From the IMG/VR virus record IMGVR_UViG_3300035698_008542, positions 1-32,893 of that record: a stretch of 32,893 bases of DNA, one strand, 5' to 3'. A model generated the notes under the pieces. The model saw nothing but the letters and a program-made list of their open reading frames with translations, searched no databases and was not told the DNA's origin. Origin of the DNA: a virus. The translations under genes were made by a program, and so were the position numbers. This document shows, piece by piece, positions 1 to 32,893 of the stretch (the stretch's first letter is position 1; each line of letters starts with the position of its first letter).

Positions 1-1017
1 CTATATTGGTCTGAAACCATAGAGATATATAGACAGATTGATGAGATCAAAAGAAAAATATATGGTAGTGCTGCTCAAGGTGGTGGTGAAACCAAAGAAG
101 GATGGACAGTTGAAAAGACTGCTGAAGTAGTTGGTAAATCAAAGAGTACTGTATCTAGGCAGATTCATTTCGCTGATCTTCTTAATAAAAGACCTGAACT
201 AAGAGAGATGGTAAAAGGAAAACCACTTGGCCCCGCAATTAAGATTATTGATCAACACATCAAGAATGAGAAATTTGTTGAGAAACAAAAAAAACATCTT
301 GTAAAGTTGTCAACAGAACTAAAACTTGGTAATTCTCTTAATCTAATTAAGGATATTCTTAATGATTCTGTTGATCTTATAATAACAGACCCACCATTTG
401 GGAATCAGACTATCTTTGAGAATGAAGGTAAATCAATTGGAGTCTCAAAGAGCTATACTTCAACTCTTTCTAAGTCAGACAACATGGATTTAAAAAGTGT
501 TACTAAGTTATATAAGGAAATAATTCCAGAATTCTTTAGAGTGTTGAAACCTTCGTCTCATATTTATATCTTTCATGACCATTGTTTATATGGACTTCTT
601 CATGACTCAATGATAGAAGCAGGATTTTTAGTTGGATCAGCTCCTCTTATTTGGGATAAGAAGAAAACATCTTCGCCATTCTTAGGGTATGAGTATGCTC
701 CTTGTTATGAACCAATTATATTTGCACATAAACCTCCAAGAGAAAAGAGACTCAAAAATAGTGAGAAACAAATACTTTCTTACAAAACTATTCATGCATC
801 AAAGAAGTACCATCCTTTCCAGAAACCACATGATTTGTTATGTTTTCTTGTTGATCAGTCCTCTAGGGCTGGTGAAATTGTACTTGATCCATTTGCCGGA
901 AGTGCTTCTACTCTAATAGCTGCGAGGGAATCTAAACGTGGGTATATAGGATTTGAACTAGACAAGACTAATTATACTAATGCTCAAAGGCATTTACTTG
1001 ATTCAATAAAGAAATGA
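1..1017 (+). CDS. ParB/HTH-DNA methyltransferase fusion (5' partial)
   Basis: The frame is open from the first base, so the start lies outside the window; 338 residues are visible. The N-terminal part (about residues 37-65) contains WTVEKTAEVVGKSKSTVSRQ, a helix-turn-helix like that of ParB/KorB-type proteins. The C-terminal part is a beta-class DNA methyltransferase: catalytic DPPF at about residue 130 and the SAM-binding DPFAGSAST at about 296, in the order IV then I expected for that class. It would methylate adenine N6 or cytosine N4; the target cannot be read from sequence. ParB-like plus methylase fusions are known in phages, where they are thought to protect or mark phage DNA. Its TGA stop forms the first three bases of a palindromic repeat, and the ligase gene follows. 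The first internal ATG is at 208, but it lies after the HTH and is unlikely to be the true start. The family is clear; the specificity is unknown. Confidence 0.88.
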   Translation, partial: LYWSETIEIYRQIDEIKRKIYGSAAQGGGETKEGWTVEKTAEVVGKSKSTVSRQIHFADLLNKRPELREMVKGKPLGPAIKIIDQHIKNEKFVEKQKKHLVKLSTELKLGNSLNLIKDILNDSVDLIITDPPFGNQTIFENEGKSIGVSKSYTSTLSKSDNMDLKSVTKLYKEIIPEFFRVLKPSSHIYIFHDHCLYGLLHDSMIEAGFLVGSAPLIWDKKKTSSPFLGYEYAPCYEPIIFAHKPPREKRLKNSEKQILSYKTIHASKKYHPFQKPHDLLCFLVDQSSRAGEIVLDPFAGSASTLIAARESKRGYIGFELDKTNYTNAQRHLLDSIKK

Positions 1018-1039
1018 TAATCCCATTATAGGATTATGA
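1015..1039 (+). repeat. Palindromic junction repeat, copy 1
   Basis: A 25-base imperfect inverted repeat, TGATAATC-N9-GATTATGA, with arms matching at 7 of 8 positions. It starts on the stop codon of the methyltransferase and ends 5 bases before an AGAAAGG Shine-Dalgarno site that precedes the ligase. Two related copies lie at 14155-14179 and 29627-29651, both also between a gene end and the next Shine-Dalgarno. Confidence 0.75.
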
Positions 1040-1057
1040 TTAGAAAGGATTTGAGAG

Positions 1058-1834
1058 ATGATTAAACCAATGCTTGCACACACATATGACAAAGGTAAGA
1101 ATGCTACTAAAATCAAGTTCCCTTGTTATGTCCAGCCTAAGATTGATGGAGTTAGAATGATTTGGGATGGTACTGAGTTCTATTCCAGAACTGGAAAACC
1201 TTTGTCTATTTCTAATCTTATGAAAAGTGAACTCATTACATACTTCTCTCATATCTCATTAGATGGAGAGCTTACTATTCCTGGCTATTCATTTGACTTG
1301 GTATCTGGTACAGTAAGAAGGATTGGAGTAACAGATAATAGACTTAGGTTTAATATCTTTGATATAATTGAAAAGTATTCTCAACAAACAAGACTTCAAA
1401 AACTTAGAGACATCTTTAAAATTAAAAACTTTGAAACATTAAATCTAGTTCCGACAAGGATAGTAGCATTCAGAGATGAGTTCAAAACACTTCTTAGTCA
1501 ATACACAGAAGCTGGATATGAAGGTATCATCATTAGGAATATAAATGGATTATATGAAGAAAAACGTTCCTTCAATTTACAAAAACTAAAGCCTTGGTTT
1601 TATCTTGATGTTACTGTTGTAGGTCAAATACCTGGTAAAGGAAAACATTTAGGTAAGATGGGTGCACTTCTTTTATATCATAATAATAAATATATCGGAG
1701 ACGTTGGCACAGGTTTTAGTGATAAAGAAAGAACTTGCTATAAGGATAATCAACCACGTTTTATTAAGATTAAGTATCAAGAGAAAACAATTGACGACAA
1801 ATTAAGATTTCCAGTTTTTATAGAGGAGCTATAA
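1058..1834 (+). CDS. ATP-dependent DNA ligase
   Basis: A 258-residue single-polypeptide ligase of the small phage type. It seals nicks in DNA through a lysyl-AMP intermediate. Motif I is QPKIDG with the nucleophile Lys28. Further motifs are SLDGEL (motif III, about residue 67), EGIIIR (motif IV, about 155) and LQKLKPW (motif V, about 172). A short OB-fold-sized tail follows (KGKHLGKMGALL onwards). There is no BRCT or zinc finger, as expected for an ATP-dependent viral enzyme. The ATG at 1058 has an upstream AGAAAGGATTTGAG and leaves a complete N-terminus (KPMLAHTYD) before motif I. The polymerase gene begins 2 bases after the stop, so the two are probably co-transcribed and act together in replication or repair of phage DNA. 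Confidence 0.95.
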   Translation: MIKPMLAHTYDKGKNATKIKFPCYVQPKIDGVRMIWDGTEFYSRTGKPLSISNLMKSELITYFSHISLDGELTIPGYSFDLVSGTVRRIGVTDNRLRFNIFDIIEKYSQQTRLQKLRDIFKIKNFETLNLVPTRIVAFRDEFKTLLSQYTEAGYEGIIIRNINGLYEEKRSFNLQKLKPWFYLDVTVVGQIPGKGKHLGKMGALLLYHNNKYIGDVGTGFSDKERTCYKDNQPRFIKIKYQEKTIDDKLRFPVFIEEL

Positions 1835-1836
1835 AA

Positions 1837-4098
1837 ATGAAAGATATCTTAATAATAGCCTCGTATCCAAGTAAATCAGAAACACAAACAGGTCAGTCAT
1901 TCAATGGTTCCTTCGGCCATCTTCTTAATGACATGCTAATTAGTGCCGGTGCTGATACACGAAGAATTAATTTCAAATACCTACACCCAGAACCTAATCT
2001 ACATCGAGGTAAACTAATACCAGATGATGCCAATATATTGAAGATGAAAGAGTATATCACAATCCACAAGCCGAAGATAACAATTCTTCTTGGTGAGCAT
2101 GTGATGAACTCTATGATTCAAAAAAAGAATATAGATAAACATAGAGGATCAATTTACTATGTCGAAGGAGAAGGTAAGTATATTTCAACGATTGATCCAC
2201 AGATTGTAATGAAACTTTATATTCAACGAGCTATTGTTGAACTAGATTTTAAGAAAGCATTAAAGGAAAGTTTTTCGTATGAGTTCAAAGAACCTGAAAT
2301 CAATTTCATAATCCGACCTAGTTATGAAACAACTATGACCTTTCTAAAAAAAGATCATACTCTTCTAGCTTTTGATATAGAAACTACTGAGAAGAATGTT
2401 AGATGTATTGGATTTAGTGATTCAGTAGGACATGCAATCTGTATTCCATTCATCTCTAAGAATCAAATATCTCCTGGGACATCCACCTTGTTCAACCTAG
2501 ATACCATTGGAGGTATCGGTTCTTACTGGTCTTTTGAAGAAGAGAAAGCAATCCTTATAGAGTTGGATAGAATTTTTCGTGACAAAAATATAGGAAAAAT
2601 AGCACAGAATTATCCATTTGATTCTACTGTTCTCGCAAGAGAGTTTGGATTTCATATCAATAATTTGTACATGGATACGATGGTAGCTATGCATTGTTGC
2701 TACTGTGAGCTACCAAAGTCTCTTGACTTTCTCACATCAATCTTTACTAATTATGCTTACTATGCAGATCATGAAACTTCTAATGATGAAAGTGAATGGG
2801 TATATAATTGTTATGACTGTGCTGCTACCTTTGAAGTTCATCTTAGACTAAGAGAAGAAATGATTAACTTAAAGGTTGATACGTTCTATGAAGATCATGC
2901 TCAACCTGCAATGATAGCACTAACAAGAGCAGGAAATAGAGGTGTTCTTGTTGATATAGAAGCTAGGTCTATTATAAAAAAGAGAACCAAAGAAGAAGTT
3001 GTATTTATTATTCAGGAGATAAAAGATATAACTAGGATTGAATTGAATCCTAATTCGCCAAAACAAATGAAAGAATATTTATATAAGGATTTAAAACTAG
3101 CTGAACAAAAATCCAAAACAGGAGTTGTGTCTTGTGATAATGATTGTATCACACGCCTAAGATCAAAGTACCCAGTAAATGCACGCTTGTTTGATCTCAT
3201 TCTAGATTATAGAAAGAAAGTTAAGTTGATAGGGACTTATCTTGAAAATGAACTCAACGAACAAAACTATTATCTAACAAGTTATAATGCAACTGGAACT
3301 AAGACAGGTAGGATATCATCCTCTAAATTATTATTCGATGAGGGTGGGAACTTACAGAATATCCCACGAGGTAAGTTTAGAAGAATTTTCATCTCAAGAC
3401 CTGGAAAAACTTTTATTAAAGTTGATCTTGCTCAAGCCGAAGCTAGAGTTGTAGCCTATCTTGCAAAGGACTATAATCTCATCAAAAACTTTAACACAAA
3501 AGAATTTGATATCCATAAGTGGAATGCTTCTTTAATTGAAGGTGTTCCAACTGAATACATAACTAAGGAACAAAGAACAAATGCTAAACATTCTTTGCAT
3601 AGTGCTAATTATAGAGGTGGCCCTTATGCAGCTGTGAAGCACTCAGGCATTACATATAAAGAAGCTAATAGAGCACAGAGTGAGTGGAAGAAAGCTAGTC
3701 CTCTTATAATGAAATGGTGGACTTTTGTTGAAGAAGAAGTTATAAGAACTAGAAAACAGGTGTCACCTTTTGGTCGATTAAGGATTCACTTCGGTAGGTT
3801 AGATATGATGTTGTTTAGAAGTGCAACAGCACAACTACCACAATCTACAATTGGAGACCAGATCAACAGAGCATTCTTTCAATTAGATAATGAACTTCCA
3901 AGTGGATGTTATCCTCTTCTTCAAGTCCATGATGAAATTGTATCAGAGGTTGATGATGACAAGGTTGAGGTATGTATCCCGATTATAAAAAAGTGGATGG
4001 AATATCCTATCCATTTTTATGGAATGGATGAACCCCTAATTATACCAGCCGATATAAGTGTTGGTAAGAACTGGTTTGACCAGAAGGAGATCTCATGA
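1837..4098 (+). CDS. Family A DNA polymerase with N-terminal UDG-like domain
   Basis: A 753-residue replicative polymerase. Residues 1 to about 145 resemble a family 4 uracil-DNA glycosylase (GQSFNGSFGHLLNDML, then KPKITILLGEHV and HRG), a fusion also described for the SPO1 polymerase group. The usual active-site GExPG and HPS segments are replaced by ASYPSKSE and IDPQ, so glycosylase activity is doubtful. A 3'-5' exonuclease follows (DIE at 180-182, QNYPFD near 257, YDCAATFE near 325). The polymerase domain carries motif A DLAQAEAR (Asp530, Glu535), motif B R580-N3-K584-N7-Y592 and motif C HDE at 698-700. The position equivalent to E. coli Phe762 or T7 Tyr526 is His588. The start has a strong AGAGGAGC site. 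The TGA stop overlaps the ATG of the next gene (ATGA). Confidence 0.95.
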   Translation: MKDILIIASYPSKSETQTGQSFNGSFGHLLNDMLISAGADTRRINFKYLHPEPNLHRGKLIPDDANILKMKEYITIHKPKITILLGEHVMNSMIQKKNIDKHRGSIYYVEGEGKYISTIDPQIVMKLYIQRAIVELDFKKALKESFSYEFKEPEINFIIRPSYETTMTFLKKDHTLLAFDIETTEKNVRCIGFSDSVGHAICIPFISKNQISPGTSTLFNLDTIGGIGSYWSFEEEKAILIELDRIFRDKNIGKIAQNYPFDSTVLAREFGFHINNLYMDTMVAMHCCYCELPKSLDFLTSIFTNYAYYADHETSNDESEWVYNCYDCAATFEVHLRLREEMINLKVDTFYEDHAQPAMIALTRAGNRGVLVDIEARSIIKKRTKEEVVFIIQEIKDITRIELNPNSPKQMKEYLYKDLKLAEQKSKTGVVSCDNDCITRLRSKYPVNARLFDLILDYRKKVKLIGTYLENELNEQNYYLTSYNATGTKTGRISSSKLLFDEGGNLQNIPRGKFRRIFISRPGKTFIKVDLAQAEARVVAYLAKDYNLIKNFNTKEFDIHKWNASLIEGVPTEYITKEQRTNAKHSLHSANYRGGPYAAVKHSGITYKEANRAQSEWKKASPLIMKWWTFVEEEVIRTRKQVSPFGRLRIHFGRLDMMLFRSATAQLPQSTIGDQINRAFFQLDNELPSGCYPLLQVHDEIVSEVDDDKVEVCIPIIKKWMEYPIHFYGMDEPLIIPADISVGKNWFDQKEIS

Positions 4099-4388
4099 AA
4101 GAGTTTATTCACGTAATGAAATATATTTAATCTTTATCTGTTACTACATCTATTGAAAAATATAGGTTATCAGATACCAATGAACAACTAGAACAATACA
4201 ACAAAGTAGGAACTGGTGTTGGTGTTCTAAATTATATTGTTGCTAATGGAACTGAAACAACTTATTACACAATGCCTATTATCAGACTAGATGGGCAGTG
4301 GGCTACACCAGAGCTCGAAGAAAATCGACAATTATTATTGGAAGTCTTTACTAAAATAAGAATAGTTTCAGTCAACAAGGAAGATTAA
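4095..4388 (+). pseudogene. Small unknown gene interrupted by an in-frame TAA
   Basis: The ATG at 4095 overlaps the polymerase stop (ATGA) and has an excellent AAGGAGATCTC Shine-Dalgarno, so initiation here is credible. After 11 codons (MKEFIHVMKYI) a TAA stands at 4128-4130. The same frame then stays open for another 85 codons to the TAA at 4386, giving ordinary protein-like sequence (for example TTSIEKYRLSDTNEQLEQYN and IIRLDGQWATPELEENRQLL). No good restart codon with its own ribosome site lies just after the stop. Restored, it would be a 97-residue soluble protein of unknown function, ending 1 base before the next ATG. It could be a nonsense mutation, a sequencing error, or a suppressed stop; I cannot choose between these from sequence. 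Confidence 0.7.
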
Positions 4389-4389
4389 A

Positions 4390-5589
4390 ATGAAGAGTAA
4401 TTTTTTGTTAAACTATGTTGAGTTAAACAAGGGGACTGAAATACCAGAATCATTTGCAATATGGTGTGGTATTGCAGGTATTTCAGCCATGCTTGGAAGA
4501 AACGTATGGCTTGATATGGGTAACTACACCATCTTTCCTAATCTTTATATAGTTCTTGTAGCAAGTTCAGGTCACTGTCGAAAGTCGTCTGCAATAAAGT
4601 TGATAGAAAGACTCCTCACTTTAACTAAGCAAACTCCAAACCTTGTTGGTGATAAAATAACACCAGAAGCCTTAATCGAAGCATTGCAGATGGAAGAGAT
4701 TACTGAATCAAGACAGTTTCTAAAAAAGACATGTGGTGGTTATATCATAGTAGACGAACTTGCAAACTTTTTAAATAAGAAAACTTATGAGAACGGACTT
4801 GCTTCCTTATTAATTACATTGTTTGATTGTCCTGATACCTATTCTTATAGAACAAAATCAAGAGGTCAAGAAATTTTAAAAGACGTCTATTTTGGATTAC
4901 TCTCTGGTTCCACCATAGATTGGATTAGGAAAGCTATGCCTCAGGAAAGTATTGGTTCAGGTCTTACTTCAAGAATACTTTTTATCTATACAGATGCGAA
5001 AACAAAACCAGTATCACGTTGTACCTTAACATCAAAACAACTCCACATAAAAGAGAATATAGTTTCGATATTGGATCACATTTCTACATTAAAAGGTGAA
5101 GTGTTTGTAGAAGAGGATGCATGGGAACTGTATGATTCAATCTATCTACAACTATATCATGAATCACCATTTTATAACAACCCATTACTTCGTGGTTATG
5201 CTTCTAGACGACATGCTCATCTCCTCTCTGTTGCTATCTGTATTAGTGCATCAGAAATCAATGAATCAAAAAGACTTACTCTCTTAAAAAGACATGTACA
5301 AGCTGCTCATGATCTCTTAATAGACATAGAAAATAAAATGCCAGAAGTTCTTCAGCTTATTGCTAGTAATGACAAGGGTGATACAAGACAAGAAGTTTAT
5401 GTAAGAATTAAGCAATGTAAAAAAATTACGAAACGAGAGTTGCTTAAAGCATTCTCACATAAACTTGATAGTGTTGAATTGGATTCAATCATAACTACTC
5501 TAACAGAAGCTGATCAAATTCAAACAACTGCTTCTAATATTGGTATTTCTTACAGTTTAAAAAAGTCTATTATCGACAAGATTTTTTAA
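4390..5589 (+). CDS. DUF3987-like phage ATPase (putative helicase/primase-helicase component)
   Basis: A 399-residue P-loop-type protein. The nucleotide-binding loop reads ASSGHCRKSS (Lys65, Ser66), where Arg replaces the last glycine of the canonical Walker A. The RKS form is familiar to me from phage proteins annotated DUF3987 or helicase-like. Walker B is YIIVDEL with Asp122-Glu123. A later SGSTIDWIRKAMPQESIGSGLTSR (about 177-200) looks like a sensor or arginine-finger segment. The C-terminal 100 residues look like a winged helix (TRQEVYVRIKQ...ITKRELLKAF). It follows polymerase and ligase, so a role in DNA replication is the natural inference. No primase catalytic domain is visible, so primase activity is not claimed. 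AAGGA precedes the start. Its 3' end overlaps the convergent gene by 33 bases. Confidence 0.7.
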   Translation: MKSNFLLNYVELNKGTEIPESFAIWCGIAGISAMLGRNVWLDMGNYTIFPNLYIVLVASSGHCRKSSAIKLIERLLTLTKQTPNLVGDKITPEALIEALQMEEITESRQFLKKTCGGYIIVDELANFLNKKTYENGLASLLITLFDCPDTYSYRTKSRGQEILKDVYFGLLSGSTIDWIRKAMPQESIGSGLTSRILFIYTDAKTKPVSRCTLTSKQLHIKENIVSILDHISTLKGEVFVEEDAWELYDSIYLQLYHESPFYNNPLLRGYASRRHAHLLSVAICISASEINESKRLTLLKRHVQAAHDLLIDIENKMPEVLQLIASNDKGDTRQEVYVRIKQCKKITKRELLKAFSHKLDSVELDSIITTLTEADQIQTTASNIGISYSLKKSIIDKIF

Positions 5590-6447
5590 TTGAAGTAAGT
5601 GCCAAGTTTGTGATACAACAGAAACAAGATCAGTTCTACATTGTTTATCTTTTAGGTCAATAGAATTTAATGTCTTTATTGATCTTCGACAAGCATCTGT
5701 TAAACTTTTAGCCCATGACGTAGCAACCCCGATTAAATTTCCATCTGAGTAATAACTCTTTCTATAATCTCTGGTCTCATAAGGATGAAAATGTTTAAGC
5801 ACACTCTTTGAAGGATTCCCATAAAAGCACCTATCAGATGTATCCTTTGAAAATGGGAATGGACTTTGTGATAACACTAAACTTGTTACCCATGATTCTT
5901 GAAGATTAAGAGTTTCACCAAGTACAAAATCAGAAAGACTCTTTATCAATCCTTCTAATAGAGCAAATACTCCAAAGCATGGAACTCCAAGATATATGTT
6001 AGATACTGAATAACCTGTTTCTTCTAATGAACAAGCAAAGGTTACAAATCCATTGTAGGAAGATAGACTCTTCATTTGAAGAAGGTTAGTAAAAAGTTTA
6101 TCATACATATCTGTATGTATATACCTAGCAGCAAATCCAGTCTCACATACTACACCTAGGTTATCATTCATTAAAGTTAAAAGAGGGATTCCAATAATAG
6201 TTTGTGTTCTCCATTCCCCATCAAACCATTTGATTACATAGAAATCTTCTTTCTGACTTTTGTTTAATTGAAATCCTAGTGCTTCTACTAAAACTCTTGG
6301 ATAAACAGAGAGACCACAAAAGATAGAATGTTCAGTTTTAGTTGAAGAGAAAAGAATATCTTCATCTTTGTCGGTGAACAAATCTCCATCACTATTAAGT
6401 TTTTTACTAAGCATTTCTGCAACTATACCATCTAATTTAATTTTCAT
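5557..6447 (-). CDS. Degenerate GARS/ATP-grasp-like protein
   Basis: A 296-residue protein at the far end of the leftward late block. I see an order of segments resembling phosphoribosylamine-glycine ligase. These are EALGFQL..WFDGEWRTQ (ATP-grasp strand pair) and DNLGVVCETGF (compare GD.G..TG in GARS). Then come YNGFVTFAC, then IYLGVPCFGVFALLEGL (compare the E.N.RFGDPE segment), SLVLSQSPFPF (compare V.LAS.GYP) and NLIGVATSWAKSLTDACRRS with CRTDLV (compare RVL.V.A.G.TL.EA and R.DIG). The acidic and Asn/Arg metal-binding residues of the RFGDPE segment are missing, so catalysis is doubtful. The match is from memory and weak residue by residue. AGAAAGAG precedes the ATG. The location after the internal virion protein suggests a late-expressed or virion-associated role, but that is inference. 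Confidence 0.45.
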   Translation of the reverse strand: MKIKLDGIVAEMLSKKLNSDGDLFTDKDEDILFSSTKTEHSIFCGLSVYPRVLVEALGFQLNKSQKEDFYVIKWFDGEWRTQTIIGIPLLTLMNDNLGVVCETGFAARYIHTDMYDKLFTNLLQMKSLSSYNGFVTFACSLEETGYSVSNIYLGVPCFGVFALLEGLIKSLSDFVLGETLNLQESWVTSLVLSQSPFPFSKDTSDRCFYGNPSKSVLKHFHPYETRDYRKSYYSDGNLIGVATSWAKSLTDACRRSIKTLNSIDLKDKQCRTDLVSVVSQTWHLLQLKNLVDNRLF

Positions 6448-6452
6448 AATAA

Positions 6453-9400
6453 TTATCTCTTTCTAACTAATTCATTCAATAACATTTCGTAGTTTCTATC
6501 TAGCTGGAGAAGTTTATCTTGTTCATTTTGTGATAATGTTCTTAGATAAGCATCTCTATTTTCTCTTAGAACAATAAGAGGTCTACTCCTTTTGAGGACA
6601 TTCTTAAAGTGATGTCTTTCTTTTTCTGAATCTCCAAATTCTTTATAATAAGCAAGTGTTGCATCTATTGCTGCTTCAACATCACCTTTCTGTAATGCTT
6701 GGCGTACATAATAAAACTTAGGACTAACTCTATATTCACCAAAATTATCTCTTTCTTTTCGTAGACCACTCTTCTCCATCCATTTAAATTGATTTGATCT
6801 AAATTGAAATGTATCACCAAAGCTTGGATATAAAACTTTATTATACCATTTTAACAAAGTTCTCCAAGCACCAATATGTCGTGTTGACGTTTTAAGTGCT
6901 TGTGTTGAGAGATCAAGTTTTCCATATTTACCAAGTGGGTCATCACCATTTACTATCGAGTTTCCAGTGTTGTATACAAGAGTAAAAACATCAAGAAGTC
7001 CTTGTATTTTTGGTAACATACCAAGGAATACAGCTTCTGACGATGTGCTGTATGGATTTGAATAGAGTAACATTCTAGTTGTTGGGCCTAGGAATTGTGT
7101 TGCTATAAAACCATCGATCATCTTGTCTGCAAAGTCTTTATCATCCTTCGGAGGAGTCAACGTAATGGCTTGTCGAATTATAGTTACAAGCATACCTACT
7201 CCAGTATATTGACCTGCCGTTAAAAGAAGCTTCTGAGAAGCCCGTAGTAACCTTACAGGGCTGCCTCCTGCCTTTACATCCTTTACCCCATTTACAACTT
7301 CACTTACTAAGCTAACAGTAGCTCGAAGCGTACCTGTACCATAACTTTGGTATGGTAATAACTCGCGAAGAACTGGATTATTTGTAAGGTGTCCTTGCTT
7401 ATATCTTGGAGCAGTAATGAATTGTGTCTTAGCAACACCTTGTTGTATTATTTTAGATCTAGTTAATTTAGTCATTTGACCATTATTGATTTGCTCAACC
7501 TCAGTATTTAATAAATCAAATTCTTTGATAAGCCACTCATCTTTTGATGATATCCCATTCTTATTCCAACGCTCTGTCATATTAAAGAATGCCTCAGCTG
7601 TTAGGACATTATTCTTGTGAAGATTAATAGATAAGAGAGTAGCTCTGGTAGAAGCTTTTCTTACTGCTTGAGAGACTCTCTCCAAAGTAAAACCTCTATC
7701 TTTATCTGTTGGTGTATTTAATCTATCATAAGCTCCGAGTTTATATCCTCTTTCTTGAACTATATTCCAATGTAACATAGTGTTAACAACAGCTTTCGCG
7801 AAATCCTCATAGCCTGTAAACGTAGGGACGAGAGCAGCTGGTTGAAGTAAGTTAGGAATTGCAGCTTGGGATACATGACCAACACCTATCAATGACGTAA
7901 GAAAACGAACACCTCTTAGTGCTTTGTTCCTTCCAAGAGGTAAGTATGGAAGTCCTTGTGCGAGTTCGACAACTCTATCAAAAGAATTAAGATCACCACC
8001 TTCTTGATCAAATTGTTTCCTAAGAGTATTTATTTCACTTTCAGTATCAAGTTGAATTCTTTCTTGCATCGCAATGATAAGTTCTTCAGCACTATGACTT
8101 CTTTCAAATCCACCAAGTTTCTTAGCTATTGCTCTAAGTTTTGTTATATCTTTTTTTGAAACAGAATCGAAGTCAGTAAAAGCTAGAATATTCTTTAGGA
8201 ACTTATCTCTAGTTGTTCCAATTTTAATCCCTTCATCTTTTGCAAACTGTCTTAACTCATGTACCTTTTTCTTAATCAAAATAGATGGATTATATCCATA
8301 AAGAACAAGCTCTTTTACAAGTCCAATCTTTGTTGAATCAGGAGTTACACCTAAGATTTTTGCCATACTTCTGATGCGTGCCATTAGTCCTTCATTAGTT
8401 AAAAGGTCTTGTCCAAATTGTTGTACAAAAGCAATCCGTATAGATTGTATTCGTATAGCTGCTTGAATAAGATTATAAGGATCAGTCTTAAGAATTGACC
8501 TCTCTTTTTTATTTACTTTTATAACATCAACCATATGTGGAATCTTTCTAGTGAATTCCAACATATTAGCTTTCCTTTTAATAAGACCACTATTTAATCT
8601 ATTAACAGCATCTCTTATTTCAAGTCCAGACATATTTGGATTAGCTTCTTGCAACCTCGTAATAAATTCATTATAATCTTTTGAATCCTTATGACGAAGA
8701 ACCCAAAAACCATATTCAGTAAAATTACGCATAAGTCTCGGTTCTTTAGATCTGGAAAATGGAAGTATCTCACCTGATGAAGTCCTCCTTAATATGTTGG
8801 CAGCTTCTGCTTCAAGTCCTAGCTCGTCATTAATTTTAATTGCAAACTTAACATAGTTTTTAATCCTATCATTAGGAATTATAATATCTTTTGGATTTTC
8901 AAGTGCTTGTCTAAAATTAGTATTACGTCCATTATTACGCATCATCCATTGGGTATCAGCCTTAGTTAATTTTTTATACTCTCTATGAAGTTCTAAGTTT
9001 AATTCAGCAGACATGAGTCGATGAAGTGCATCCGCTTGTGCAAGTTTAATAAGAGTTTTACGTCCACTCTTAAATCTAGTAAGGTGTGTTGAAAAATCAA
9101 TAATAGAACCTAAAGAATCAGTCATTCGCTCAAACCAATTAAGAGTTTTAACATCAATTGTTTTCTCTGATTCCTCTTGAGCTTCATCTTTTAAATCTTT
9201 ATGAGAAGTTTCTTCCTGAGCATACTCTGGTTGCTTCTTAGCTTTCTGCTCCTCTTTTTGTACAAGAACTTCTTCACCTCTAGTCTCGATAAACTTTTGG
9301 AACTGATCAAAAGAAACACCTTCACCCTTAGCAACTTGTTGTTGTAGGTCAAGAAAAGCAAATTGATCACCAACAAATGTAGCTAATTTATCTTGCTGTT

Positions 9401-11879
9401 TTTGTGAGATAGTATTAAAGACTTCTTTTAAAACAGATTTAGCTCTTGATAAAACATCTATAAACACTTTTTTTAGTTCTGTAAAAAATGTTTTATCAAA
9501 TTTTTGAATACTATTCCAAAATTTAGGATTGTAAAGAAGAACTTGCATTGTTCTAATAGCAGCTTCTTCTTCTCTTTGCTCTTGGTTTAGTTTATCATAA
9601 CTCTTATCTAAAGAAGATAGTGTTCTACTAAACTCTTCGGGTGCTCTTTTTTTCACCTGCTCTAACATAGTAGTTTGAAATTTCGGATTAGTTTTTCTAA
9701 GTTGATGGAATATCTCATGAGCAGTTGATGTTAAAAAAGTTTCATTAAATGTTTCTTGACCAAAAGCTTCTTGAACCTTCTGAAGTCTAGGAACTATTAT
9801 GTTAATAAAACCACTGTCAACAGATGGAGCACTTGCATTTGTTGATTCAGATAAGCCATCCTTACCTTTGAACTTTTCATTACGTTCAGAAAAGATAATT
9901 TGATGACCAAACTTTTCTGCAAACTTTGATACAGCTTTAAGTTGATCTTGTATTTCAGGATTAGTTTTTGTTGCTATATCTTCTTGCGTAAATATAGTAT
10001 GACCATGTATTTCCAAAGAAGCAACAACTCGTTGTCGTCTTTGTTGAATCTCTTCAGTGGAATCACCAATAAGATCTTCTTGTATTCTTGAATTATGTTT
10101 AGTAAAGAATGCAGCTTGGAGACGTCTTAGGTTTAGTTCTTCTTGACCAGTTCTATTTTTATTATTAATAAGAGCAGTTATGTTTCTTTGAAGAACTTTG
10201 GATTCAATACCTTCTAATGGTTTCAATAATTCTGGATTCTCTTTTAATGTAATCATAGCTTGAAGCTCATCACCTGTTTTAAGTTGATCAGTATCAAATT
10301 GTTCTTGACCAATAAACTTAGCAATTTTCTTTTCTGTAATAGTATCTAAGAGTTTTCTAGCTTGACCTACAATAGGTTTGTATTTTTCTTCAACACCAAT
10401 TTTTTCTTCAATACCTTTCTTAGGAGCTTCTTTAGCTATGACAGATTCAGTCTTCTCAATAGGTTTCTCTTCAACAAGAATTTTCTCTACCTTAATCTCA
10501 TGATCTTTCAATACTTGTGTAACTTCTTCTTCTGACAAACTTCCAAGAGATGTTACCATCTTTCTAAGTTGACTTATTTCAGTAATTGGTTTACCAGTTA
10601 TTCTACTAACCTCATTAGCGATATGAAGACTAGCAGTTACAGAATCAAACTTACCTCTGATATCTTTTGCTTCTCTAAGAATTGAATCAGCATCTTGAAT
10701 AGATATCTCTGATACATCTGCAAACTTCTTAACCATTGTTCTATTACCAGTATCAGCAGCAAAGCCAACAAGCATAAATGGAAGTGATCCCCATGCACCT
10801 CCTTCAGCACTTTCCCAAACATCTTTGGTGAGTGACCAATCTTTCATAAAAGTTTCATTCTCACTCCAGATTACAAACTCACCTAGGTTATTAGCAAGTT
10901 GTTCAGCAGATTCTTCTCCAGCCTCTGACACACCAATAGCTATTGCACCAAATAGTTTTCTAGTAACTAGAGGAGCAAAACCTTTACCAGACATATAGCG
11001 TGCAAGAGAACTTAATCCAAGCTTAGATGCAATCTTTCCACCGCCAGCAAGAGCAATTGCTTTACCAAGTTTCTCAGAGAAATAAGCTGCAGTACCTGCA
11101 ATTAAACCAGTAGCATTTGTTTTAATAAAATCTTCTTCACCAGTTTCTGCAAGTTTAATTTCGGCATTCTTTTTAGCATCATGAAATGCAGATACAGCAA
11201 GGAGAGCAAGTCCACCAGGAGCAAATGCCTGAACACCAGATGCAATACCACCACCAATAAAAGCTGATTGTTTTTGAAGAGGTTGAAGCGGAGTTCCAAA
11301 GGCTGCTCTGTTTATATATTGTTCTTCTTGTGATATATTAGGATCAAAAGCACTTTTAACACTACTAAGATTACCAATTAATCCGAGAATAGCAGACTCA
11401 CTAATAGACTCAAAGACTCCTTTAGTTGGAATATCAGCATTAAGAGATGTCTCTATATCTATGAGGTTCTTTTCTTTTGCAGAATCTTTTATTCTCTCAA
11501 TAACAGATGACATTCCATAGTTTTGTTTTGCAATTAGAAGATCAAGAACTTCTCTTTTATTATTAAATTGCTCTTGTTCTATTTCATTAAGTGAATTACC
11601 AGTAAATCCACTAAGTGTTTCTCCTTGAAGTTGAGAGATAGCTATATTAACAGCAGTATCATCAACATCATTGATAACATATTTAAACTGATCAACCCTC
11701 CTAGCATAATTCCTAACAAGAGGATCAAGTTTTCTTTGAGTATTTCTTTCTTGAATCCTTATAAAGGCTTGATCACTTTCTGTTTGTGGTTGGAGAGCCT
11801 GTTGATTCTCTATATTTATCTTAAAAAAAGAATGATTTACTTGTCGTCGTATTTTTTCAATTGTTTCTATTGTTGGCAT
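6453..11879 (-). CDS. Giant polyvalent internal virion protein with zincin motif
   Basis: At 1808 residues this is by far the largest gene. Features in order: a polar helical N-terminus (1-200); glycine/alanine-rich hydrophobic stretches at about 205-300 (SAFIGGGIASGVQAF, NATGLIAGTAAYF) suited to membrane insertion; and Lys/Glu-rich linkers near 455-500. A zinc-peptidase motif HEIFH follows at 721-725, with a downstream EEEAAIRTM that could supply the third ligand. A second charged linker spans about 870-915. GLPYLPLGRNKALRG at about 1309 and NLLQP resemble the PLxRFG segment of phage polyvalent proteins, and a hydrophobic GVGMLVTIIRQAI lies later. Such proteins are packaged in the head and ejected with DNA in podoviruses, carrying several enzyme modules. 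Three smaller probable internal proteins are encoded just upstream. The start has AAGAAAG upstream. The general role is well supported; the protease activity rests on the motif alone. Confidence 0.75.
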   Translation of the reverse strand: MPTIETIEKIRRQVNHSFFKINIENQQALQPQTESDQAFIRIQERNTQRKLDPLVRNYARRVDQFKYVINDVDDTAVNIAISQLQGETLSGFTGNSLNEIEQEQFNNKREVLDLLIAKQNYGMSSVIERIKDSAKEKNLIDIETSLNADIPTKGVFESISESAILGLIGNLSSVKSAFDPNISQEEQYINRAAFGTPLQPLQKQSAFIGGGIASGVQAFAPGGLALLAVSAFHDAKKNAEIKLAETGEEDFIKTNATGLIAGTAAYFSEKLGKAIALAGGGKIASKLGLSSLARYMSGKGFAPLVTRKLFGAIAIGVSEAGEESAEQLANNLGEFVIWSENETFMKDWSLTKDVWESAEGGAWGSLPFMLVGFAADTGNRTMVKKFADVSEISIQDADSILREAKDIRGKFDSVTASLHIANEVSRITGKPITEISQLRKMVTSLGSLSEEEVTQVLKDHEIKVEKILVEEKPIEKTESVIAKEAPKKGIEEKIGVEEKYKPIVGQARKLLDTITEKKIAKFIGQEQFDTDQLKTGDELQAMITLKENPELLKPLEGIESKVLQRNITALINNKNRTGQEELNLRRLQAAFFTKHNSRIQEDLIGDSTEEIQQRRQRVVASLEIHGHTIFTQEDIATKTNPEIQDQLKAVSKFAEKFGHQIIFSERNEKFKGKDGLSESTNASAPSVDSGFINIIVPRLQKVQEAFGQETFNETFLTSTAHEIFHQLRKTNPKFQTTMLEQVKKRAPEEFSRTLSSLDKSYDKLNQEQREEEAAIRTMQVLLYNPKFWNSIQKFDKTFFTELKKVFIDVLSRAKSVLKEVFNTISQKQQDKLATFVGDQFAFLDLQQQVAKGEGVSFDQFQKFIETRGEEVLVQKEEQKAKKQPEYAQEETSHKDLKDEAQEESEKTIDVKTLNWFERMTDSLGSIIDFSTHLTRFKSGRKTLIKLAQADALHRLMSAELNLELHREYKKLTKADTQWMMRNNGRNTNFRQALENPKDIIIPNDRIKNYVKFAIKINDELGLEAEAANILRRTSSGEILPFSRSKEPRLMRNFTEYGFWVLRHKDSKDYNEFITRLQEANPNMSGLEIRDAVNRLNSGLIKRKANMLEFTRKIPHMVDVIKVNKKERSILKTDPYNLIQAAIRIQSIRIAFVQQFGQDLLTNEGLMARIRSMAKILGVTPDSTKIGLVKELVLYGYNPSILIKKKVHELRQFAKDEGIKIGTTRDKFLKNILAFTDFDSVSKKDITKLRAIAKKLGGFERSHSAEELIIAMQERIQLDTESEINTLRKQFDQEGGDLNSFDRVVELAQGLPYLPLGRNKALRGVRFLTSLIGVGHVSQAAIPNLLQPAALVPTFTGYEDFAKAVVNTMLHWNIVQERGYKLGAYDRLNTPTDKDRGFTLERVSQAVRKASTRATLLSINLHKNNVLTAEAFFNMTERWNKNGISSKDEWLIKEFDLLNTEVEQINNGQMTKLTRSKIIQQGVAKTQFITAPRYKQGHLTNNPVLRELLPYQSYGTGTLRATVSLVSEVVNGVKDVKAGGSPVRLLRASQKLLLTAGQYTGVGMLVTIIRQAITLTPPKDDKDFADKMIDGFIATQFLGPTTRMLLYSNPYSTSSEAVFLGMLPKIQGLLDVFTLVYNTGNSIVNGDDPLGKYGKLDLSTQALKTSTRHIGAWRTLLKWYNKVLYPSFGDTFQFRSNQFKWMEKSGLRKERDNFGEYRVSPKFYYVRQALQKGDVEAAIDATLAYYKEFGDSEKERHHFKNVLKRSRPLIVLRENRDAYLRTLSQNEQDKLLQLDRNYEMLLNELVRKR

Positions 11880-11890
11880 TGAAATCTTTC

Positions 11891-12382
11891 TTAATTAAAA
11901 CCAAGACCACGAGTTATGTTTCTCATCTCAGCAGCAGCTCTTTGTTCTTGTAATGACTTTTTCTTAGGATCAGTGGAGATTTGATTTAAGTTTTTGAGAA
12001 TAGCTGTATGAAAAAGTTTTAATACATTAACAGGAATACCTCTTAATTTATTTTCAAACTTTGCTTGATCGAATGTATCAGATTGATTTAGTTTATTGTC
12101 AGGTGAGTCAAGCCACTCTTTTGCAAGTTTATCAAAATTAGCTTTTGGATTAGACAAAGCTATTTTGAAATCAGTTATTTCATCCTGCTTTAGTTTAGCT
12201 TTTCTTTGAGTCTCTTTAATTTTTTGATGTTCACTTTTTGTTTGTAATTTTTTAGATACATTTTTAGATAACTGTGACGACAATGATCTAAATTGTCTAG
12301 AAACTTCATCAAAGAATAAAAGACCACCATCAAATTTAAATTGACCTATCTCTAAATTTTCACCTACCTTTTTTTGTTCCAT
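11891..12382 (-). CDS. Putative internal virion protein, lysine-rich
   Basis: A 163-residue hydrophilic protein that I do not recognise as a named family. It is rich in Lys and Gln, with a likely coiled-coil or extended-helix segment at about 30-75 (RQFRSLSSQLSKNV, then SEHQKIKETQRKAKLKQDE). A more globular C-terminal half follows, ending RNITRGLGFN. Its start overlaps the end of the upstream gene by 23 bases and has only a cramped AAGG directly before the ATG, so it is probably translated by coupling. It sits between a Q-rich protein and the giant ejected protein. By position it is probably part of the internal or ejection complex, or helps load it. Confidence 0.6.
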   Translation of the reverse strand: MEQKKVGENLEIGQFKFDGGLLFFDEVSRQFRSLSSQLSKNVSKKLQTKSEHQKIKETQRKAKLKQDEITDFKIALSNPKANFDKLAKEWLDSPDNKLNQSDTFDQAKFENKLRGIPVNVLKLFHTAILKNLNQISTDPKKKSLQEQRAAAEMRNITRGLGFN

Positions 12383-13304
12383 CCTTAGTTACTTTAAAAC
12401 CCTTAGTGAAAGCATTAGCTATTTTTACAGAGGCCGGACTAGCATTATCTTCATTTATATTTTGTGCTGTTCTGTACAGTTGCTCATTAGACTGTGTTTT
12501 ATTACTACTATTACTACTTGGAAATGATTTTAAAATATCCATTTGTGTCTTTAGATAAGATCGTGTCTGATCAGATACACCAAGAGAACTAAGTTGTTTT
12601 TCTAATAGTAATCTTTCTTCAGCTGTTCCTTTTATATAAGCAGACTGTGCTGCAGCAAGTATCTGTGGAGTTATTCCATTCACAGCTAAGTCTGAATCAA
12701 TAGAAGTTTGTATTGCTTGTGCCTGAAGTATATCAGCCTTAGAAGCTGCTGCTCTAACTTCGTCTTGAATCAATTGATTACGTACACTTAAACGAGTATC
12801 ATCTTCTTTCTTAGCTACTCTTGCTTGTTTGGATTGCTCAGAACCTTTTCCGAATAACTTCTCAATACGACCAACAAAGGCATTGCTATTAGTATCTCTC
12901 TTCTGGGCATCACCATATTGTTCAAAGAATGAACTTTGTTGTGGTTCCTGTGATTGCAATAACTGTTGCATAGGATTAAAAGATGAAATTTGTGACATAT
13001 CTTGTTGAGGTTGAAGCTGTACTTGTTGTTGTTGTGGCACATTATCAAGAGCAGATGTTTGTGCAACCTGTTCTGCAGTTGATGCTTGCATAGATTCCAT
13101 ACGAATTTGATTCATAAGTTGTCGTTGTTGTAAACTTTGCTCTCTCATCTCAAGACTTTGTTCTTGCAGAGCTAATTGCCTAGCTTGAATCAATTGATTA
13201 GCTTCACTTATCTTAGCTCTTTGACCAATCTGTAGTCCAGTAGAAAGGGCATTAGCTAAACCACTTCCGAAAGCTGGTTGTGTTGGTAATACAATTATTG
13301 CCAT
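12360..13304 (-). CDS. Putative internal virion protein, glutamine-rich
   Basis: A 314-residue protein. The first 25 residues (MAIIVLPTQPAFGSGLANALS) are small and hydrophobic. They are followed by a long coiled coil of Glu/Gln heptads at about 30-75 (EANQLIQARQLALQEQSLEM), a Gln-rich low-complexity linker at about 85-125 (QQQQVQLQPQQ), and an alanine-rich helical region to about 220. An Asn/Ser-rich stretch comes near the end. This is the composition typical of podovirus internal proteins that line the ejection channel, but no named family is recognisable. AGAAAGGAG precedes the ATG. It lies 12 bases after the previous gene, in one transcription unit with the other internal proteins. Confidence 0.65.
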   Translation of the reverse strand: MAIIVLPTQPAFGSGLANALSTGLQIGQRAKISEANQLIQARQLALQEQSLEMREQSLQQRQLMNQIRMESMQASTAEQVAQTSALDNVPQQQQVQLQPQQDMSQISSFNPMQQLLQSQEPQQSSFFEQYGDAQKRDTNSNAFVGRIEKLFGKGSEQSKQARVAKKEDDTRLSVRNQLIQDEVRAAASKADILQAQAIQTSIDSDLAVNGITPQILAAAQSAYIKGTAEERLLLEKQLSSLGVSDQTRSYLKTQMDILKSFPSSNSSNKTQSNEQLYRTAQNINEDNASPASVKIANAFTKGFKVTKDGTKKGR

Positions 13305-13316
13305 TTTATCTCCTTT

Positions 13317-14144
13317 CTAAATTAGTTTACCAATTGCTGTACCACCTAAAGTAGCACCTGCATTTAGTAATTGACTAGACCAACTTGGTTGTGCTGGTTG
13401 AACAAGAGTATTTGTTTGTTGTTGTCCAGTATAATTAAGTGCAGCTCCCATGTATGGACTGTTCTCTGGTCGAGTTCTTAAAAATTCCTGGAATTGTGCA
13501 TTTAATATATCCTGCTGTCTTTGCTGGAATGGAGCCCCTGTTTGTAACAACTGATTAGCTCTATTTATATCTCTCGATGCAAACTGTTGACCCAAACCTA
13601 CTGCAGACATTTGTCTATTAGTAGCATTCTCAGCAAGTTGTGCTTGCAACGCTTGATTCTGATAATTAGTTTCTGCAAGCTGTGAACTCATCTGTGTTTG
13701 AAGACCTTCAAGAGCTGTTCTATGTGCATCACCTCTCCTACTTGAGAAAGTAGCACCTTGTCCAGCAAAACCTTCATTTATTCTAGGAGCAATATCTTGA
13801 TCGAAGGTTCTTAAAAGAGGAGCTTTTACTGTTTTTTCAAAACGTTCCTTAGTTGTTTCTGGAGATAAGTCATATGAAGATTCTCCTCTTAACAAATCAC
13901 CTATCACTTTAGATGTTGCATCATCTAAACTTGAATCAAAAAAATCAAAACCTTTACTTAGTTGCTCCTCCACTTGTTGGTATGGAGATGTCAGATCCGC
14001 TACGAATTGACCCTGATATTGTGCAAGGGGCTTTCCCAGGTTCGCTTGTAGGAGACTTGACAGTTGTTTTGATACTTTTCTTTGATCCTTCGATAGTGAC
14101 GACACTTGGGTTGTTTCCGCACTGCTTTGTTCGCCCATTATCAT
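13317..14144 (-). CDS. Putative internal/ejection virion protein
   Basis: A 275-residue protein. The middle carries GFAGQGATFSSRRGDAHRTA (about 118-137), followed by a long Gln-rich helix (SSQLAETNYQNQALQAQLAE). Then come QQRQQDILNAQFQEFLRTRP and ENSPYMGAALNYTG, and a glycine-rich hydrophobic C-terminus (LLNAGATLGGTAIGKL). I recall the FSS-R--A plus EF...NP..GAAL pattern from podovirus structural proteins encoded just upstream of large internal proteins, but it has no gene symbol I can give. The first ATG at 14144 has AGAAAGG at good spacing; a second ATG two codons on (14138) is also possible. The first 191 coding bases are shared, in another frame, with the end of the GNAT-like gene. Confidence 0.68.
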   Translation of the reverse strand: MIMGEQSSAETTQVSSLSKDQRKVSKQLSSLLQANLGKPLAQYQGQFVADLTSPYQQVEEQLSKGFDFFDSSLDDATSKVIGDLLRGESSYDLSPETTKERFEKTVKAPLLRTFDQDIAPRINEGFAGQGATFSSRRGDAHRTALEGLQTQMSSQLAETNYQNQALQAQLAENATNRQMSAVGLGQQFASRDINRANQLLQTGAPFQQRQQDILNAQFQEFLRTRPENSPYMGAALNYTGQQQTNTLVQPAQPSWSSQLLNAGATLGGTAIGKLI

Positions 14145-14661
14145 TACCTTTCTCTGATAATCCCATTATGGGACTATCATTAATTTTCTTATCATCTTTC
14201 ATAGTCTTAACATAGTCTTTATGAGTTTTCATTAGTGAAGCCTCAAAGTCACCATCCAATTTAAATGTTACAATTTTAACTGTTTCTTCAAATCCCCATC
14301 TTCTATATAGAGCATCAACATCTCTCGTAGTCTCTGCTGTTATTCTAACTCTATCAATGGACTCACCCCATAAACAAAGTTTGAGAAACATACTATCTTG
14401 CAGCTTTCTACCTTCAACTTTATTATCACACCAAGCTTGAGTTAGGAGTATGTTTAGTTGATCAACAGGAGCATAAGCTATAAGAAAACTTATAAGTTCT
14501 TCTCCTTCAAAGGCTTGCAAAACAAATGTACTTGCAGGCTCGTTTAACATCATATATTTTAGTTGTTCAATACGAACCTCTTTTGATAAATTAACACTCT
14601 CTAAAAATTTATCTTCCATATAACTAACTGCTACTACATTTGTTGCTCTAAATACTTTCAT
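13954..14661 (-). CDS. GNAT-like acetyltransferase fold protein with anomalous C-terminal extension
   Basis: Of 235 residues, the first 140 or so resemble a small GNAT fold. There are beta strands STFVLQAFEGEELISFLIAY, a helix VEGRKLQDSMFLKLCLWGE, then VRITAE and ALYRRWGFEET (about 118-126), the usual end of GNAT domains. The acetyl-CoA R/QxxGxG/A loop is not recognisable, so it may be a structural GNAT-like protein, as found among podovirus virion genes. From residue about 160 on the sequence becomes Ser/Thr/Gly/Lys-rich without predicted structure. That part is simply another frame of the next gene, giving a 191-base overlap. The natural end is probably near the palindromic repeat at 14155-14179, where other frames hold stops. 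AGGAGATTGAG precedes the ATG. Confidence 0.6.
   Translation of the reverse strand: MKVFRATNVVAVSYMEDKFLESVNLSKEVRIEQLKYMMLNEPASTFVLQAFEGEELISFLIAYAPVDQLNILLTQAWCDNKVEGRKLQDSMFLKLCLWGESIDRVRITAETTRDVDALYRRWGFEETVKIVTFKLDGDFEASLMKTHKDYVKTMKDDKKINDSPIMGLSEKGNDNGRTKQCGNNPSVVTIEGSKKSIKTTVKSPTSEPGKAPCTISGSIRSGSDISIPTSGGATK
14155..14179 (-). repeat. Palindromic junction repeat, copy 2
   Basis: A 25-base near-perfect palindrome: 12-base arms TGATAATCCCAT and ATGGGACTATCA around one T, with one non-Watson-Crick position. In the transcribed (minus) sense it ends 2 bases before the AGAAAGG Shine-Dalgarno of the 13317-14144 gene. It lies inside the C-terminal extension of the GNAT-like gene. Related to 1015-1039 and 29627-29651. 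Confidence 0.75.
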
Positions 14662-14680
14662 CTCAATCTCCTAACTAAAT

Positions 14681-16459
14681 TTAACTTTGCCAACCAGCAG
14701 AATTATCTGCACTTATATCAACAAATCCAACCAGTGTAAATATAGCTGTTTCAGCAGTTGTAGCTGAGACACAAATCCACTTTGTTATATCTCCAGAAGC
14801 AGTTACTATATCTGCTGTACTACCAATAAGATTTGCATTTGCTGTTGTATCGAATGTGATATCACCTTTAGAAATAACTGTAATCTCCTGACCAGAGTAG
14901 GCATTATCAAATCTTGTAATTGTTACAGTTGTTGTATTTGTTAAAAAAGAATTAAATCCTAAAACAGATGGAGTTGTATCAGAATCAGTAAATGTTTTTA
15001 TATCCAAGCCCTTATAAGACAACCTTGGTCGAATAGCAGCACTATCTGTTGAAATTATTGTACCAGATATTTCTCTACCATTAATAGATACAGTATCATC
15101 TACAGAGTTTGCTCCATAGAAAATGTCAGCAGTTTGGGCACCATCGATAAAAGTTATACCGGCTGTACAAAAACTTGTATTATCAAGCCATAAAGAGTAT
15201 TTACCACGACTTGTATAAAGAACACTTCCTTCTTTTATTACGAATCTACTAGCTGTTGTACTGGTTGTATCTCCAAGTCTAACCACATATCCATCAGTAT
15301 CATCTAAACCAGAAGCTATTGCAGCAACAGATACTCCTAAACTTCCAAAAGAACATTTTTTAATCCAAATTCCATATCTAAAAGAAGAGATATGTACATC
15401 ACCTGTAATATAATCGCAATGATCAGCTATAATTCCATGCTCGTTTGACAAACCAATAATTTGAAAATTATTAAATGTTACTTTTGCATCTCCATTACCA
15501 GATACAATACGAACGCCATCACCAGTACATCCTCGCACCTCTCCGCATAGTGTAGTAATACTTTGTGAATTAATATCATTTAATGAAACAGCAGCTACAC
15601 TAGACGATTCTACTGCAAGATGAACAATAGAACTGATCTTTCTTCCAGCTTCAGTATCTTTTTTATAATGAATCCCATTTTCACCACCAGAAATAAATAT
15701 AACATTCTCATCAGGATCAGTAACAACAGAATTAGTTTCAAGCACGCCAATATCACAATTATTAACTGTAAAGAAAAATACATTTTTCTCTACATTACCT
15801 ACAATCTCTACACCAACATCACAATAATTCATAGAAACACAAATCCTTGAATAAGCGTTTGATAAAGAAGATATTTTAAGTCCAGTTACAGATGTGTTGT
15901 TGCTACTATTTCCATCAATGGTAAGATTAAGACCAACGTCCTCATAGGATGATAAAGTAACGGTAAGTATAGTAGCAACATTAGCGTTATCGCTTTGTGT
16001 TAATATAACACCAGGACAATCAACAAAAACAGGATTTGAAATAAGAAGACCAGTGTCAATAATATATGTTCCAGGCTTTGCAATAATATGACCCCTCACT
16101 CCAGATAATTGAGCAGCATATATACAATTCTGCCAAGCATTATAATCATTAGTAACACCATCTCCAGCAGCACCATAGTCCTTAACATTAAACCACGTCT
16201 CATTATCTGCTATTTCATTTACAACATTATTAGTTGTGTTAGTAATTTCCTGTTCAGCAATTATACTCTCTATCAATGTTTGCAATGTATTAGCGTCTGG
16301 AAGATTAGCTTCATCAGAAATAGCATCCTCAGTGAATTTAGAAATAACACTTTCCATATATCTTCTAAGATCAGTTTGAAAAGTTTTCATTGCCAAATCA
16401 AATTTTTGAGACATTTGTGGAAATGGTATACTTTGAAGCGATTTAAGTAAGTCACTCAT
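14681..16459 (-). CDS. Tail spike with pectate-lyase-type beta-helix
   Basis: A 592-residue receptor-binding protein. Residues 1-85 are helical and probably form the trimeric, virion-attached stalk (SQKFDLAMKTFQTDLRRYME). Residues 89-115 read WFNVKDYGAAGDGVTNDYNA followed by a helix. This is the hallmark entry into a right-handed beta-helix of the Pectate_lyase_3 group found in podovirus tail spikes and polysaccharide depolymerases. Repetitive short strands run to about residue 470, and a small beta domain closes the protein. It probably binds, and may cleave, host surface polysaccharide; catalytic residues cannot be assigned from sequence. It is encoded right after the nozzle protein (stop and start share a base, TAATG), which fits tail assembly order. 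Confidence 0.85.
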   Translation of the reverse strand: MSDLLKSLQSIPFPQMSQKFDLAMKTFQTDLRRYMESVISKFTEDAISDEANLPDANTLQTLIESIIAEQEITNTTNNVVNEIADNETWFNVKDYGAAGDGVTNDYNAWQNCIYAAQLSGVRGHIIAKPGTYIIDTGLLISNPVFVDCPGVILTQSDNANVATILTVTLSSYEDVGLNLTIDGNSSNNTSVTGLKISSLSNAYSRICVSMNYCDVGVEIVGNVEKNVFFFTVNNCDIGVLETNSVVTDPDENVIFISGGENGIHYKKDTEAGRKISSIVHLAVESSSVAAVSLNDINSQSITTLCGEVRGCTGDGVRIVSGNGDAKVTFNNFQIIGLSNEHGIIADHCDYITGDVHISSFRYGIWIKKCSFGSLGVSVAAIASGLDDTDGYVVRLGDTTSTTASRFVIKEGSVLYTSRGKYSLWLDNTSFCTAGITFIDGAQTADIFYGANSVDDTVSINGREISGTIISTDSAAIRPRLSYKGLDIKTFTDSDTTPSVLGFNSFLTNTTTVTITRFDNAYSGQEITVISKGDITFDTTANANLIGSTADIVTASGDITKWICVSATTAETAIFTLVGFVDISADNSAGWQS

Positions 16460-18057
16460 TAACTATCCTCTACTAAAGCCCAAACACGAACCCATCTTAA
16501 TTGAAAGGTTGCATTTGAACTATTTAAGAATTTAAATCTTATGTATTCACCAACAACATCGAAATAATTTTTATACAAAGTAAAAGCAATACTTAGTGTT
16601 GTTGTTCCTATTGATGTATAACTAACACCTTTATCAAGACTATATGAAGTAGTAACAGTATCATTACTAGAACCACCAAGAGCTTCAAAATTTAATTCTA
16701 TAAATCTTCCCTTAATTCCTTGATAAGAACTTGGAATTATATAATCTGGTGATTCCCAAGAGCCAGTAAAATTAACTCCACTATCTCGATTTGACACTAT
16801 GCTTAGAACAAATCCAGAAAGAACACTTCCAAACATGATAGATGAAAAGCGTTCTTGATTAGTCATATCATCAAAGTTAGTTCTTGTAATTCCAGTTGGA
16901 ATTGCTTTTGGAAAATCATCGAAGTTGACTCCAACAAGACCTTGACTATTAAACATTATTATATTAGATACAGTATAATTTCCAAAGTCAGTTGGTTCAT
17001 TCGTATAGTCATAAACAAACCAATCAAATTTATCTTCTCTCCATGCTTTAACAGATAATACATAAGTTTTAATAGAAGATGTTGATGGAATAACCCAGTA
17101 GGATAATGAATTTTCTTGATCAAAGAAGTTTCTCACCTTATAATAAATATCCTTATTAAGGTCAGTAACTAATTTATTTGAAATCTCTTCACTTATCTTA
17201 ACAAGATTTGGACTACCACTGAATAAGTAAAAACCATTTTCAGTTAACATGATGTGATAATAATCAAAGATAGCAACAGAACCTGTCGACAGTAAATTTG
17301 TTCCATTAGCTATCGTATTAAAAGCATAAAGAACATCTCCACCAACATAACTAAGTGCGATAATAGAATCTCTTGAATAGATAATCAGTCTTGACTCAAG
17401 AACTCGAAGTGCTAAGATTTCACCTTTACTCTCTGCTATAATAGCTGCTCCAGTATCAGCACCTGACCAATCACTGAAGTCACCAGCAGCACTCCATAAA
17501 ATGGTACTTTGTTCTCTGGATGATGTCAACCCACCTAAAAACATTCTACTTTGAAAAATACAAATTGTTCTACAACTTACAAATCCAACTAGATCAACAG
17601 GTATTTGTATAAAAGTAAGTGCTGATCCATCCCAGTATAAAGGAGCATCGACACCATTAGTTATTGCAATATATTTATCTGTTCCATCAAAGCCAATTGT
17701 AACATCTATGAAATCAGTATCTGCTCCAGTTAAAGCAGTTGCATAACTTATATCTCTCCAAGTTGCTATATCAGTAGAAGTATCATAAAGATATTGATGC
17801 TTCCTAGTAAATGCAATAGTATGTTTTGTTCCAACAGCATCCTCAAATTCTTCTATTCTTTGAATAGTTTCACCACTATCTACTACTGTTCCAATAGCAG
17901 AATAACCAAGTCTTTTTCTTAAAATATTATCAACAATAGTTATATTTTCCATAGATGGAGAATAACCATTACCAAGCATTGTGCTTGGTGTATATGTATT
18001 CAACCCCCTAAAGGGAAAATTTGTACTCTCAGGAATAGTTATACCATCTGGATACAT
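16459..18057 (-). CDS. Tail nozzle/hub beta-propeller protein
   Basis: About 532 residues. The N-terminus has RGLNTYTPSTMLGNGYSPSM, ENITI and LRKRLGYS, the opening typical of podovirus tail-tube/nozzle proteins functionally equivalent to T7 gp12 or P22 gp10. Repeated blades follow (LYDTSTDIATWRDIS, PLYWDGSALTF, ILWSAAGDFSDW, RLIIYSRDSII), and a C-terminal beta domain. It would close the short tail below the adaptor and carry the spike. A TTG at 18060 also opens the frame. I chose the ATG at 18057 because it overlaps the stop of the upstream gene as TGATG and has GGAG 9 bases upstream. The order adaptor, fibre, nozzle, spike is coherent. Confidence 0.8.
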   Translation of the reverse strand: MYPDGITIPESTNFPFRGLNTYTPSTMLGNGYSPSMENITIVDNILRKRLGYSAIGTVVDSGETIQRIEEFEDAVGTKHTIAFTRKHQYLYDTSTDIATWRDISYATALTGADTDFIDVTIGFDGTDKYIAITNGVDAPLYWDGSALTFIQIPVDLVGFVSCRTICIFQSRMFLGGLTSSREQSTILWSAAGDFSDWSGADTGAAIIAESKGEILALRVLESRLIIYSRDSIIALSYVGGDVLYAFNTIANGTNLLSTGSVAIFDYYHIMLTENGFYLFSGSPNLVKISEEISNKLVTDLNKDIYYKVRNFFDQENSLSYWVIPSTSSIKTYVLSVKAWREDKFDWFVYDYTNEPTDFGNYTVSNIIMFNSQGLVGVNFDDFPKAIPTGITRTNFDDMTNQERFSSIMFGSVLSGFVLSIVSNRDSGVNFTGSWESPDYIIPSSYQGIKGRFIELNFEALGGSSNDTVTTSYSLDKGVSYTSIGTTTLSIAFTLYKNYFDVVGEYIRFKFLNSSNATFQLRWVRVWALVEDS

Positions 18058-19037
18058 CAATCATTCTCCGCAAGTTTCCATATCTCGACTATTGTATAAA
18101 CTTCAGTAGCTATACCACTATGTACAAAACCTTGTGTATAAGAAGCATCAGTAACCCACTCATCTATTCTAAAAGGATGTGTATTATCTTGTACTCTAAA
18201 TCTACCAAACAAATTCATTATACCACTTGTTACATCAACACTCAATCCTGTAAGCATAGTAGTACCAGCTCCATTAGTGTTAATCAAACGAAGAACACCA
18301 GCTTGTCCTCCCGCAGCAGTAGCATTTGCAACAATAAAAATTCTGTAATAACCAGTCTCAAGAATAAATGTGTTTGTAGTTGTGTTAATCGTACATAAAC
18401 TTGTTGTGTCATCTGATTTACTACTTAATGGTCTAGTAACCCAGTCATTACCTGCTACAGAAGTAGCAGGTGCATCAGAATTTATCATTCTAATATAACT
18501 AGAACTAACAGTACCACCACCAGCTGCATTGCTATGATCATGTGTTGCATTAGTGAAGGATGCAATAGTTGGTGTTATAATAGTTTGAGACGTAGGAAGT
18601 GTTATAGTCTTTCCTGATATATCAAGTGTAGCAGCTAACTTAGCTGCTGTAACATTTTCATCCAATATCTTTGCTGTTATAACAGCATCATCTATAATTC
18701 CAGATGCGTCCACTTTAACTTGAACGAAAATTGTACCATTATAAATCCAAAATGTACCATCTCCTGATTTCAACCATAAACGACCTTCATCTGCTGATGT
18801 AAAGTTAGTTGCAGCATCAGGTCTTTGTGTTGGTTCAGTTGCAGCATAGTAAGACATTCCAGAACCTTCTTTATGCTCACCACCTGCATCGCTAGTAGCA
18901 AAAGTAATATGCTCTTTATTTACTCTAGTTGCAACACCCTTTCTGATACTCCTAATTTCTAAAGGAGCAATACTAACAGCACTACCATCTGTTGGCCCTG
19001 CTATATCCCAATTACTACCTGTTTCATTATTAGCCAT
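18057..19037 (-). CDS. Tail fibre / appendage protein
   Basis: A 326-residue protein. The N-terminal part (about 15-110) includes GRLWLKSGDGTFWIYNGTIF, a typical virion-attachment strand pair. The middle has KILDENVTAAKLAATL, the repeat common in phage fibre shafts, and FTNATHDHSNAAGGGTV, with the HDHS segment often seen before fibre tips. The C-terminal 150 residues (TFILETGYYRIFIVANATAA, VYTIVEIWKL) look like a C1q/TNF-like jelly roll. A host-recognition role is likely; the receptor is unknown. AAGGAATTTAA precedes the ATG. It sits between adaptor and nozzle genes and overlaps the nozzle start by one base. Confidence 0.75.
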   Translation of the reverse strand: MANNETGSNWDIAGPTDGSAVSIAPLEIRSIRKGVATRVNKEHITFATSDAGGEHKEGSGMSYYAATEPTQRPDAATNFTSADEGRLWLKSGDGTFWIYNGTIFVQVKVDASGIIDDAVITAKILDENVTAAKLAATLDISGKTITLPTSQTIITPTIASFTNATHDHSNAAGGGTVSSSYIRMINSDAPATSVAGNDWVTRPLSSKSDDTTSLCTINTTTNTFILETGYYRIFIVANATAAGGQAGVLRLINTNGAGTTMLTGLSVDVTSGIMNLFGRFRVQDNTHPFRIDEWVTDASYTQGFVHSGIATEVYTIVEIWKLAEND

Positions 19038-19046
19038 TTAAATTCC

Positions 19047-19733
19047 TTATGTTAAAGCAATGGGATGAACCCCTGCTCTTGATACATCTAACCCTGAATA
19101 ATAACCATAAGTTACACCGAGAAAACCTTCAGCCTGTTTCTTTGCAAAATCTCTTTTATCTCTACTAATTGCAACAGCAGCTTCACTATCAGCAAGTGAT
19201 TTCCAAATAGCAGCCTGTTGAAACCTTTCCATTGATCTAAATACACAATAAGTTGCGTAAGAAACAAGTGTTTCATCTAAAAGATAAATTGGATTATCAA
19301 TGGTGAAATCTAGTTCATCGTTAACATATGTGTATGTGATAGAATAAGCGTCATCAGGAACTGGATAAAAATGCAGAACTTCAGCTTCTTGATAACAATA
19401 AATAGGCTTGCTATTATTATTAGCTGTTGGATTAGGATATCGAGATACAACCCAACCTTTAGGCTTTATTTGAATCGAATAAGATTGAGTCCCATTTATG
19501 ATTCTAAGTTCTGATACACGCCTGATTGAGTCATTAGTATCACCAGGAAGCGTATAGGTTTCTTGTCCAGATACTAGATCGACAGAATCTTCAGGAAGTT
19601 TCCTATTCTTAAAATCATGTATCTGAGCATAGTGTTTTAAACCAAAATTTAAGCCTTGATTTATAACAGTAGTCTTATCAGTTCTACCACCTATATTAAG
19701 AACAACCAAAGCTGCAAGTTCTGTTCTAGTCAT
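19047..19733 (-). CDS. Head-tail adaptor (tail tubular protein A-like)
   Basis: A 228-residue mainly helical protein with the pattern of podovirus adaptors equivalent to T7 gp11 or P22 gp4. An N-terminal helix pair is followed by NQGLNFGLKHYAQIHDFKNR. Then come a beta strand with TYTLPGDTNDSIRRVSELRI and EAEVLHFYPVPDDAYSITYTY, and closing helices (DETLVSYATYCVFRSMERFQ). These proteins sit under the portal and seal the DNA channel before the nozzle binds. It ends 9 bases before the fibre start. The Shine-Dalgarno (GTGGGATAACA) is weak, so translation may be coupled to the gene before it, whose stop lies 2 bases upstream. Confidence 0.75.
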   Translation of the reverse strand: MTRTELAALVVLNIGGRTDKTTVINQGLNFGLKHYAQIHDFKNRKLPEDSVDLVSGQETYTLPGDTNDSIRRVSELRIINGTQSYSIQIKPKGWVVSRYPNPTANNNSKPIYCYQEAEVLHFYPVPDDAYSITYTYVNDELDFTIDNPIYLLDETLVSYATYCVFRSMERFQQAAIWKSLADSEAAVAISRDKRDFAKKQAEGFLGVTYGYYSGLDVSRAGVHPIALT

Positions 19734-19735
19734 TG

Positions 19736-20035
19736 TTATCCCACAACTTTCACAACTTTAAAACTTGTTGAAGATACCCAGTTATAAACAAGCCATAAAT
19801 CTTTTAAAACAGTATCATAAATAAAACATATATCTGAACCAGGACTATAGATTGCAGTATCAGCTGTTGGTTCCAAAACTGCTGTAAAAAACCTATGTGT
19901 ATCAAACTCTTTTATAAGTGTCCCTGCTGATGCACTATATGTTGACATTAAAGATGTCAAACTATCTGACAACTTCTTAATGTTTGCAGAATCTACTTGA
20001 GTCAAAGATGTTCCAGTTGCTAATTCTTGAGACAT
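19736..20035 (-). CDS. Small virion-region protein, paralogue B
   Basis: A 99-residue protein of unknown function. Its second half is clearly homologous to the neighbour at 20047-20361. Both contain RFFT, then SPG-DICF, then DL-L-YNWVSST-F-V, in the same spacing. The C-terminal half looks like a small beta-sandwich. The first half differs between the two. It is encoded between the decoration-like gene and the adaptor, so a capsid or neck accessory role is possible. AGGAGATAAATAA precedes the ATG. The pair probably arose by tandem duplication. Confidence 0.7.
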   Translation of the reverse strand: MSQELATGTSLTQVDSANIKKLSDSLTSLMSTYSASAGTLIKEFDTHRFFTAVLEPTADTAIYSPGSDICFIYDTVLKDLWLVYNWVSSTSFKVVKVVG

Positions 20036-20046
20036 TTATTTATCTC

Positions 20047-20361
20047 CTAAGAACCTATAATAAGAGCTACTGCAAAGTCAGTTGAGCTAACCCAATTATA
20101 AATAAGATAAAGATCATTTCCAGTGATATCCCAAACAAAACAAATATCTACACCAGGAGAATCTGTTGCAGTATTCTGTGCTGGAACACCAGCTTTTGTA
20201 AAGAATCGTTGTACAGGAACTCGATCTACAACATCTGTATCAAGATCACCTTCTGCAGCCATTACTCTAAAAATACGACTAAAGTTGTTTGAAAGATCGT
20301 GAGTAACTTTTCCTGACCAAACAGATAAATTAGTACCTATTGATTGGTGTGTTCGTGCCAT
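20047..20361 (-). CDS. Small virion-region protein, paralogue A
   Basis: A 104-residue protein of unknown function, paralogous to the gene 11 bases downstream. The shared C-terminal block includes SPGVDICFVWD and DLYLIYNWVSSTDF. The N-terminal half (SVWSGKVTHDLSNNFSRIF) is helical and unique. AGAAAGGAAATGAA precedes the ATG. A strong hairpin (20384-20412) separates it from the preceding decoration-like gene, which suggests its expression may differ from that of the capsid genes. It could be a minor capsid, head-fibre or neck component; nothing in the sequence decides. Confidence 0.7.
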   Translation of the reverse strand: MARTHQSIGTNLSVWSGKVTHDLSNNFSRIFRVMAAEGDLDTDVVDRVPVQRFFTKAGVPAQNTATDSPGVDICFVWDITGNDLYLIYNWVSSTDFAVALIIGS

Positions 20362-20383
20362 TTCATTTCCTTTCTATCCAACC

Positions 20384-20412
20384 TAGGTGGGAGGTAAAAG
20401 CCCTCCCACCTA
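20384..20412 (-). other. Strong intercistronic RNA hairpin after the capsid genes
   Basis: An 11-base perfect inverted repeat (TAGGTGGGAGG / CCTCCCACCTA) with a 7-base loop. It lies between the stop of the 20428-21420 gene and the Shine-Dalgarno of the next gene. In the transcribed sense it is followed by GGTTGGATAG, not a T-run. It is therefore more likely an mRNA 3'-end stabiliser or attenuator for the abundant capsid messages than a full terminator. Confidence 0.7.
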
Positions 20413-20427
20413 TTCTGGATTGTTAAA

Positions 20428-21420
20428 CTAGAGTGCATTGATAAAGGCAATGATCTCATCTGAGGCAGTAGTTTCTGCTTCAAGTGCTCTCACTTCTTTA
20501 CCCTGAACCTGCTGATTTGCTCTACTTACTATTGAAGCAACAGCGTCTACAGTATCCATGTTCTGAATCTTAACTATGATTGCTCCATCACCTTCAGCAA
20601 AGACACCTGTTGGATTCTCAGAGATATCAAAGTGAACTACATCAGAGGCTGAACCAGTATTTGCAGCTGTAATAGCAGAACCTTCAACAACATCTGCAAC
20701 AGCATCTAAAGTTGCTGAGGTCAAAGTAAGTACACCACCTGTTACATCAGTAGTACCAATCTCCATATTAAGTGTAGCATCTTTAGAACCAGTCGATACA
20801 AGAGTCCCAACACGGAAAGTGATAGCCATAAGTTTGAACTTAAAGCCAGGAGTAAACGTCATGAAATCAGTTTTTGCAGTCATAGAAGATAAGGCAACAG
20901 GGAATGATATATAAGAAATCCCTGCAGTAGCAGCAATTGTGCTACTTGCTGTTCCACCAGAGCTGTCAGTCATAGGAGCATCAGCAGAAGCACCAGCTGA
21001 GAATAACAACTGAGCTGCAGTTCCACCTGCACCAGTGAGGTAATCACCAATACTAATGTCAACAGCATCACCATTAACACCAACCTTAGTTACATAACCA
21101 TAAATCTGAACCCAACCATAAGAATCAGTTGGGATATTTGTAGAAGTACAAATACCAGCAACCTTTGTTGTATCAATGGTTGTACTAGTTTCATTAAGAG
21201 CATACACATAACTTTTATAATAAATACCATTGGCAACAGCATTAAATACTGGATTACCAGCTACAATAGCTCCAGCACCATCACCAGCAGTCGCTACTGT
21301 CTTATTCTGTATAAGACGATAAGCCTTACCATTCTGCCACCTGATACTCTCAAGTGGATCACCATTTAATTTTGTACTAGACTGTGTAAGCAGTCCTAGT
21401 GAATAAACTTTATCTAGCAT
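20428..21420 (-). CDS. Head decoration-like protein (DUF2190-like N-terminal domain)
   Basis: A 330-residue protein directly after the major capsid gene. Residues about 30-135 resemble the DUF2190 capsid-decoration group: an AG-NPVF segment, KVAGICTSTNIPTDSYGWVQ, then IYGYVTKVGVNG and ISIGDYLT. The second half (about 150-330) is Thr/Ala/Gly-rich beta structure (KFKLMAITFRVGTL, GDGAIIVKIQNMD) and may be an exposed domain. It probably coats the capsid surface. AGAAAGGATAAAAA precedes the ATG. The hairpin after its stop fits high expression of the two head genes. An alternative is that it is a second structural head protein such as a head fibre. Confidence 0.65.
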   Translation of the reverse strand: MLDKVYSLGLLTQSSTKLNGDPLESIRWQNGKAYRLIQNKTVATAGDGAGAIVAGNPVFNAVANGIYYKSYVYALNETSTTIDTTKVAGICTSTNIPTDSYGWVQIYGYVTKVGVNGDAVDISIGDYLTGAGGTAAQLLFSAGASADAPMTDSSGGTASSTIAATAGISYISFPVALSSMTAKTDFMTFTPGFKFKLMAITFRVGTLVSTGSKDATLNMEIGTTDVTGGVLTLTSATLDAVADVVEGSAITAANTGSASDVVHFDISENPTGVFAEGDGAIIVKIQNMDTVDAVASIVSRANQQVQGKEVRALEAETTASDEIIAFINAL

Positions 21421-21436
21421 TTTTTATCCTTTCTAA

Positions 21437-22546
21437 TTAAGAAGCTGTTTGAGCAGCGTCTGCAAGCATACCAAACCTACGTGGTTGTGTTGAAATAACA
21501 TTTACAGCTGCAAGAATCTGTCCAACTCTTGATCCAGTAAGCTGAATCTTCTCGAAGTCTGTCAGATCAAACCACATTGTCGGGTCGAATACAACCTCGA
21601 TGTAGTTCGTATTAAGGAACATGATTCTATCTTCCGATGTCCCACCACCAGTAGGATTGTATACAGTTGGACTCCAAGTCATATCAACACCCTTATATTT
21701 CACTACATCAAATCCAAAATCAACAAGAGCAGAGCCACTATTCAAAACAAGTTGACTCCTGTCTATTGCAAAATCTTGGTACATCTCAAAGATATCTTGA
21801 GTAGCAAGCAGAAAATTAGGTTTCTCTTGGTTGTTATGAACACTATTAAACATAGTCAACATATCAGTCAAAAGATTAACTTCCTTAGGTGCTGTGAAAG
21901 ACATGTACTTTGAACCCCACCAATCATTAGTTCCACCGGAGGGATATAAGACTCCATTAGAAGCTGCAACATAAGTACCTGGCCTTTGAATACTACCATA
22001 AGTAACATTAGTCTGATCCTTAACAGTTGCATATTCAGGAAGTACATCAAACAACCCCTGAATCTTCATACCTTCATCAACAACTGGAAGAGCAGTTTCT
22101 GTGATATCCGTAGTACGCATAATATCTTCTTCAAGAGTCTGTACTAAGATATCCTTAGCTGCCTGTGTTCTACGTTTGACAAGATCTTTAATCTTATCTT
22201 TACCTTGATTCTTCTGCTCATCAAAGATATTACTCTGAATATGAGCAGAGAGATAACGCCAAGTCCATCGTGCCATTGTTTCCAGTTCAGATTCACCCTG
22301 ACCGAATTCAATACCTTTACCGACTGACTTAGCTGTTGAAGTACCATAACTAATAGTTCTTGTGATGAATTCACCACCAGTTTTTGGTGTAAAACTATTA
22401 TTTGCTTTTAAAGCAGCCCAGATAACATTCGACACAAGAATGTTGTCGATTGCTTCTGTTCTGATTTCATACCATGTACTTACAAAGAAATCATCTATTG
22501 TTGAATTTCTAGCTAATACTGTTGGGGATGGAAGTGTATCTACCAT
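21437..22546 (-). CDS. Major capsid protein (HK97-fold type)
   Basis: A 369-residue protein in the expected position between scaffold and decoration genes. Recognisable features are an N-terminal arm (IDDFFVSTWYEIRTEAIDNI), GGEFITRTISYGTSTAKSVG (E-loop-like region) and a long spine helix region (DKIKDLVKRRTQAAKDILVQ). It ends with a C-terminal P-domain-like strand set with TNYIEVVFDPTMWFDLTDFE and a closing GSRVGQILAAVNVISTQPR. The length and order fit HK97-fold coat proteins of podoviruses. AGAAAGGTAATTGTTTA precedes the ATG, 7 bases after the scaffold stop. The fold assignment is from memory of related coat proteins rather than from a single catalytic motif. Confidence 0.8.
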   Translation of the reverse strand: MVDTLPSPTVLARNSTIDDFFVSTWYEIRTEAIDNILVSNVIWAALKANNSFTPKTGGEFITRTISYGTSTAKSVGKGIEFGQGESELETMARWTWRYLSAHIQSNIFDEQKNQGKDKIKDLVKRRTQAAKDILVQTLEEDIMRTTDITETALPVVDEGMKIQGLFDVLPEYATVKDQTNVTYGSIQRPGTYVAASNGVLYPSGGTNDWWGSKYMSFTAPKEVNLLTDMLTMFNSVHNNQEKPNFLLATQDIFEMYQDFAIDRSQLVLNSGSALVDFGFDVVKYKGVDMTWSPTVYNPTGGGTSEDRIMFLNTNYIEVVFDPTMWFDLTDFEKIQLTGSRVGQILAAVNVISTQPRRFGMLADAAQTAS

Positions 22547-22553
22547 TAAACAA

Positions 22554-23129
22554 TTACCTTTCTATGTTTACTTTTGCAGCAGCCCTATCAATACCTTCAC
22601 TTAGTGCTAACTTAAAACCAGCCTGGCCATGACCAAGTGGTGTTTCTCTCGTAGTTAGCGTAGATGAAGGTCTACTAATAACAGTAGGGTGTTCTGTCTG
22701 CGTGTTAGGAGGACTTAAATTTAAATCACCTCTTGCATTTTTAGCAAGAATATACAACTGTTGTACGGAAAGATCTGGATAAACTTTATTTAGTTCACCC
22801 ATTTCTTTATAATACCCAGTTGCATCCGGAAAACTTTGACCTAATTTAGCAAGCTCTTGCTCGGCAGTAACCTGTGTTGACTGATTTATAAAGCCATCAA
22901 CTGACTCCAACCTTTGCATAAGTGGAGACAACTTAGATTCTAATAAACTCCCAACGGATTTTGCCATATTACCTTGCATAAATTCTGCAAGTTCTCGATT
23001 ACTCATGCTATCAATATCTTGTGAAACAGTAAAATTATCCTCAGGAGTATTTTCAGATATCTCTTGAAGAGTAACTTTCTTTCCAGCTTCTTTTAATCTC
23101 AGTAATTCGAGAACATCGGGATCTGCCAT
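22554..23129 (-). CDS. Scaffolding protein, main (C-terminal) part
   Basis: Counting from the first Met in frame, 191 residues: acidic and helical, with DPDVLELLRLKEAGKKVTLQ, a coiled-coil-like ELAEFMQGNMAKSVGSLLES and a basic C-terminus. This composition and its place just before the coat protein point to a capsid scaffold. The Met at 23129 has no Shine-Dalgarno. The frame is open further upstream to about 23208, and reads KNEQILSSAQSTQQTNEAVA just before it. The frame of the upstream fragment (start 23266) would join it exactly if one A were restored in GTAAGAAT at 23190-23197. I therefore think the intact gene runs 23266 to 22554, about 236 residues. Confidence 0.7.
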   Translation of the reverse strand: MADPDVLELLRLKEAGKKVTLQEISENTPEDNFTVSQDIDSMSNRELAEFMQGNMAKSVGSLLESKLSPLMQRLESVDGFINQSTQVTAEQELAKLGQSFPDATGYYKEMGELNKVYPDLSVQQLYILAKNARGDLNLSPPNTQTEHPTVISRPSSTLTTRETPLGHGQAGFKLALSEGIDRAAAKVNIER

Positions 23130-23266
23130 AATTTTTGCAACAGCTTCGTTTGTTTGCTGTGTTGATTGTGCAGAAGAAAGAATTTGTTCATTCTTACTTC
23201 TTGTTCAGCTGTTCGTGTAGCTAATGCATCACTATCTAAATCTTGTTCGTCTATTTTATCAACCAT
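23099..23266 (-). pseudogene. N-terminal fragment of the scaffolding protein (frameshifted)
   Basis: Starts at the ATG at 23266 (MVDKIDEQDLDSDALATRT). This start has AAAAGGA upstream and overlaps the stop of the previous gene by 8 bases, so it is a credible translation start. After about AEQEV the frame turns into unlikely sequence (MNKFFLLHNQHSKQTKL) and stops at 23099. The neighbouring frame carries scaffold-like sequence from that same point. No canonical X-XXY-YYZ slippery heptamer is visible, so a one-base deletion in an A-run (near 23194) is the simplest explanation. Confidence 0.65.
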
Positions 23267-23510
23267 TTTCTTTATCCTTTTCTTTGTTAAGTTTATCAAG
23301 ATTTCTTTGATCTCTCATCTTGATCTTATTTTCTCTACGAACTTCTCCAGCATATTCTCTGAATGTTTTTCTAGTTACATCTTTAATATGCTGTAAGTCC
23401 AATAAGGTGAAGTAATTATTATCTTCACATTTAAATGAACAATGCCATTGTCCATCAAAAAACTTTAAAATAACTTTTTTTCCTATAATTGGTTTTTCTA
23501 CTTTTATCAT
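23259..23510 (-). CDS. Small unknown protein upstream of scaffold
   Basis: An 83-residue basic protein. The N-terminal half looks like a small beta fold (KKVILKFFDGQWHCSFKCED). The C-terminal half is a charged helix (RKTFREYAGEVRRENKIKMR). It is not a family I recognise. It overlaps the zinc-ribbon gene end by 4 bases (ATGA-type) and the scaffold start by 8, so it is part of the portal-capsid transcription unit. No function is assigned. Confidence 0.6.
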   Translation of the reverse strand: MIKVEKPIIGKKVILKFFDGQWHCSFKCEDNNYFTLLDLQHIKDVTRKTFREYAGEVRRENKIKMRDQRNLDKLNKEKDKENG

Positions 23511-23776
23511 AAAAGTGCTCCTGATTCAAGCCCATGTTTACTACAATAATTTACAAGACTTCTTCTTGTGTTAAAGATACGTGGCCCATCCACGTCAATA
23601 TGATCTAAAATAATTGGATTCCAAGTCTTGTCAAATGGTAATGTAAGACACCTTTTTACCTTCTTTCCATTGCAACTAGGACAAGTGGTCAATTTATCTC
23701 GATCAGAGATAGGTCGTCTCTTTTCAAAATTACTGTTGCACTTGTTGTTGCTGCACTGGTACACGTAAATTGGCAT
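23507..23776 (-). CDS. FmdB-like zinc-ribbon protein
   Basis: 89 residues from the chosen start. MPIYVYQC opens exactly like FmdB-type zinc ribbons, with Cys8 and Cys13 and then CPSC (Cys32, Cys35) giving four zinc ligands. The rest includes KRCLTLPFDKTWNPII and a basic C-terminus. The frame can be read from 23830, but the ATG at 23776 has AAGGGAGTCAAA at ideal spacing and begins the family motif, so I start there. Its first 47 bases lie inside the 3' end of the portal gene. Such small zinc ribbons are frequent next to phage structural genes. They may regulate transcription or bind nucleic acid, but their role is unproven. Confidence 0.75.
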   Translation of the reverse strand: MPIYVYQCSNNKCNSNFEKRRPISDRDKLTTCPSCNGKKVKRCLTLPFDKTWNPIILDHIDVDGPRIFNTRRSLVNYCSKHGLESGALL

Positions 23777-25424
23777 TTTGACTCCCTTGTTGTTGTAAGA
23801 ATAGATTATCAAATTCAGGTTTATTAACACCTGTTTTCACATTCTGCTGTAACTGTTGCTGATCTATGTTAGGGTCTTGTGAAAAAGCCATGTACTGTTG
23901 CATAGCTTGCTGACCTCTAATTGCTTGTGAGAAGATAGGTTCATTTGTAAATTCATATGAATAACTAAAATCACCTTTGAGTTGACTTCCATTTACTTCG
24001 AGCCATACTTGATTTCCATCAATACCAGCTGATTGAACCCATCTCGGAGCTCTCCAGTGCTGAAACAGAATTGGATTCACTTTCTCAAAAATTCTTGCAT
24101 AAGCCTCACCAATAACACCATGACGCCTATTCATTCTTATAGAACTACCTTCTTGAACAATCCCTGCTTCAGTAGCAGTTCGACGTCCGCTTTGTTCAAA
24201 TTCACCTATTTGATTCCTAGAGAAACCAACAGCTTCTTGAGCATTTCTTCTTGTGTGATCAGCATCATTATAAAGAGCTAGGTTTGTATTCTGAGCTGTG
24301 AACACTTTAATAACATTATTTAAATCAAAACCACCTTTTATTTTAGCAGCCATACCTACATCAGGAGACAAGATATTTTCTAACTCGGCGTCCTCAATAG
24401 CACCTTCAGCATAAAGAAACTTCAAAATAGAAAGTCGTCTGTGTTTGGTTGTTTGCAGAGCTATGTCATTAAGCTCATTCTGATGATTTAGTAAATAATA
24501 ACTATCTGGAGTATTCCAGAATGACCTAGTAGATGGAACAAAATTAAAGTCAACAAAAGGTAATCCATTAACTTGGAGTGTATTCTTATCTTTTCTTAAA
24601 AACTGTGTATGTCCAGTAGCGATTACATATATATTCCCAGTCCTTTTATCATGTATCTCAAAGAGTTCTACATACTCAGCTTTTTGATCGCGTAAATTAT
24701 TTCCAGTCATAGCCTTACCAACTCGATAAGGTTTCATAACAGTTCGATAAGAATCAACGAAGTCAGTTCTAGACATAACAGGTTGAAGTCTACTCTTATT
24801 ACTATACTTAACATCGCTTTTTACATGATCAATATGACGAACAACTCTGTGAGCAATCCACTCTGCATCATCTATATCTAAAGTCCCCCAAGGAACAATG
24901 ATATCATGAGGCATACAACTATTAACCCAAGGCATACCAGGTTTTACTGTTGAATTAAATTCAATAGCATTTCCTTTTTTATCAAATTGTGATAAGCTAA
25001 TACCTATTGGTTCTCTAAGTCCGAAGTCAAGATCATCGCTCCAACCAAACTCAGAATCATATCCTATTTTTAAAATACCTTTTCCAAATAAATATGAGTG
25101 AAGAGAACTTCTTGCTATGCTCTTTTTTAGTTTCATATCTATAATAAGATCATTATCAACACTCTCTAATACCTTAGCTGTTAGTATATTATCTCTTCGC
25201 CTTGGTGAGATAAGAATTCCAGGCTTTGGTATATGGAGACTTGACATCAGAGCATCTCCAGTAGATTGAATTATATTAGGCCCATCAGTACCATTAGTAC
25301 AATGAACATTATAGAATAGCTGTTCGAGGTCATACCAACTTCGCTCAAGGCCAAATAACTTTCGAAATTCTAAGCCATGTTCTATTTCTAAAAACCAATC
25401 TTCTACAGAAAACTCTTTTTGCAC
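23730..25424 (-). CDS. Portal protein
   Basis: A 564-residue protein forming the dodecameric DNA entry port at one capsid vertex. The helical N-terminus (MQKEFSVEDWFLEIEHGLEF), the segments GKGILKIGYDSEFGW and VDFNFVPSTRSFWNTPDSYYL, and the later helix with QEAVGFSRNQIGEFEQSGRR are typical of podovirus portals. In the latter the TATEAG region then leads to the crown (RTATEAGIVQEGSSIRMNRR). The last 50 residues are Gln-rich (QQLQQNVKTG, QQQQVQQ), suggesting a flexible barrel end. The start codon is GTG at 25424 with AGGA 8 bases upstream. It ends inside the zinc-ribbon gene. The position, long before the coat protein and after the terminase, agrees. Confidence 0.85.
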   Translation of the reverse strand: MQKEFSVEDWFLEIEHGLEFRKLFGLERSWYDLEQLFYNVHCTNGTDGPNIIQSTGDALMSSLHIPKPGILISPRRRDNILTAKVLESVDNDLIIDMKLKKSIARSSLHSYLFGKGILKIGYDSEFGWSDDLDFGLREPIGISLSQFDKKGNAIEFNSTVKPGMPWVNSCMPHDIIVPWGTLDIDDAEWIAHRVVRHIDHVKSDVKYSNKSRLQPVMSRTDFVDSYRTVMKPYRVGKAMTGNNLRDQKAEYVELFEIHDKRTGNIYVIATGHTQFLRKDKNTLQVNGLPFVDFNFVPSTRSFWNTPDSYYLLNHQNELNDIALQTTKHRRLSILKFLYAEGAIEDAELENILSPDVGMAAKIKGGFDLNNVIKVFTAQNTNLALYNDADHTRRNAQEAVGFSRNQIGEFEQSGRRTATEAGIVQEGSSIRMNRRHGVIGEAYARIFEKVNPILFQHWRAPRWVQSAGIDGNQVWLEVNGSQLKGDFSYSYEFTNEPIFSQAIRGQQAMQQYMAFSQDPNIDQQQLQQNVKTGVNKPEFDNLFLQQQGSQNANLRVPVQQQQVQQ

Positions 25425-25426
25425 AA

Positions 25427-25651
25427 TTATTTTCCTATCTTAGTCTTAGCAGTTATTCTGCCATATATAATAAAACCAGTACCTACCAAAGCAGCAAAAG
25501 AAGTTGTAACACTGATAATATCATTAGTAATAGTATCAGCAGTAATCTCCTCAGGAAAATATATATTAAACATTTTAAAAATAACAATGACTGCAACAAT
25601 GAGGTCTGCTACAATTGTTTTTGATAAATACCAAGGTTTATTTTCATTCAT
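25427..25651 (-). CDS. Putative holin (small two-helix membrane protein)
   Basis: 74 residues with two hydrophobic helices, TIVADLIVAVIVIFKMF (about 12-28) and IISVTTSFAALVGTGFIIYG (about 45-64), and charged ends (N-terminal MNENKPWYLSK, C-terminal RITAKTKIGK). The WYLSKT opening, helix-turn-helix layout and size match a widespread family of small phage holin-like proteins that permeabilise the inner membrane for lysis. No endolysin gene is adjacent, so the lysis role is inferred. AAGGAGAT precedes the ATG. It ends 2 bases before the portal start and overlaps the previous gene by 4 bases. Confidence 0.65.
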   Translation of the reverse strand: MNENKPWYLSKTIVADLIVAVIVIFKMFNIYFPEEITADTITNDIISVTTSFAALVGTGFIIYGRITAKTKIGK

Positions 25652-25839
25652 TCTGGATCTCCTTGTTCTAGGTACAACTTAGTTAGATTCTCTTTTTCTC
25701 TATCAAGAAATGCTTGATAATCTTTAATGAGTTCTTTATTGATAGTTTCCAAATCAATACCAAAACATTTAAGAACTTCAACATCTCTTTTTTGAACATC
25801 TGCTAACATCATATCTATTTGACTAACTATCTCTACCAT
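25648..25839 (-). CDS. Small unknown helical protein
   Basis: 63 residues, acidic, probably two helices (VEIVSQIDMMLADVQKRDVE and INKELIKDYQAFLDREKENL). No family recognised. AGAAGGAATTAAATTATT precedes the ATG, and it overlaps the holin-like gene by 4 bases (ATGA). It could be a lysis accessory or a minor virion protein; the sequence does not tell. Confidence 0.55.
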   Translation of the reverse strand: MVEIVSQIDMMLADVQKRDVEVLKCFGIDLETINKELIKDYQAFLDREKENLTKLYLEQGDPE

Positions 25840-25855
25840 AATAATTTAATTCCTT

Positions 25856-26056
25856 CTAAAATGGAAGTAATGGAATAAGTTCTTTAAGGAGATCAAGAGC
25901 TTTGATTCCGAAATTTGCTTCTATATAAGCACTTACGCGAGCATCGTTTAACTCCTGTGCTATACCTGAAAACCTAATACGAACCACTTCTACTGGATCA
26001 AAAGTTGGTTCTGTATTAACATTATTTGAACTTAAATTGTTTGGATTAAGGGGCAT
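25856..26056 (-). CDS. Small unknown protein
   Basis: 66 residues. It has an Asn-rich N-terminus (MPLNPNNLSSNNVNTEP) and a helical rest (EVVRIRFSGIAQELNDARVS, then KALDLLKELIPLLPF) with a hydrophobic end. No family recognised. It overlaps the end of the lipoprotein gene by 11 bases. AAGGTAGGAACTG precedes the ATG, so it is well placed for translation within the unit. Confidence 0.55.
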   Translation of the reverse strand: MPLNPNNLSSNNVNTEPTFDPVEVVRIRFSGIAQELNDARVSAYIEANFGIKALDLLKELIPLLPF

Positions 26057-26543
26057 CAGTTCCTACCTTTCCGAGCTTTGCTCTTGCTTGAGATTGTAAA
26101 TAAGTTTTCCATTGATCAGAAACACTTGCCTTATAAATTGTAAAATTCTTACCTTGTTCAGAGACATCAATAATATAATTCAAGTTATCCATAGTAGTTT
26201 CAAACAACAAGATTCGTCTCTGCTCTTGTGTCATATAATCACCAAGAGCTTTAACGAGATTATCTCCAATTCGATCAGCCAATAATTTTGCATTCTCTGG
26301 AGTCTCATCATTTGAAAGAGCAATCAGAACTACATCATTCTTAATTGCATCTATAAATGAACCCTGCATTATTGTGGATGACTTCTTTGCAGAATCATTA
26401 TAAGCAACAACGCCTTTTTGTGCTTCCCTAGCTGCAGCCTGAATGTTGTCAAAAGCTAGGAGTTCAGCTGACGTACCAGCAGAACAACCATGAACATAGA
26501 ATGAGATACATATAACACAACAAAGAAATAAAAACTTTTTCAT
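26046..26543 (-). CDS. Predicted lipoprotein
   Basis: 165 residues. It starts with a clear lipoprotein signal: KK, a hydrophobic core (FLFLCCVICISFYV), then the lipobox VHGC with the acylated Cys20. The mature part is alpha-helical (SAELLAFDNIQAAAREAQKG, then NAKLLADRIGDNLVKALGDY) and has no membrane segment. It would be anchored in the periplasm or outer membrane of a Gram-negative host. Candidates are an outer-membrane lysis partner or a superinfection-exclusion lipoprotein. It is larger than most o-spanins, so neither can be claimed. AGGAGACTAAG precedes the ATG. It sits among membrane-type small genes and before the holin candidate. Confidence 0.72.
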   Translation of the reverse strand: MKKFLFLCCVICISFYVHGCSAGTSAELLAFDNIQAAAREAQKGVVAYNDSAKKSSTIMQGSFIDAIKNDVVLIALSNDETPENAKLLADRIGDNLVKALGDYMTQEQRRILLFETTMDNLNYIIDVSEQGKNFTIYKASVSDQWKTYLQSQARAKLGKVGTDAP

Positions 26544-26552
26544 CTTAGTCTC

Positions 26553-26675
26553 CTATTTTTTTGGGCATTTTTGCCCTGCTAATTGTCGTTTACCTTTGCT
26601 TCCTGTTGCTTTGTGTTGAGCACTATTCTTGTGTGGCCCTGTTCCATCTCGTTTACCTCGTGTTGTTCTTGACAT
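26553..26675 (-). CDS. Small basic protein, 40 residues
   Basis: Reads MSRTTRGKRDGTGPHKNSAQ followed by HKATGSKGKRQLAGQKCPKK and a TAG stop. TAGGAGACAAA precedes the ATG at good spacing, so it is translated with confidence despite its size. It is very basic, Gly-rich and without predicted structure. I recall short phage proteins with the same GTGPHK...GKRQ.AG..CP plan near structural genes, but know no function. It could bind nucleic acid. It fills what would otherwise be a 140-base gap between the lipoprotein and the membrane-protein genes. Confidence 0.7.
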   Translation of the reverse strand: MSRTTRGKRDGTGPHKNSAQHKATGSKGKRQLAGQKCPKK

Positions 26676-26683
26676 TTTGTCTC

Positions 26684-26971
26684 CTATTCCACTATACATT
26701 CATGTGGAATCATTTTAAGATTATTAGTCCGTGAATACTCTGTCATAAATAATTTGTCATTCTTTTTACGCCATCTATCAGATGATTTAAGATCAATCTT
26801 TGAATTAACATTTATATCCATCTGATTTATATCTTTGCGAAGTATTTTGAATTGATATTTTGTACTAAGATTACTTTCTAAAACTGTAGCAAATATCCCC
26901 AGTAAAATAATACCTAAGCCTATTGTACTAAGTACATTTCGCCAAATTACATTACCATTGTTTTTAGTCAT
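26684..26971 (-). CDS. Small single-pass membrane protein
   Basis: 95 residues. One hydrophobic helix at about 12-33 (NVLSTIGLGIILLGIFATVL) follows a short basic N-terminus, and the rest is hydrophilic (INQMDINVNSKIDLKSSDRW and RTNNLKMIPHECIVE). N-in topology with a periplasmic tail resembles an inner-membrane spanin, but the coiled coil is short and the RW segment near 67 is like other small phage membrane proteins of unknown role. It lies 8 bases upstream of the small basic gene and close to the lipoprotein and holin candidates, so a lysis function is possible but unproven. Confidence 0.58.
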   Translation of the reverse strand: MTKNNGNVIWRNVLSTIGLGIILLGIFATVLESNLSTKYQFKILRKDINQMDINVNSKIDLKSSDRWRKKNDKLFMTEYSRTNNLKMIPHECIVE

Positions 26972-27010
26972 TATTCATTTCCCTATTTATTTTGTTATTT
27001 TATTTGCCCC

Positions 27011-27328
27011 TTACATTATTTGGCTCGCGACTTCATTAGTTGTTACTGTCTGAATTGGTTCGCCTTCATTATTACAATACACTGAAAAATCTGCAAAATC
27101 CTGAACGTCTTGATTGTCAATTTCATCATTAGTCTCATCTGGCACAAGGGACTTCCTCCAGTTCTTTACAAACATCCCACCATCAGCAGAACCAAAAAAG
27201 TTTGCTCCCTCACCCTTTACAAAGAACTTCTGGAACTGTTTTGATAAAGTACCTGCTTTAATTTTCGTGGCTACCTTCGAGCCAAACTTGAGATAACATG
27301 CCTTAGATGGATATTTTTTTTTCGCCAT
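27011..27328 (-). CDS. Small unknown protein
   Basis: 105 residues: a basic first half (MAKKKYPSKACYLKFGSKVA and KAGTLSKQFQKFFVKGEGAN) and an acidic second half (ETNDEIDNQDVQDFADFSVY). No family recognised. AGGAGAGTTTAATA precedes the ATG; the gene starts 2 bases after the stop of the LamG-domain gene. Charge segregation of this type is common in small virion-associated proteins, but this is only suggestive. Confidence 0.55.
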   Translation of the reverse strand: MAKKKYPSKACYLKFGSKVATKIKAGTLSKQFQKFFVKGEGANFFGSADGGMFVKNWRKSLVPDETNDEIDNQDVQDFADFSVYCNNEGEPIQTVTTNEVASQIM

Positions 27329-27330
27329 TA

Positions 27331-28653
27331 TTAAACTCTCCTATCATACATTGCTTGAAGTTCACCAGCGGATAGCATCACGCCATTAATCATTACCCAT
27401 TTGATGTCACCATTGAAATAACTTGTATCTCCTACCATGTCTCTACCGATATTAAGAATGGCAGTAGTCGCCATAACCTCTCCGCTCATTGCAGTTGAGT
27501 CTTCGAGAACCCCGTCGATAGATAGTTGGGCGTTTCCACTACGATCAACCTGAAGGCCAAAAACGTGGAAATCTCCGGTGTCAGATACGGCTGTCGTACT
27601 TTGTAGGTCAATGGTATTTATACTGGCGTTGAGTTTGTTGGCAGCGTCTAAGAAAAGAACGTATCCGTCGTTATCTGCATCACGTTTGTCGATCAGATAC
27701 CTAACCGCTCCAACGGTGTCTTGTTTCACACAAATCTGTAAAGTGAAATCAAGTGTACCAGCATCGAATCGAATACCAGCAGCATCGGCGACTTGTATAT
27801 GGTTTGCAACTCCATCGAGATATAAACCATCGCCAGTAAAACCGTCGCCAGCACCGCCAGAATTTATATACTGGTTCCCGCCATTGGTAACAGTATTCCA
27901 TGTCATACCAGAAACATTTAAGTTATGACCATTTCCAGACGTATCTGTAATAGTTCCTCCAGCACCTTCATTGAAGTGCCATACAGCAGTTGGAGATGTA
28001 AGCTCAAAGCCATCGTATAGGCGTTGGATATCGTTTGACGTAGCTTTGATTGGATATATATACCAATCCCATAATATGCCAGTTAATTGTGCACTAGCAG
28101 ATGAATCAAGAAACATGCCAATTGTTGTACGATTGATACTGATATCTGAAAAGAAAGTCGTTGCCCAATTAACATTAGTAACTGTATCAACCAATATATT
28201 GTCGATATAAACTGCAGCGTACACAGCGGTACTTACTACATAAAAACTTATAGCAATATGGTGTGTGGCCCCATCGTCAATAGAAGCAACCACTACTTCT
28301 TCATATATTGCACCATCATTGATAGCAACATAAACATCGCCGCTTAGTGTCCGTATGCCCAAATAATCAGATGTAACACTTATATCACACTCTTGAAACA
28401 AAGCACCTTGCGGCGAGCCTACACTTCTCGCCCAGCCAGCAATTGTAAATGGGAACGCTGAAATAACCGCCGCTTCTTTCCTTACGTTATCGCCAGCACC
28501 GTCGAAAGAACCGGCAGGACGACCGTAGACCGTGCCAGTGTTCCCCTTGCCAGATTGGTCAAGGATAGTTCCTCTGCGAGACCAAGGCGAACCTTCAAGC
28601 TTCATGTCCAGCACATTACTAGCTGGAATATATTTTTCACCATATATTGGCAT
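27331..28653 (-). CDS. Appendage protein with two LamG/concanavalin-like domains
   Basis: 440 residues. Two jelly-roll lectin domains are visible: the first at about 48-215 (GSFDGAGDNVRK, FPFTIAGWARS, ATHHIAISFYV, DWYIYPIKATSNDIQRLYDG). The second lies at about 222-438 (TAVWHFNEGAGGTITDTSGN, GLYLDGVANHI, LDFTLQICVKQ, FHVFGLQVDRSG, INGVMLSAGELQAMYDRR). Both have the typical order of the Laminin_G_3 fold. Such domains decorate phage heads or tails and bind glycans. Base composition is visibly more GC-rich than in neighbouring genes, which hints at recent acquisition. AAGGATTAAC precedes the ATG, which overlaps the stop of the upstream gene as TAATG. Confidence 0.8.
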   Translation of the reverse strand: MPIYGEKYIPASNVLDMKLEGSPWSRRGTILDQSGKGNTGTVYGRPAGSFDGAGDNVRKEAAVISAFPFTIAGWARSVGSPQGALFQECDISVTSDYLGIRTLSGDVYVAINDGAIYEEVVVASIDDGATHHIAISFYVVSTAVYAAVYIDNILVDTVTNVNWATTFFSDISINRTTIGMFLDSSASAQLTGILWDWYIYPIKATSNDIQRLYDGFELTSPTAVWHFNEGAGGTITDTSGNGHNLNVSGMTWNTVTNGGNQYINSGGAGDGFTGDGLYLDGVANHIQVADAAGIRFDAGTLDFTLQICVKQDTVGAVRYLIDKRDADNDGYVLFLDAANKLNASINTIDLQSTTAVSDTGDFHVFGLQVDRSGNAQLSIDGVLEDSTAMSGEVMATTAILNIGRDMVGDTSYFNGDIKWVMINGVMLSAGELQAMYDRRV

Positions 28654-29609
28654 TAGTTAATCCTTGAAACTCGACCTATGACTCCAGCAGTTGCTGAGAA
28701 GTAATGCAATGCTGTTCCCTCAGGAATAGTAATCGGCATCGTAACTCCTGCCGGAACCGTCCAGAGAATAAGCGTGTCGTCTCCAGTACCATCGCTAATT
28801 CCAAGATAGATTCGACCATCTTCGGCAGTGACTAAATAAGTAGCGAGTGCCACAACAGTTACAGAATAATCTGTACTTGCAGCTGTACAGGTTAATTTCA
28901 GACCACTTCCTGTACTTGCCGTATTGTTCAGAACCGCGTTTACCTGGGCAAGGTTCCCACCAGTCTCTTTTGCCATCGTAGCAGTAGAATCCTGTCTTAT
29001 GTAACCTCCACCACCACTAACAACCAGCGTATCAGTATTGGTTTTAATTGAACCAGTATCAGCATCAATAGTACTCAAGTCGGTAGTTATACGACGTAGC
29101 TTGGAAGATACGCTTCCAACTGCACCAGCAGCAACGACAGCAGCATTTGTTGCACCAATGACAGCATCGTCTGTAGCAATGCTTACAGACAAAGACGAAG
29201 ACGTTATAGCAGTACCCTTAACCAACAATGCCTTAATGTCGATCAATTTATTAACGGCTCGTTTCCAAAGGCTGATTCCTGATCGTGCTGTTGCACCTTC
29301 AGCAGTTTCACCAGCAAGAGGAATATCAGTAGTTGTATCATTTACTTCAAGAATAGAATATCGAGAATCAGTAGATGGATTCGTAGTCCAATTTGCACTT
29401 ACTGTAATCACAGTAGCAGTATTACTAGAAATAATTCTTAATTGACCTATACCAGTACCTTCAACTATCTTAACTACTGTGTCTGCAAAAAAGTTCACAG
29501 GCCAATCTTTATCACTATCTGTAATTGTACTATTTGTTCCTGCAGTTGCTACTCCAATCTCTAGAACTGATCCTAAAAGAGTCTCAAGTATTTCTTTATC
29601 TAACGCCAT
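28653..29609 (-). CDS. Virion appendage / fibre-base protein
   Basis: 318 residues. The N-terminal 90 residues contain SDKDWPVNFFADTVVKIVEG, TGIGQLRIISSNTATVITVS and NWTTNPSTDSRYSI. This motif set is common in phage virion proteins of unknown exact role and often marks head or tail fibre attachment domains. A Ser/Ala/Thr-rich middle with short heptads (VGSVSSKLRRITTDLSTIDA) follows, and then a beta-rich C-terminus (RIYLGISDGTGDDTLILWTV, GTALHYFSATAGVI). It probably works with the LamG-domain protein that follows, whose start overlaps its stop. AAGGATTGATAA precedes the ATG. Confidence 0.65.
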   Translation of the reverse strand: MALDKEILETLLGSVLEIGVATAGTNSTITDSDKDWPVNFFADTVVKIVEGTGIGQLRIISSNTATVITVSANWTTNPSTDSRYSILEVNDTTTDIPLAGETAEGATARSGISLWKRAVNKLIDIKALLVKGTAITSSSLSVSIATDDAVIGATNAAVVAAGAVGSVSSKLRRITTDLSTIDADTGSIKTNTDTLVVSGGGGYIRQDSTATMAKETGGNLAQVNAVLNNTASTGSGLKLTCTAASTDYSVTVVALATYLVTAEDGRIYLGISDGTGDDTLILWTVPAGVTMPITIPEGTALHYFSATAGVIGRVSRIN

Positions 29610-29626
29610 TTATCAATCCTTCCAAA

Positions 29627-29651
29627 TGATAATCCCATTATTAGATTATCA
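29627..29651 (-). repeat. Palindromic junction repeat, copy 3
   Basis: A 25-base element with perfect 8-base arms TGATAATC and GATTATCA around 9 bases. In the transcribed (minus) sense it covers the end of the large terminase gene, including its TAA stop, and ends just before the GGAAGGA Shine-Dalgarno of the next gene. Related to 1015-1039 and 14155-14179. Confidence 0.75.
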
Positions 29652-31305
29652 TTCTTTCTCTAGGTCTTTGATTTAGATTCAAAGTATCCCTAGTCATACT
29701 CTTATCAACAAATCTATTTTTAAGTTTAGCAGTTACTGCCTCAAAAGATAAAGGACTACAAGCTGCTAATTTTTGTTTTTCACTTTGAATGGATATTGTA
29801 GTTTGCCACAACTCTAATTGAGACGCAAGAGCATCTGCAATATCATCTGTTTTACCAAGAGGGAATGCAAGAAGTTCGGCTATCAATTCTTTCATATGTG
29901 GTCGAAACAAAAGTCCGCCATTAAAAATTACAGGTTGAAGTCCGAGAATCCTTGCACTCTTTGACCTCTTGGTATGAGTAAGTGATTGAACCATAAAGTA
30001 ACAGTTCTCTTTTCTCATTCTTTCTCTTAACCAATACTGTAAGGATTTCTGATATTGAACTGTTTCAAGTCCAACAACAACAGGAGAGAACAGTCGAACG
30101 TGCTGGAAAATAATATTTATTAACTCCCCAGGAGAACATTTTCTTCTCGTATAACTAAGGATGTAAACTTTCCCACTATATATATCCTTTCCACATGTAA
30201 GAACAACATTATAATCAGGTTCACCTTTTGTATCCTCAGGATCTCCAGCAGGATCAACTGTTGTGTAGCAGATTAGTGAGAGTGGTTCTTTCTCATAATA
30301 CTTAATTGTATCAGGAGGAAAGATCATATCCTGTGATCTCAATGGCTTATTAAGATAAAGACATGAGAATAAATATGGCCCCATTGCTTTTTCTACTTCA
30401 ACAAGAACTTCGTCGCTAAATCTTTCCTCATAAGTTATTGAACCATTAACATCAGCTTCACCATTCTCATCTTCTTTACAAGCTCTTTGATAACAAACAT
30501 AATTTTCATTTTCTTGAATCCATGATACTAAGTCTTTTTCAAACCATCTTGTAGCAACAACGAGAATCCTATCATCAATCGGATTATTAAGGAGTGGTGG
30601 GACGAGATGATGCCAACCAATTGCTTGCTTTACATCTTCTTGTGTCGGCATGACATTAGATTCAGTTAAATCTTCTTTATCAGGAGCTACTGTGTCATCC
30701 TCTATAATTTCATTATAGTGACGGGAGGTAACTCCGGTGCGAATACCAGCAGCTTCAAAAGAAGATTCAGCAATCGCCTTTGTCCTTTTAACACACATGG
30801 AATCACCTTTCCATGTACAAGTTTTATCAGGAAGACGTTCTGGATAAAGAAGTTTAAAGAGTTGATTTGAGCGAAAAGTTGAATCGACAACTTTTAATTT
30901 TGAACAAGCATTTGTATAAGTATTTTGTGTTAGTAAAGAATGATGGTTACAATTCCTTGCAACCCTCCACATCGGATATGCTTGAGAACAAAGAGTAGTT
31001 TTCAACCAGCCACGTGGAAGCACTATGATAAGTCGTTTAATCCCTTTGATAAGGTATTTTTCGAGCTCCTCATCAGTGAGTTCCTTTTTCATTCGTCTAA
31101 AACATTCTTTGATTACATCTTCATATTCTTTTCTAGAGGCACGGAGTGATTCATTGTAACCATCATATAATTCTAACAACCGACAAAGAGGACGATGAAT
31201 ACGATCAGTAAGCCAATCAAATCCAAGAACACCTTTTGCAAAGATGTATAAATCACTAGAAGCAAGTTCTTTAAGCTGAGATAACTTTTCTTGTTGCATC
31301 TCCAT
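29641..31305 (-). CDS. Terminase large subunit
   Basis: 554 residues, the DNA-packaging motor. The ATPase domain has PRGWLKTT (Walker A, Lys102) and EIIEDD (Walker B, Asp203-Asp204), with VVATRWFEKD (about 246-255) as the coupling segment. The nuclease domain has VDPAGDP (Asp348), GLETVQ (Glu411) and KTDDIADAL (Asp484 or Asp488), the acidic triad of an RNase H-like fold. Length is normal for a complete protein. The ATG at 31305 follows AAAGGAAGCTATCG, and a second ATG two codons later is possible. It overlaps the small terminase by 35 bases. The stop lies in a palindromic repeat. Confidence 0.93.
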   Translation of the reverse strand: MEMQQEKLSQLKELASSDLYIFAKGVLGFDWLTDRIHRPLCRLLELYDGYNESLRASRKEYEDVIKECFRRMKKELTDEELEKYLIKGIKRLIIVLPRGWLKTTLCSQAYPMWRVARNCNHHSLLTQNTYTNACSKLKVVDSTFRSNQLFKLLYPERLPDKTCTWKGDSMCVKRTKAIAESSFEAAGIRTGVTSRHYNEIIEDDTVAPDKEDLTESNVMPTQEDVKQAIGWHHLVPPLLNNPIDDRILVVATRWFEKDLVSWIQENENYVCYQRACKEDENGEADVNGSITYEERFSDEVLVEVEKAMGPYLFSCLYLNKPLRSQDMIFPPDTIKYYEKEPLSLICYTTVDPAGDPEDTKGEPDYNVVLTCGKDIYSGKVYILSYTRRKCSPGELINIIFQHVRLFSPVVVGLETVQYQKSLQYWLRERMRKENCYFMVQSLTHTKRSKSARILGLQPVIFNGGLLFRPHMKELIAELLAFPLGKTDDIADALASQLELWQTTISIQSEKQKLAACSPLSFEAVTAKLKNRFVDKSMTRDTLNLNQRPRERMII

Positions 31306-31729
31306 CGATAGCTTCCTTTATTGCAAGACTTAATACATTCATAGTATCTACATTTATATTTATTGATTGCCCACCTTTGACATCTTCTGATTGAAAAGCT
31401 CTTTGAAGTATCGCATTGGCTGAGGATTGCCTTACTCGAACATCATCATCCTCAAGAGCATCAATATGCACATTAGCTGCTTTAACAACATTCTTTTCGA
31501 ACAACCCTTTTGCCTCAACTAAGACGGTTGCACCTGATTCGTCATTCTTAATATTCTGCTCAACTCTTCGACGAGCAAGTTCGTCTTGAACCCTAGAGTC
31601 ATTAACAATGTTTGAAACCCCAAGAGGACTCATTCCTAATTCGGAGGCAATTTGTTTCGGCCCCATTCCCATTAAACACAATTCGACAACCTTAAAATGG
31701 CGAGGAAGAAGTCTTTGTAATTCATTCAT
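31271..31729 (-). CDS. Terminase small subunit
   Basis: 152 residues from the chosen start. An N-terminal helix-turn-helix (GPKQIASELGMSPLGVSNIV, about 23-42) would recognise the packaging site. A central helical region (GLFEKNVVKAANVHIDALED) and a C-terminal part ending ATRKVISA follow. It overlaps the large terminase gene, the usual arrangement. The frame stays open to a TTG at 31834, but that has no ribosome site and adds unlikely sequence. The ATG at 31729 has AAAGGGATCTGAT, so I start there. It is the first gene of the leftward late block and lies downstream of the repeat-rich control region. The family assignment rests on position and the HTH. Confidence 0.78.
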   Translation of the reverse strand: MNELQRLLPRHFKVVELCLMGMGPKQIASELGMSPLGVSNIVNDSRVQDELARRRVEQNIKNDESGATVLVEAKGLFEKNVVKAANVHIDALEDDDVRVRQSSANAILQRAFQSEDVKGGQSININVDTMNVLSLAIKEAIDGDATRKVISA

Positions 31730-31860
31730 ATCAGATCCCTTTGCATAAATAGAGGTGTCCCTATATAGAGGTATCGAAAATGGGGTGGTTTTCAATTTAT
31801 ATTTAACTACATGAAATGGTGAAGTATAGTTCAAAATTTGATATACATAAAAAGTGACCT

Positions 31861-31967
31861 TAGCAGTATGTATGCACCCTCCTTGGGGGAGTGGTCGGGT
31901 CTTGTTATATTCGCATATCAGTATATATACATATCAGTATATATACATATGATTACATACTGATACG
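31861..31967. repeat. Iteron/operator-like repeat cluster around TATCAGTAT
   Basis: Two exact tandem 16-base units CATATCAGTATATATA (31914-31929, 31930-31945). There is also an inverted copy of the core, ATACTGATA (31957-31965), and a degenerate direct copy TAGCAGTATGTATGCA (31861-31876, 13 of 16 matching the corresponding register). The spacing suggests binding sites for a DNA-binding protein controlling one or both divergent transcripts, or an origin-type iteron set. Confidence 0.7.
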
Positions 31968-31980
31968 ACATTCTTTTCAT

Positions 31981-31999
31981 GTATTAGAATTTCTAATAC
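31981..31999. promoter_or_regulatory. Perfect inverted repeat, probable operator
   Basis: GTATTAGAATTTCTAATAC: 9-base perfect arms about a single central T. It is 51 bases upstream of the rightward promoter's -35 box and next to the repeat cluster. Its size fits a dimeric helix-turn-helix regulator. No regulator gene is in the window except the methyltransferase HTH and the small terminase. Confidence 0.6.
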
Positions 32000-32050
32000 G
32001 AACTATTAGGGTTGCTAAAAAAATAATTTTAAAATTTTTAAAGTTTTTAC

Positions 32051-32079
32051 TTGCCTCCAGCCGATATTAAACGTATACT
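32051..32079 (+). promoter_or_regulatory. Sigma70-type promoter, rightward
   Basis: TTGCCT (-35, 4 of 6 consensus) and TATACT (-10, 5 of 6) separated by exactly 17 bases. A very AT-rich stretch (32018-32048) lies just upstream and could act as an UP element. Transcription would start near 32086 and read the gene at 32168. Confidence 0.75.
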
Positions 32080-32142
32080 TACTTAGGTAGTAAAAGGTAT
32101 ATTTTAAAAGAAAATAACATGGATTTATTAGGAACACTAACC

Positions 32143-32155
32143 GCCCTTAAAGGGC
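32143..32155 (+). promoter_or_regulatory. Palindrome in the 5' leader before the rightward gene
   Basis: GCCCTTAAAGGGC, 6-base arms around one A. It lies in the predicted mRNA leader 3 bases before an AAAGG-type Shine-Dalgarno for the gene at 32168. It could be an operator or a hairpin affecting ribosome access. A near copy, GCCCTTCCAAGGGC, lies after the same gene. Confidence 0.55.
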
Positions 32156-32167
32156 AAAGGATTTAAA

Positions 32168-32641
32168 ATGTCAAACCTAATAGAGAAAATTCAAGGCGTT
32201 TGTGTTGTATCAATCAAAGACAAGAATGGTAAAGCAGTCGATTCTGTGCTGATCGGGTTTGATCGACCGATCTTTGTCGGACGTGATAGTGAATCAGTAG
32301 ACTTGGCTGAATCAATCAAGGCGATGCAATCAGTTATGAATTACACCGATAGTGAAATCTTGAGGTTGCTAGAAGATTCTGTTATTCTAAAGTTGCGAAA
32401 CAAAATCACTTCAGCTACTAATACCAACGGAAAAAAAATCTCCAAAATTGAACAACAACAAATTATCGCAGACCATATTGGAGAAGAAGAATTTCGCACC
32501 ATGATGATTACTGATATCGACACAGCATGCGAAAAATATCGTTCAGAAACTACCGTCTTTTCCTTGTCAAAAGACGAAGCGACAAAAATATCCGAAGTTG
32601 GCAGAAAAAAAATAAAGGACTTGCATGAGATGATACTCTAG
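32168..32641 (+). CDS. Unknown protein, first gene of the rightward (early) block
   Basis: 157 residues, soluble, no signal or membrane segment. The N-terminal third looks like a small beta fold (GVCVVSIKDKNGKAVDSVLI, GFDRPIFVGRD). The rest is mostly helical (AESIKAMQSVMNYTDSEILR, KISKIEQQQIIADHIGEEEF) and ends in a basic helix (ISEVGRKKIKDLHEMIL). I recognise no family. It has its own sigma70-type promoter, a palindromic leader and a strong hairpin after it. It is therefore probably a monocistronic, early-expressed gene, perhaps a host-takeover or regulatory protein; that role is inference from position only. Confidence 0.65.
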   Translation: MSNLIEKIQGVCVVSIKDKNGKAVDSVLIGFDRPIFVGRDSESVDLAESIKAMQSVMNYTDSEILRLLEDSVILKLRNKITSATNTNGKKISKIEQQQIIADHIGEEEFRTMMITDIDTACEKYRSETTVFSLSKDEATKISEVGRKKIKDLHEMIL

Positions 32642-32651
32642 GGATAGAGTA

Positions 32652-32683
32652 AGGGTAGCTAGGCTTAGCAGTTTAGCTACCCT
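32652..32683 (+). terminator. Transcription terminator hairpin after the rightward gene
   Basis: Perfect 10-base stem AGGGTAGCTA / TAGCTACCCT with a 12-base loop, 10 bases after the stop codon, followed by ATTTCCC. The T-run is short, so termination may be partial. Confidence 0.65.
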
Positions 32684-32690
32684 ATTTCCC

Positions 32691-32704
32691 GCCCTTCCAA
32701 GGGC
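32691..32704. repeat. Palindrome GCCCTT-CC-AAGGGC
   Basis: Six-base arms around CC, just after the terminator hairpin. It is nearly identical to the palindrome at 32143-32155 before the same gene. A second AGGGTAGC (32707-32714) also repeats the stem of the terminator. Confidence 0.55.
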
Positions 32705-32893
32705 TTAGGGTAGCGGTTTCCTCGCCCCTATACTACATAATAACCTACTAGTAGCTTAAAGTACCAAAGCGATCCAACGGCTTCCCTATGAGAATATCGA
32801 CTTTACCTTATATACTTAATAAATAATAAATAATAGCTTATAAATAAGTTTGGCGGTATGCTTAGCGGGCCGTCGGTATGTATTATATTAAAA
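32705..32893. other. AT-rich non-coding end of window
   Basis: No open frame with a ribosome site is seen. A run of TAATAAATAATAAATAATAG (near 32817-32836) and several TATACT/TATTAT hexamers occur, but no -35 box at proper spacing. It may hold the promoter of a gene beyond the window. Confidence 0.5.

Follow-up and report, generated by a model that had tools for sequence, protein, structure and literature searches.

Dispersed palindromes as candidate parS-like docking sites for a ParB-methyltransferase fusion in podovirus-like phages

Closest described systems

Among described systems, ParB-parS and Noc-NBS come closest to the one reported here. They share with the phages a palindromic DNA site present in dispersed copies and a protein that combines the ParB_N boxes GERR and ENxxR with a helix-turn-helix, the phage fusion matching Spo0J/Noc profiles. 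In contrast to parS and NBS, the phage site is 25 bp rather than 16 bp long and has a different sequence in every phage, the fusion has a methyltransferase where the C-terminal dimer domain would be, and the phages have no detected ParA or tyrosine integrase. A ParB-family CTP clamp that loads at scattered palindromes near genes and acts distally, as we propose for the phage protein, is known from plasmid RK2 (KorB with its OB operators; PMC11790492). However, KorB has no enzyme fusion, OB is 16 bp long, and its partner is the clamp-locking protein KorA (PMC11790492). Cluster A mycobacteriophage stoperators (PMC9283540) resemble the phage sites in being numerous and dispersed in short intergenic gaps, with further copies in promoter regions, but they are 13-bp asymmetric sites, oriented with transcription and bound, in temperate phages, by a repressor monomer (PMC9283540), whereas the phage sites are palindromes whose better half changes sides.

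Phage fusions of a ParB-CTPase fold and an N6_N4 methyltransferase, with the same Pfam pair as the phage protein studied here (PF02195 and PF01555), have already been catalogued, with a suggested role “perhaps in anti-defense” (PMC12704722). The part of that source consulted gives them without DNA sites or function, whereas a site family and a recognition helix are proposed here. No docking sites for ParB-methyltransferase fusions were found in the literature searched, and the remark in an earlier note on this DNA, made from its sequence alone, that the element is undescribed still holds there.

The stretch of DNA analysed (the window, 32,893 nt) derives from a podovirus-like phage, of which it is a linear 32.9-kb fragment. 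Its plus strand encodes the methyltransferase, a DNA ligase, a DNA polymerase, and a primase/helicase, its minus strand encodes the virion genes and the terminase, and its protein similarity points weakly toward LUZ24-like phages. The 290-nt gap between the DNA polymerase and primase/helicase genes (4099-4389) has no called gene. We propose, with a probability of about 0.6, that palindromes in the window and in its relatives are parS-like docking sites for a ParB-methyltransferase clamp, for which we infer binding, dimerisation, NTP-gated sliding, methylation, and a benefit to the phage.

Palindromes in the window and in related phages

The three 25-base copies reported in the earlier note were confirmed at their positions. 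Copy 1 (TGATAATCCCATTATAGGATTATGA, 1015-1039) lies between the ParB-methyltransferase gene (1-1017, plus strand) and an ATP-dependent DNA ligase gene downstream (1058-1834, plus strand; phrog_114, E 6e-67), and its first bases are the TGA stop of the former (1015-1017). Copy 2 (TGATAATCCCATTATGGGACTATCA, 14155-14179) lies upstream of a minus-strand gene (13317-14144) whose family is also found in the full-length relatives G002-G005. Copy 3 (TGATAATCCCATTATTAGATTATCA, 29627-29651) lies between the gene for the terminase large subunit (29641-31305, minus strand), which served as query for relatives, and a downstream minus-strand gene without family match (28653-29609). Each pair of copies is identical at 22 of 25 positions (three differing positions per pair), whereas palindrome pairs from 40 shuffled versions of the window reached 18/25 at most; the three palindromes are genuine and greatly exceed chance expectation. 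Combined, they yield a perfect 25-bp palindrome, TGATAATCCCATTATGGGATTATCA, which corrects the earlier description of arms around a core: the three related palindromic copies stand, and their consensus is palindromic across all 25 bp. TGATAATCCCATTAT is exact in all three copies and always on the plus strand, with copy 1 serving plus-strand genes and copies 2 and 3 serving minus-strand genes.

In the direction of transcription, each element is followed within 2-3 bases by a Shine-Dalgarno-like run (agaaagg, gagaaagg, ggaagg), and the start codon lies 18 nt (copy 1), 10 nt (copy 2), or 17 nt (copy 3) past the element. Copy 3 contains the terminase stop codon; copy 2 is not at a stop codon because the upstream minus-strand ORF (13954-14661) reads through the element. 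The ORF upstream of copy 2 overlaps the next gene by 190 nt in a different frame across the element, either as a frameshift error or as a real overlap. Elsewhere in the window, a strong intrinsic-terminator-like hairpin follows the capsid block (20384-20412); at this post-capsid place in L124, G004, and G005, the terminator is directly followed by a palindromic site, and the window has no site there.

Relatives were collected with profiles of the terminase, DNA polymerase, and methyltransferase, and repeated palindromes were sought in them without bias to identify their site families; in unannotated records, genes were predicted with a simple custom caller, and all E-values and p-values are nominal, per single analysis. 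Within a large set of uncultured bacterial viruses, about 15 related podovirus-like phages and a named Desulfofustis phage each carry their own dispersed palindrome family with a common geometry (10-bp half-site, 5-bp spacer, 10-bp half-site) and a sequence that differs from phage to phage. Examples are TGATATTCCCACTTTGGGAATATCA in G002, TGAGGATTCACTAAGTGAATCCTCA in G003, TGACGGTTCTAACTTAGAAACGTCA in G004, and TGATATTTCACTAACTGAAATATCA in G005, with stronger families in the more distant genomes G026 (AGTAAGTTCAATnATTGAACTTACG), G028, and G032, and nine copies of ACTATGTCCCAAnTTGGGACATAGC in Desulfofustis phage LS06-2018-MD01. A half-site search added three phages with both sites and fusion (G016, Vibrio phage VS-ABTNL-3, and MW202489). 

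Several copies occupy homologous junctions, e.g., the one behind terL or the one in front of the first gene after the major capsid block. L001, with a terminase about 50% identical, has TGATATGGGGATTATCCCCTTTTTA at the same terminase junction and a second copy elsewhere, and L122, L137, and G008 likewise have a site after terL. The earlier note had made conservation of the arms across homologous junctions a check on its reading: the arm sequence is not conserved there, and geometry and position are. Its alternative of an operator unit fits these relatives, which carry families of the same size, several of them at the homologous post-terminase junction. A terminase-profile scan of host genome contigs found no relative, an exact 15-mer scan of IMG/VR gave no palindromic copy elsewhere among the matches listed, and the sole repeated pair in LUZ24 is a duplicated promoter leader.

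It is well supported that the palindromes are double-stranded DNA sites with a shared geometry. When arms were permuted among copies of the same genome and their complementarity was compared, 371 pairs were observed against 374.3 permuted for 50 copies (p=0.80), and 575 against 591.4 for a second, overlapping set of 74 copies (p=0.996), in which 10/175 deviating pair positions were compensated. The compensatory pairing of arms expected of an RNA hairpin element was not found in this test; as in parS, the site is palindromic DNA with two half-sites, and these act independently. Half-site positions 2-4 and 7-10 are conserved and positions 5-6 are loose (74-copy set), as for two protein contacts. 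Sites are intergenic in 49/74 cases versus 4.6 expected, some strong copies lie inside genes (e.g., at 39527 in G003), and spacing is more regular than for gene junctions drawn at random (combined p=4.5e-8; 10 genomes, including related ones). Taken together, the lack of arm compensation, the intergenic excess, the even spacing, and the in-gene copies fit double-stranded DNA sites of a dimeric protein.

These results bear on two rival readings. The earlier note had mainly favoured a dispersed RNA hairpin cassette acting on translation or decay, and hairpins at message 5' ends, perhaps with an RNA-binding protein, could indeed tune translation, processing, or decay, as each element is foldable (-5.8 to -13.6 kcal/mol) and directly precedes a ribosome site. 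The null arm-swap result, the better-conserved half that switches side relative to transcription, and the copies within genes speak against this, and we regard it as very improbable. The near-identical copies within one genome might instead suggest that a small repeat, mobile or REP-like, is spreading there, but several relatives have copies at homologous junctions with a replaced sequence, the arms differ in detail among copies, and a search of 12 records for a tyrosine integrase found none; the chance of such an origin seems to us close to negligible.

The fusion as probable reader and its rivals

In full-length relatives, the methyltransferase is a fusion in which an N6_N4 methyltransferase domain is joined to a ParB_N domain and a helix-turn-helix. 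PF02195 is matched in these relatives at E 2e-14 to 9e-13 in clade A and 3e-8 in G026, and the ParB nucleotide boxes GERR and ENxxR are intact. The copy in the window, cut at the left end of the record, comprises the C-terminal 338 aa and thus the helix-turn-helix and methyltransferase parts only: GWTVEKTAEVVGKSKSTVSRQIHFADLL at nt 100-183 (plus strand), with the recognition helix at about nt 136-180, and N6_N4_Mtase at residues 124-327 with motifs TDPPF and DPFAG. Against solved structures, the fusion profile matched CcrM and other N6/N4 methyltransferases (E down to 8e-33) as well as Noc/Spo0J/ParB (E about 1e-21 to 1e-22). In the structure modelled for the G002 protein (mean pLDDT 83), residues 206-440 match methyltransferases, and Foldseek also matched the model to Noc/ParB (E 6e-9); the matches listed by VIA-align 2 were all to the methyltransferase domain, and the Noc/ParB match of the model rests on Foldseek and the sequence profiles.

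From its distribution and its recognition helix, this fusion is the probable reader of the sites. In a phyletic profile of protein families over 33 genomes, it occurred in 14/14 genomes scored as site-bearing and in 14/19 scored as site-free, G038 being counted via its methyltransferase domain alone. The methyltransferase was the DNA-binding family present in every site-bearing genome of this profile, and no other DNA-binding family tracked the sites better. After later site families were added, a hand tally gave sites in 17 of the 27 records with both domains and in 1/9 without. G038, which has two good junction sites and no ParB domain, is an exception to this reading, and ten records with the fusion (G012, G013, G015, G017-G021, MelJY34, and MW202554) had no family detected at the thresholds used; helix-based site prediction failed in three of these records (G012, G017, and G020). 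Palindrome pairs were found near the fusion in 10/80 11-kb cuts versus 2/52 from random viral contigs, a modest excess.

The recognition helix varies with the core of the site. Protein sequences were paired with site cores, typed by hand from the families found, at 38 loci, some of which had been retrieved with the methyltransferase alone and then screened blind for palindromes. The column most associated with core type was residue 136 of G026, in the recognition helix (rank 1/411, p=3.3e-6; next best column p 3.7e-5), which corresponds to residue 49 in the window (Ser, nt 145-147). It is Gly in 23/26 phages with a TTCA core and in 1/12 others, a rule broken by L339, L346, L474, and L453. A TCCC core and a [KR]-S-x-[VI]-[SA]-R helix occur together in the window, in G002, and, far from both, in the Desulfofustis phage. 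When the helix region was omitted from the tree, 4/5 independent contrasts were concordant and none reverse (sign test p=0.06), and columns 136 and 140 were among five tied best of 410 in tree-aware contrasts. With a tree-aware sign test at only p=0.06, the association of helix and core is strong but may in part reflect shared descent.

The main rival is that the same protein reads the sites for KorB-like gene control, in which it would silence early promoters and keep transcription from passing between operons, with methylation as a separate activity. Weaker copies cluster in early promoter regions, a copy in G026 overlaps TTGACA-17-TATAAT and one in G038 lies just upstream of TTGACA, sites are found where gene blocks begin and in three cases (L124, G004, and G005) come immediately behind an intrinsic terminator, and KorB, a ParB-family CTP clamp, represses from distal sites (PMC11790492). 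We nevertheless think gene control rather unlikely as the function of the sites, given the strong copies within genes such as that at 39527 in G003, the even spacing, which is unexpected for operators, and the scarcity of recognisable adjoining promoters, which most sites in the window's clade lack (by eye, unscored). Three early copies of G003 (L157-L158) at 15701, 18311, and 23887 have an extra downstream motif, GAATnCTGT ... AGGCGT(T), that overlaps the right arm and resembles a promoter for a phage sigma factor. Other readers would leave the fusion aside altogether. A small, unrecognised phage repressor or activator would reduce the helix association to shared descent and would account for the sites of G038 despite its missing ParB domain, and most early genes have no known function; it is a decidedly unlikely reader, as the best-associated of the 411 columns is part of the recognition helix, distant phages repeat the core switches together with corresponding changes in the helix, and the sites are not better tracked by any other DNA-binding family. 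ArsR-type proteins bind long palindromes, a typical trait of that family, and the sites could be operators of a phage ArsR-family winged-helix regulator that is syntenic in G001-G005 and, in the window's subclade, has an ECF-like sigma factor as its neighbour. Its gene has no match in six genomes with the strongest families (G022, G023, G026, G028, G031, and G032), so it is not a general reader, and G001 has the gene without a clear family; we judge this identification improbable. The ECF-like sigma factor and ArsR-type genes occur in conserved order in the subclade (L160 2308-2850, L155 13975-14586, L158 6201-6662, and L163 6171-6725) and would lie just left of the window's edge. The small terminase, whose family is widespread, was set aside as a reader on general grounds, and for the idea of phage RNA polymerase promoters PF00940 gave no match, its control being equally silent.

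A possible clamp-loading mechanism

If the palindromes serve as parS-like loading sites for the ParB-helix-turn-helix-N6/N4 methyltransferase fusion, a dimer of the protein would bind both half-sites (TGATAATCCC as an inverted repeat around a 5-bp spacer), and nucleotide binding would close it as a clamp that leaves the site and slides. The 3 to 9 fairly even sites per genome would then let the methyltransferase reach the whole phage DNA, and methylation might bring, for example, protection from restriction. The sites would abut stop codons and ribosome sites because they are kept mostly in the scarce non-coding stretches between genes. Our more specific suggestion is tentative, and we put it at somewhat worse than even odds: the clamp may load at the evenly spaced palindromes and carry the methyltransferase along the genome, so that methylation depends on the loading sites and not only on the enzyme's target, and marks the phage DNA as self.

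No ParA ATPase (PF13614) was found in 12 records, possibly incomplete, with the control positive in 14/14, and the tyrosine integrase search of the 12 records had a working positive control; without a detected ParA-type ATPase and tyrosine integrase, partition or integrase-based lysogeny is unlikely. The canonical 16-bp parS (TGTTTCACGTGAAACA) has no match in the window with fewer than three mismatches. The assignment would thus extend ParB-type docking to phages without detected ParA or tyrosine integrase, and it points to a sliding-clamp mode of phage genome methylation. Loading sites would also make the catalogued ParB-methyltransferase fusions testable, with the pairs of site and recognition helix across phages as a natural library. 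L400 (3475-17608) has a different ParB-methyltransferase that lacks the ENxxR box and is situated among copies of GGATGTGTCCAACTTGGACACATCC.
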